A stretch of 64,000 nt of DNA from Sclerodactyla briareus (lineage: Eukaryota > Echinodermata > Holothuroidea > Dendrochirotida > Sclerodactylidae), in NCBI GenBank assembly GCA_026419785.1, contig JAODTK010004566.1, forward strand, positions 124,001 through 188,000. Direction: 5' to 3'. Each line of letters starts with the position of its first letter. The first letter of the stretch is position 1. The notes below the pieces were generated by a model, which saw nothing but the letters and a program-made list of their open reading frames with translations, made no database searches and was not told where the DNA came from. A program made the position numbers and the translations under genes. Shown here in pieces: positions 1-64,000 of this stretch.

Positions 1-5
1 TTCGC

Positions 6-30
6 CCTCCCCCCCCCCCCCTCCCCCTCC
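6..30. repeat. C-rich homopolymer tract
   Basis: A run of C broken by single T residues opens the window. It is simple low-complexity DNA and its length is likely to be unreliable in the read data. Confidence 0.8.
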
Positions 31-1835
31 AATCGCCAACGACAATCGTCGCCCGGTGTAGGGCGACTGATGAATAGTTTGTTGCATGCCTCGCACATAG
101 ACATAGCCAAAAGTCCCAAAACTTTACATGTTGCACAGTATTGTTTGCTTCCAATTTTACTAGCTGTAGCTGCGCCAATCCCTATAGTCTCGTTATCGTT
201 GAGTTGGCCGAGGCTAGAATAACACTCACATTCATGTTTATCTTCACCAACTGTCCCTAGCAGAGCTACGTCACTCATGCAACGACGGCGATACGACAAT
301 CCACTTGTATGTACAAACCAAACTTGGCCTGATGCAACATCAATTCATCCACTATAGCTCCACGATAGTAGAGGCGAACGCTATCAGCCAATCAGCTTTT
401 TTGCAAGGCATGAACACAAAGACCTATCAGTGTTCCAATCGAGTTTCATTAAGCTATCACAGATCTCGAATGACTAGAGCAGACACGAGCTTACTAGTAA
501 GTTGAGGGAAACTCGCTGGTGTCTTCGATTGCATTCTAGACAAGGTTTATCATGTAGGTGCGGAGCGAGTTTTAACAAGTTGCAGGTCGACGTTCAACTG
601 CTGACGGATTTCGTTGAGAAATTGAGATTCGTAGTGTCTATCTAATTGATTCTTGTCGACGAGTATAAATCGCACACTCATTACTTTTGGGAAGGCACAC
701 GCATCATCGCAACACACGGACGCACCATGCTCGGTGTTCAGTGCAACTCGGTCATGGAAGTCAAGTTAATAAACCTTAGAGCCTTTTTGTGTAAGATATT
801 TTGGCTAATTCGGCGAATTTGAAGGTACCCGATTTACATCAGGCTTCTTCCTATTTACGACATGGCTTGGATGGCCTAACTTTAGGAAAGAATTTGCCAA
901 TGTAACATTTGTACCTACTATTGCTCAGTTACTTTCGTTGATTCGTCGATTGGATCTTATGATTACTGTTGTTTTTTTCATAAGCTATCTTCCATAACCT
1001 TGCTTTCGGCCACACTGTCATCTTCGGAAAACTTTTCGACTGCTCGATTGCTTTGGTTCGTCGCGATATTGCTCGGATCACGGAGTCTCTGATTCACCAG
1101 TAACCAAATCAACGCGTCGAAAATATACAGGGGACATCACACCCAATATATGGCCCACACCTACGTTCTGAAGATTACTCGCTTGGACCTATTCATTTTT
1201 GACTCTTGTCTCAGTACGTATAAGTCTAATTTATGCGGATTTTTCAAGCACCACCCATTAACGATTTAAACCGCATGTTTCCGGAAGTAGTACTGGTTTC
1301 ACTAGCTTTTTCGGGTGTCCCAAGCAACTAACTTTCCTGAATACGCCATACCATACTTTTCAGCACACGTGAATTGTGATTATTTTAGGCAGACGAAGTC
1401 ATACGACACGTCATTTTTTTTTAGTAGTTCGGTGCTTTCTGTTCCTAATACCTCACGGAACTTTGCATGGTCGGGATCTATGGAACGGAGGCGTTTGCTA
1501 TTTCTCCTGTGAATAATGTGGGGGATTCCCCAATAGGGTTAGAGTACCCGAAACGCTTGCCCATGGTAACATATTGACTCGATTAATCACGCATTTCCTT
1601 GAGTCGTATCGGATTTTGTTCCTTCCCCCTCCCATGCCGGCCGATATGGTCCACTTGTTCTCTTGGAACATAGACGAATAGTTCGTGAACTTTATCGTGT
1701 TATTACGGAATTTGGGAAAATTGTTTTCCCTGCTCATTCGATGATTCGAGTTCACCTGTTTTTGTGATGGAGGCCTATTCTTCTAACGTGACGAGTCTCC
1801 CTTTCGAAGATATCCACCGTTAACCGGGATGGCTC
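31..1835. other. Unique-looking DNA, no gene recognised
   Basis: Only short open frames without recognisable motifs lie here, and I saw no repeat family shared with the rest of the window. It may hold upstream sequence of the GPCR-like locus that follows, but no promoter element could be argued for. Confidence 0.4.
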
Positions 1836-1839
1836 CGGA

Positions 1840-3030
1840 TTGTCGCTGGTGGGAGGTCACAGGCGCTCCTGTGTATCATCCTCCTCAATCGCCCTGAATA
1901 TAAGCAGTGCTCCGGAAGGGCCGTACTGTTTTTCGGATAGGTACCACGCTACTGTTTCATTACGACGCCCCCTGGCCGTGGTGGGACCGGACCACGGGAG
2001 TGATTCCATCATGTCTCGGAGCGCCTTCCTACTTACTCTCGGACATCCCCTTCACGTGCCCTCTCTTCTGCGTCCTGTGTACCCCTGTGCGATGCTCTCG
2101 GTGTCCTCCTCCGCGATGTGTTACTCCGCCTGCCTCAGTATCGACAAACTACTTATCGCGATCACCCATCCGCTACGGTACTCGCAGATAGGACTCAGGG
2201 TAGGGTCAAGTCCGTTATCGCCGCCGCCAGTGGGTCCTCGTGAGCGCATGAACACTGGCCGGGTTTTATGACCCTGGTCCTCAAAGACTCGGCAAAGATC
2301 ATGTATTTTTTCACCCACCGTCCCGCTCCTCTGCCGGATGCACCTCAGCGACATCGGTGACGAGTCGGGGAGTCGTTCCAACGCGATCACCCTCCTCCAG
2401 ACCTTCGGCTTCCTCTGTTGTTTCCTGCCTCTGATCACGGTGACCTACGTGAACATCCGCCTACTCGTTATCGTCTACCGGCACACCAGCGGCGTCGCTC
2501 TGCCCCTAACGGAAAAGGGCGCGCCCCGGAGGAGTGCGTTACGACATCCACCATCGTTAACGGCGGCATGCCCCCGGGGCCACCCGAACCGAGTCCCAAA
2601 TCCGGGAGGAGAGTATCCCCTCCCGAGGCCCCCGACGAGCCCAGTTATAACGGAACCCGAAGAACCTGGGAAAGCGACGGATAGAGCTGCCTTCTCTCCA
2701 TAGGGTGAGTCTGCTGCCGCTCTTGAGCTTGAAGATCTCCCGACGCCATGAGATCGAACGTGACACGGGTACCCTGCAACGCGGTCCCACTACAATGTGC
2801 TAAGGACGGTCTCGTCATGGTATTCGTCTTTACCTGGCTGGATGCCCCTACTCTCGACCGGTCATCATCAACAAGCGTGATGAACCGAAACCTCGCGATG
2901 TACGAGTTTTCGTGACGTTCCTTTAATGGCATACTCGAACAGTTGGTGGAACGCCCCGGTGTAACTTCTGATGACGGGACTTACAGAGCGGCCGCCTGCA
3001 GGATATTCAAGTGTCTCAGTGATGATACGC
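1840..3030 (+). pseudogene. Rhodopsin-class (class A) GPCR, intronless, frameshifted
   Basis: Successive reading frames give the pieces of one seven-transmembrane receptor in the right order. A TM1-end/loop/TM2-like stretch lies near 1,860-2,000 (LRKGRTVFRIGTTL in one frame) and a TM3 entry with LSDIPFTCPLFCVLCTP near 2,038-2,085. TM3 and loop 2 (2,086-2,181) contain SIDKLLIAITHPLRY, where the usual DRY is replaced by DKL. TM4 pieces lie near 2,210-2,270. TM5 (about 2,392-2,490) reads FLCCFLPLITVTYVNIRLLV. TM6 pieces near 2,800-2,870 include a W-M-P motif, and a TM7 piece near 2,905-2,960 has NSWWN followed by TYRAA. About six single-base shifts separate the pieces and no intron is seen, as is common for class A receptors. 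In the intact receptor family the protein sits in the plasma membrane and couples a ligand to G proteins. The ligand class (amine, melatonin-like or orphan) cannot be decided. It is either a pseudogene or a real single-exon gene damaged by sequencing errors. Confidence 0.8.
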
Positions 3031-3039
3031 TGACATTTT

Positions 3040-6000
3040 TGGTGCATGCTGTCGCATGGTCATTGCCCTTGCCTCTACACTGGTAAAGGTTCCCCGTTTT
3101 CCTGATATCCTATAGCGGCGTGTAAAGCCATTGGTACTGTCGGTGTCGCCATGGTGTTGGGTGAGAAAGGGTCGTCGACTGTTGCTTTTGCCTTATGTTG
3201 ATAACACGAAAGACGACTGTGAAAAAGACGTTCATATCTGAAGAATCGGTGCAACTATGATTGACGAAGCTTCGTGTCGTAGTTAGATGGTGGTGCGTTA
3301 AAGGCCAGTGATATGGTAAGATTTAGTATCCTCGAGCTCTGGTAGCTTCTGGAACTGAGTTTGAATTTATGGCGTTTCTATCTTGCAGCGGGGTAGAACG
3401 GACCCCATACTAGGGGTGCGGAAGGGGAGGATTGTGTCCATGCCGAACTGATTGGCCGCTAAATTGGTGATAGTTATCAATTGTTGTGTAGTTTTCGAAC
3501 CCAGGGGAGGCGAATGATCAGAATGCCCATTTTCTAAACTTCATACCAGTCTTTGCAGTCTCGACCCATTCCCTGAACGTATCATTTACTCACGCATTTT
3601 TTAATCGTCAGCTCTGTGCGACTTGGAGAAATATTCTGCAACCGTTCCCATCTGCGTGGATTCGTTGCTTCGAAAAGCGCTTTTCTCTTACAGCTTGTCT
3701 TTGTTGAACCGAGCGCAAATTAAATGCTAAGTGGTATTCCACAACTGAGGCTGCTGATGGTTTTTGTCTCTCGCGTGCGCTGATTGACATTTTCAAAGGT
3801 TTGCCTGGCAGAGGTAAGGCTGTGTTTTTCCTTACCAGTCCGACACGGTAGTCTGGGTGTTCCTTTTTTCATTATTCACTTTAGAACTAGTCTATCGTTC
3901 CATATGAAATCATGAAAACCCCTCAGATAGTAAAGTTAAACCGAGCAAGCCCTCAAACTCCCGCTGCCCCTCCCCAAAAAACCCAAAATCGTTTTAAAAC
4001 ATTTGATTTAGACCCCTCAGTTCTTTCTCCAGCATTCTAGCACCATCAACTACGAGGAAAATGTAATTTGCCCACAAAGGCACAATTCTTCGTTGTTCAT
4101 GATGCGCCGGAGAACGGCATACGTCCTCCATTATTCTTGAGCCTAACGGTAAAATTTTGATGCGAATTTAGTCAGATTGAAACTAAAATATTCCTCCCTT
4201 TATTCCATGCTCAGTCATGGGAGAGGGTGCCTAAATTTATCACTCATGGAACTTTCTAAGTTGAAATTCAACAATCCACATGCATTCATTTCCTTCCTCG
4301 GTCTTCTGTGTTGGCTCTCAACATAATAATGATAATGACAATAAATAAATAATTATTTATATCAGCGCATATCCAATCAGTGCTTGCTCATGCCGCTTAC
4401 AATGCCCATATCCCCTTCCCGAATTCACCAGTGATGTTACGATTCGTGACGCAGGCCTATATGTCATTAGCCTACATTTCAACTTCGAAATGACTGAGGT
4501 TTATTCGAATGAACATCTTCTGTCTAGGCTAACATTCATAAGCAATCAACCGTGATTCAGTGAGGAATGAAGACGCTCACAATTATGCAAGACATTGACT
4601 CGATGGGCGAGTCGCAAAAATCGCCGTCCGTGAGTCTATTACTTGACAGTCGACTCGCAGAAAAAAAAGATCGTTTGTATAAAATCTAGTCAATCACTTC
4701 GATAAATTGAAATGACTGGAGTAACTTGACTGGTTGTTCCTGTAATACATAGTAATCAACAATTACCCCCCAGAATCATCGAGTCATAAAGATCGCTAGG
4801 ATCATTGCCTCTAAGGGTAGGATTCCATAGATGCTATGCGTATCCAAGCTCGATGTGAAAATCACATATTTACGAGAACGAACGTTTTGTTTCGGAAGAT
4901 GAAACATAAACGTGTATGCGAAATACCATAAAAAGGCAGCAACCCAGCATATTGCGTTGCTTTGGCTTTTTTAAGGAAGATATTCCATAGAATTTCATTC
5001 AGCGTGATACGCAATCGCATACGCAAAGGGTACATTTCTTGTTTCGCCTATTCAGCGTGGTTGCCTTCAATTTATGAATTTTGTGGCTCCTGGTAACACA
5101 ATATCTATCTATGTAAACTAAATAGAACATTTTCGAACACTAGCCCCCGCTCAGTTACCGTAAATTGGCGATTTTTCACGTGCATACCAGCTATGGATTC
5201 CTGGTCCTAGCCTAAGTGTGAATTCAAAGCGACATTGTCGTTTAGTAACAACGGGGAAAACGTGCGCAGCGCCATTTTGCATGAAGGTCACTATAAAGAA
5301 CTGAAGCTCGTCACAATGATATGTCAAGTGAACTGTCCCCGAATATACCCGAACGATTTTTGTCGATTATTTTTGTGTGTGCTTGCGGGACGATAATTCT
5401 CTTTGATAATCAAGGACTCCCTCAGTACAACTGGAGCTACATTCACACTGAGCTCATTCAATATTAATGGTTTACATTGTTCATTTAATGTATCTGGTAA
5501 CGGCTCATGACTGGCTAAAATGTCAATATCTTGAGTGGGTTCGAATTTTTCCTGCAACTAGAGGAACTGTATGACACACGTAGCGTCGTGTCACTTGTCA
5601 CAGATGGTTCACGAGGCGAGCCCTCATGGGTTGGTTATAGTCATTAGTGAATGACTGCACTGGACATTACCAAGACGCGGTCTCATACATTATACTCCGC
5701 GTCCGCGTGCAAATTATTGCCGTAGCACCGTTCGTATGTACGATTGAACATAATAATTCCATTGGAAGCATGTCCTGCTAAAGGTCACAGCAATGTAAAA
5801 GCAGTCTACTAGATTTTGAGTAAACTTCTTACCTGAATACTCCATCGGTTTTTAATCAATGTACCCCGATGTGTTGGAGGAGAGGCTGTCCCGCCCGTCG
5901 AAGAGGACTAAGAAACCCCTATGGGCTTGTCAGTATAAGGCCACATCCCTATGAAAATGTAAAACATAAAAGTTCTTAGAATACCTGAAAGAATGAACAT

Positions 6001-8476
6001 TCGATAGCTCCTAGTATACCGCCCTCCTCACCTCCCCTCCCCCATGAACACAGCACAAGGTCAATTTCAAAAAAACCTTCCAGTGTTTCAGACTTGCCCT
6101 TTCTGGTCTAAACCAGTTTAGCCATGATAACACTTGCTCTTAACTAGTCTAGCGATTGAACGCAAGCAAATTCCAGCCATTTGATACCATGCTTAGTATT
6201 TGAACGGTATTTGATGGCAAATAGCGTTTAAAAGAAAGTACATTTGATTCCCAAACACTTTCTTTGGAAAGTGGTGGTGTCTGTATAACACGTTCTCCCC
6301 TACAGAAGCCTAATGGGTCGTGTACTACGTTATACAACTAGCGCATCAACCTTCATTCCATCGTTGGCCCCCTCTCAATTACCCGATACAATGTTCTCGT
6401 CAAGACATTACGCCCCTCGGTCAATCGACCCTGCTAATCGGCTTCTACAAAACGTTAATGAATTCAGGGAGCACCTTGACTCGCCGGAATGGCCGGTCAT
6501 CATGCTTTTTTTTTGGGTAATAATCAGGTCGTGCTAATTAACAAGTGACAGAGTGCATGCACATGCTTTTGCTTGTGCGTTGGCCAATTTTAAAATTTGC
6601 CAATTCTGAACATAGTACACATACTTGTGCAACGATCGTCGTTATATTGGCTTTACTAATTTAGTGTGTTTTCTTTCCGGAGTTAGGAAGGAGAGAGACT
6701 CAGCCAAAATAGATCTGAATTGACCTCACCCTGTTTTCGAATTTGTTCAATGAAATTAAATGTGTTATACCAGGTGGGTTATAGGCAGTTGTGCCTCTCG
6801 GGGGCTGCATCAGAGTCTCCCTGGTTTGGAGAGTGGTGGGGAGGGGTTCGAGTGTGGTGACCCTTGATTTGGTGACGAATATTGAGGGGAGGTCCTAAGA
6901 GGGGGGGGGGGTCCGTGTTTCCCTTGCCCTTCGAAATTTCGATGTTGAAACGTCCATAGAAGCAATCTGTGCTATTTCTACTCACATTCCCCCTTTTTCG
7001 TATTGTTATTCACACACCTCACCCTACCTCTCCCCTAGAATAAAAACTGCTCAAGAGTGCATTATCGAGCAAAACCTTTTTCGGGCCAGAATATGATTGC
7101 TTGGGGCATATCCCCCATTGCTGGCGCCACTGAGGCTTTTTTATTTGCAGGACAAGTCCAGCCCAAATATTTCTTAATGTGTTTCCTCGTATGATACTAT
7201 TGTGCATTGAAATTATGCCATCAACTTTGTTTCAATGTTCATAGCATGTTTCGGTTGATAATTACGCAAATTTTAAAAGATCATGAAAATAATCACTGCG
7301 AATTTGGCAATTTTGCAATTGGCAACATTTGAGACGTTATAAAAAAACTCCACCAATTTTAGAGAAAATGTTAAGAAATAGTCTTTTCCCTCTTAATTGG
7401 TAGATATGACATCACCAAAAGGTTCCAGTTTTCCCCCAAATCGGATTGTTGAATTGAGCAGCCATATCTTCCCAACCGAAAATGCGTATGAACCAGGCAC
7501 AAAGTGATATTTTGATTTTTTTTTTTTCTCTTCAACAGTATAACACCAGAAGAGTAATTTAATTTGGCTGGAATTTCCCTTAAAATACCTCTATAGGCTA
7601 GTTATTTGCCTTATACGGACATGTTATACATAGCAAACATGAATTCGTAATGCCTCCTGTTGTCTGCGTGCTAATTTTCACCTCAATCGTGTTTTTTTCT
7701 TTTCCCTCCTCGCTGAGATGCGGGCTTTGTCCACCCGCGAGTATTAATGGGTTATTGGATCGATTTTCTTCACCCCTCCACCCGCGTGGGAATGGTAATG
7801 CTTGAACGGTCAGTTGTTTACATGAAGCTAGTCTTTATAAGCTGCCTGGTGTGTTGGTATCTCTCAACCTCATCCTATAAATTAGGCTGAGGTGGGGCGA
7901 GTATGGCGTCGGCGTCTAACAGATTTGATTCTCGTAATAGCCCAAGGGGCTCTTGAATCATTCATCATGTAATGGTGGACGAGAGCGATTCCTTCCCATT
8001 ACCGGAGAGAAGATCGCTCATGTGCATAGCTGTATAAGTGTTCGTTTTAATTGAAATAACCGGTATAAATTATATAATACAAAGGTATCTTGCAAAATGA
8101 ATATTTCTTGTCGAGGAATCCGACTTGTTAGGTATAGCCGACGTCATGTCCAGAACGCTGCATATGTTTTCAACAGTAGGGTTTATTCATGACAATTCTA
8201 GATTTGGGAGCTATCGTTATCTTTCATCGTTCCTATCTCCTAGACTCCCAAGCAATCCTCAGCAAATAGAGATTATTAGGTGCGACAACATTTAGTCGAT
8301 ATGGCCGTGGCATTGGTTTATGTACCGTACAGCATTCGGAGTTTCTCTTTTAAAGCTGAAAGTTTACTCGGAAACAACTAAAGTGATGTATAATAAATCA
8401 AGGCCAATGGGCAATTCATCATAGGGGAGACATGTATCCACCTTCGCCGGAATTTGTAATCACCTTGAACTAGTTT
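3040..8476. other. Non-coding stretch, nothing recognised
   Basis: About 5.4 kb of AT-rich DNA with only short unremarkable open frames. There is an A/T-rich simple stretch near 4,320-4,365 and a G homopolymer near 6,901-6,910. No transposon protein, RNA gene or tandem array was recognised. Confidence 0.4.
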
Positions 8477-8591
8477 ATACACCTATTCTTAAAATGTGTA
8501 GCAATTACACAATAGTTGTCTGTACAATACCGGTACCGGTACCTTCACACAATGTTGTGTAATTTCTACACAATTTGGGATAGGTGCATTT
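8477..8591. mobile_element. 115-bp palindromic MITE with 8-bp target duplication
   Basis: The ends are imperfect inverted repeats of about 32 bp: CACCTATTCTTAAAATGTGT on the left is matched by the complement of ACACAATTTGGGATAGGTG on the right. The whole element can fold as a hairpin. It is flanked by exact copies of ACTAGTTT (8,469-8,476 and 8,592-8,599), the signature of an 8-bp staggered insertion as made by hAT-type transposases. There is no coding capacity, so it would depend on a transposase supplied elsewhere. A related ACACAA-rich element lies near 23.4 kb. Confidence 0.7.
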
Positions 8592-8607
8592 ACTAGTTTC
8601 ACAGTGT

Positions 8608-8680
8608 TATGTATGTATGTCTGGATGTATGTTGTATGTATGTATGTATGGATGTATGTATGTATGTATGTATGGATGTT
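8608..8680. repeat. (TATG)n microsatellite
   Basis: Tetranucleotide TATG/GTAT repeats with a few GGATG interruptions directly follow the palindromic element. Confidence 0.9.
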
Positions 8681-8689
8681 AGGTTGTGG

Positions 8690-10640
8690 ATACGAAAATG
8701 ATGTTCTATTATGGTTGTAAGCCCTTAATTGTATTGAGGATGGGGACTGCTGGAAAATCGCTGGAAAAAAACTGCTGGAAAAGTTCTACGTTTCAACACC
8801 AAGTGAACACTGTGCAGTTCAATTGTCGCTCCCATTTGGTGAAAGTTAAGTAATCCTCCATGTGTGGCTGTAAACTCCTGACATGGAAACTATATGACAT
8901 ATGCGGGATCGCAAACCTACATGCTCGTTGTCTGAGTTTAAGACTTATCTTCACGTAATGTGGTGCTTGCAGTCGTTTGCGGCCTCAAACCATTTCTGTT
9001 GCATTCGGCCTGAGGTTATGTCTTAGTCGTTCACATGTACCTGCGTGGGTTGACAGTGAAACGTAAAATATGACGATCGCAGGTTATTTACGACCTGAGG
9101 CCTGCAAAATGCCCACTCACTCGGAAAATTATCTTGTACGTGCCAGCACGAATGAAAAATTATGCTCTATTTAGCACGTCAACGAGACGGGCCAAAATTA
9201 CGTCATTGCGTTTAGAACTTACGAGATAAGTGGTATGAAGGAAGTGGCGTTTACATATTGTGTTCATTCAAATTTGACGTCATTTTCGTAGTACTGGTGT
9301 GACCCAGGCTACACTTCCGTCAATGTGCGCTACTTGAACCATCTCCACAAATTGCTCTTCTGCCTATAGAATGGATGAGCCATTTCAAAGTCATGTAAAT
9401 TTAGGCTATCAACAAATTAGGTCAATTTTGTGCTACCATGGTGAGCATCCAATCTTCTTGAAACAAAAACCAGGTGACTATTCCATCGTAATCCACTGAT
9501 TGTGGATAATCTATAGTGATAGATCCGCGATTAGAAAGTCGGCAGTTTTCATGATGAAGGACTGCACGGTCCACAAATGTTGTCCGTATGATTCATCGGG
9601 TTACCTCTGTGGTTGCCCGCGGATGATGAAAAAAGTACTCACTCAGAAACTTGTCCCCGTACTTGCCAGTGCGCCCATAATTTTGGACATTCTACCACAT
9701 CTACCCTGGTAAAAGGAGATAAAATTTTGATGAAAAATTGGTATGATTACGCCGTTAAACTCAAATCGTCTGTAAATCGTTTTTATTGATGGCTGCATGG
9801 GTGATTACAACATAATGACATAACCCTTTTGTCCAATCATTTTTATTGCTGACGATATTTTCCGGTTTGTGAAACACGCTCCTCTCCACGAATTCAGCAA
9901 GATTACCAGGGAGGACAGGTTATCAATGTTTAGTGCGTGGTAAGATGTAATTCCTTGTAAGGCATTAGTCGTGTTCGATTGGTGGGAATTATGTGGGTCT
10001 TTTTGAGCCCATTAGGTGGTTACTTCTCGCCCAATTTGTGAAATATCAGTGACGAATTTTGCACACTGCTCAACAATTAACCAACTGGACAATGGACAAC
10101 TGGACAGTTGAGGATAGAGGCGAACCCCCTAAAAATGTTCCGGTAAATTAACAGCCGTGAAAGGTTGCACGCTACGAATCTATGATTTTCTTTTATCGTT
10201 ACTTGCTTGATGTTCAGGCGTTGCATAGTTCGAGCAAATGCGCTTGTTTCTCTGGCCAATGAGTATTTTCTCTGATTATGAAATCGCAAAAACATCGCCA
10301 AGAGTTGTCAACATGTGATTGTATATAGTTTTTCATTTGTCTTTCTGAAACATCATTTCCATTTTCAACTATTTTTGTACATATATTTTTTATTTCGCTC
10401 CATATTTATTTCACAGAATATATCATTTCTTGTACATGCATATATCATTGATTCCCCGCCCTTGTCTCTTTTCTCATTTCTCAGTTTATCCTCAAATCAA
10501 TTGGTAGCAAACTCTGCAGGACTTGTAACGGTGTCAGGCTGGTATGCAGGGTCGAGCACTCTAAAAACGCCCATACACACCATTTCCGACTCTAGCTACT
10601 TTCTGTTCAAAGCTAGATATGTACAGGCGGGTAGGCCGCC
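8690..10640. other. Non-coding stretch, nothing recognised
   Basis: No convincing coding frame or repeat unit was seen. The open frames at 9,500-9,712 and 10,315-10,647 show no recognisable domain; the second is a low-complexity F/S/L-rich translation of AT-rich DNA. Confidence 0.35.
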
Positions 10641-11010
10641 GACGTGACCCTCAGAACAGCCTCTGTGCCCTCGTTTGGAGGAACTTCGAGGAAGCACACT
10701 AAATTATGTCCGTTTGACTCCGGTGACTTCGAAATGCCCTCCCTGGTTGTTCGGTCTAACTGTAGTCCATTCCGCAAGTTTCGTTTAAATACGACAACGT
10801 CGGAGAAATCGTACTATTTATGCAGATTTGACCTGTGACCTTGAAATGACCTTCATGTGTTAGACAACAGTCACATCCACCGAGTTTTGTTTTAATCCGA
10901 CCAGAGTTGGAAAAGATTGCGAAAAACACAATTTGCCTCTGTGACCTTGGAATCCACGTCAGTTTTTCGGACCCCCTTTTTGCCCCCACCAAGGTTCGTG
11001 TAAACTGACA
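10640..11010. repeat. Short tandem repeat, period about 108 bp
   Basis: At least two and a half diverged units start at GTGAC-TTCGAAATG (about 10,724), GTGACCTTGAAATGACC (about 10,834) and GTGACCTTGGAATCC (about 10,941). Each unit carries the same later landmarks: a GTTT-AAT-CGAC stretch followed by GGA(A/G)AA. The GTGACCTTG motif resembles, but is not the same as, the GACCTCTG motif of the long dimeric arrays elsewhere. No coding function is visible. Confidence 0.55.
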
Positions 11011-11742
11011 ACTCGGGTATTTTCGTGTAAACCTGCAAAATGAGCAGTAGACACCCATTGAAATGCCCACTTTCGTTCGAAGTTCATCGCTATTTCACTA
11101 GGCGGAAATGTGTACCCAGTTTCAAGGTCATCGGATGAAGCGTTAGAAGATTTGCTCTAAACGGCTTGGAGTTTCCGGCGGAGCGCCCCCAACCCTAAGA
11201 TCCCCGAACACTTTCAGTGTTCCTTTCATGAAGTGTGGTGTCCGTCCGTCAGGTGTTCGTGGGAGCCGAGATGCTGAGACTCTTGAGTTACCTTATTCGT
11301 GACCGTCAACTACGTTCCTTTGAACGTGCGCCGCCGCGCCTCCCGGCAGACGATTCTTTCCACTGTGTACGGTATATTGAACGCGGCTGTGACAGGCCGC
11401 CGAGGCGGCCTCGTAGCCGATGGTTGGTGCAGCTTCGTGGGTACATTAGAGAGCTATGAGGGAGAATGGGTCAGGTCCATTCTGTTATCCATGGATTTCG
11501 CACGTCCTGTGAAATGGACAGGTAATGAACCCATGCTGCATCACGAAGGGAATAACACTAAATGACAACAAGAACCGAAAACGCACCACCCGACCAGAAA
11601 GCCAGAAAATTGCATCATCATTTATTGCGTATAGTCTAAAAGCACCTATCGATGCCCCTCCCCCTCGTGACGTCGTGATCTATTTCTCAACACGCTAGAA
11701 CCTCGAAAATTTAGGTTCGGGATTTTGAGAGGTCCCCCTTTC

Positions 11743-12035
11743 CAGGGGCGTACGAGCGATGGTCTTGGGGGTGGGGGTTGGGGGGGGGGGTGGGTCGGAA
11801 CTCAGGAAGTGAGGTGGGGGGGGGGGCAGGGGTTGAGGCCTCGAAACCCAAGGAGTGCGCCCTCATTAATAGGCCTCCCCTCCCTATTGGCAATGAGTGC
11901 ATTTATGACCCCTAGACAAGGATGTTGCAATAATTGCTAATTAACAGCTGCAAACCCTCTACTGAACTGTAAAAAACAGTTTCTGTGCACAAGTTATTTG
12001 GGCCTTGGGTCATGGGGGTCGTAGGTACGCCACTG
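11743..12035. mobile_element. hAT-like non-autonomous DNA element, 293 bp
   Basis: The left end starts CAGGGGCGTACGA (11,743) and the right end is the complement of CAGTGGCGTACCTACGA (12,019-12,035), so the termini are short imperfect inverted repeats. The flanking octamers CCCCTTTC (11,735-11,742) and CCCATTTC (12,036-12,043) match at 7 of 8 positions, consistent with an 8-bp target duplication. The interior is strongly G-rich (G runs near 11,780-11,826) and has no transposase. Assignment to hAT rests on the 8-bp duplication and the CAG-N-G ends; the family name is inferred. Confidence 0.6.
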
Positions 12036-12043
12036 CCCATTTC

Positions 12044-13260
12044 CCCTTGATATGATTGATACTAGTAAATAATAGATAGAAGAGACTTTACAAACCATGG
12101 GATACGAATTGTGTATGTGTATGCCTGAATGCTTCATGGCTCTGGGTATCAGGGGACGCGGCTTTTGCAGGAATTACTTGTGGGTCTTCAATTCCACCAT
12201 GTTTTCACCGGACGTTTATCTCTATCGCTACTGCAGTTTGCGATGGGCGAGGTCTTGGGGTCTTTACTTCATCATTTCCCTGTAATGCGTGGATGCTAAT
12301 AATCTTGTCGGTCGGCTAGTGAGCAGTCACGTTGAACTTGAACTTCCAATCCTCCAGGTTTTCGAAAAACGGTCGGACCTGTAGTTTTGGGACGTGACAT
12401 GGCGTTTCCCGGAGCAGGTTGAATGGTTACATCTCCTGCCTCGACTCATCTGATCACTAGCTACTATTTGAGAATAGGAGGCGAGTTATCACCAATGCTC
12501 ATCCACGATCATACGACAGTACGTTATGAGCCTCATTTGACTTCAGAACTCGTAGAATTCAAATCAAATAAAAAATCAAATAAAATGTCCATACCTTGAA
12601 GCCTTAATCGAGCGTATTTTATATCCCTACATCTCAATTCAGCGTTCCAAATTCATCTCGCTTTTTGTTATTCACATGAAAAGCAAGTAGTACCGTGTAG
12701 CAACACCCAACGAATAATGGGCGAATCATCTGGTATGAGGGTTACAACAAAATATCGTCCCATGCGGGGGGGGTATATCGAAACTTTTGCATTAACATAT
12801 AATACCGACGTTATATCGTCTCGTTATGGGTGCCCTTATGCGGTGTGTTCTGTGGGGACGTCATGCAAAAGCGTCGTCGTTTGTGTTGCAGTTTCTACCA
12901 GAGGCCGCGATGCCGCTTTAAGGACAGGCACACTAGAACGATTTTTAATTATCGCGCCGACTATTAACTGAGTAAGATTGGCTATTTAGTGTACAATGTC
13001 ATGTATGCCAGTACACTATTTGACTACCTCGCCAAAGGAAAAGGTATAAAGGCTAATTCATGAAGGTGACGTCCTACTAAAGAGAAAGATAAACGAAACC
13101 AGCGTTCTCAGAGTTATGAAATGGCCAGTTATCCCACAATAGGGTAGGGCATTAATAATGAAGAACTGATAATATGTGAGCCTAGAGAAAGAAAAAGCGA
13201 AATCGGATACCCCCCGATGCAGACTCTCATTTCTCAGGCTCACTCGCTCCCCCACTCACT
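12044..13260. other. Non-coding stretch, nothing recognised
   Basis: Only short open frames are present. A minor local direct repeat of ATCAAATAAAA lies near 12,560-12,585. No RNA gene or protein motif was identified. Confidence 0.35.
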
Positions 13261-13261
13261 C

Positions 13262-13376
13262 GTTAACTTACCTTACTTCTTACTTATTATTACTTACTTA
13301 CTTACTTACGTACTTACTTACTCACTCACTCACTCACTCACGCCTTACTTACTTACTTACTTCTTATTTTATTATT
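13262..13376. repeat. (TTAC)n/(ACTC)n microsatellite
   Basis: Long interrupted TTAC repeats flank an ACTC block (about 13,320-13,341) and are followed by an ATT-rich tail. The same TTAC motif forms the 3' tail of the LINE copy near 63.73 kb, so this tract may be the tail of an otherwise unrecognisable LINE remnant. That link is an inference. Confidence 0.85.
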
Positions 13377-13499
13377 AATTATTACTATTACCTCCGGGCC
13401 ATTATTGAAACTCCGATTTTTACAATGCATAGGGTACTGGTTACGCGAATTGACGTTATCCGTTCATCTAGTTTGATGAGATTAAAACTGCAATCAACA

Positions 13500-15436
13500 T
13501 CGTTTGAATGCAGGTCAAAGTGGAACTGGCTCCGTCACACCAAAAATGATAGTGTTCTTGTTTCCCATAAAAGAAAGCTGCTTCATATATCCCAAGATTC
13601 GGTCAAGCATCTGGACGTATAGTGTTTGGAACAAGATTTCAGACTTGGACTCTGTTGACCTAAGCGACTTAGATCTGAACCCAAACCAAAAGTGAATTAT
13701 ATGGAGAACCCTCATACCAGTGTATTGAAACTTCATCCATCCTATAGGTCCGAGTGTACATGGGAACAAGAAAATTGGACCAAAAATTTTCCCAGTGTCC
13801 TCCCAAAACTGACCCCCGGTCTGCACCAAAAGCAAAGGGTTCTTATTTCCCAGAAAGCGCCGAGTTTTGACCAGACAGACCAGGCATTATCAATTATTGT
13901 TAACGAGATTGCGACTTTGACCTCACTTGACCTCAGATGATATTTGACCCAACTCCAAAACCAATAAAGGATGCAGTACTCATTGTGGGGAACGCACATA
14001 CCATTATTAGCTTAATCCATCCAAGTGGGATCGGTAGTTATTGTTTTAACAAAGATGAAATTGGTCAAAACATCTATGTTTCAAAATTTCGCCATTTTTT
14101 CGTTCCCTCCGAAACTGACTCCGGTCTACTCAAATTAGCCAATATGGTTTCTTTGTCCTTCTTCCCCTAAGACGCTGTATATCTATATTTAAAACCTGAT
14201 CGGACTAGGCATTCTGGACTTAAATCGTGTGAACACTATTCTCAGACTTAAACTCCTCTTGAACTCAGATGAACTTTGACTCAAACCCCAAACAATAGGT
14301 ATCTTCACCATGGCAACTCCACCTACCACATATTAGGCTTACATCCTCCAAGTTTGGGTCGAGTTAGCTGTTAACAGCTAAAATGTGGCAATTCAATTTG
14401 CACATTTTTTCCAATTTTTTTTCTCACATCTGACCCGCTGCACCTAAACGACTGCGGTTTCCTGTACTCCTTATCAGAAGCTGCATACCAAATTTCACCC
14501 CGATCGGACAGGCATTCTGGACTTACTGTGTTAACAAGATTTCCAGACTTTGACCTCTCTCGACCTCAGATGACCTGTGACCGTACCCCTAAAAAACGAT
14601 AGGGCATCATATACTCAGTATGGGGACCCCAATCCCAATAGGAACTTGCGATCCATCCAGTGGGTCGAGTTTCGTGTTTAACGAGCTAAAGGTTTTGCCC
14701 AAATTAAAAACCTTTTTCATCACAATTTCCCAATTTTTTTCTCAATCTGATTCCCGGTCTACACCAAAAACAATAGGGTTCCGTCTCCCCATAAAAAGCT
14801 GCTACTACAGTGAACCACCCGATCGGACCACGGCATTCAGGATTAACAGATTTTTCAGACTTTGCCTCTCTTGACCATAGATAATTTTGAACTGACCCCC
14901 AAAACATAGGATCATGTACTCATTATGGGGAACCCATATACCGATATACTTGATCCATCCAAATGGGGATGAGTTTCGTGTTTACAAGCTAAATATTGCT
15001 AAATTATAAAATCAAAACAAATCAACAATTTTCCCAATTTCCCCCGAATCTGACCCCAGGTCGCACCAAAATATTGGGTTTTCTGCTTCCCATAAGTAAG
15101 CTGCATACTCATTTTCAACCTGATCGGATCAAGCATTCTGAACTAATCGTATTAACAAGAGTTTAAGATTTTACCTCTCTTGTCCTCGTTGACCACTGAC
15201 CCCAAAGCAATAGGGAATCATGAACCCACATGGGGGACCCCATATACAAAGTATAACTTGATCCATCCAAGTGGGGTTGAGTATCGTGTTAACAACTAGG
15301 CACTCTCACACGCACACACATATCGCACACACACGCACACGCGCTTACACACCAGCATACACACACACACACACACAATACATACATAATTACTGGCAGG
15401 ACTGCAAGATTATTATGATTCGTCAAGGAAATAAAA
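13500..15436 (+). repeat. Dimeric ~310-bp repeat array, diverged copy (a) with CA tract and right end
   Basis: Alternating half-units can be followed. 'A' halves (AATAGG-TCATGTACTCAT followed by TGGGGAAC) lie near 13,957, 14,288, 14,592, 14,900 and 15,205. 'B' halves (AATAGGGTT-CTGT followed by CCCATAAGAAAGCT) lie between them. A-to-A spacings are about 331, 304, 308 and 305 bp. Units are linked by GACCTC-GATGACCT and end in CGTGTTTACAAG. The array ends in a CA microsatellite (about 15,300-15,380) and then ACTGCAAGATT...CGTCAAGGAAATAAAA at 15,402-15,436, a degraded form of the right end seen at 31.4 and 38.9 kb. It is more diverged than copies (b) and (d), so probably older. There is no coding content. 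Confidence 0.8.
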
Positions 15437-18250
15437 TCCACCCTAATGTTAATACAGAAGCGATTATGTCCATAAACATTCTGATGATGCGGAAAGGGAA
15501 TAGAAATGGAACCGCTCATGTATACGGAAGTTTTTGGGGAAGGTAATCCATCTATTTGCGGGTACGTGCCTTGGCACAATTCCACCTGATTTTGATTTGA
15601 TTCGATTCCACGCGGTCAGGAAGCAAGAAAGGTTCATCTTAACCCTGGCCGTACCGGCAATAACTCGCCTTCTCTTCACGACTAGTGCTTACTAGATGAT
15701 ATCGATGCAGGGTGTAGCCATTTTTGCAAATATGCTACTGGAAGGGCGCAGGACGATAGTGGACTCGCGATCAGACACTCCCCGGGAGCGGAAATTTCAT
15801 TGGTTTCAACGTGATCCTCACAGTGACGACGGATTATTGCAAATATTCCGGACAGACCGGCAGAACCCATGCACAAATCCACTTACAGCGGAACATGAAG
15901 TGCATGACCAAGACCTCGCCCATGCAAAACTACAAGTACAGACAAGAAAAAATTCCAGTGGACGCGGAATTTGAAAAATTGCGTCATGATACCCCTTGCA
16001 ATTCTTCTGTCCCTGTACCAATGCTGTATCGATGCCTCATCACTGCGTATAGATTTCATGAAATATTCCCTAAAAAGTAAACTAACCTCCGCATACATCC
16101 ATGAGATGTTGCATTTCTATGGTCTGATCGGCATCAATAAACATTTCTCATGCTATTCACCTCTTTTTCGCCGATTTTAACATTCTACTATACCGCAGTC
16201 CGCCACTTAAGAAGTCTACCTCAAGTCGCCTCTAATGGCATGCAGGGAATTAACTCTTACGTTATGCGTCCTCCAACCACAGCAATGTGAATGCGCCCAG
16301 TATTGGATACGTCGAAGAAGACTCCATGATTGATATAGCCAGACAGGTTTCGGGTCGATTGGACAATTGCCTGAGAGTCATCGCACCAATGACAAGTTTC
16401 CGGTCCTATGGGCAGTCACTCACGTAGATTAGGCAAGAAGAAAAGAAACGTTTCGTTCCTTTTCCCTATGCTTCTTTCCTCATCGAGACCTCTTAAGGGG
16501 AAGGGGGCACACATATTCGTTTTCTACGGTCCGTGTTGAACAGAGCAAACGAAATACACCTGTACACGCGCACGCAACGATGTGTCCAATCAGATACCTA
16601 CAAGCACGAGCTCGCCCGGAGCATGTCATAATTCATGGATGAAGGAAATGTTGTCGGATGTTCAAAATCTTCCAATCGTTTCCGTCACCGCTGAATCGAA
16701 CGATAAAAACTTCAGTGGAGTTTCTTCTCACGTTTTTGTAGATGACATTCAGGACATCATTAATCTCAAATGATACATGCAGTAAACAGGATCCGCTATT
16801 ACCATATCCGCAAAGGGAATATCAGTCTAAGAAAAGTATGCCGAAGATAATGGAAGTTAATAGCGAAATGAGAGAAGACTCTTGCCCGTTCAGGAATATT
16901 TTGTAGTAAATCATTGATTTAATGAATATTTGTGGCTCCATTGTTCAGGCAACTCGGCGATACTCATCGAGCAACTATTAAAGTATATTGTATATAATCA
17001 CAAACATACCCCTGACAGGAACGAAATTCACTTTGAGCTATGAAAGTCATTTCATAATCGAGGCAAGATGGCGAATGATAGAAAATGACTCCCAGTAACC
17101 ACATTGTACCAACATTATTAATCGGAACAGAAAGCAATCTACACAAACGTATGGGAGAAAAAACACCCAACTAATGCAGGGCACAAAGAAGTGGTAATCT
17201 GCTCACCAAAATCATGAAATTGGGACTAACTTTTTACTGTGCATCAATTAGGATACAAGATTTCTTTTCATCGCGGATATTGAGCACTTTCTCTGGGCCG
17301 GTTTATATATAGGTTTATTCATTTTTCGTGCATGGCTCGAATTGCCTGCACATTTATATTATAAGATTATAAGAAAACATCACGTGATTCGGTGTATTAA
17401 ACATAGGTAACAATGTAGGCCTCATCTATATCAACATGTGTATTATATACAGTGTTGTACTAAACTTTGAACAGTGAAAAATCACACACTCCTAAAATAC
17501 TGAGTACTAAATATTAATAGTATTTTTTGGCCTAATTTTCTCCTGTTCTCTGTCGTTGACCTATATATAAGTGGCAGCGACAACTGCATCCCGGCGCTCC
17601 TTGAATACTTGAAGTGTTTCATGCAGAACAACGGGCGACCGAATTCGCTAAAATTAAGGCCGGTGTTCCAATTAATTATCCCATGGACTATTCGCTATTT
17701 CGCTGCGACATGTTAGCTCGGGATGAATCGTGGCGAATGCGACTAAATGCAATAAACCTGCTGAGAATAACACACGCAAGTCGGAATGGTTCTTGATAGC
17801 TGCGGACGGCAAAATTCCTTGGGGCAAATACGCTCATGTTTCTTCACCAGATCCGACAGTTTTGTTGGTTCACATTAATTGACCTTACTGACATCTGTCA
17901 TACCGTTGGAATGGGGCCCCCCCTTTTTGGAACATGTCTACCATATTGGGCTAATATTTCTATCACTGCCCCACACACAAGTACCCACGAAATCATTTCG
18001 AGGCCTGGATCTTTACTACATCTACCTCCAAACAGACTCAACATGTGAAAAGACACTTTCTTTCTGGGTCCACCAGCCAACAACTAGAGCGAATGTTTGA
18101 GAGACAAATCTTTACCCCTTGAACACGAGGTTTGATTGTCAACTACTGCTGCATAACCTGGACGCGTCTTACACAACGACAAGGGAAACCTGGTCTGCTG
18201 AGGATGGAGTCATGTAAACAAACTCCCACCTGTCACCGAGCTAGCCAATG
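15437..18250. other. Non-coding stretch, nothing recognised
   Basis: Overlapping open frames on both strands at about 15,690-16,100 have no recognisable domain and look like chance overlaps. No repeat shared with other parts of the window was noticed. Confidence 0.35.
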
Positions 18251-18256
18251 ACAGGG

Positions 18257-18540
18257 ATTGGGTAATTAATTGGATTTAATTAAAATCTTATAATACTATG
18301 CGAACATAATTGCAGCTCAGCCTAGCCATGCATGCACTTCATCCACACCCCCCAGTTCCACCTGATCGCATGTACGGTTTCAAAGTTACGAATGAAACTA
18401 TTTGGGTAATTAATTTGATTTAAGTAAAATTTCATCGCACGTCAACAAAATGTAAGTCAGCCTAGCCAGTGGCTTGCTTCATCCACCACCAGTTTTTCAA
18501 CCTGATCGCATGTGTGGTTCAGAAGTTACGAATGAACGTG
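18257..18540 (+). repeat. Two-unit tandem repeat, period about 143 bp
   Basis: Two adjacent diverged units each begin TTGGGTAATTAATT-GATTTA (18,258 and 18,402). Each then runs through CAGCCTAGCCA, CTTCATCCAC and CCTGATCGCATGT to AAGTTACGAATGAA. The second unit leads straight into a GAAC microsatellite. The layout (two core repeats followed by a microsatellite) resembles, in small, the dimeric arrays elsewhere in the window. Confidence 0.75.
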
Positions 18541-18630
18541 CGAACAGACGGTCGACGAACGAACTAACGAAGGAACACACGAACGAACGACGAACGAACG
18601 AACGAACGACGACGAACGAACGGACGAGAG
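18541..18630. repeat. (GAAC)n microsatellite
   Basis: Interrupted CGAACGAACGAC repeats. Reading through it gives an R/T/N/E repeat peptide in the open frame 18,474-18,728, which is an artefact of the repeat and not a gene. Confidence 0.85.
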
Positions 18631-18639
18631 ACCTGATGA

Positions 18640-20245
18640 CTTGTAGATCTGCTTACCAGCAGCTAAAAAGAAGAAGAAAACGTTCAGCATTTCCTTCTTT
18701 CAACAGACGAGATAAGACCCAAAGGTGATAGAAAGTGGATTCATGGTCATAAATATAGAAATGACAGAATGAAATGTCTCTAGCAAAGCCATCTTATTTG
18801 TCAGTACAGCAGGGCGTAAATTATACGGGGCGGACCACTCTGGAAAATGAAATCAAAAGTTGTTCTGAGCGTATGGGATGTAGCAAAGCTAGGGGACTAG
18901 AGCAACTCAATTATACCTCTACCGATGAAATATGCACCAAACTCCGAAAGGAGTAAGGTGAGCGGTTCAGTCAAACAAAAATAGTTCAAAAACATGCAGT
19001 TCAAAACTCTCTTATGAATTCATGTACACACGACCTCTTGGTGACTGTGCACTCTGCCACAAGCTACGAGCCGTTCTGCCGGTATTTGTATACCACACTG
19101 GAGAAGAAAATGGCACAAGAAGTGAAGTGAGTGCATGCACTGAATTACTCTGACCTGTGCCAAACGATTGATAATGGGAGGAATGGTGGTATTAAATACT
19201 AACACCGGCACTTGGAAATACTATCCACAGGGGCGCACAGAGTGGAATGATATATACATGACCAGTGGCGACCCGGGGGGGGGGGGGGTTGGGGTCAAGA
19301 CCCCCCCCCCCCATGGACCAAGTGACCATAATTTTAACACAAAAACGTATTTTATTTTGGAAAGTTCAGTAGAGGTTTGGGCCAGCGGTATTTAGGAAAA
19401 GTATTGTAGCAGCATGTACCTAGGGGCTCATAAATTGTACTATTTGCCAATAGGGAGGTGAGGCAATTTATGAGAGCGCACTTACCCTGGGTTCCGACTT
19501 CAAAAACACCTCGCACCAGACAAATTCTCGTTTACGCGCCTGCATGTCACAGGTGTATAAAGTGATAAAACGTCGGTCATCACATTGTGGCAGTGCCTCT
19601 CCAGCGCGGAGGGGGCGCAATAACCTGTTGAAAGTCGGAGGGAGGAGTGGAGGGTGTCTAAAGCAAGTGGGAGTCCGAAGCAGTGATGTGCAAAAAATGT
19701 TAGAAGGAGGCTCATTAAGTTGAGAGTTGAAATCTGGATTCTTGGCTTGATGAGCGATTCTTGGCGGGAGATCTTCATCTCGCGCGAGCATGGGCCTATC
19801 GGTGAAAGTGTATAAAATACTGAACTTCTCGAAAGAGAAGTAGTTCGTTCGTCAAAGGTTTAGTTCCCGTTGATCGTATTCTTTTTCATCGTTTGCGGGG
19901 AAGATTCGGGTTAGGCAAAAACCGGCCCAGTCTCAATCCAAACTCTCAATGTCATTATGTTCAACTAGTCAAAGAAGGAGAAATGTCGAATGGTCACGGA
20001 CCTCCAACCTCAAATTTAGTTTCTGTTAAAGGACCGAATATGAAAGATGAATCATGTCGACGGACTTTGTGGTAAAAATAACACTTTCTTCAAATTGCTA
20101 CAAAAATGATGACTTCAGAAGCACAGTTTGCCGACTACTAAAAATACGTTTGACCCAAAATCATTCTCACGGCTCATATGATATCGCGAAAACCCGCCGA
20201 GTGGTAGTTGTGTTAAACGTGTCACTGTTCAAACAATGTCTGTAC
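18640..20245. other. Non-coding stretch with one isolated transposon-like end
   Basis: No gene recognised. At 19,263 the sequence CAGTGGCGACCC followed by a long G run resembles the outer end of hAT-like elements such as the one at 11.74 kb, but no matching inverted end was found downstream. The C run near 19,301-19,312 can pair with the preceding G run. Confidence 0.35.
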
Positions 20246-20250
20246 AATAT

Positions 20251-20394
20251 ACAGTAAATTACGGGCAGCAGAGTGGTAGGTAAGTAATGTAAAGTTTACC
20301 GTGTAAATTTCGCAGTAAATTCATTCATATCAGTTATGTAAATTTCAAAGAAGTTTATTGTAAAATGGGCAACCTGCTGCCAATAATTTACTGT
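20251..20394. mobile_element. 144-bp MITE with 21-bp terminal inverted repeats
   Basis: The left end ACAGTAAATTACGGGCAGCAG (20,251-20,271) matches the complement of the right end (20,374-20,394) at 19 of 21 positions. The interior is AT-rich, with more AGTAAATT/AATTTACT motifs that add secondary inverted pairing, and it has no coding capacity. Outer flanks are AT-rich, so a target duplication could not be fixed with certainty. The transposase family is unknown. Confidence 0.7.
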
Positions 20395-20409
20395 TAAATT
20401 TACAAATTT

Positions 20410-21505
20410 TTTTTTAAGTGAACACCTACGAGGCAAACTGAGGGGAAACGATGTGGCAATGCCTACCTCCCCCCCCCCCCATCCATGAAATGTTTCTAGT
20501 GGGATGTGAATTGCTAATCATAAGACGGTTAGTCTAGTCATGGCGGAAAATCAATTTCCAAATACGATATGAGAGCGTTTCTATGTTATTTCCATGATTG
20601 CACTGAATTAACGTCATAGCCAAACATGAGACAAACAAATACATACACACCTCCAAAGGCACGTAGAACTGTCTTTCTGAACACACAGTCGGGCGAGATA
20701 TGAACACTCTATCTGGCATAAGGTCATGAAACAAACACATCCGATGGCAAATGACAAATCAACAAATTGCCTTTCTACTGCCACTTATCGTAAATCGTAA
20801 TCGACTTTTTTCTCCGGGAGAACATTTATAACGGAAGCTACACATTTGTCATCGTACTTTTGATAGGCGGAGGGGTAATACGTTTGTATCAAAAGAAACA
20901 ATACATGGCCTATATAGGCTTACCGTAGAACAGAAGTCGGTTTCAGGTTCTCGGAGGGGTTTGAGCATCTTCCGTAATGTAGCCATATGTAAAATGATAT
21001 ATTCTTACCATATATCAGAACCACACACAACAGCCCCGTTTCGTTGTATAAACAAGTTACGGAACACTAATGCGAAAATGCGAAAGGAACATTGTTACTC
21101 GATGATGCCTGCTAGCGTAACTTTTTACACAGGTTTTTTAATTACTTAAAGAAAGTACCTCTTATAGAGGTGGCGAAGTTCTCCCACTGAAATATAATAA
21201 AGAAGCTAAACTGGACAAAATGAGTACAGCAGCCTAACAATATAGCTTGGCAAATTAATCGACAACTGGGCAAAACGGTAATGGAAGAGGTCTAGGGGGG
21301 GGGGGGGGATGGTTCGGACAAACAAACTAACGTGTTTTGAGCAGGTGCCTGTAGTTTTCGGTGATTGTAGTCAGCGCTGGCAGGTAAGTGGTTCCCACAC
21401 CTTCAGGGGAAGTTGTCATGGTCTAGTGGTATGGGGTGAAGTTCCATTGAAGTTGTGCAGACCCGGCTCGGCTCGACACATTCACGACGCAGATTCTTAG
21501 GATCC
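20410..21505. other. Non-coding stretch, nothing recognised
   Basis: There is a C homopolymer near 20,470-20,480 and a G homopolymer near 21,296-21,309. The TGGTCTAGTGGTATGG stretch near 21,419 resembles a polymerase III A box but lacks a matching B box at the right distance. No gene recognised. Confidence 0.3.
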
Positions 21506-21511
21506 TTTAAT

Positions 21512-21571
21512 AACCATAATAATAAATATAAATATAATAATAATAATTGTATAATAATAATAATAATAATA

Positions 21572-21606
<35 letters not shown>

Positions 21607-21612
21607 TAAATT
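21512..21612. repeat. (TAA)n microsatellite
   Basis: Long TAA repeats with a few ATA interruptions. The tyrosine and isoleucine runs in the minus-strand open frame here are produced by the repeat. Confidence 0.9.
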
Positions 21613-21708
21613 ATATACCCTTCGGAAGGTATGGAGAATACGAAGACCATAATGGACGATGGAAGAGGGGGCGGAATTCTTAACGATACCGACCAAACTG
21701 AAATACTT

Positions 21709-21997
21709 TTTTTTTTTTTTTTTTTTTTTTTTTACGAATCACTGATAGCGACATCACGCACTACTGAACAATATCGGAGAGTTATGGCAGCTGCTAAATC
21801 CGCGCGCTGCTGTGCTACAGGGACTTCAGGTACCCAATCACAACCGGGGTGGATGAGGAAATTGAAGAGAGTGAAATGCAAGAGGTGGAAGATATCTTGT
21901 TATAGAGACAGCCGTAGTGGGACTCGAACCCACGACGAAAATTTGGACAACGAGTCCTGAATCTCCTGGCTCGCGCTAAGCTACCACGAACCGAACC
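21709..21997 (-). mobile_element. tRNA-derived SINE with poly(A) tail, minus strand
   Basis: Read on the minus strand, the element starts near 21,997 with a tRNA-like head. An A-box-like TGGTAGCTTAGCGCG is followed about 40 bases later by the B box GGGTTCGAGTCC (complement of 21,920-21,931). A perfect T-arm (GTGGG, loop TTCGAGT, CCCAC) is present, while the acceptor stem does not pair, so it is not a functional tRNA. A body of about 180 bp with no tRNA similarity follows and ends in a run of about 25 A (T run at 21,709-21,733). Such elements are transcribed by RNA polymerase III from the internal boxes and mobilised by a partner LINE. Which LINE is unknown. Clear target duplications were not found. 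Confidence 0.7.
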
Positions 21998-21999
21998 CA

Positions 22000-23400
22000 A
22001 AAAAACAGGGGAGTTCGTCTGATAGCCTGTTCTTAGTCGCAGTGTATATAGTGAGAATTAATTACATGGTTCGTAATTTCTGACTGAGGGGTACCTTGCA
22101 ACCTGCCGCATGCACACATAAAGGTGAACGATCTGGCGAAAATGGGCCCCACCAACCACGAAACGTTTTGCCACCCCCCCCCCCCCTCCCCCCGTGATAA
22201 ATTATCACTAAAACCTGTAGAACAAATTGAAAAAAATTACGATGTTTCAGTTTTAAGCTGATAAAAATAAGGCCGTCGGTACGTCGTAATGATAACGGTA
22301 GTCGTTCTTGCTACGAACATTACCCATTACATAATTCCTAGTTGACATCGCTCGGTACTTTGACAAGACTTTCGAAACGAATTTATTTTTAAATTAAGGC
22401 AAGGGTCCAATTTCTAAACGAACTTGGCGTAGTTTAGGATCGAAATTGCGTGTAATTGCTGATTTGTTTAGGGTATAAATACTATTCTTAGAGTCTTATT
22501 TATACTAGGCCTACTCAGTCGTCTAGAAAACGAACGGCTTGGATAGGAAAAGAACAAGTATATGAATTATGCCGGTTCCGTGCTGCGACGAATCAAATCG
22601 ATTTTATCGAGTAGTAAACAGATTCCTTACTGTCAGTCTACAGCAAGGCAGGAGCGTGCAGGGTTGAGGGGCAACAAAATCGCAAATATTGCAGGCCCCC
22701 CAGTGCAGCATGCCGCCCCTCAAAATCGCCGCCCATGCATTACGAAACCCGGCAGTCGGATTCGAAACAGGCAGCACGCATTGCCGTTCCACGCCGTGCT
22801 GTTACATTGCACGACAACGTTTAAACACCTTATCGACTAAAAACGTGAGATATTATATAATATTCAGTATACATCATTCTTACAGAAGTATATATAACAT
22901 GTTTTGTGATTCATAAAAATTCAAAAAAAACACGAAAACGTTTAAACACCTTATAGCAGACCAGCTACCTTATCTGGGAAGTGATTATAAAGATCATAGA
23001 GTACTGGTCTTTAATTTCTCAGACGCGCGATGGCGATGGCGCTGTCGGGTTCAAGAACCTATATATAGTTCTTAGTTTTTGTGTATGGCCTGTTATCGAA
23101 TGAATATATCCTATTTCTGGGGACGTTTCGTATATCGATAACACGCATAACACCTCTTATATAAAGGAAGCAGGACCATTTTGCGTCCCTTCACATATAA
23201 GTGTTCCCAATATTGAACGGATGCATGCAGTTTAAAGAGGTTGCGTTGTCTGGTAGCAAATGACAAAAAGCGATGGCAACAACTGCATGACGTCACGATC
23301 AAAACCCGTTTCAGTGCAATTCGACATCGTTCTAGTATTTGACCACAATTGAAACTCACTTGAGTTTACACTCTAAAAATGTTTCGTAACCACCTCCAGG
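22000..23400. other. Non-coding stretch, nothing recognised
   Basis: There is a C homopolymer near 22,172-22,195 and a short direct repeat ACGTTTAAACACCTTAT at about 22,818 and 22,938. No protein motif or RNA gene was seen. Confidence 0.35.
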
Positions 23401-23406
23401 TTTAAT

Positions 23407-23533
23407 ACATCTATGCCGGTGTCGATGTCAGAAAATTTACACAATCAGGTATAATCTGCACAAATTGTGTAGTTTCTTACATAACCTTCACACAATATTG
23501 TGTAATTTATCCCACAACACCGGGATAGATGTG
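23407..23533. mobile_element. Short inverted-repeat element related to the 8.5-kb MITE
   Basis: The left ACATCTATGCCGGTGT is mirrored by ACACCGGGATAGATGT at the right, leaving an interior rich in ACACAATATTGTGTAA-type palindromes. The same ACACAA motifs make up the interior of the element at 8,477-8,591, which suggests one family. The target duplication is unclear. Confidence 0.5.
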
Positions 23534-23631
23534 GTAGTTACACAGTGCTGTATGAATTCTACACAAATTCCCGATTATTGCGGGACGATAATATCGTTTT
23601 GAGGAAGAGGATACTTGAGTACGATATAGAC

Positions 23632-24277
23632 CAGGGTTGTCCAACCTACGGCCCGCGGCCCACAGTCCGGCCCTCCCCAGGTTGCGTCCAGGCCTCCAGA
23701 CATACTCCCCAGTGTCCCCGTCCCAAGGTTGGATTTTTTGTAAAAATTAATCTTTTTCGGCCGAAATTTGGGGGCCATTTTATCGCGATTGTACAGTAGG
23801 CTCAAACAATTGCACTATTCTGCATCTAAAAGGCCATTAAAGCGCATTTTCCGCCCAAGGGGAGAGTTAGGGCTACTTAGTTTCGCTAAATCTCAGAAAC
23901 CACCCCTGCAGATCTGCATTCGACCGGCCTCGTATTGTCAAAAGGGGATAGCAGTATTCAGGAATACAATGTCAAAAGCATCACAAACAAAACATTCCAG
24001 CAAGTATGATGATATCAAAGGACAGTTAAGGATTAACTGAGTCGAGAACTGAAAAAGATCTATTTGAAAAAAGTTCCGCTGAAATATTCTGCTCAGCACC
24101 ATCATTTTTGCCAAACTTCATTCATCTGTTTTACCAGGGATTAAAAATTTGTAGGCACGCAGTGATCCACCAGTTTGTGCCCTACACTCGAGCAAAAAAT
24201 GAGGGTTCATGCGGCCCTTCCTTCACTCACATAATCATTCCACTTGGCCCTCTTCTGCAAAAGGTTGGACAACCCTG
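23632..24277. mobile_element. hAT-like non-autonomous DNA element, 646 bp
   Basis: Perfect 16-bp terminal inverted repeats, CAGGGTTGTCCAACCT at 23,632-23,647 and its complement at 24,262-24,277, are flanked by the exact direct repeat TATAGAC (23,625-23,631 and 24,278-24,284). The 7 bp seen would be the usual 8 with one lost base. The left subterminal region has the G+C-rich CTACGGCCCGCGG stretch common beside such ends. Internal open frames (23,545-23,799; 23,768-24,040) show no transposase motif, so the element would need an enzyme in trans. Family assignment to hAT follows from end structure and duplication length. Confidence 0.8.
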
Positions 24278-24284
24278 TATAGAC

Positions 24285-27200
24285 ACAATTCAGGTTTGCA
24301 AAGTGATATCACCTAGAGCGAAAATCCCGCTCCACCATTCACTGGCATTGTAATCAGATGAAGTGCACTCCGCTCAGCTTTCTCTAATGCTAACATGGTC
24401 ACGGAATCCCCTTCATTCCAGTATGCTTTCCACGAGGCACAATCACACTGGTCTACTAGCTGAAACTGATCAGTGATCCTGAGCTCCGCGCTGAGAAAGA
24501 GGATAATAAAATGGTTGGGACTTTGATATTCTTGTTTATGATAGCTTAAGATTGAGGCCGTATAAGGGAAATAAGTTCGATGGTGGGAGAGAAAAAGCAA
24601 ATTATATGTAGGTCGGAAAGACGAACGACGTGTGCGATTGATGGTCAGAAAAAGGAAAAAGAGGTCATTAATAACAATCGGGAACATATAAGTCGTTATC
24701 ATAAGAGACAGGGAGTGTTCCAGACTACAAGTTGTGGATGAAATATATCGAAAGTTCGATTAATAAGGTCACAACCAACACTGGGGATGGCAAATGATCT
24801 AGAGCGTCGGCATGCCACTCGGGGACTCTTGCGACGAGGTCGGACGGCTGGTGGATACTACCAACGAATTGGAAATTGGAACCTGTGCATCTCACTGGGC
24901 GCCTCAGCACAAGGGACTGGGGAGGGACAAACGAAGGGAATTAGACAGTTTGTCGTCTGTCCTATTCCGTGTACCTAATGAGGCTTCGCAGCGGAAGATT
25001 ACATTCCCGAGGGGCGCATTTGCCCTCTTCAATGATGCTCAACAGCCGCTATACATCTGAGCCGCTCTCTACTGGAGGTTACAGTATGCTGAAATCTGTG
25101 ACAATGGAATGATAAATTATTGCATGTAATTGGGCATGTGTCTTCTGTAATCATTAATGACACAATGGGGGATTATCGATGGCTAAGACTGACGGATAAT
25201 AATCAGACGATAGGAGTGCAGAATAATTAGTAATTGATTCTTGAACGTCCAACTGCCAAGCGGAGAAGCGCTGCTTGTTGTTTATTTGTCTCATGTATTT
25301 GATAATACATTGAGCCTCCAAAAGGAAGAAAGATATCCGCGAGAGCCAACAGAGATGTATTAGGAAAGGATGGGAATCGTGTAAAAGGTGGTGGGTTATA
25401 AGAAATATATTGTCTTCCGGGGGGGGGGGCGTCTGATTTTCAAGACTCCGTATTCACTTAACGGGTATTCGTTTCCTCCCATTCAGCATAGTTGCCTGTG
25501 CACTTTCGCGGTCACCATGAAACCTTAGCGATGAGGCCGTGGCGACGATGCTGAGTAGGGCCATGCGCACTCTTCAGGTTAGTAGCCGTATAAGACAAGC
25601 CATCCAAAACTCAAACAAGAACTAATTGTTGCGAGGAATGGTTAATTTGGGGAATCGTTAATGAACAGAGCCATCTGCAGACGGATTGTGGCTCTGGGTG
25701 CTCTTGGCAACTGGTAAGGGCATATCGAATCGATCTACATCAAGAAGTAGAACTGCATTAACGGCATGGAAAGACCCCACATAGGAATCCGGGTATGAGG
25801 CATCTGGATTGGTGTATTCCTCGAAGCGGAGAAGAATGCCGGAAGGCATTGCACTCGGGTTTCAGTTCACAAGTCGTAAGGTTGACACAGATAATCCCTA
25901 TGCGGTTTTACTGTATAGGGGGAAAGGCGTCGAAGTGCTAACAGTGACCACTTGTAAGGCACACATTTCGCGATTCGGATTCCAGAAAGAAGTCAATAGG
26001 ACGTGCGGTACTTGCTGATATTCTAAAAGTTGGCGGTGGTTGATGAAGCAGTCATGTTGGGAATGAATCTTCCGTCTTCCAGATTCGAGGACGTAGTGGT
26101 AGGAATACTGGAGGGTAATGATGGTCCTATCGGCAGGGTCGTTTAAAACGATCAGTCCGGGAGATTCTCCTCTCGGGAGAATAAAAAATTGGCTCGTTTA
26201 GGAGAAATTCTGAATATTCATAGTTATCTACCATAGTGTATTTTACCCACAATGCAACGTTATACCATTGGAAAATATATAGGAGACATGTATTTTCCAC
26301 CCCTCTTGAAAATATTACAGTCCGTCGGTCAATTTTCATTGAATATTCAGGATCCCGTGCTCCCAGCTACAAGAACGTTTGTTTGGAGGATAGTTGTCAA
26401 TGTTAGATTCCGAGATATTTGATAGATTAGACTAATTCCGGTGGTAGCTTTGGGATTAGATTTGTCAACAGTCGTTCCGGACGGAGGTCGGTGTGATGTA
26501 AACTGTGCGTTGATAAAGAGGAGGACATGGACTGTAGTTAGCATGTGTCATGCTATGGAACCCACAACGTTAAGTAATTACGACCTAATGTATAATTACT
26601 AAAAACAGCGCAGGGTGTCATTTAAGGGCAACGAGCTGTTTGTATCTAACGGTCTGCAGGACAATGATTTCATTATGTATTGACATAACGATTTCTCCCG
26701 ACAGGAGAATTGCAGGTTACCCAAACAGGAGAATCTCCAGGACTGACAGATTGGTCCACGTCCTGCCTCGATAAATCTGAGCGCGGGTTGAGAAACAGAA
26801 GGCGGGTTTATTGCCAGCGGAGATCCACGATCATCGGCCGGGTTCCGTGATGAGCCTTACTTGACTTCCTGAACGACTTTTCAAATACAATTTATACAAT
26901 GAAATGCCCGGGAGGTCGATGTTCAATCTGACCAATTACTAAAGCATGAGAGAAGTACGTATGTTATTGTGATCAAATGACAGCGTCATGCTGACCTCCA
27001 AGGACAGCATCCGGACAATTATAACAAGTAATCGTTTTAAGGCAAAATTTAGCGGAATTCATCAGTTGTCCTTCACTAGCCAGTTTATCTTTTGACATTC
27101 CGTTAGCACCCGCTTCTCTGCGGTTAAACCATAGAGAGAAGGGGGAATTCTCTGGATTAAATGCTTAGCAATCACGTGAGATGGATTTTTCCAACTGATT

Positions 27201-28265
27201 TAATACGAGATTGAGTCAATACAGTCAGTTGATACAGTGAAAAAGGCCTTTCAAACTGATGCGAAACTCCACTGAACTGTTGGCTGTTATGCCAGGGACC
27301 ACATTGAGAGGTATCACAACCTGGATCGATATCCCCGGAACATAGCTTGCACCAAACCATCAGTGAGTAGGGATAAAAAACGAATGCGTTGTCGAAGAAG
27401 AGGCAAATACGGGGGGTTTTGCCTCCTATTATGACGTCAATCTGGGTTTTAATTTGAAACAAAGGCCCGTGGATTGTTCATTCCCATTCATACATGTTAA
27501 CTATTTCCATGGAGAAATGAAACGAATGCAGAAAAAAATACTTTTCATGTGATCATATTTTAATTCTTACACCAACTGCCTCAATGGACGGAACCCCGAG
27601 GTCAAAAGTAAACTTAAAATGTTAACAATCGATCAGTAAAATACAGTACTTGAACATTAGTGAAACACTAGATTTAAGCATATCGTTAACTTTTCTTCTA
27701 TAGAGTAGTTCAGTTTAACAAAACCACAGCTGAGGGATGACTACGACATTGAAAGTAATTGTGAAACAACAATAGGCCTGCATAGTTTCAGCACAGTAGC
27801 GCTTGAAGTGACGCACACGAGACGTCACATAGTTGCATGAGGGGGGCAGTCGGTCAGAGTGAAAAATGAATGTCTGGTGTAACCCACTCACCACTCCCAG
27901 TAATTATATTGGAAAAATGAACACGATTCGAAGTGGACAGGATCCGGAGTACCGTTCATAGGACCTGTATGAACATATTGTGACAATATTGCTCTCAAGG
28001 TTCCTATTGAAATCGGGATAGGACCTGGGATAGCTTAAGTGGGATGACTACTGCAAAGAGGTGATTAAGTTCGGACAGCTGGCGCGTGAATTTGAATTAT
28101 GGTTAACGCTCAATTGTTAGTCTTTCTCAATATTTTTGTTTTAATTATAGGATTCGTCCATGCCAGTCACATATAGTGGAGGCCACGGAATGAAAATTTG
28201 CGTCATGTGACCACATCAGTTGAAATTGCTATGGGCTATGGAAGCTTTGCAACACCAATAAAAAA
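24285..28265. other. Non-coding stretch, nothing recognised
   Basis: Nearly 4 kb without a recognisable repeat or gene. The longest open frames (24,313-24,702 minus; 24,812-25,060 plus) have no domain I can name and no supporting splice context. A G run lies near 25,419-25,428. Confidence 0.35.
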
Positions 28266-28271
28266 AAAAAA

Positions 28272-31200
28272 CAGAAAGCCAAGGAGGGCTTAGTGATCCT
28301 TGACTCTTTGACAAACTATAGCCAGAAACAAAGACAAATGGGCGATTGACAACAACTCACATGGCCACCCAACATCTGACAAATTTCCCCCAAACCACCA
28401 TAGAGTTCCTTATCTTGATAAGAGAGCTACACAATAATTTCAAAGATTTCAAACTTGGCCTATTACCATAGGCGAATAATGACAACAACCATTATGGACT
28501 TACGTGTGTTCACAAGGTTTTCAGACTTGACTCTGGTGACTCAGAGACCTTTGAACTGACCACAAAACGATAGAGTTATGTACTAGCATGGAGAAAACAC
28601 ATATTCAAGTATGGCTCTCCATCCAAGGTGGGGTTGAGTATCGGTTTACAAGCCAAGTTGGCCAAAATATAGATATCCCAAATTTTCTTTTTTTACTCCC
28701 CAAATTCATGGACCTTACAAAAAAATATGGTTCCTGTATCCCCATAAGAAAGCTATACATCGAATTTCAAACATGATTGGACCAAGCCTTCTGGAATTAT
28801 CGTGTCACAAGGTTTTCAGACTTGAATCTGGTGACTTCAGGTGACCTCTGACCTGACCCCAGAACAATAGGGTTCATGTTCTCATATGGGGAACATACAT
28901 ATAAGGTATGAGCTTCATCCATCAAGGTGGAGTTGAGTCATCAGTTAACAAGCCAAAATTGGCCAAAATATCGATTCTCACAATTTTGTTTTAAAGTTTT
29001 GTCCAAAAATTCACCCCGACCTATAGCAAAAACAATAGGGTTCCTGTAATTTCCAATAAGAAAGCTACACACAGATTGAACTTGATCAGACCAAACATCG
29101 GACTCATCTGTTTACAAGGTTTTCCCTTTGACCACTGGTGACCTCTGCTGACCCCAGAACATTAGGGTTAATGTTCTCATCATGGGGGAAACACATACCA
29201 AGTTGAGCTTCATCCATCAGGTGGAGTCGAGTATCATGTGTACAAGCCAAATTGTCCAAAATATTTACTTTCAGAAGATCTATTTTCGACGACAATTCAC
29301 CCCGACCTAAACCAAAAACGATGGATACATGTACTTCCACATAAGAAGCTATACATCAAATTTCAATTGATTGGACCAACCTATAGGACTAATACGGTGC
29401 AAGGTTTCAGAATTGACCTAGTGAACTCTGGCATGAACCCAAACAATGGGGATCATGACTCATCATGGGGAACACCATACCAAGTATGACGCGGCATCCA
29501 TGCCAGGTGGGGTTGGAGTTAGTGTGTTTACAGACAAAAATTGGCCACCAATCAATTTTTGAATATTTCCAAATTCTCCCAAAAATGACCCCAATCAAAA
29601 CCCAAAGCAAGGGTTCTTTTACTCCCCCATAAGAAAGCTACACACCAAATTTCGCTTGATCGGAACAATGTTTGGACTTATCGAGTTACAAGGATTGCGA
29701 CTTTTTGACTCTGTGACCCAGATGACCTCTGACCTGACCCAAAAACAATAGGGATCATGTCTTCATGGTGACACAAATACCAAGTATGAGCTCCAATCCA
29801 TCCAGTGGGGTACTTGGTGTTTGACAAGCCAAAATTGGCCAACCTATCAAGTGTCTTGGACTGTTCCTAATTTTACCAAAAAATGACCCCAATCAAAATC
29901 CAAAACAAAGTTCTGTATCCCCATAAAGAAACTACACACAAATTTTCAGCTTGATGGACCCGAACTGTTTTGGACTATCGAGTTTAAAGGATTTCAGATT
30001 TGAACTTGGTGACCTCGATGACTTGACCTGACACCAAACAATAGAGATCATGAATCATCATGGGGAACACACCATCCAAGTATGAGCGCATCCATCCAAG
30101 TGGGGTTGAGTTAGTGTGTTCAAGACAAATTGGCCAACATAGCAATTTTTCTGACTTTTCCTAATTTCCAGATACAACACCCAACCAATAGATCTTGTAA
30201 TCCCATAAAGAAAATACACCCACAACACATTCAGCTGATTGGACCCAAACTGTTTTGGGCTTTTGTGTTTTTACACAGGATTTAGATTTGACCTTATGGT
30301 GACCGGTGACCTGACCCAAAAACAATAGGGATCATGTAGTCACATGGGGAACACACATACCAAGTTGGCCCTCGCCGGTAACCCCCCTTAATCCATCAGG
30401 TGGGGTCGAGTTAGGTGTTTACATGCAAAGCGTACACCATACACTCACATACGAAACGACTACAGAGGTTCCCGGACTTTCGCAAGGAAAAAAACAATAG
30501 GTTCCTGTACTCCCCATTAAGGAAAGCTACACACCAAAGTTCCAACCCAGATCAGACAACATTCTGGACTATCGGTTACAACGGTTTCACACTTTGATCT
30601 CTGGTGACCTCTGACATGACCCCCACCAATAGGTTTCATGTACTCACATTCCAAAGTTTATGAGCTTAATCCATCAAGGTGGAGTGGAGTTATTGTGTTC
30701 ACAAGCCAAAATGGCAAATTAGTGACTTGCACAAATTTCATATGTTTGAACGAAAACATTCACCCCCGACCGATACCAAAAAACAATAGGGTTCTGTCCT
30801 CCCCATAAGAACAGCTACACACCAAATGAAACTGATCAAACCCAATCATTCTGGAAGTATAGGTTCACTAGGTTTCAGACTTGATCTTTGGTGACATCAG
30901 ATGACTCTGACTGGACCCCAAAACCAATAGAGTTCATGTACGCATCATGGGGAACACACATAACCAGTGATGAGCTTCATCTATTCAAGTGGGGTCGAGT
31001 GATCGTATTAACAAGCCAAAATTGCCAAATAATGGACTTTTCACAATTTTTTATATTTGACCAAAATTCACACGACTTACCAAAACTGATAGGGTTCCTG
31101 TAATTCAAGAATCAAGTACACACCCAAATTGGATACGATCGACACCAACATTTCTGGACTCATGTGTTCACAAGGTTTTCAGACTTTGGACCTTTGATGG

Positions 31201-31424
31201 GACCTCACGATGAGCTGCGACCTGACCCTAACCAATAGGGTTCATTACTCATCATGGACACACACTAACGCAGTATGAGCTTTATTCATCCAGCTGGGGT
31301 CAAGGTATCATGGTCACAAGCCAGCGTTACATTTTTTTTTTTACACACATACACACAACACACACCACACATTGTCACGACTGCGTTAGATTCCTTGGCC
31401 TTCGTCAAAGGAATCAAAACCTGC
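28272..31424 (+). mobile_element. Core-repeat element (b): left end, about 9 dimeric units, CA tract, hairpin right end
   Basis: The left end CAGAAAGCCAAGGAGGGC is followed by CTTAGTGATCCTTGACTCTT, the same as at 37.58 kb. It leads into a B half-unit near 28,400. Then A halves lie at about 28,565, 28,862, 29,153, 29,443, 29,744, 30,036, 30,321, 30,622, 30,922 and 31,231, with a B half between each pair. The average period is about 296 bp, shortened by many small deletions. After the last CGTGTTTACAAG-type junction comes a T run with a CA-rich stretch (31,331-31,370), then GACTGCGTTA and the terminal hairpin (31,389-31,415), ending in AATCAAAA. No open frame of note. Conserved ends around a variable number of core repeats suggest a non-autonomous mobile element, possibly Helitron-like, and not a simple satellite. 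The class is inferred. Confidence 0.75.
31389..31415. repeat. Terminal hairpin of core-repeat element (b)
   Basis: GATTCCTTGGCC pairs with GTCAAAGGAATC at 10 of 12 positions around a TTC loop. Equivalent sequences occur at 38,880-38,905 (near-perfect), 33,857-33,882 and 15,408-15,431 (degraded), always just after a CA-rich tract and always followed by A-rich sequence. Confidence 0.75.
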
Positions 31425-32440
31425 TTGTGATTAAGAACTCCTAAACCGAATATATTTGAAATCAAACGCACACATGACGAAGCTTTGACACAGGTATATA
31501 TTAACTTTTCTAGAAACGAAAAGGAGTCGCCTTGAGAAATTATATTAAATATACCAATATATATATAAAATAATCCCAAATGTCGTATACTAAAACACTT
31601 TGTAAGTAGTAGAAATGACACACTACAACAGTAAACCCTGTAATTTATATAAATACTGTGGTATATGGGAGAAAAATATATACCAAAGAAAGCCAGCTGG
31701 GAAATAGAACTTGGAGGAATAGGCAGACCACAGATTTACAATGTCTAGCAGTTTAGGAAGACATGTCCAGCATATCCTATCGACATTGTGAATTCAATGA
31801 AAGTTCTGTGACATATAAAAGCGAGTGTAAATCTGCACATAAAATTCCTAAATGAGGACTGAAATGTACATCAACTATGGACCTCTTCCATCTTCCTAAG
31901 TATTAAAAAATGGGCACGGGTGAAACAACTCTAGTGACTGTTTTACAGAGCTGTGTAAGTAATTGATTTTCCAAGGAGCTGCAATTCTATTTTCGGAGCA
32001 ATTACAGAAAAACCCCACAAAAGAGGTCCTTTCCAAAAAATTACAAAGGGCACACACACGTGCGCACTTGGGACCATGGTGCAATTGCCTTTTGAGAATG
32101 ATGCAACACCGGGAAGAGTCGTCGTGTTGATGGTGGGGTATTTCTGGAGTTGTACCCTATTTTCATCGATCTTCTCTGGGACTGAGGTCTGAAGTAGGGG
32201 GTGTCAACAATATGTATTCGGACCGGATTACCATGTTCAGAGGAAAAACCCTTTTTCTTGATTTCAAACACAGCTGTATTTATACAGAAAACAGCAACAA
32301 CACAAACTGCGGAATGAACTACAATGGACCATTACAACATGGAAAAGCTTAGTGTTGGCTAATTTTCTACGTGAATCACATCTCGGTGTGATAGGGTCCT
32401 GTCAACCACGTGCTGATTACATAGAGAGAGCTTTATCTTG
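31425..32440. other. Spacer between two core-repeat elements
   Basis: No gene recognised. It separates the right end of element (b) from the array of subfamily (c). A short repeat of GAGCCAAATAGCCAAAAAGA near 32,459 may be a diverged left end. Confidence 0.35.
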
Positions 32441-32449
32441 CAAAAAAAA

Positions 32450-33893
32450 ACTAAACAAGAGCCAAATAGCCAAAAAGAGCCACAACAGTGAGGGTTCAAT
32501 GATATTTACTCGGATTGGAGTTCTCATTTAGTATGAGATTAATCGGAACCGTGCGTCTTCACCTTATCGTGCTACGAGCTAATTTCGATGAAATTAGTAT
32601 TTCGGACCCCACCCTCATGAATTTACAATGAGATGAGCTGCTAACACGCTTAATATACTATGCCTCCCACACCAGTCAAGTTTCATCAAAATTGACCTTC
32701 TTACGATTGTGGAGATATCAACATTTGTTGAAGAAGAAACTTTGCTGTAAGCACTAGGAATATTGATGGGATCGGCACCAAAAACAATAGGGACCATCTA
32801 CAGACCAGGGTGATCTTTAGCACCCAAGTATGGAAAAATCGGACCTTGTGTCTTTCAATTATCAGGTTCACAAGAAAGCGGAACACAAGCACACACAAAT
32901 TACAGATTTAGGCCCCGCACCCATAATTATTAATGAGATGCGTCAAATTGTACCCTACATATAACTGATTTCATCCAATTAACAGAAGCAAATTATTTGA
33001 GCGAGCAAAGAATCGCACGGTCCGGTTGTGAGATATTGGACATTTTTGGAAATTTCACTAATCGGCCCACTCATGAGATTAGGAGGATCAGCATCAAAAA
33101 GCAATAGGCTAAACTCATCATGGGTGATTTACCACCCAAAATATGGGAGACCAATCAGACCCTGCGTCTGGCAGTTATAGTGTTTACAAGCCAAAATTAG
33201 GCGAAATCCTTATCTAGGCCCGCCCCTCTATGAAATATTAATGAGTACACAGGAGGTGTACCCAACACCTGCACCTTACCTCTGCCAAGTACACTGAATC
33301 AAGTTTGAGCAAAATCGCGCGTAAGGTTGTGGAGATATTGATATTTGAAGTCCTATCTCATTTTTTCTACGATCCGCCTACTCAGAATAGTAATGAGATC
33401 GGCCACAAAAACAATAGGGACATCTACAGACCATGGGGTGATACTACCAACCAAGTATGAAATTAATCAGACATTGCGTTTCACGTATGGGTTTACAAGA
33501 GAGCATGACCCAGGCCCACACCAAATTACGATTAGGGCTCTGCCCCCACAAATATTAATGAGCTGCCTCAAAGGTAACCTACCATATACAACCTGGCTCT
33601 CATGCCAATTACATTGAAGCAACTTTGCGCCCAATCGAAGGTACAGTGGTGGAGATACGTACACCCGTTTTGGAAATTTCTAAGGCCCGCCCACTCATGA
33701 ATATTGATGGATACTAGGCAACAAAACAATACAGATCATCTGACTCATCATGGGTGATCTACCCCCAAAGTATTGAAATAATCGGGACCTCAACCTCTTC
33801 CACTTGTCGTGTTTACAGAAAGTGTCACAGACACACCACACTGCCAGATTGCACTAGATTCCTTTGATCGGAAGAAAGGAAATAAAAAAAAGA
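32450..33893 (+). mobile_element. Core-repeat element (c), divergent subfamily
   Basis: A halves (AAAACAATAGGGACCATCTA-type, with GGGTGATCTA replacing GGGGAACACA) occur near 32,780, 33,097, 33,405 and 33,724, with spacings of about 317, 308 and 319 bp. The intervening halves differ from those of (b) and carry CCCACTCATGAATATTAATG and TTGTGGAGATATTGA-like blocks. The array ends with CGTGTTTACAG, a short CA-rich stretch and a degraded right end (GATTCCTTTGATC at 33,857, then GGAAATAAAA). Keeping the ~315-bp period while the sequence diverged suggests the dimer length itself is conserved or inherited. Confidence 0.65.
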
Positions 33894-33894
33894 A

Positions 33895-36800
33895 TACAAG
33901 AACTACACGTGCCCTGACTAATATGATAATATTGAATTGACTAGCGAACTGAACTTATTTAGACCTAAACTTCTGCCCTGATATGGAGAGTAAAACTCCC
34001 TCATATAGAGCTCAACTGTGGGTAATATCCCGTACTGCGGTGCAAAACGAATGATCCAAATATACTTTCAACCATTAATTATGTATACTCACTATTTCCT
34101 CAATGAATGGACAATCTGACTCCAGCCATCTGAGCATACGATACTTTATTGAAATGCAACCAGCTCTAAAAATGCTGTTCCCACTAGGCGGGAAATTGAG
34201 AGCCGAAAATTATGGGATAAGAAAAGGAGTATGCACATAATAAGTATGTAAGGTACAAATAACTAAATGAATGAGGATAATACTCTTTAGAATGCAACAG
34301 ACTGGGGAAGGAAAGGCAATAAACAACAATTGGAAATACAATGCATGAAATTATGGTATAACAGTACAGTGTGGAATAATCATAATAATAGAAACATTGA
34401 CTAATATTTAACAGTAACAAAGAATAAAATGATGGAATTGGCAAAGGGAAAAAAAGGCAAATGAACATCATAGAACAAAAGGATTTAAAATTGGACGGTA
34501 TTCATAGGATGAGATATAAAAAATGATCGCAATTTATAAATGGATGGAAAATTTTTAGAATAAGCAATCACTTCATAAATGAACACCGGAAGACTATATC
34601 TCTCCTCTTGAATAATAAACTATTTACACCTTATGGCCAGACTATAAAAATTTCCTACCATAGCAAAGATTTGAATCTAGATACATAGGCAAACTAGGAT
34701 ATAGCAAGAACAAGGAAATATATTAACAGGAATGATATTAAAGGAATAATACATTAATACCAGTACTAAGAAATTATCATTATAAATAATGAGCACACAA
34801 CAGTGGTTCTCCATGGGAAGGCATACTTTTCCTGATGACAGCAAGATTCCTTTGATTTGTAGATGATGTTGGATTCTAACCTTCCCATTATGGAAGGATA
34901 GAGAGAGAGGAAGGAATGGAAAAGTGCATTAGCACCATTGGGGCCGGCCACATCCTCATCTTTTGTTTTCATGTCCCTATCGTTCCCATCTTTCCTCTGT
35001 CTTTCCCTTTCCATCTTATATCTCGTAGCGATCCATTGGGCCTGTACCGTGTCCTGACCCTTTTCCCAGCTTTTTCCTTTCCAGTGGGGGCTCTCACGAT
35101 CAGTGAACTCACAGGATTCCGACACTTCATGGAACCTGGAGGAGCAGGGAATCAGGGTGAACCTGACTGCTCACGTGGACCGACAGACTTATTGCAGAAC
35201 AAAACCTCAAACACTCAATCCCTTCTAAGCCTTTCTGATTACAGTTTAATGAATGATAATGAAATTGTGCCACAGTCATGAGAGAACAATGGCGGTTCGA
35301 CGTTTGACCTACAGTGTGTAGAACATCTTCGAACCCCCCTGCCATAAATTACAAATCCTGCCAACACAAGACTTCACAGATTCACCCCCATACTTATGGG
35401 AATACCGAGACAAGGGATGAATTGGTTGCGTTTTCGAATAGTGGTGACAGATTAAAAATGAGCTGTAACGACATTGCTATGGGTGGAATCTCCTCTATGC
35501 CCCCGAGCTGTTAAGTAGTGAGCATGTGCACTCAATTACCACTTGGACAACCACGCTTTTACAGATGACGCAAAGACCAAGACCACAGCCCATCCCAATA
35601 CAGCCACCCGGAATACAAACTAGAATGTTAGCTTACTGCAACACGATACTACTGCTCTGCTATGATTCCACCTACACTTGGTTGTCAAACATAACAAACC
35701 AGACATGCTCACTGTCTCTTAATGCAGACTGAAAGGCAAGGACTGTGTTAATGTCACACACTTTCACACCTGCTGTCTAGGCACACTGGCTCATTGTCTG
35801 GACTTCGAAAGCAGGTAGCAGGCTGAAGTGTCAAGGTCACAAGCCCCCACAGATAGGTCTTCCACAGCGTGTGCCCCACACTTTCTCACCTGATTCCATC
35901 AGCCAATTTGATAACCCACATGTTTAGGCCATGCCACAGTATTCAGAAATCTGAATGTCATCCTGGATAACACTACACACAACCCAACTGTTCAATCTTG
36001 GTGTCAGGAAGAGCCAAAGTGACTAAATCTGAGGGTTTTGTTTTATTGGGCATAGCCGCAACGGACCCTACCCTTTGTGTCTCTGATTCATGATTCAGTT
36101 AAATTTATTTTTCATTATCCTGCATACCTGAAATAATTGTTTTTAAACAGCCTTGCCTCAGCTAGTTTTCATAGAGGGCCATTCAGGAGAATTGAATGCT
36201 ATGATGAAAATAAAACAAATAGCTGATCCTCCTTGAAATTAAGGAAGGCCATGCCGGCAAGTGAACCCTCTGGAAAGACTCACGTAATATGGATATAAAA
36301 ATAAAAATGAAAAATAACCCCCAAACAGCATGGAATCGTAGTACCATCAATGACGATTGAAATTATTTTATTTTATAGGATAGAGATGCTCAGGTTACAA
36401 TGAAATTGCGGAAATCTCAAAATCTCCACACAGCAGGGTATTCCTCACTTAGTCACTGGTGGTAAATAACGCCATAGGAATAATCCTTCATTACTGCCTG
36501 AATATCAATGAAGGTTGTCCCACTATGTAATATAAATACCAAGACTATATCAGTAAGTTCCCGGAGCGAGTGCAAAGTAGGGCTCAGGTATGTTATTCAA
36601 GTCCACCATTTTTCTGATGGCTGTTCCCCAATCGTTGCAGCTTCCAGGATGACAGGACATTACCCGTTATTGACATCTTCAAACTGACTGCTTGTAATCA
36701 CTTATTATAATGTAGTACCTAGAAAACAATGATCTGCCTTCAGGAGGTTGTTGAAGCCTCTTGACCTTGCAGAAATCTCAAAATCTCCCATCCAGCAGAG

Positions 36801-37575
36801 GTACTCATCAACTTAGTCAACTGGTGTAAAAACAGTCCTTCACTGCTTGCTCCCTTCTTCCAGAAGAGAAAAAAATATTAGAGGTTGCTCATGCAGACAG
36901 GGTGGTTTCAGGAATGGCACAGGGGATCATTCTTCTGTTGAGGGGAAAAAGAGGAGAGTTCCATTAGAAGAGAGGACCTGTAACTGGATCACTGCAATCC
37001 ACATTTGTCTCCCATCCAACCGGTATGGCCCTCAGTGTTCGGTCCTGGTTTGCAACTCATGGTTTTCTTCTAGTGCCCACCAGGCAACAATTACAAGCCA
37101 CTTCCATGTTTTGCTTTTCAGATGACTTGGTATTAGCATTTAACGAAAACAGATTACTAATCAGTGACCATAAGTACATGTGAAATCGACTAACTTTTGC
37201 CTAAAGTATGAAAATCGGACCCAATATTCAACTTCCATTGATCCATTTTCTTTCTCACTTTAAATATCCTCAGGACCATAGGTGGACCACAACTGATACA
37301 TTTCATAGGAATCCAACAAACTTGCATGAATGGAAATTTAGTGACTTGAGTCAATTATGAAATTTTGGGGGCTAAAGGGTAGACCATACCCATCAAGCTT
37401 CAAATCAAACGAACAAATCAACTCGAAAATAGACACACTGAATGGCCCTCCGTGACCTCCCTCTATGTTCAAACTGATGGAGAGTAATCTAGCTTCATGA
37501 AAATCTGGCACCTTTTAAATGACGCTAAATATGCAAATTAGACACGTTTAATGACCTCCAGTGACAAAGAATCAT
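33895..37575. other. Stretch with no firm gene
   Basis: Open frames at 34,766-35,125 (minus, charged: ERERQRKDGNDRDMKTKDED) and 34,916-35,281 (plus) overlap, so at most one is real; neither has a recognisable domain. The frame at 36,847-37,125 is K/R-rich but also unassigned. 37,180-37,570 belongs to the dispersed family also present at 38.9 and 49.6 kb, into which element (d) is inserted. Confidence 0.3.
36410..36850 (+). repeat. Local direct duplication, spacing about 360 bp
   Basis: GAAATCTCAAAATCTCC followed by CAGCAG-GGTA-TC and ACTTAGTCA-CTGGTG occurs at about 36,410-36,500 and again at 36,771-36,850. Each is followed by a CCTTCA-TGC segment. The copies differ by scattered indels. Confidence 0.65.
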
Positions 37576-37581
37576 GATAAA

Positions 37582-38912
37582 CCAGAAAGCCAAAGGCTTA
37601 GTGTTCCTTGACTCTTTCGGACAACCTAAAGCTAGACATAAGAAATGGGAGATTGCACCTGCCAGCTCATTATGGGCAACATAACCACTGACAATTCCCG
37701 TTTATTCCGCACCAACAATAGGGGGGTTCCTATCTCTTGTAAGAAAAGCTACACCACTGAATTCGAGATTTTTCAGACTTTGAGCTATGGCGACCTCAGA
37801 TGACCTCTGACCTGCCGTAAAAAATGGGTTCATTACTCATCGTGGGGAACCACATACGAGTATACCTCATCCATCCAGCGGGTCGAGTATCTGTGTTTAC
37901 AAGCAAAATTGGCAGAAATATCGATTTCGCACAAATTTTTTGATTTTCGACTTCCCACACACATGCACCCCGACCCATAACAAAAACATAGGGTTCCTGT
38001 GCTCCCAAAGAGAGCTACACCCAAATTTTTCAACCTGGTCAGAACAACCATTCTGGATTTATTGTGTTTACAAGGTTCGCAGTCTTTGACCCTCTGGTGA
38101 CCCTCTCAGATGACACTCTGACCTCACCTCCAAACACAATAGGGTTCAATGTACTATCATGGGGAACACACATACCAAGTAAGAGCTTCTCCATCTAGGT
38201 GGGGTCGAGGTTTCGTGTTTACAAGCCAAAATTGGCGCAGAATATCAATTTTCCCACAATTTTACTATTTTTGACCAAAATTCACCCGACCTATACCAAA
38301 ACATAGGGTCCTGATCTCCCCTTAGAAAGCTACCAAAAACACCAAATTTCAACCCTGATCAGACCAACCTTCTGGACTTATCGTGTTTTCCAGGTTTTCA
38401 GACTTTGACCCTCAGATGTCTCTGACCTGACCCCAAAACAATAGGGTTCATGTACTCATGATGGAGAACACCATTACCAGTCTAGCTTTCATCCATCCAA
38501 GCGGGTCCGAGTTATATGTTTACAAGCAAACTGGCCAAATATTACTTTACACAAATTTTATCTTCCTATTTTGACCAAACTAAACTCAAACCCGACCTAA
38601 ATAATCCAAAAAACCTAGGTCCTGTCCTCCCCATAAAAAAGCTACACCCAAATTTCACCTGATGAGACCAACCATTCTGGACTTTCGGTTTACAAAGTTT
38701 TCAGACTTTTAGCTCTGGTGACCTCAGATACTCTCTGACCTGACCCCAAAACAATAAGGTTCATGTAGCATCATGGGGCACACACCTCCACGTATGAGCC
38801 TTACCACTCAGACCTGATCAGTTATCGTGTTTACCGGAGCTGGGCTTCCCACACCCACCCACACCGACCTGACTGCATAGATTCCTCTGACTTCGTCAAG
38901 GAATCAAAAATT
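37582..38912 (+). mobile_element. Core-repeat element (d): same ends as (b), fewer units
   Basis: The left end is CCAGAAAGCCAAAGGCTTAG, which contains the small palindrome AAGCCAAAGGCTT, and then TTCCTTGACTCTTTC. It enters a B half near 37,715, followed by A halves near 37,817, 38,137, 38,441 and 38,750, with B halves near 37,984, 38,302 and 38,615. After the last GTTTACCGGAG junction a CCCACACCCACCCACA stretch replaces the CA microsatellite. Then come GACTGCATA and the hairpin GATTCCTCTGAC/GTCAAGGAATC (38,880-38,905), ending in AAAA. At about 1.33 kb against 3.15 kb for (b), it differs mainly in unit number. It interrupts another dispersed repeat: similar CAAATTAGA-ACA-TGAATGACCTCCA sequence occurs on both sides, so the insertion is nested. 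Confidence 0.75.
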
Positions 38913-39450
38913 GGGAACTCCAGTACAGCATAACATCGGGATTTCAAGGAAATCCAACCGACTTCAAGAAGTTATGCAAATTAGAAACATTGAATGACCT
39001 CCAATTACACCGCATCATGTTGAAAGTTTTTAGACAGAAGGTAGACGCATATTCACTAAGTTGTTTCTAGAAATCGACAAACTTTTGTTATTTGACCTAA
39101 TTTTAAAATTTTAATTAGATACTTAATTAGCATATTTTAGACTAAGAACTTTATCAGTCATCTACCCTATCCTGCACCTATGTGCCAAACCCGTCACCAT
39201 AGCACCTATGGTTCAATCCTAATCTTGCTACAGCCAACAATGAATTACTACATAGGCTGAATAACTACTTATCAAGGTCTTTTGTGCCAAAATTTATCAG
39301 ATCGTGTTCACCCACACCGATATCCAAAACCAAATTTTCATCCTAATCGTCTCATCCACCATTTTCAGAGAAATCCTGCTAGAGAGGAGTGGGACCACAT
39401 TATAACAACACACCACAAAGTGATGCTACGTCTCCTCCCTGAACTTTGTT
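38913..39450 (+). repeat. Dispersed repeat, related copy at 49.56-50.14 kb
   Basis: Shared landmarks in the same order include AGCACCTA-GGTTCA, a TAGGCT-AATA block, TTTTGTGCC-AAAT and CAGATCGTG-TCACCCA. The later GAGTGGGAC is followed by an ACA-rich stretch. The exon-like open frame at 39,369-39,453 lies inside this repeat. Function unknown; no coding evidence. Confidence 0.65.
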
Positions 39451-40171
39451 CAGGTGAGACAAAAGAGAATGTTTCAGAGGGTCCCAGTTTTCAATACTCT
39501 ATGACATAATAACAAAGTGCCAATCAACAGTTTCCTTTTTCATTTGTGGGCATAGAAATATTTCTTGGAATACTTTAAGGTGATATGGAGCCCCACCACA
39601 CACAACACCCAGTAAGCTTTTTTTTTAACGGCCAACGGTCTTGTCACAATTTATTTTGAACTAGCACAGGTGAAAAGAGGACAATGTCAAAGCCCAACCT
39701 CAAATTTGAAGGTTCCAGTCATGCTGTCTTGTTGACCATTTCAAACTGATTATTTTGAGGAATTTGAAGAATCTAATAACATAGAATACAAAGGGGAACG
39801 TGCAAACGCCGTCCATGGATGTTACACAGTAAATGCTGTCATTTTTGCGCCGTGATAACAGAAATACAAAATTAGGGTTCAACTACATCCTTTGAATAAT
39901 TTTGTGAGACTATATCTGCGATCTTATTGATAATTTCTTTTACAGGGTTCCGAAAGTACAATGTTTTACACGACCGTTGTTACAGGGGATCCCCCATTTC
40001 CCCCTGTAAATTTTGCAATAGCGCGACTGTGCGATTATTGGCACCCTCTCATCAGCTAAGATTCGTCTGTGGGGTTTGATTGCCATAATGTAATAAATAG
40101 AAAGTACCAACCAGTCAAGTCATATTTATGTGATTAATGGCCTCCTGAAAGTCTTCTAAAATATCATGCAG

Positions 40172-40210
40172 CAGGACTGGGAGAATCCTTGGAGGATGAT
40201 CTGCTGTCAG
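40172..40210 (+). other. Possible small internal exon
   Basis: A 39-base segment lies between an AG (CATGCAG) and a good donor (GTATGT). In one phase it reads GLGESLEDDLLS, which looks protein-like. The acceptor tract is weak. The phase does not join directly to the exon-like segment at 40,890, so an unseen exon or an error would be needed. No protein family is recognised. Confidence 0.2.
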
Positions 40211-40889
40211 GTATGTGGTAAAAGTTTTAAAGGACGAAGGATTGACTTAACCGATGTGATCTTGTGGGGGAATAGGACCTATCTACAGGTCCAAACCATC
40301 ACCTCAATACAATTCCTATGCACTTTTCCATTGTGGCGGAGAAATTAGGGGGAAGTCCCCATCGTACATAATGTGTGAATAACAGTTCAACAACATCACG
40401 AAAATTTCCTTATTCATTCCATTGCTTCAAAGTGTTAATACCCCAACATTTCCAAAAGATTCTACTATCTTTTTCTTACAAATTAACCATCAGCACAATA
40501 CCCACCCAATAACAGCAATCCTCACGCAAAGACTATAATTTTCAAGTGGAATAATGTGTGAATTTCAATAGCAAACAAAGACTATTTGGGAAGAATATGA
40601 CGACAGCATTCAACATTGCACGTTCGAAGCTTTCTTGATCTTGCCCAATAAAAGGTCACAAATACCTCAAGGGTCGACCAGTGTCTGAAATACCTGGTGT
40701 AGCATCCAAGAATGCTCCTCAATCTCCTCAAATGAGCAAGAATGCTGACACTTAAGGACATGCATAGCAGTCATTTTGTACACAAAAAATCGACAGCAGG
40801 CTGTCCACATTCCTCCATGTCCCACGTTTGATTAGTCTGTCTATTGTCTTTATTTCCTTGTTCAGATTGTATCTGTTCTTTTCCAATAG

Positions 40890-40997
40890 ATGGAAGAGGC
40901 AATCAAACTGTTAAGAACCCCTCAGTATGATGTTCCTGATGATGTCATGAAATGGTTTGATGTAACAGCATGTTATGACATCGAGACCTGGCTTTAA
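40890..40997 (+). CDS. Possible terminal exon of an unidentified host gene
   Basis: After a pyrimidine-rich tract and acceptor (CTGTTCTTTTCCAATAG) an open segment of 35 codons begins MEEAIKLLRTPQYDVP, continues through a D/V/W-rich stretch, and ends at TAA (40,995-40,997). Composition and codon use look more coding-like than the neighbourhood, and the segment is not part of a repeat I could find elsewhere in the window. An in-frame stop lies just upstream, within the putative intron, which supports a splice junction or an ATG start here. No homologous family comes to mind. The LTR element begins about 350 bp downstream. It could equally be chance. Confidence 0.3.
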   Translation: MEEAIKLLRTPQYDVPDDVMKWFDVTACYDIETWL

Positions 40998-41339
40998 GCA
41001 ATTTACAATTCAATCATGGACATTTTTTTTTTCACACTTCAGACGTTGTACCGACGACTGGTTAGCAGTGGTCTACTGCAGATGTTACGTTGATTATGAT
41101 TGTTGGATAACGTCAGCAGGATATTTGGAAATATGGATGACTCCTGTATAGTTGTGCCCGCTTATGAGCATATTCTACAAACCATCGGTAGGGCCCTGAG
41201 GATCAATCATTAGAGTTTGTTTGACTGCCCCCTGGTCATGCTGCTCACCAAAATCATCACCTGTTAAGGTTGCCAACTGCAACAGACTCTTTTCAGACCT
41301 TATTTTATGAATGGCTCTCCTGGCTGCTTTCTACACTCT

Positions 41340-41344
41340 CCTTA
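41340..41344. repeat. Target-site duplication, left copy (CCTTA)
   Basis: CCTTA directly precedes the 5' LTR start and is repeated exactly at 46,416-46,420 directly after the 3' LTR end. Five bases is a usual duplication length for LTR integrases. Confidence 0.75.
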
Positions 41345-41401
41345 TGTCACACCAAGCCACGGTACTTTAAGGAACTGTTGGAAGTTTTTTTTTTTGTGAC
41401 A
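41345..41401 (+). repeat. 5' LTR, reduced to both ends
   Basis: The first bases TGTCACACCAAGCCACGGTA match the 3' LTR start at 44,484 apart from an indel and one substitution. The last bases, a T run followed by TTTGTGACA, match the 3' LTR end (T run then TTTGTTGGACA). Only 57 bp lie between, so nearly 1.9 kb of LTR is missing relative to the 3' copy. Confidence 0.7.
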
Positions 41402-41408
41402 GTATTTT

Positions 41409-41427
41409 TGGGGGCTTGTTCCGGGAA
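41409..41427 (+). promoter_or_regulatory. Primer-binding site, tRNA-Pro-like
   Basis: TGGGGGCTTGTTCCGGGA lies 7 bases after the 5' LTR end. It differs from the tRNA-Pro primer site used by murine-leukaemia-type elements (TGGGGGCTCGTCCGGGAT) by one substitution and one inserted T, plus the last base. Position and sequence both fit a minus-strand primer site. Confidence 0.75.
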
Positions 41428-41819
41428 ATTAAGGGAAGGTACTTAGGTCTTTTTTGTTTTCTCCTTTCCAACAGGTAGTCTCCTGGCAGGACTGGCGAAG
41501 GACTTCACTCCGTTTCCACGCACTCTGTCTCCGGTTTGCGCGCAGCTTCGTCGTGTCCAGTGCCACCTGCTACTAACTTCTTCCGTCATCGCCACCTACC
41601 ACTACTTAGCCGCAGTTTTCACATTGTGCAGGTACGGTCAATTGTTTTTATTCAAACACACGCATGTGGCGGACGTTAGCCATTGGTTTATTTTTTTCTG
41701 TAGTTTGTGGGGTTTCCCCCCGCGGGGTCCATTAGTATGTGTAACTTTTTGTGTTTGCATGGCTGCTCAAATGAGCTAGACACAATTCGGGAATAGGCCG
41801 ATAAGTTGGGGGGACGCGT

Positions 41820-42930
41820 TAAGAGATTTCATTCTCGACGAGAGGAACGTAAGGAGGAGCGAGAAGCGCAAAGGGCTGAACGAGCACTAGAAAGAGAGGC
41901 CAAACAAAGGCAGTTCGGTTCTATCAGGAGTTGAGGAAGCATGAACTCGAGCTAAAGAAGCATGAGTTGCAGGTTGAGGCAGCGAGAGCTGCAGTCAGCA
42001 GCTGTCCCCCCAGTCATAGGTCGGCATGGCATTAGAGGGCCTAAACTCCCCCACCGTTCGAATGAGAGCTGGCGACGACATTGGACGCATACATTAACAG
42101 ATTTGAGCGCTATGCCGAGTCTCTGAAATGGGACAGAAACACGAATGGGCCATCAATTTAGAGCTCTGTTGCACAAGGGAAGGCTCTTTTCGAGTATTCC
42201 TCCCTTTCTTCTAGCGAAGCGTCGTGCTACGGACCGTAAAGCCTAGAGTGTGAAAGCATATGCATTGATGCAGAGGGATTCAGGCGGAAGTTCAGGTACA
42301 CTTTGCCACAACAGGACGAGTCCGCCGTTAGATTTTCGAACCGTTTTGAGCACTTACCTCACCCGTTGGTTCAGAGTTTAGCAAATGCCAAGTCCGTCTC
42401 TGTTTTTAAAGGATGTGCTAATCCGGAGCAGTTTGTAACTGTTGCATACAACACTTTGGCCACAACAGTCCACTTGCCACCACAGGACGAGCCGCCGTTA
42501 GATTTTCATTTCGAACCGTTTTGAGCAATTACCTCAACCGTTGGTTAGAGTTAGCAAATGCCAAGTCCGTCTCTGTTTTAAAAGGATTTGCTAATCCGCG
42601 AGCAGCTTGTAAACTGTTGCAATACGGACCAAAAGGTTGTCCTGAAAGAATGGGAACCGGCCCACGATTCAGTAAATGGTCAAATTGTCTGATCAGTATA
42701 TATACCGCACATGGTGGGTAGAAAATTCAGAACAAGCAACGGGATAGCAGCCAAAACCACGCAGGTTTGGGGCAATAGTCAAAAACCCTACCATGAGTAT
42801 CACAAACCAAAAGCTGAGCAGAACAGGCAACTTCCGTTCAGCGGCACTGGTCAAGGGTCGAGTAGAAAGTTCGGCCATTGCTTCCTATGTAATTTCCCAG
42901 TCACCATGGGCTAGAGTTGGTCCAAACGGC
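41820..42930 (+). pseudogene. gag of the LTR element, with coiled coil and SCAN-like capsid region
   Basis: The open stretch from 41,820 gives a highly charged helix (REERKEEREAQRAERALERE), likely a coiled coil, continuing through HELELKKHE. Near 42,075-42,200 come DAYINRFERYAESLKWDRNT and SSLSSSEASCYGP, typical of gag of this group. A capsid C-terminal part follows, with FRRKFRYTLPQQDESAVRFS and later LANAKSVSVLKG. Residues near 42,590-42,700 have the SCAN-like pattern of an R-x-x-C-x-x-L segment before a Q-Y/AH-type ending. CFLC at 42,879-42,890 followed by a histidine pair is probably the remains of a zinc knuckle that would bind RNA. About ten frameshifts interrupt it, and an internal segment is duplicated. 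In intact elements gag forms the particle that packages element RNA. Confidence 0.75.
42304..42640 (+). repeat. Tandem duplication of about 173 bp inside gag
   Basis: CCAC-ACAGGACGAG-CCGCC and TTAGATTTTC, then GCAAATGCCAAGTCCGTCTC, occur at about 42,304-42,475 and again at about 42,477-42,640. The two copies differ by several indels (for example an extra ATTTC block in the second). The duplication repeats part of the capsid coding region and shifts the frame. Confidence 0.8.
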
Positions 42931-43099
42931 AGCGTCTGGCATATTTGTCTGAAATGCTCGACGAAAGAGTAAAAGTGGCGAGGACGACCCTTGGTATCTC
43001 CAGGGTTAAATAGATGACGCGCAAAGTCGCTTGACATAGACGATCAAGAGCTTGCGATTGTCTTCTGGTGACTCTCCATTTCAAGATTTCCCGGAAGCA

Positions 43100-43470
43100 A
43101 GAGCAGATGGGTTCTTGACTTTGAAATTGTCACAAGATACCGATTTTATCTGCAGCCTGTGATGCGCAGAATATGCGCATGCCCACGTTTGAAGGTAAGA
43201 GTTGGCGCACAGAAGGGTACAGGGTCCTCAAGATACTGGGTGTAAGCTGTGTGGTGGTTAGTCTGTTTGGTGGAGCCACAGCACCTGACAGGCGCCGTCA
43301 AGACATGCATTCTCATTGACGGTCCCTAACGCAAATTTCAAATGTGCCTGCATTTATGTAGACACGCCCTATTTTGAAGGGCAGGTTCACGCTCTTTGCA
43401 TGGACAATCCCGTTCTATGAACTCCTAGTGGGGAAACAATAGTCGGATGCCCAAGCGTCCAACAGACCCG
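43100..43470 (+). pseudogene. Aspartic protease region of the LTR element
   Basis: A D-T-G active-site triplet is encoded at 43,232-43,240. Shortly after it, in a shifted frame, comes SCVVV, as expected for a retroelement protease strand. Downstream at 43,355 the open stretch YVDTPYFEGQVHALCMDNPV is followed in another frame by ELLVG, the C-terminal half of the same domain. In intact elements the enzyme processes the Gag-Pol polyprotein as a dimer. Several frameshifts make this copy non-functional. It is followed not by reverse transcriptase but by integrase sequence. Confidence 0.65.
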
Positions 43471-43689
43471 AACCAAACTGGGACCCACTTGCAGGGGAGG
43501 CCCAGAGGATGATAGACGCAACACCACCATAATCAAAACACTTACCAATAGGCCAAACGAGACAGTCAGGCAGCAAGAGGCGAAATCCCGCCAAGTAAAG
43601 TTGCGGAGTAGCCAACCCCTTCATAGAGTCCTGTGATCTGCGGAAGAGCCCCGCAGAACATTGTAGATCCAGCCCTTAAGCGTTGTGGG

Positions 43690-44140
43690 AGTTAGCTAAT
43701 CAGGACAACCCAAAGAGAATAGTTCGGGGTCGAAGTGGTTGTACATTGTGGATGAACGGCATCCTCTATAGGGAGTTCACTTCACACCCACATAGATTAT
43801 GGCAATACAATCCGTCAGCTGGTAGTGCCGACAGAATTGCGCCGTCATTTAATAAACTCGCGCAACGAGTTGATGTTAGGCGGGCGGTCACAGGGGTTGC
43901 AAAAAAACCAAAGACAAGTTACAACTTGTTTCACCTGGCCTGGTGGTGTATGCTGACTTACTAGGTCCCGATCATCATGTAGAAGTGTCAAAGAACCTTC
44001 CCCAAAAAGGAGAGTATCTAAGGTCCCATAGGCACCATGCCTATAATTGAAGAGCCCTTCCAGAGAGTTGCGATAGACCTTGTAGGTCCCATACTCCAGT
44101 CACGACTTCGGAGTTATAGGTAACATATTGGTCCTGTATG
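43690..44140 (+). pseudogene. Integrase N-terminus (H2C2) and start of catalytic core
   Basis: The open stretch near 43,798-43,870 reads GNTIRQLVVPTELRRHLIN and continues to MLGG-(R/H), K-TKDK-like and WPG segments, as in the zinc-binding domain of Gypsy integrases. A cysteine pair lies near 43,985-44,000, followed by a K-R-(R)VSKVP-like piece. From 44,031 an undisturbed run reads GTMPIIEEPFQRVAIDLVGP and contains the first catalytic aspartate (44,076-44,078). The core breaks off within about 50 bases, at the NILVL segment, where RNase H sequence begins. In intact elements integrase inserts the cDNA into the genome. Its position 5' of RNase H is the key structural clue. Confidence 0.7.
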
Positions 44141-44370
44141 CTTCGCATTATTGGGCCGTACAAAAGTTCCAAATATACTTGTATGGCAAGGCATTCATAA
44201 TAGAGACGGACCATCAACCGCTCTCAATGTCTTTGACGATCGAACATCGTCGAGGGGAGAATAATCGTTGGGCGTTGGCGCTTCAACCGTTCGCTTTTCC
44301 CATGCGAAGTCTCACGGAACGGAGAATGTCGGCGCAGACTATTTGAGTAGAAGTGCACATACTGACGGTC
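44133..44370 (+). pseudogene. RNase H of the LTR element
   Basis: The best-preserved coding block of the element. It contains WAVQKFQIYLYGKAFIIETD followed by HQPL, the TDH-x-x-L motif of Ty3/Gypsy RNase H. Further on are RWALALQPFAF and, after a shift, ENVGADYLSRS, the conserved C-terminal motif that carries the last catalytic aspartate. The upstream part of RNase H and all of reverse transcriptase are missing; the join to integrase falls near 44,133-44,150. No coding region follows before the purine tract and 3' LTR, so RNase H is the last pol domain of this copy. Confidence 0.8.
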
Positions 44371-44462
44371 TCGCTGGAGTCGGAGGTACCCTAGAGGGTA
44401 TGTCATCCAGGTCATTGCCATGGTTCGACAAAGGTGAGGGTTTAAATGTAGGACATTTAACT

Positions 44463-44483
44463 GGAGTGGGGGGTTGGTAAAAT
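44463..44483 (+). promoter_or_regulatory. Purine-rich tract before the 3' LTR
   Basis: GGAGTGGGGGGTTGGTAAAA directly precedes the TGTCAC start of the 3' LTR. It is mostly purine, with a few T, and sits where plus-strand DNA synthesis is primed in LTR elements. Confidence 0.55.
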
Positions 44484-46415
44484 TGTCACACCAAAGCCAC
44501 AGTACTTGTGGTTGAAGTTGGGGTGGTTCGGTTCCGTTGTTGGGGTTACTTTGACGCTTCCGTACTAGATTACTTGCGGGACGACCAACTAGAGGGACTA
44601 CGGGGAATGAAAAGGTTGGGTAAGTTGTGGGTTATGCTGGCTGGTGGTAATGGTTTATAAGTCGGGAGGTATGGCGCGTTTGTTTAGGTATTGTGATTAG
44701 GTCCACGCTTTGGTCAGGGATGTATGTTGGATGGGAGTTGGTTGTAGGTTCGATTCCCCGTTAGGTATCACTACGGTTTTGGACTGGTTGTTTTGAAAAC
44801 GTTTTTCTGTTCCATGTGTTTGATAAGGTAGTTCGGTTCCCGTACCCGGTATGCTGTTTTTAAGGCGATAGTCGCCATATCGGAAAATGGGTTTGGCGAA
44901 TAGGGTTATTGGCGGGGTGTACGTTTTTGGCTTTTGCCTGTATCTCTCCTCGGATGGTCTGAGGGTGTATTTTACAAGCGTTTTGCTACAGGAGGTGCGG
45001 GGGAACGGAGTGGTCCGTCTGCCGTCCGTCTTGTGCCGGGATTTAGGCCTACTGGAGGAGTTTCTTCGCCATTTTACCACTGTGAGGATTTACATATGGT
45101 TACATATAGGATAGTCCGGGAAGGGGGCTGTGCGTGTTGTAGGTTGCAGTGGTAGAGGAATTTGGTTCGAGTTTGGCTGTTAGGGAACATGGCAGTGATG
45201 GTGGTTTTGTATGTGTAGATTACCACGGTAGTAGTCAGGATTTAGGGGTGGTGCTTTGTTAATAGGTGTTGGCCATTGTATTCGCATTCGTTTGTGAATG
45301 TATTCATTTTCACATATATTGTATTGGTGGTGGTTTGGTGTTTGTCTTTTCAAGAATTGTAGGAATGTTGGGTTGCGTTGGCACAGTGAGTTGGTACATT
45401 CTCTCTCAGCCAATGACGGTGTCACATGCTGCCAGCAGACAAAAGACAATTAGTAAGCTAATTATTTTAGGTGTGGTTATGTTCACGGCACTGTGTTGGT
45501 TTTCCTTCAGTGCTACCGGCGGTGGGGTTACTACTGGGGAGGAGTAGGTCGATCGTTACGGGGTCTGGAGGACACCAAGTGCCGGGACGAGTCGTGGGGC
45601 GGAGACTGCTGGGGTGTGAGGCGTGTTAGCAGAAAACAAAGGCCGGAAGTTTGTGTCGGGTGGGGTCACAGGTTTTCGAATTTGAGGTGTGATAGAAACT
45701 GAACAGGACGTTAGATTGGTGACGAGGGTTTAGAGAGCGGGGCTCGGTGGTTGATCGTGGAGAAGATGAATTATATTTTTGAGAGACAGAGAGAGATTTG
45801 GTTTATATTTGAATTTGATGGAGAGATAATTGGATATTTTTGAAATGAGAGAGAGAGGAGATTTGGTATATTTGGAATTGATGGAATGAGATTAATTGGG
45901 ATATTTTGGAAGTGCGAGAAAGAGGAGAATTTAGGAGTTTTGGAATTGAGAGTATTTGTCAATATAAATTTGTGGACGTGGATTTTTCATTTTGTGAATT
46001 TGTGGAATCGTTATTTGGTGTATTTCGAAAACTTAAAAAAATGTAATCGTTCAAAGCCTTAGCAAGGAGAATTTATTTTGTGGTTAATAGGAAGGGGAAC
46101 ACCGTACTTAAATTGGGATTAGGGACAATATACATGTGTGATATTTCGTCTAGGAAGGTTAAGGCGGGCATAGGGTAGTATAGCGCGGGGGAGTGCATAG
46201 ATTCATCGACAGATACTACAGAGTATTAGAATTATATTTTCCTTCAATGTTGTATAGTAATTTAGAGAGGATCATTCTATGCATTTTGTGTGAAAGGGAG
46301 AATAGTAGGTATTATAAATTATTTTTCCATTTTCCTGGGACACTTTGTTGTTTAGTATCTTTCCCACTAGACATTCAAGGACGAATGTCGTGGATTTTTT
46401 TTTTTTTGTTGGACA
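44484..46415 (+). repeat. 3' LTR, about 1.93 kb, G+T-rich
   Basis: It begins TGTCACACCAAAGCCACAGT, matching the 5' LTR start, and ends with a T run and TTTGTTGGACA immediately before the CCTTA duplication. The plus strand is conspicuously rich in G and T and poor in C over most of its length, with a GAGAGA-rich segment at 45,775-45,925. Open frames inside it (for example 44,697-45,080 minus, 45,266-45,547 plus) show no known domain and probably reflect the skewed composition. A B-box-like GGTTCGATTCC near 44,750 has no tRNA structure around it. Promoter and polyadenylation signals could not be assigned with confidence. Confidence 0.65.
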
Positions 46416-46420
46416 CCTTA
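46416..46420. repeat. Target-site duplication, right copy (CCTTA)
   Basis: An exact copy of 41,340-41,344, directly after the GGACA end of the 3' LTR. Confidence 0.75.
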
Positions 46421-46424
46421 CCAC

Positions 46425-47680
46425 TTGCAAGAAACAGTTGATGGAAAAAACCAGGGAGCCTAATTGCGTGTAGTCACCAACAATTGGCAACATTGGAACA
46501 GAGGAGGGTTGGGGTTGCCAGTTTTTGTTCTATTAATTTGTAAGGTTGAAAGATTGTACGTAATGTGTCTGTGTGCCAATGTTGAGTATGAGTGAGTTGA
46601 GTAGCTAAGTGAAATAAAATTGAAGGTCAGTGGTATACAGTTTTTCTTCGAAAAATAACAGGCCTTTTTTTCCTCGCTTATACAGGCCATATTCAACTTG
46701 CCCATCCTAGAATGAAAGAGTGACTAGCGGGAGGAGTCCGGACAACCACAAACTGCATTTACATTGTTATATGGTTAGATGGACAATTTGTGTTGTAATA
46801 TGGAGTAGGTGCAAAAGCATAAGAAATGACCCCTGAAATGACCTTTGACCTTTAATCCAACACAGTTGATATGCACAATTGTCATAAGATTAATCAAACC
46901 AAAATAAACACCACAGCAGGACTATGGTTTCCTATTTATTGAATACAGAGAAATCCACTTCACAGAGCAGCGGGGGAAGAGAGAAGAGGAAGAGCTTGGT
47001 GACCACTCAATCCTTGTGACGAGCAGAAATTTGTTAAGGATCAGGCCTCCAGAGGGCCACTTGACTCTCACAAACCCCCAGATAAATTTCAGGACCCACT
47101 AGGCGCGTCTGTTGGGACTCCAGATGCCGGCGTAACATTGTCCTAGATGACTATTGCGCAACACCACATATGTTATACACTGGTTTAATATTGGTCTAAC
47201 ACCACATATTTATACACTGGTTAATAGTAAACAAAGAGCAGCTATCACAAAAACCTCTCAATGGTAGATAAGAGAGGTATTTGCCAACTTTCACACAAGT
47301 GGAAGAATCAACCAATAGATGACCTTTGATCTGATAATGAGAGACCTTTGACACAAACCTCTGCTATACTTTATATGCAATATTAAGTAATTACTGAGAG
47401 CAGATTGAAGAACTCCAACTGCTCTGTTAGAACTAGACATGTAATGTGCCATATATACTACAGCGATCATCAACCCCACTTTTGTCAGAGTCAAATGTAG
47501 TCTACACATCATCCACCTAGTTTTGTGAAAATGCCCAAATTGGGCAGATTAGCCAGACCTGACCATGCAGCAAGAGCCTTCTACTTAAACTCATCTGAGT
47601 TCCCAGACATGTGGCCAAGTTGTGAACCAGTGTGGCGACGTGTGTGGGGTTGGAGATATCAAATATTATAGAAACAGAGA
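46425..47680. other. Non-coding flank with repeat fragments
   Basis: It contains two nearby copies of AACACCACATAT followed by ATACACTGGTTTAAT (about 47,160 and 47,198) and GACCTTTGA-rich repeat sequence near 46,830 and 47,320. No gene recognised. Confidence 0.4.
46839..46851 (-). promoter_or_regulatory. DR1-type nuclear-receptor motif within a repeat
   Basis: TGACCTTTGACCT is an exact direct repeat of AGGTCA with a one-base spacer on the minus strand, the motif bound by RXR/HNF4/PPAR-type receptors in animals. Occupancy here is unknown. Confidence 0.4.
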
Positions 47681-47689
47681 TAAACTCAC

Positions 47690-47778
47690 CACAAGCCTCC
47701 TGTATTATCCTTCAGATCTCCCGCTAGTTCTACCCTCTTGAACGTGTAAGACCCGAGAATGCATTCCAGGGTGGCCAT
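47690..47778 (-). CDS. Possible first coding exon of an unidentified gene, minus strand
   Basis: The minus-strand ATG at 47,778 has a strong start context (GTCACCATGG). The frame stays open for 29 codons, beginning MATLECILGSYTFKRVE, and reaches a strong donor (GTGAGTTT) at 47,689. The LGSYTF-R-E pattern faintly recalls the N-terminus of fatty-acid-binding proteins (G-x-[YW]-x-[FL]-x-x-x-E), which is not enough for an assignment. No matching second exon was found at lower coordinates before the LTR element. A related CTTCAGGAGGTTG sequence at 36,740 raises the alternative that this is repeat-derived. Confidence 0.3.
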
Positions 47779-47799
47779 GGTGACGGACTCCCTTCAGGA

Positions 47800-49300
47800 G
47801 GTTGCAGATCTCCTCCTGGCATGAAATCTGCCTTGTTCTTCTTTCCGCACAGCTCATATACGATTCAGTAGAGAGATTGAGGACTGATGGGTAATATAGT
47901 TTAACACAGTTAGACAAAACGCATAGTTGCTTGTCTGAGAGTTGTGTGTCCGTTTTTTACGATCAGTGGTTGTAGTGTAACGGGATTATTGAAGTATTTT
48001 TCAATCAACATGCAGTCAGATCAGAGGGTTGAACAGAGGGGATCCGACGGCATAGAGCTAATAAACGACAGAAAATGAAATGTTCACATCCTATTGGACT
48101 GAATGTTGATCTGTCTCACCAAGTTAAGTGAAATTTCCACCAAGTCATATGGCATAAAGCTTTTAATTTGATACAAGAAAATATACCTTAAGTGACCCAA
48201 ACTTACTCAAATTCACTTATGACAAGGTTAGCCTGTATTCCACTGTATGTGACATTCTTCTTGAAACCTTGCATAAATCAGTCAAGTAGACACATTGAGT
48301 GACCTCAACGCCACCATTACTACTATACATCACTACAATCATTTACATAAAATGTCAGAGGGATGAAGTTTCTGCCTCAGTCCAGCAGTGAGCACTGTGC
48401 CTCACTAGATAGGAGGATAAAAGCACAATGCGGCTGAAAAACAGTTTGTTCTTTGCTTAGATACTAAGACCATCACCCACTAACCAGTGCCCATGATAAT
48501 TCCATATGCCAACCCTCTCCCCTCAAATGCAAATAGTAAACCAAGGTACGTATGCATGAAGTAAAGCTGAATGAGCAGAATTACACCTCTTACTATCATT
48601 TACAAAAAACATTTAACATGTAATGAAAGCGGAAGCAGATAATATTGACAGAACAAACAACTAGAAGTACTGACCCTCCATTGTGGTAATCATAGAAAAT
48701 GGATGACTTATCATCCCTCTATATTTTTATGTTAATGACAAAACTAGCAATCCATGCGGGAATTTTGTTTATGAAGTGCGATAGCAGTCGATGGCATATC
48801 GCTCAAGAATCTATGGCTTGTTCTGCCTATTTTCCAGATGCTTGTTATTAAAGTGAGTATATTTCATCTGAATATTCTCCCCAAGGTTCACATCCCCACA
48901 GGGAACATGCCTTTCAACTATTAATATTCCAGCAGTTAATAAAAACAGCCTACTCAGTCCACAGCCAGATGGCAGGAGGCTTATCCCACCCGGAAATAAT
49001 AACTTTCAATGACACAATTCCACCCCCAAGAGACAAATTGACTCAATACAGATATGTATTGCCCCGAGTCTCACTTGAAGAACACATTAGATTGTCTCCA
49101 AGGCAACATGGCAGAGATGTAACGTGTCGCTAATACCTCTTCAGACGGAGAATTTTCAACACGCCAGGTTGAACCCTGGTGATTGCCTGTCTGAAAGAGG
49201 TCGTGTGAAAACACTGATAGAATCCAGGTTTTAAAAATGCTGTCGGGCATCTTCAGGAAAACACTGTTGAAACTCTTTGTTTCCCAATGTTTGGTGTACA
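47800..49300. other. Non-coding stretch with fragments of dispersed repeats
   Basis: TAGACACATTGAGTGACCTC near 48,290 matches the family at 37.5 and 39.0 kb. No gene or RNA recognised in the remainder. Confidence 0.35.
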
Positions 49301-49308
49301 AATTAAAG

Positions 49309-49388
49309 GGGTGGTCTGGCACAATTTGGTTAGAGCGTTAGGCCTTCCACCCGGGAGACCGGGGTTCGATTCCTGGTCGGGGTTCATA
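49309..49388 (+). mobile_element. tRNA-derived SINE head, plus strand
   Basis: An A-box-like TGGCACAATTTGGTTAGAGC (49,317) is followed 46 bases later by an exact B box GGTTCGATTCC (49,363). CCACCCGGGAGACCGG lies between, as in tRNA-derived repeats. The acceptor ends do not pair, so this is the polymerase III promoter head of a SINE and not a tRNA gene. The non-tRNA body probably continues to about 49,530; no clear tail was seen. It differs from the SINE at 21.7 kb. Confidence 0.65.
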
Positions 49389-49559
49389 CCAAAGCACTTC
49401 AACAAGGCGGATCGCCCCTAGTGTCTCAACCTTGTTGAGCGATAGTGTTTACTTCTATTAGTCACCATCGCAACACTTAACAGAGGGATTCCATGGTGTC
49501 GCTAAAGATTTTGGTATAGCATTCAACACAGGACAGCCTATAATCAGTGACCAATTTCA

Positions 49560-50140
49560 AATTCGAAAGGACTGATGATGGACAATGTCGACTAAAGGAG
49601 TGAAAGTTTGTGGAAATGTGACTAAACTAAAATTAGCATAAATGTGCAAATTATGCAATTTACCAAGTTTACAAAATCGGGCGAACTTTGAAATTATGCA
49701 TAATGATTGTGCAAAGTAAAGTAGTTGAATGACATCCACTGACCCGAATCTTTGGGAATGAAGGATGATTATATTTACCAAGTTTCCATGAAAATCTGAC
49801 CAAATCTTTTAAATTGAAACAATTATGCAATAGACAAACTTATTACCATTTTTATGCTGAAAATCTAATCATTCCATCTACACTTCATATCCCGGCCTCT
49901 ATGACCAAACCAAGTCAACTAAGCACCTACGGTTCATCCGTAATCTTTTAACGAGCATTAACCAATAAATTACACAAAATAGGCTAATTAACCTTACTTG
50001 ATCAGTGACTTTTGTGCCCAAATCTACTCAGATCGTGATCACCCAACCCATGCTACTGAAAATTTTTGTTGCAATTTCACGACCGTTGAAAGATATGCTG
50101 CAAAATGGAAAGTGGGACACACACACACACAACACACACA
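49560..50140 (+). repeat. Dispersed repeat, related to 37.2-39.45 kb, ending in CA microsatellite
   Basis: It shares ordered landmarks with 38,913-39,450 (GCACCTACGGTTCATCC, TAGGCTAATTA, TTTTGTGCCCAAAT, CAGATCGTGATCACCCA). It ends at 50,116-50,140 in a CA tract that replaces the degenerate ACA-rich stretch of the other copy. A core followed by a CA tract is again the arrangement seen in the dimeric-repeat elements. Confidence 0.65.
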
Positions 50141-50144
50141 AGGT

Positions 50145-51590
50145 TGATCTCATAAGTGAAAATCCCTTAGCCATGAAACATGGACATTGTTGAATCAGCA
50201 TTCATTTATGTTATCCTCTACATAAGTGCCAGGCACCACATATTTCCAAAGTTAGATTAGCGTGGCACAATATGGCAATTCCTGATTTTTATTCTAGTAT
50301 GGACTCATGGTTTTGTGAGTTCGAAGATGATGTGCCTGTGCTCTTTAATATGGATGGAGAGATTGATGAAATAAAACAATGAAACAAGTAATCCAAGAAG
50401 TATAGTTGGTATGTGTCTATCGCTTTCGGAACAACTCTGTGAGAAAACTTTGCAGCCTAATCCCCCGGTTTTGTCAACTAAATTTTTTAACTTCATCTTC
50501 ACATGGAGGAGAATATGTTAAGTATCAACATCTGTAAGTAGTGTATGCTGACTCTCAGTTGGAAGATCAAAGAATTCCAAGAAATTGATAGACTATGTTC
50601 GCTCGCAGTGCATGCATGATGATTCCCAGCCTCCCAGCTTTCTGGCTCAGTAGCTTGGCTTCATGCCAACACCGGATGAATTTACTTTGGGTCTGAAAGA
50701 ACATGTTACAAATGTCACCTGGTGTAAACATGTTGGGAATAGTCTCTGCCTGAAAGGGGTTAGAAAATGTATCTTGACTCTTTCACTTTCATGGTCCTTT
50801 AATCTGAGTCATGCACTATATTATCAGAGGGAAATATGATGCGGTTGCTTAATACAATGTGTAAATGTAGTGACCTCAGTTAAAATAAGTCTGTAACCTG
50901 GTAACGAATTAGTTTCCCCGAAAAACAACCATCACAAATATTCCACTGACCCATTGGTTATTTGTTATGCAATTGAGTCTCTTAAGCACTGCTGCAAGTT
51001 TCCTTAAATCATTTCAATTACATGACCTAAAATATTTTAAAATATGTTCTGGAAAGGGTCTCGTAGGCAGTTCGGATCTAGTCTGGTTGGGGTTTATCCT
51101 ATCGATCATGATAGCCCAAGTTTACCTATAGGAGAATATAAAACATTGGTCAATTTCTGTCATTTTTTGAGAAATTGATATATTCAATTCCAACAAAAAT
51201 GATGGAGATAACCCCTAGGTGACCTTTCACCCCTTCCTGTACACTGCCATATCCAAAGTTATTGATGTCCGACCTCACAATGACCCCCCAAACTGACCTA
51301 TAGATGACTTGACCTTTGACTACAAATTCTTCTTTGGCATGTGATGACACCTACTACCAATCATGTTCATCAAAAATCTGTATTTACCGCCTGCCCCCCA
51401 AAATGACCATTTGGAGACACAATTGATCCCTAGATGACAGTGACCTGAACATTTTTTCAAGGTGCTCACTTACAAAAATGTGGCCAGGTTTGATCGAAAT
51501 GAGCCCAGACCGTAGACGGGGGGTATTAAATTATACACAAAGCCAGTAGGATAATACGTAGATCATACCAGAGCAAACACAAATCTATAC
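50145..51590. other. Non-coding stretch with GACC-rich repeat remnants
   Basis: 51,190-51,520 contains repeated GATGACCTTTGACC-like segments (for example ACCCCTAGGTGACCTTTCAC, GATGACTTGACCTTTGACTA) in a loose array, related to 53,610-54,040. No gene recognised. Confidence 0.4.
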
Positions 51591-51596
51591 ATGTTC

Positions 51597-53040
51597 AGAA
51601 GTGTATCCAGAAATGTCCAATATAGGGGGTAGAATGTTTTTTTTCTGGGAGAGAGGTCTAAGGAGCGGGGTTTCCATCCTCTCTTGGGTAATTCCGGCTT
51701 TCAAAAGAGTGCCAAATGCAGATTGGTGCTATGTGTGACATGTTTCAAGCCTATAGTGATATCTTCTGACATATTTCTCATCTCATCAGTGCCAATAGTG
51801 GGGGCGCATGCCAGTGACCCCCTCTATATCGGCCCCTGAAGTTTACTTTCATACTCATTGTCTGCATGTTTTCATCATTGAGTAATGTGTAATCACCGCT
51901 CCCTGGGCTTAAAAAACAACTGAAAACCATGCAAACATTGAAATGTGGTGAATTGATTCTGGTCTGTTTGTTTCAATCACTCTGGCTTCACAGAAATCCC
52001 TCTTTTGTGTTAACATGATGGATAAAATCGCTCCCTGGCAAACAGCTATAAATTTACTTAATGTAGTTTTTCACCCCTGTATGAACTTGCCAAGGCAGCA
52101 CTCTGATTAAAGTGAGAAAAAACTTCTATAAACAAGAACAAGTGATTTACATACAAGAGGCATACATAGATCACCAGCAGCTGCTTCAAGAGGATGGCTT
52201 TTGCTGAAACTATTTTCCTGTTTCCGGCTTTTCTACTTGAATTCAACACAGTTTTATGATGATGATGGATATATATTCCTGGGGAGTAGTCATGAATGAG
52301 TACCATATAAGTTCAGTGGTGTATCCAAAGTTAGAGGGGGGGGGGGGGGTTCTGTGAGAGAGACCCAAGTAGAGGGGTTTTCTTCCTCCTTTGGGCAAAT
52401 TTTGCTTTTTAAAGGGGGCCAAGATGCTATATGATGCTATGTGCGACAGATTTTCGAACCTATTCCTGTACTATGTTATATTTTCCGACATATTTCTCAT
52501 CTCATCAGTGCCAATAGTGGGGGGCACGCCCCTATCTAAATCGGCCCCTGGAGTTTTCTTTTGTACTCCATTGTCTGCAAACGTTTTCATATTCATTGGA
52601 GTAACCTATGGGAAAAAACCTCTACCGTTCCTGAGCTAAAAATACACGGAAACATGAAAAGACATTATTTAGTGAATCAATTCTGGTCTGTTTGTTTCCA
52701 TCACTCTGGCTTCACAGGAAGACTCCTTTAGGCTAACATGTTGAAAGATATCATAAACAGCTATAAAATTTCCCTAAAGCAGTTTGTCAGCCCTGAATGA
52801 GCTGAAATGTGACTTGCCAAGGCAGCACTCTGATTAAAGTGAGAAAAAACTTCTATAAACAAGAACAAGTGATTACATTAAAGAGGCATACATAGATCAC
52901 CAGCAGCTGTTTCAAGAGGATGGCTTCTGCTAAAAATTATTCTTCTGTTATTCTCTCTCATTAAACTGAAACAATTTTAGATATGTATCCCTTAGGGGCT
53001 TCAGCTGCTGATGATATATATTCCCAGGGAGTTGAATACG
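51597..53040 (+). repeat. Tandem segmental duplication, offset about 720-740 bp
   Basis: Copy 1 (about 51,597-52,290) and copy 2 (about 52,318-53,035) share long matching blocks in the same order: GTGTATCCA near the start, TTTCTCATCTCATCAGTGCC with AATAGTGGGGG, and TCTGGTCTGTTTGTTTC. GTGAGAAAAAACTTCTATAA and ATAGATCACCAGCAGCTG follow. The blocks at the 3' side are nearly identical and the 5' side is more diverged, with a G run (52,336-52,349) only in copy 2. No coding frame is conserved between copies. Confidence 0.85.
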
Positions 53041-53049
53041 ATAAATCAT

Positions 53050-56000
53050 AAATATGATGACTTTGAGACTCCTCTATTTTGAAATGTATTTGAGTTAGGC
53101 AGTTATCATTAGAGTTGATTGAATGATGATCATCAAAAAAGTGAACTCATTCAACTGATTTACATCAGGCAGGCATGTGAGCACTTTCTTGGATCACTTG
53201 AATAACCACCAAATATAATATCACATCGAAATTATGGTTCTTATTGAGTGCCACAGAGAGAAGCATGGCAGTTCCTCATTTTCAACAAATTTCCCAATAC
53301 CTAATGGAATCAATGCTCCAATCTTTAGTTTGCCAAGTGCTGGGACAAAAGTTCCATGGCACAGTGGCTCACCCTGGCAATATATCAGTACTGATAGTAT
53401 GCCATTACAAGTAAATGTGTGCTTTTGATTGGTCATTCCAATGTGCATCAGAACTGATTTGGTTTTGCATGTCATAATCCCTTGAAGCATAATAGTTAAA
53501 ACAAATTTTTTTTCTAATAGACTGTCTTGGTACCCACACCTTTTATATTATGTTAAAAAAAAATTGTCTCACCACACCTGGTGAATAATGGATGGAGAAC
53601 TGTAGGAGAAGCATTTTGCAGTTTTTTGCAAAATGGCCAAATTGACCCCTAGATGACATTTGACCTCAACTTTCTGAACCATGTATTACACATTGTGGTC
53701 AATGTGATAATGACTAACTATCAGATTCATCCAATTCTATCGTGGGAGAAGGAGAAGGTTTAGGGACTGTTTGACCCCAAAAATGACCTTTTTGCCCCCA
53801 AATGGACCACTACATAACCTTGACCTCAAATTCCGGAAACACTAGTATGTACAATTGGTCACTGATAATACTGACCAAGTTTCATGAAACATCCAATTTG
53901 AAACGTAGGGAAGAAGCATTTTGCGTTTTTCACAAAAGGCTAAAATTGAAACCTTTTTTCATTTTTTTTGAAACACAGGTGCCCCTCCCACTCCCAGGGA
54001 TCATGGTGACCAAAGGCTTCATTATGATAACCAACACTGTAGGAAGTCACAATTGACTCAATTTGTTGACCACGATAAAGAATAGATCAAAAGATAGATC
54101 TCAGGCAGGGACACCAGGGAAAATGCAATGGTGAATGGCCTCCATAAGGCCCCATGTGCCTGTTAATTTGAAGAGTTTCTCACCATTTTCTAAGCCTGCA
54201 GGAGATCTCTCTCCCTCTGTGATGTCACAAGAGGAATTTGCAATTAGCCCAATTTGCCTTATTTGACACAATCACTTGCTTCAATTTGGTTTGGAGGTTT
54301 GGCTCCCATAGTGTAATGAAGAGAGAGAGTACAGAAAGGCAAGTCATACTAATGACCATTGTACTTTGCCAACTAGACTACATGACGTTAAAATCCCCCT
54401 TCAGTTGCCTCTTGCAATAGGAGGGGGGAGGGGGGGGCAGGGGTGTCGGACCGTTTGAAAAGGGGGGGGAACCAGCGAATGCAAAATAGGCATTCTAAGC
54501 GGAGCGCCACCAGCGGTGGGGCCAAAGCGTTAAAGAGAATAAAATTTCGGATTTCATACCCTCAGAATCAATGGAAACGGCAGTGCCAGGCTAAATCCAC
54601 CCATATTCTGTGTGATGAGTAAACGACAGACAAAAAAAGTTGTCATTTGTGATACTAAGATGAATTTACCGAATAATCACATGGTATCTTTTATATCTTT
54701 CCTTACTCTGGGTTGTTTGCGTGGGATCCAGGGTTATACCGAACGGTCGGCTGGTGTGGGATCGAAGGGAAAAGCCATAGGCGTACGGGCCACTCCAATT
54801 TGGGAACAGAAAATTTGTACCCAAATTTTAGAAGTCAGTCATTGGAAACTAACCGCCGTGGAAGCGGGCCCCAAAAAATTGCATGTTTTCGGGTATTTAT
54901 CGAAAAAGTCTGCAAATTCAGGCTGTTTTTATTCACTTTTTTTTTTCCTTCCCAAATTTTCCACGAATTTTTGCCCGAATTTTTCATTCAGAAAAAATGG
55001 GGGGGGGGGGAGGGGCAGTCGGCGCCAAGGCTCTGAAATTAATTGAGTTGAACAAAATGATTTTTGAAGCATTACATCCATATAGGCTACAATGCATTGG
55101 AAGAGAAGAGAAACGCCATGCTACGGAACCGCTTGAAAAATATGCACTTTGGGCTATTCGATTTAAAATTCGAGAACTCGGTATGAAACATGGGGTTTCC
55201 TTCACTGCGGGCCTAGGCGGGTCCAGATCTTACGCCCTGGGTCCGCACCTGAATTAGTGGACTTAAGACAATTCCCAACGCGATTATTATGGTGACTCAA
55301 AAAATAAGTAATACAAAATCGGGAATGTGCTTATTATTTTTCATTACAGGCCGGAAAAGTGGGGGGGGGGGACAAAACGAGTATGATATCCTCCCCACTT
55401 TGAAAGTGGGGGGGACAGTCCCCCCCGTCCCGCCACCTATTGATGCCCATGGGGGGGGGATACCATGGGCCTCATCTAACGCCTTAATCCACCTGTCAAT
55501 GTTGCATTACAGCTCATCCAGTAATGGGTAATATTAGGATACTAGCTTACTCATGGGGGGTAGGGTTTGTATAGGGCTGCTGATGGTGATATCAGTTCTC
55601 TGGGAAAGTATATAGTCCATCATTGGTTGGAAGATGAATGTGACCTGGGGGAATAGGATGGGAATGGTAACCACAGAGAGGCATCACTTGTTGTTTGACG
55701 CATGGCCAAATTGGTTCAGTCCAAGATTGCAGTTCTGAAATGATAACAAGCTTTATGGGCATCTATTCAAGAAGCGGACACCCCCTACCCTACATTAACA
55801 GAAAGAAAATGCCATCAGTTATAGCCTGTATTCAGAGAATCTAAATGTCATATGAAAACTAGCTGACCTGCATTCCAAAGGAGAATGAAATCAAAAATAA
55901 GAGTGAACCCATAAAGGTGCTGCGAAAAATAAAATTCCAACAGAGCTTCTTATTGTTATTCCTTTCAAGGACAAGCTGGCACAATCGTCAGATTTTTGCC

Positions 56001-57345
56001 TTCGGCTACAATTTTTCTGGTTCAGGTGATGGAAACTCACCTCTATAACTCTATAGTCCTGCAGCATGGCACACTAGGCCTTTAGCTGTGTGCGAGTACC
56101 AATGAAACATACAAAATAGTGTAATTAGGCTTAACAGCAGATTAACTTTGTTGGAAATGAGAACAATAATGTCTATGACACATAAATTAAAAAATTTACT
56201 TTGGGAGCATGGACTTCTTCGGTATAGGGCTTTCGTTGCAAAAAAAGCCTGTATGCCTTAGGACCCATGAAGAAGCGGATGGTTATAGGTTCACTAACCA
56301 ATTTTTTTATTCTCAAGTTCAGAGGCTTTTCCAGGGACTGCACTAACCCATCCATAGAATTCATCATCAAATGTGCCTCACAGAGAAGTTTATCAAACAT
56401 ATGTAGGCAAGTAGTTAAGATGAACGGGACTAAAACCGAAGGTAAAAGTTTACTTGCTAAAGATTGATCACTCCACCACATCACTCACATTATTAGCGGA
56501 GAAAAAATGTGAACCAGATCAAAGTTGATTAAAATGTGATTGATGAAGCAATGAAGAGTGAAACCTGATGGATAAGGATTCCATCTGGTGAGAAGATTCA
56601 AACAAAATCTCACTAGACCAGCAAAATCAATTTGCACTTCGGGTATATTTTACCACAAGCCTCATATATACAACGCTATTGAGGCCAATCCATTTTTTTT
56701 TGTTTGGGGGGGGGGGGGGGGGGGGGGGAAAAAGGGTTTCAGCACATAAGCAACCCACATCCCCAGGGACAGTCCAAGCAATGACAAAATTGATACTGGA
56801 GATACAGCTACCCACTGAAGGTAATGAATTTTGGAAGTCAGTGTAATACCCGACTGGGATGATCTAGCCAACAACAGAGGCTGTGAAAAAAAATCACCCA
56901 TAGAAGAAACTCTCAGAACGGATCACTTTTCACATCCTTTTTCCCAGCAGAGAGACAAAACGTGATCAGCTGAAGGCAAAATTCTGATAAAACAGGACAC
57001 TGATCTAAACAGAGAAGAGTGGATTAATGAATGAAACAACATTAAGAGGAGCCAGCATCTGCAAATTTAATGGCATAAATGTAAGATGGATTCATCAACA
57101 TTCACAAACTCAATCAGTAAAATCAATATTGTATATTCTGATGTGTTTTATTCTCGAAAAAAAAACACCGGGGAGGTGCTTAAAAAATTCAAAGGGCTGT
57201 TTTAGATGGGATCAACTGGTGCGGAGTCAAACACCTTTGTATTGACAACCAATGGTTTGCACTTACAATAATTAGAGAAAGAGGGAGGCTAGGAGACACA
57301 CATTCCACCAAACAGAAAACTCAAAGGCGCATTGACTGTCACAGA
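53050..57345. other. Stretch with repeats and G-rich tracts, no gene recognised
   Basis: 53,610-54,040 carries GACC-rich repeat sequence. 54,420-55,480 has five G or C homopolymer blocks and overlapping open frames (54,612-55,257), including a C-terminal stretch that spans a G run; no domain is recognised, and CATAGGCGTACGGGCC near 54,777 resembles DNA-transposon end sequence. 56,706-56,728 is a long G homopolymer whose length is uncertain. Confidence 0.35.
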
Positions 57346-57439
57346 TACTTTTGACTCGGAAAAATATCAAGTTTGGAGCAAAAATCAAGTTAGTTTGGAG
57401 CAAATATCAAGTTGGAGCAAATATCCAGCAAAATCTTGT

Positions 57440-57752
57440 GGACTCATCATGCTTCACAAGTTTGCACTGTTGACCTCAGAATGACCTCTGGCCCGAGCCC
57501 ACAAGTGTGGGGAGCACCACTCATAATGGGGAACCTAACCTGAGCTGCACTGACTTCCCTAGCTGGCAAGTTACTCTGTTCACCAGCTCTCTACAAAATC
57601 AATGTCGTCACAAATTGGATAATTTCATCAAAAATTATCCCTGCCCCCATAAATATTAGTTCTGGTCCCCCCTTCCCATGAGAAAGCTACATCCTGAATC
57701 CCAACCTAATATGGACCAAGTATTCTCAACTAGAGGTGTTTAAAAAGTTTCA
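57440..57752 (+). repeat. Dimeric repeat, degraded single unit (e)
   Basis: The order of landmarks is GTTGACCTCAGAATGACCTC, then CTCATAATGGGGAAC, then CCCATGAGAAAGCTACAT, then GGTGTTTAAAAAGTTTCAGA. This is one A+B unit truncated where LINE sequence begins. It is preceded by three short GGAGCAAATATCAAGTT-type repeats (57,375-57,430). Confidence 0.7.
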
Positions 57753-57759
57753 GACACAG

Positions 57760-59278
57760 GATTGCATACAATCTGTAAACAGGAGGGTCGGAAGTAGTAA
57801 AGGGCAAACCGTGTGTGCAAAAAGAAAGAAAGTGACAAGAGCCAGTCCCTGGGTGAGGAGTGCAAGTTATAAAGTGTATACAGAAATCAGTACAATACCC
57901 ATCACCTCTCCCCAAACAGGAAACCTAACAAAAATACACCCCACAGCCCCTTTAATATTTGGGGTAGAGGCAATTCACTCCAACAGAAAAAGTAATAGCC
58001 GGATTCAAAGGTATACGTTTCTGAAGTGATGATAGTATTGCAGGATTTTATTTCATCCGGTTAGACTATTCCAAATGTGAGCAGATCTATATTTGGGCTT
58101 TGTGTTTATATTTTGTCTTTCTCAGATTGCCCTCAAACTCGCAGGTCTCTTGATGGAGTGTGTTGGAGCTATGAACAGACTGATTATCTACGTGAAAATT
58201 GACAAAGCGAGATGGCCGAAGACGTGGCAGTATTAAACCTGAATATGTTATGCAGTTTTAGGATGATTAGCTTGGCGAAAATATGCGATGTTGCAGAACG
58301 AGTATTAGCCATGGCAATAGTACGTAAAGTACGTTTTTGTGAACATGAGCCTGCTCAGATTCTCCTCAGTTGTTCCTGACCAAATAGTTGAGCAGTATGT
58401 CAAATGTGGATATACTGACTTGAATAAATAGATCTCATAATATTCTGTGGTAACATGAATTTCACTTTAGTCATGATACCAATACCGTTTGATACTTGCT
58501 TGGAAACAATGGATATGTTCATTCCAGGTTAGACGAGAATCTACGTAAACCCAGAGGAACTTAGTAACTGTCGCTTGATTTACAGGTTTCCCATCCATGT
58601 AAATACTGACTGGCGTGAAGTGAAAGCCATAAAATTTGCTTGTCAATGTTTAGTGATAGCTTGTTTGGGTTAAACCAGTTATGGAATTTACATAATTCTT
58701 CACTGACTACTTTCTCTAATTCCTCAGGATTCCTCCCGGAAAAATATATTTGTATCATCAGCAACGATGACCAGTGAGCATTTACTTGAAAACCTTACAT
58801 GCATCATTAATGTATATTATGAATAATAGCGGTCCTAATATGGAACCCTGGGGAACCACCACATCTGACGGTGAGCTCCTCAGAATTAACACTATTCACA
58901 CAGGTGAATTGCTTCCTATGTGATAAATAACTGCGGAAACAGGTAAGTGATCTTCCTTGTATACCGTAATGTGAGAGTTTAGATAATAGAATTTCATGAT
59001 CAATTGTGTCAAAAGCTTTGGATAGATCCAAGAAAAGACCAATGGAATGACAATCTTTCTCGATCGCACTGTAAAGTAGATCAGTTACATCTGCGAGGGC
59101 CAGGTCTGTGAAGTGTCATGCCAAAACGCATATGCATTTTCTAAAAAATATCATGGGAGCTTAGCAAGTTATAAAGGTGATTGAAAACGAGCCTATCTAG
59201 TATCTTTGATAAACATGGTAATATGGAAATTGGACAGTAATGGCTAGTTTTGTCTTTGCTCGCTTTCTTGTCAACATG
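57760..59278 (-). pseudogene. Non-LTR retrotransposon (LINE) reverse transcriptase, 5'-truncated, minus strand
   Basis: Read on the minus strand, the 5' edge near 59,270 enters fingers-domain sequence with a (CP)ISILP-like segment. LFLDLSKAFDTIDHEILL follows near 59,000, with the first catalytic aspartate, then RSYLSHRKQFTCVNSVNSEE. VIVADDTNIFFSG has the A-D-D active site at 58,754-58,762, and after that come ELCKFHNWFNPNKLSLNI and a TWNEH-type segment. The C-terminal part continues to about 57,990 with weak IWNSL-type similarity. Several frameshifts are present and no endonuclease is seen, the usual result of 5' truncation at insertion. The enzyme would reverse-transcribe its own RNA at a nicked target. 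Dimeric repeat sequence flanks both sides. Confidence 0.85.
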
Positions 59279-59500
59279 GATCAGGTACTCATTATAGGGA
59301 AACACACACACAAAGTATGAGTTCCATTAATCCATGAGTGCAAGCCCCTTCATCATCTTTGGTTGCACAATTATCGTACTAACAAAGTTCCCAGACTTGA
59401 TCTCTGTTGACCTCAGGTGACGATAACCATGGCCAAATAGGGATCATCTACTCCTGAGGACAAACTAAGTGCTATGTGTGAGCCCGAAACATCTTTGTGT
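59279..59500 (+). repeat. Dimeric repeat, continuation (f) beyond the LINE
   Basis: The array resumes mid-unit with GGTACTCATTATAGGGAAAC and AAAGTATGAGTTCCATTAAT. It continues through ATTATCGTACTAACAAAGTT and GACCTCAGGTGACG to a partial A half (AATAGGGATCATCTACTC). Confidence 0.7.
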
Positions 59501-59509
59501 TAATCAGTT

Positions 59510-60525
59510 TACATAATTTCAAGGGGCGTAATGAAGACACACACAAATGCATGCCAGCAAATCACATTTATTTCATGGCCCCCATCAAAGAATAAGTAGT
59601 CCACTTTGGCCCTCTTTATCAGCAGTTCTGTATGATATGACTGCTTACAAATTATTTTGCAGGAATGGTAATGCACCCATGCTAATTTTGTTCCTTCTTT
59701 AGGCCAAGTCATATGCCAGCATTTTTCTTCGCTAGCATTATTAGGATCAATCTAAGATCTTCATTAAGTGAAACCCCCTATCCAGCCAGTGTATACAGGC
59801 CAACTGAACCTTCCTAAAAAGGTTGATGCACACGTCAGTATCTAATATTACTATCTGAAGGCTGGGGTCAATGGGAGACAACTTGACGACATACTTAACT
59901 CCGTAACTGATACCTACCAGCACTTTCAAGTAATTGTACTGCCTGAAACGAGGCGTATGAAGGACACACGAATCAAGTTGAAGGGTGATCAACCACTTGT
60001 TTTGTTGGCGTCAACACCTATGTTGATATGGTGACTTTATTTCCTTATTGTGAGGTTGAAGGTAAGGTAACTTTATAGAAATAGCAGAGTTTTTCCGTTG
60101 GCTGGGTTCTGAATTATGTGACCAATTTCACGAATTGCAGTGTTTTGCGTTCATGTCTAAATTCTACCCAACTCAAGCACTCTAAAACCCAAAGGGGTAG
60201 CAATTCATGTGGCAAGCGTATTGTCCTCAACTCGATATAGCACTGGAATTGATTTTTCATAGAATATCATGCAGTTGCAATTGACTTTACATCAGTATCC
60301 ACATATCACAAAAGTATCTATACTAGACTACTCGAGTGAATATATGCAAATGCTTGTGTGGGGATGGTAATGGGTGGGAGAACATTCTGATAGGATGCAC
60401 TCACATCTCAATAAACTTTCCAATGGAATATTTCAATTCCCATAATCAACCATTTATTATCTCATCGGTCCCCGAAGGGCCAGATGAAATATTGTAGTCA
60501 CTTTGCCATTTCACCTATATTTACT
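59510..60525. other. Non-coding stretch, nothing recognised
   Basis: No gene, RNA or repeat unit was recognised. The minus-strand open frames at 59,509-59,712 and 59,747-59,992 lack known domains. Confidence 0.35.
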
Positions 60526-60531
60526 GTTGCT

Positions 60532-60560
60532 GTTGCCATAGCAATGGTTGCTATGGTAAC
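60532..60560. promoter_or_regulatory. Two adjoining RFX X-box-like motifs
   Basis: GTTGCCATAGCAAT (60,532-60,545) and GTTGCTATGGTAAC (60,547-60,560) each fit the RFX-factor consensus GTNRCC-N(0-3)-RGYAAC with one or two mismatches. A further GGTAACCATAG adds dyad symmetry. X-boxes of this type control ciliary genes in animals. No gene start was found next to them, so they may be part of an inverted-repeat element. Confidence 0.4.
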
Positions 60561-60784
60561 CATAGTGTGGTTAGGTACTATCCACTATGGAGTACCCATC
60601 GGTGGGGGTACCCCTGGGTGCCGGGGGATCCAACAATGAGGTGCACTTGCAAAGTGTACGTTTGTGTGTGTGCATGTGGGTGTGTGGTTGCGGGCCGTGT
60701 GATTTTTGATGGTTTTCGCAAATATCTCCATTTTGGAAAGGCGTGAACCCAAAGTCAAATTTTGTTTTATTTGCTCAAATTTTG

Positions 60785-61716
60785 CACAAACTCAGATGAC
60801 CCCCTGACCCCAAAACAATAGGGTTCATGTATCATCAGGGGAAACACACAAAACCAGTATGAGCGCAATCCATCCAGGTGGTGGTCGAGTATCGTGTTTA
60901 CAAGCCAAAATGCCCAAAATATGGGCTTTTCACAAATTTTCTTATGTTTTTTACCAAAATTTACCCAGACCTATACCAAAAACATAGGGTTTCTGTACTC
61001 CTCTTAAGAAAGCTACACAACCTCAATTTCAACATGATCAGACCAACCGTCTGGACTTATCCTCATGTTTACAGGTTTTCAGACGTTGACCTCTGGGGAC
61101 CTCTGACACTAACCCCAAAAAAAAATGATTAGGAATTCATGTACACATCATAGGGGACACACAAATATCTCAAGTTTGAGCTTCATCAATTCAGGTGGGT
61201 TGGAGTTATGGTGTTTACAAGCCGAAATTGTCTAAAAATATCCAATTTCAAAGTTTCTATTTTCGACCAAAATTTCACCCCGACCTGAACCACAAAAACC
61301 AATAGGTTCCTGTACTCCCCATAAGAAAGCTAACACCTAATTTCAACTGGTTCAGACCAACCCCATTCTGGACTTATCGTGTTTAAAGGTTTCAGACTTC
61401 GACCTCTGGTGACCCAGATGACCTTCTGACAGGACCCCAAAACAATAGGGTTCATGTACTCATAATGGGGAACACACTACCAAAAGGATGAGCGTCATCC
61501 ATTAGGGTGGGGTCGAGTATCGTGTGTACAAGCCAAAATTCGAAAATTTTCGAATTTTCACAAATTTTCTATTTCCTGCCAAAATTCACCCCCCCCCCAA
61601 CGACCTGAACCAAAAACAATAGGGTTCCTGTACTCCACATAGAAAGCTATAGTCCTAATTTCAATTGATTGGGACCAACCATTCGGGGACTTATATGTGT
61701 TTAAAAGGTTTTCACG
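60785..61716 (+). repeat. Dimeric ~310-bp repeat array (g), three units
   Basis: A halves start near 60,815, 61,123 and 61,443 (spacings 308 and 320 bp), with B halves near 60,981, 61,300 and 61,615. Thus A to B is about 170 bp and B to A about 145 bp. This copy shows the consensus order well: CCCCAAAACAATAGGGTTCA, CATCATGGGGAACACACA, GAGC-CATCCA, GTCGAGTATCGTGTTTACAA, CAATAGGGTTCCTGTACTCC, AAGAAAGCTACAC, then TTCTGGACTTATCGTGTTT and GGTTTTCAGACTTTGACC. It stops inside a unit at GGTTTTCAC, where LINE sequence begins. Confidence 0.85.
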
Positions 61717-63742
61717 ACGAAGCAAGTCAAAGTCTACCCCACAATAAACCGGAATCACCAAGCGGGTCAAGTATGTAATAACAAGAAGAGATTATTCAAG
61801 AAGGCGGATGCTGATAAACTAGGGAGGCCCAGAAAGAACTGAAACGCGTGATCGCCCAGGAGGAGGAAAGAAAGCTGTCTAGGGACAAGATTAGGACTTC
61901 ATTTACAAACATAATATAAACTCTGTCTGGGATGGCTCCGGCTTATGAGTGGCTTACAACAACTACTTCTAATTCTTGCCACATATCTGAAATCACAATT
62001 GACTATCTATGCCAATAATCTCAATCACTTTCAAGCGATTGATCTGATGATTTTACTAACAAATACCTTAAGCTGCCAATATTTTAAAGAATTCCAAGTG
62101 CAATATAGAGGTCTCTGTCGATGATGTTCGCCGGCAGTTCTGTGGGCTGAACCATCAAAAGCTGCTGGACCAGACATGTTCACTCAAAGGGTTGTTTAAA
62201 GCATTGTGCAATAGAGTTGGCTCATATTTTTCAGTGTAAGTTTATACTTCTTTTCAACAGGAAGTGGTTGCCCCAATATGGAAGCAGTTCCATTCATCCC
62301 AGTGCCCCCCCCAAAACGTCAGGTATTTATGCATGAATGATCTTCGTTCTTAGCATTAACTTGCAGTCCCTTATGAAAGTGTAGTAGGGAGCGCTTATTT
62401 GTAAATATTAGACATTTGGTTGCTCCATTTTTAGATCCTTTACAATTTGCTACAAGGCGGGTCGGAGTGTGATGATGCCATTTTCCTGCTGCTCTCCAAG
62501 TCTTTATACACTTCTGAGAACACACAGGTCCACTATGCTAGAGTAGTCTTTGACTTTTTTCCGCCTTTTGATAAATCAGCCACATTAAAACTTGCCAGGA
62601 AATTGATTAACATGGACATACCACATGGGTTCATTCACTGGATTGTAAATAGGTCTTACAGATCGTACCCAAGTTTGTTTTATGTTAAACTAAGTCCAAC
62701 TTGCCGGTCTGACATTATTTCCTCAATACTGGAGCGCAACAAGGCACAGTGCTTGACATTTTATTCACGTTGTACACGTCTGACTGTAGATCCCAGGAGG
62801 GTAATGTACATTATAAAATTTGTGATGATACGGATAGTTGGACTCATCCATGGCAAATAATGTGAGGCATATCTCTCCCAGCTGCAGTCATTCGTGGACT
62901 GTTGCGACAATAACTTTTTGGAATTAACTATTAGCCAAAACTAAAGAAGAAATGGTTATAGACTCCGTTTCGCAGCGCTGGTTGAACCTCCTCCCGCGTA
63001 TTATCAAAAGTGAAGCAGTTGAGAGAGCTAGTTCCTACGAATTCTCGGTGTAACATTTGCAACATTCTCTCCTGGGGTGATCACGTGGATTTGGATGCCC
63101 TGGTTAAAAGGCTTAATACCAGGTTGGATTGTCTCAGGAAGTGTCAGGCTTTTAATGTCGAAACGAAAATTATGAACTATTCTACAGTTCCACTATTGCC
63201 GAGTTTGGTGGAAGTGTTCTTATATGCTGGGGAGGGAAGGGAAGGGAATGTGACCGAACTGCGACAGATCGTATTGAACCATCTAGTAAGAATGAGGGGG
63301 GGGTAGGTTCATTGGAGTTCCGCAGTGTGTGTAGTGGGGGGGGGGGGGGGGGGGGGTGGGGGGGGGGGGGGGGGGGACTCAATGTACCAATCTATACTGG
63401 ACACCAAATTGGAGACAGTGTGGAATGATAGTTCTCATCCCCCCTACGTCACCTTCACGACAATGTGATCAATAGAGGGATTGGAAGACTGAGGCAACCA
63501 TACAGTAGAAACAAATCGTTACGCAAACTACTTCAGCCCCGTGCAATCAAAAAGTACAATAACAACTTGAGTCGCTAGTCTTCCCAAGCAATGTGGTGAT
63601 TCTGTTTATCTTTCTTATCTGTTTATTGTATGACATGATATGTCTATTTTTCTATTCATAAATTTTTGTACATTTCTGAACTTTTATGTGCGATATCTTA
63701 ATTTCCATTAATGGCGCACTAAAGTTTTACTTACTTACTTAA
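61717..63742 (+). pseudogene. Non-LTR retrotransposon (LINE) reverse transcriptase, CR1/jockey-type, plus strand
   Basis: It starts in the linker before the polymerase (KADADKLREAQKELKR-like, KLSRDKIRTSFTN, NSVWDGL near 61,780-61,940) and continues with VDDVRRQFCGLNHQK near 62,120. The polymerase core includes FATRRVGV-like sequence and YARVVF-DF (62,535), then LARKLINMDIPHGFIHWIVN. A C-D-D-T box stands in place of the common A-D-D-x, with aspartates at 62,824-62,829. SWGDHVDLDALVKRLNTRL and CLRKCQAFNVETKIMN follow, then a terminal segment with TNRYA-like and SPVQSK sequence near 63,510-63,560. The 3' end is a short (TTAC)n tail (about 63,728-63,740). Frames are broken at many points and no endonuclease is visible. 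It sits inside a unit of the dimeric array, which resumes on the far side. Confidence 0.85.
63337..63376. repeat. G homopolymer inside the LINE copy
   Basis: About 40 bases of G with a single interrupting T. It interrupts the LINE coding sequence and produces a false proline-rich open frame on the minus strand (63,182-63,382). The true length is uncertain. Confidence 0.85.
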
Positions 63743-63744
63743 TC

Positions 63745-64000
63745 CATCTTTGACCTCTGGTGACCTCTGACCTGACTCCAAAACAATAGGGTTCATGTAC
63801 TCATCATGGGGAACACACATACCAGTTATGAGCCGCATCACCAGGGGGGTTGATATCGTGTTTGAAGCCAAAAGCGGCCCCTAAAATATGATTTTTCACA
63901 AATTCCTATTTCCGACCCCCAAAAAGCCACCCGACCTGAACCAAAAACAATAGGGTTCCTGTACTCCCCCTGAAAAAGCTGTCCACATTTCAACTTGATT
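63745..64000 (+). repeat. Dimeric repeat array (h), runs off the window
   Basis: Resumes with TTTGACCTCTGGTGACCTCT and a clean A half (CAAAACAATAGGGTTCATGT, CATCATGGGGAACACACA), then a B half (AACAATAGGGTTCCTGTACT) near 63,944. It continues beyond the last base of the window. Confidence 0.85.

Follow-up and report, generated by a model that had tools for sequence, protein, structure and literature searches.

In a 64,000-nucleotide stretch of the Sclerodactyla briareus genome (the window), several arrays of a ~310-bp dimeric repeat lie between sequences that resemble one another from array to array. What kind of element carries such an array, and is it mobile? In the initial annotation they were taken for a mobile element whose ends are fixed and whose core varies, in the manner of non-autonomous Helitron-like or pearl-type elements. 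Our analysis indicates, with a probability of about 0.9, that copies b and d belong to one HINE family, that is, gene-less, non-autonomous Helentron-type rolling-circle transposons. Mobility and fixed ends were upheld by ends common to the sampled copies, by the lack of a detected target-site duplication (TSD) and by most of the HINE signature. The class is corrected here to Helentron/HINE, not canonical Helitron.

The two complete copies in the window share both ends, as had been claimed. Identity to the family consensus at the left end was 83% for b and 87% for d, and at the right end, with its CA-tract and hairpin, 81% for b (positions 25-87) and 90% for d. Genome searches with the two ends of d returned matches in 40/40 scored candidates each (d included in both; 1,911 first-look candidates for one end and 1,783 for the other). 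At 30 loci inspected per end, flanks varied up to sharp borders, between AAC and CAGAAAGCC on one side and at GGAAT-C/A-AAAA on the other. Because both ends recur with sharp borders amid varying flanks, the likeness of b and d is beyond chance. Copies without common ends, which would have spoken against a mobile element, were not seen in the sample, which was found by searching with the d sequence and is thus biased toward d-like copies. The sample comprised 43 copies with both ends paired. For b, a false right end inside the copy (win_2226) gave way to the real one; L042, whose start lies outside its locus, was left out of the age test and length ladder; L060 is almost without left flank, and the left end of L072 is cut in its locus.

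The remaining arrays in the window were less complete. Copies a and c had both been credited with degraded versions of the same right end. This holds for a, in which positions 15400-15436 match at 82% (E 0.001) and no left end (3' module) was detected. Copy c more plausibly represents a related subfamily, with a left end akin to theirs and a different core, than a degraded b/d copy. Core and left end both have matches elsewhere in the genome, although in c itself the left end is altered and no second instance of its right hairpin was found. No element ends were detected at the three-unit core fragment.

Table 1. Copies of the element and their parts in the window (strand gives the Helentron 5'-3' sense).
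Feature	Positions	Strand	Basis
Copy a: core array and degraded 5' end; same family as b/d, degraded	13536..15440	-	unit and end matches
Copy b: HINE-like, two ends present	28269..31420	-	ends, unit matches, borders read from sequence
Copy b: 3' module (left end of the initial annotation)	28269..28389	-	83% to family consensus
Copy b: core array, 310-bp dimers; 9 full units and two partial	28392..31324	-	unit model matches
Copy b: hairpin of the 5' palindromic subTIR, with oligo-T (reads as A-run on + strand)	31389..31420	-	sequence; right-end match 81%
Copy c: related subfamily whose core differs; altered left end; right hairpin either degraded or diverged	32454..33891	-	
Copy d: HINE-like, two ends present; 3 full core units and partial ones	37580..38910	-	ends and unit matches; unit model
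Copy d: 3' palindrome, AAGCC/GGCTT stem, terminus 7 bases away	37587..37599	-	sequence and fold
Copy d: 3' subTIR, the 5' one in inverted form, lacking one base	37602..37612	-	sequence; family consensus
Copy d: core array, A half-unit and 3 full units	37770..38835	-	unit model
Copy d: hairpin of the 5' palindromic subTIR, with oligo-T	38880..38910	-	fold z -3.88; right end 90% to consensus
Core fragment, b/d family, 3 units	60790..61702	-	unit model
Core fragment, b/d family, cut at window end	63750..64000	-	unit model

The structure of the ends set the class and the orientation. The left-end TGATTCCTTGAC is the reverse complement of an arm of the right hairpin, giving a pair of subterminal inverted repeats (subTIRs). 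The large hairpin had been taken for the 3' end; the element lies on the minus strand, so the direction is reversed and this hairpin is the 5' palindromic subTIR. It has TGATTCCTTGAC after ~4 T, forms a hairpin (z -2.85 for the consensus, -3.88 for d) and folds better than 199/200 shuffles, in agreement with the palindromic subTIR near the 5' terminus of mite HINEs. At the other end, an inverted 12-bp subTIR lies ~23 nt from the terminus. The family consensus also has the 3' palindrome of HINEs, AAGCC/GGCTT, 7 nt from the end; its fold is weak, with z -1.81 for the consensus and -0.56 for copy d alone, in which 46/200 shuffles folded as well. Read 5' to 3' on the window minus strand, the element starts with oligo-T and the palindromic subTIR TGATTCCTTGAC-GAA-GTCAGAGGAATC and continues through a GT microsatellite and an A half-unit into n dimeric units of 310 bp and a truncated B half-unit. 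One more end tract follows, then the subTIR in inverted form, GTCAAGGAATCA, the small hairpin AAGCC-TTTT-GGCTT and a terminal TCTGGTT.

A canonical Helitron with a satellite core, which would have 5' TC and 3' CTRR termini and insert between A and T, would share the hairpin near the 3' end, the rolling-circle-like character and the lack of a detected TSD. However, the termini here are TTTTTGATTCC...TCTGGTT rather than TC...CTRR, and subTIRs at both ends accompany oligo-A/T borders, which makes this reading very improbable.

Insertion sites were assessed in the 38 pairs, out of the 43 copies, with both borders recognised. No TSD of 4-8 bp was found above shuffled pairing. Flank bases beside the left end were A/T-rich and the borders oligo-A/T; absence of a TSD with T-rich/TT insertion is the pattern of HINEs. 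A MITE of the cut-and-paste type, bounded by terminal inverted repeats, could account for the 12-bp inverted repeat common to both ends, but that repeat is subterminal, one copy of it sits in a palindrome and TSDs were not detected, so we give this reading next to no weight. In the one nested case, L032 sits inside a core unit, which breaks off at model 96/98, picks up again 2-4 bp later at 101 and continues to its own right end. This is the single copy that points to a clean empty site. A search for empty sites with six joined flanks gave no junction-spanning match among the 41 listed; five of the six were hardly probed, because 28 of those 41 matches belong to one repeated flank. L040 was considered as an empty site at an A-run and dropped, its two flanks sitting in different repeats. 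At L027 the right end adjoins core and the left flank does not. Together, these two loci indicate that not all copies are simple insertions.

Between the ends, the core is a dimer of 310 bp, as proposed, with 70% identity between consensus positions 35-143 and 202-310 (offsets of 167 and 143 bp). Copy length followed 318n + 445 bp (r 0.987; 42 paired copies of 0.4-3.3 kb), the fixed ends enclosing from 0 up to 9 full units. A full unit was defined as a match covering > 200 model positions, and L068 (644 bp) hence scored as zero. Copies b and d differ by whole units, and earlier counts of about nine units in b and four in d come close to the nine full units plus two partial ones of b and the three full units plus partial ones of d. 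The last unit match ended at model position 144-150 in 39/42 copies, fixing the array phase at the 5' side; in L010 and L035 it ended at 147-148, yet 436 and 187 bases short of the element end. Copies b and d had also been said to have a B half-unit as their first core. The first unit match began at model 195-230 in 22/42 copies; for the remaining 20 its start lay elsewhere, mostly with weaker matches inside the left end. Five TGACCT/TGACCC motifs, of the form of nuclear-receptor half-sites, lie in a 38-bp part of the core. We claim no regulatory role for them, because their conservation (0.867) is barely above that of the rest of the core (0.841).

These data bear on whether the arrays are satellite DNA dispersed by recombination or extrachromosomal circles, with ordinary edge sequence mistaken for ends. 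Units within an array are more alike, as in satellites, and some flanks are themselves repeats. Against this, the two ends and the array phase are common to nearly all sampled copies, and three copies of 407-454 bp keep both ends with zero full units. Occurrence of the repeat only as long satellite blocks was not seen either: among 114 core matches the longest cluster was ~3.5 kb (C1919:53546-57008), in an assembly that may lack long satellite blocks. Dispersed satellite DNA is accordingly a most unlikely explanation.

Accepting the HINE family, we examined how its arrays change. The nearest relative of a unit lay in its own array for 46/148 units, compared to 3.2 expected. No position matching of units between arrays was seen, whether counted from the left (24 vs 30.5 expected) or from the right (29 vs 30.5), and first units paired with first in 12/38 and last with last in 13/38 (12.8 expected). 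Local likeness and the lack of position matching between copies therefore suggest that arrays change locally by whole units. In the age test (23 copies), end divergence and within-array distance gave a Spearman rho of 0.37 (p 0.08) and a Pearson coefficient of 0.42 (p 0.046); the arrays of the outliers L006, L007 and L044 appeared younger than their ends. The age test is compatible with both expansion at birth and later homogenisation of arrays and does not separate the two.

The family is clearly new, but oysters and flies already offer examples of its kind. Cg_HINE of Crassostrea gigas has two flank modules with subTIRs, microsatellites, and a palindrome in the right module. Its satellite-like central repeats keep to one fixed orientation, mostly with few units in a copy; its sites are T-rich and lack a TSD, some related flanks enclose unrelated cores, and no autonomous partner has been tied to it (PMC7492417). 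By that description, our family is alike in all these respects. The monomers differ: among the Cg_HINE entries listed, consensus lengths are 138-181 bp, and here the unit is a 310-bp dimer of diverged 143- and 167-bp half-units. Pearl (Crassostrea virginica, Anadara), DTC84 and MgE also have short arrays of ~160-bp central repeats between fixed ends, a likeness again by description; Pearl has up to six repeats and the present family up to 9 full units (PMC7492417).

According to PMC4067079, mite HINEs have palindromic subTIRs of 12-15 bp, 2-4 nt from the 5' terminus, and an inverted subTIR 38-60 nt from the 3' terminus, compared to ~23 nt in our family; HINEs have a 5-10 bp palindrome ~8-35 nt from the 3' terminus. 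Like the mite and Culex HINE/Helentron elements and Drosophila DINE-1, our family has subTIRs, which in the mite and Culex elements are palindromic. It also has in common with them the 3' hairpin, the oligo-T ends and the lack of target modification, and with some of their copies a tandem core. Autonomous partners with matching ends are known for those elements (PMC4067079), whereas only Rep gene pieces of uncertain relation were seen here.

The search for an autonomous element with b/d ends, made through the Rep domain, found none; it gave three Rep-domain matches in two contigs, split over frames in one and with one stop in the other. Splits and stop may reflect decay or sequencing error, the assembly being indel-rich. 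The Rep pieces of C2413 were rejected as the partner: the domain is split over frames, and the endonuclease match was not significant (E 0.21). No helicase match was obtained among the seven C2413 pieces compared with Pfam, a comparison covering part of the frames. A family copy begins ~1.1 kb beyond these pieces (L072:6755), but ends common to the two were not seen.

A Helentron Rep/helicase protein supplied in trans would nick the element ends, peel off one strand and insert it at an A- or T-run. The array may gain or lose whole units through slippage or unequal exchange around replication, which would leave the element ends and array phase intact. It is conceivable, though rather unlikely, that transposition itself resets the array, a new copy beginning with one or few units and being re-amplified in 310-bp steps during rolling-circle copying. 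One genome displays a rolling-circle element with a satellite array that varies by whole units between fixed ends. Local likeness, the absence of positional inheritance and the fixed phase of the units make the timing of array expansion testable. If transposition does reset the array, the element would keep producing fresh satellite arrays, and the number of units would serve as a record of copying events.

Read on the minus strand, copies b and d belong to a family resembling HINEs (non-autonomous Helentrons). In excerpts from two published accounts (PMC4067079; PMC7492417), the 5' end of HINEs carries an oligo-T and a subterminal inverted repeat (subTIR), palindromic in mites, and the 3' end carries the inverted subTIR and then a small palindrome. 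The b/d family shows the same order of end features as these excerpts describe, and therefore the large hairpin, which the initial annotation had placed at the 3' terminus, is the 5' end. The left end of that annotation is actually the 3' end, with an AAGCC-TTTT-GGCTT hairpin. The 5' hairpin folded strongly (consensus z -2.85, copy d z -3.88) and the 3' hairpin weakly (-1.81 and -0.56). At about 23 bases, the distance between the 3' subTIR and the terminus is shorter than that described for the mite HINE families (PMC4067079). Judged against the published literature searched, the family is new but its kind is known. Left and right below follow the plus strand of the window.

We read copies b and d straight from the sequence and assessed the rest of the family by genome-wide sampling (319.5 Mb in 3,171 contigs, of which the window is a 64-kb piece). 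All 40 scored candidates matched the left end of d, d included (1,911 first-look candidates), as did 40 of 40 for its right end, d again included (1,783 first-look candidates); these unscored first-look numbers suggest well over a thousand family copies. Left borders were mostly AACCAGAAAGCCAAAAGGCTTAGTGATTCCTTGACTCTTTCTGAC (30 oriented loci), and right borders mostly GACTGCATAGATTCCTCTGACTTCGTCAAGGAATC or -AATA, then a few A and differing sequence (30 oriented loci). Reverse-complementing the outer arm of the right hairpin gives the left motif TGATTCCTTGAC, and the pair is a subterminal inverted repeat.

Coordinates of the elements and neighbouring features
Feature	Sequence	Positions	Strand	Observation
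Copy a	window			core and degraded right end, as initially annotated
Copy b	window	28269-31420	minus	b/d family
Copy c	window	32454-33891		core and left part recur (21 matches in 21 candidates, c included)
Copy d	window	37580-38910	minus	b/d family
Tandem repeat	window	42303-42621		173-bp period, 89% matches over 1.8 copies; nearby
Right end on core	locus L027	767-987		right end adjoins core directly at an A-run; no core in the left flank of this copy
Rep region	locus L072	4597-6755		Helitron_like_N pieces in different frames, sub-threshold DUF6570 match

At five further c-type loci the left end resembled AACAAGAGCCAAAAGGCTACATGATTCCTTGC, closely at L078, L079 and L081 and with indels at L077 and L080. 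These left ends have the AGCCAAAAGGCT hairpin and GATTCCTTG in common with the b/d family; that of copy c itself is altered, and a search with its right hairpin found c alone. We read copy c as belonging to a related subfamily whose core differs, like group 2 of the oyster elements as excerpted (PMC7492417).

No target site duplication of 4 to 8 bp rose above shuffled pairing in 38 border pairs. Among 41 left borders, the bases before CAGAAAGCC were A at -3 (88%), A at -2 (85%) and C at -1 (80%), and the A-run behind the right hairpin was 5 bases long in 17 of 40. Copy L032 sits inside a core unit of a second copy; the interrupted unit picks up again 2-4 bp on, and that second copy reaches its own right end. 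No junction-spanning empty site was found for six joined flanks among the 40 scored of 1,378 candidates, five of the flanks being hardly covered because a single repeated flank, the right one of L040, took up 28 of the 41 rows. That flank matches at least 28 other places, the match starting no more than 5 bases from the junction, and L040 sits between two different repeats, one per flank (L082-L088 examined). The arrangement at L027 may represent a tandem whose inner copy is truncated; tandems of this kind are mentioned for Helitrons in the excerpted account (PMC7492417).

The Pfam Helitron_like_N profile gave three matches in two contigs (4 candidates). Contig C2413 carries two pieces of the domain, each in a different frame (E 3e-9 and 3e-11), the first without a match elsewhere among 4 candidates. 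At L072, which holds these pieces, a family copy starts about 1.1 kb past the last one (L072:6755) in the same Helentron orientation and runs to the locus end, stopping inside its other end module.

The consensus of the core unit measures 310 bp, and its two half-units share 70% identity across 109 bp. Counting matches over more than 200 model positions as full units, the 42 paired copies held 0 to 9: none in four (L068, 644 bp long, and three copies in the range 407-454 bp), one in 14, two in 8, three in 7, four in 4, five in one, seven in two, eight in one and nine in one. Copy length followed 318n + 445 bp (n, full units; r 0.987), and whole-unit quantisation of the array is clear. The last unit match ended at model 144-150 in 39 of 42 copies (the others at 47, 83 and 154), yet in L010 and L035 this point lay 436 and 187 bases short of the element end. 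The first match began at model 195-230 in 22 copies and elsewhere in the other 20, mostly as weaker matches within the left end. Consensus positions 14-51 hold five consecutive TGACCT/TGACCC motifs, which we take to be nuclear-receptor half-site-like; their conservation is barely above the rest of the unit.

We compared 148 units from 38 arrays, each holding two or more full units. The nearest neighbour lay within the same array for 46 units, against 3.2 expected. The nearest unit in another array held the same position in 24 cases counted from the left and 29 from the right (30.5 expected for each), and same-rank matches were seen for 12 of 38 first and 13 of 38 last units (12.8 expected). 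Mean within-array distance ranged from 0.02 to 0.32, and for 10 of the 38 arrays it was larger than the mean distance to the other arrays; the similarity signal is lost in old or noisy arrays. Small indels seem frequent in the assembly, so sequencing error may contribute to the measured divergence, and the age of ends versus array was a weak test for the timing of array change. Given the excess of own-array neighbours and no positional matching between arrays, unit number changes locally, not through inheritance of ordered blocks.
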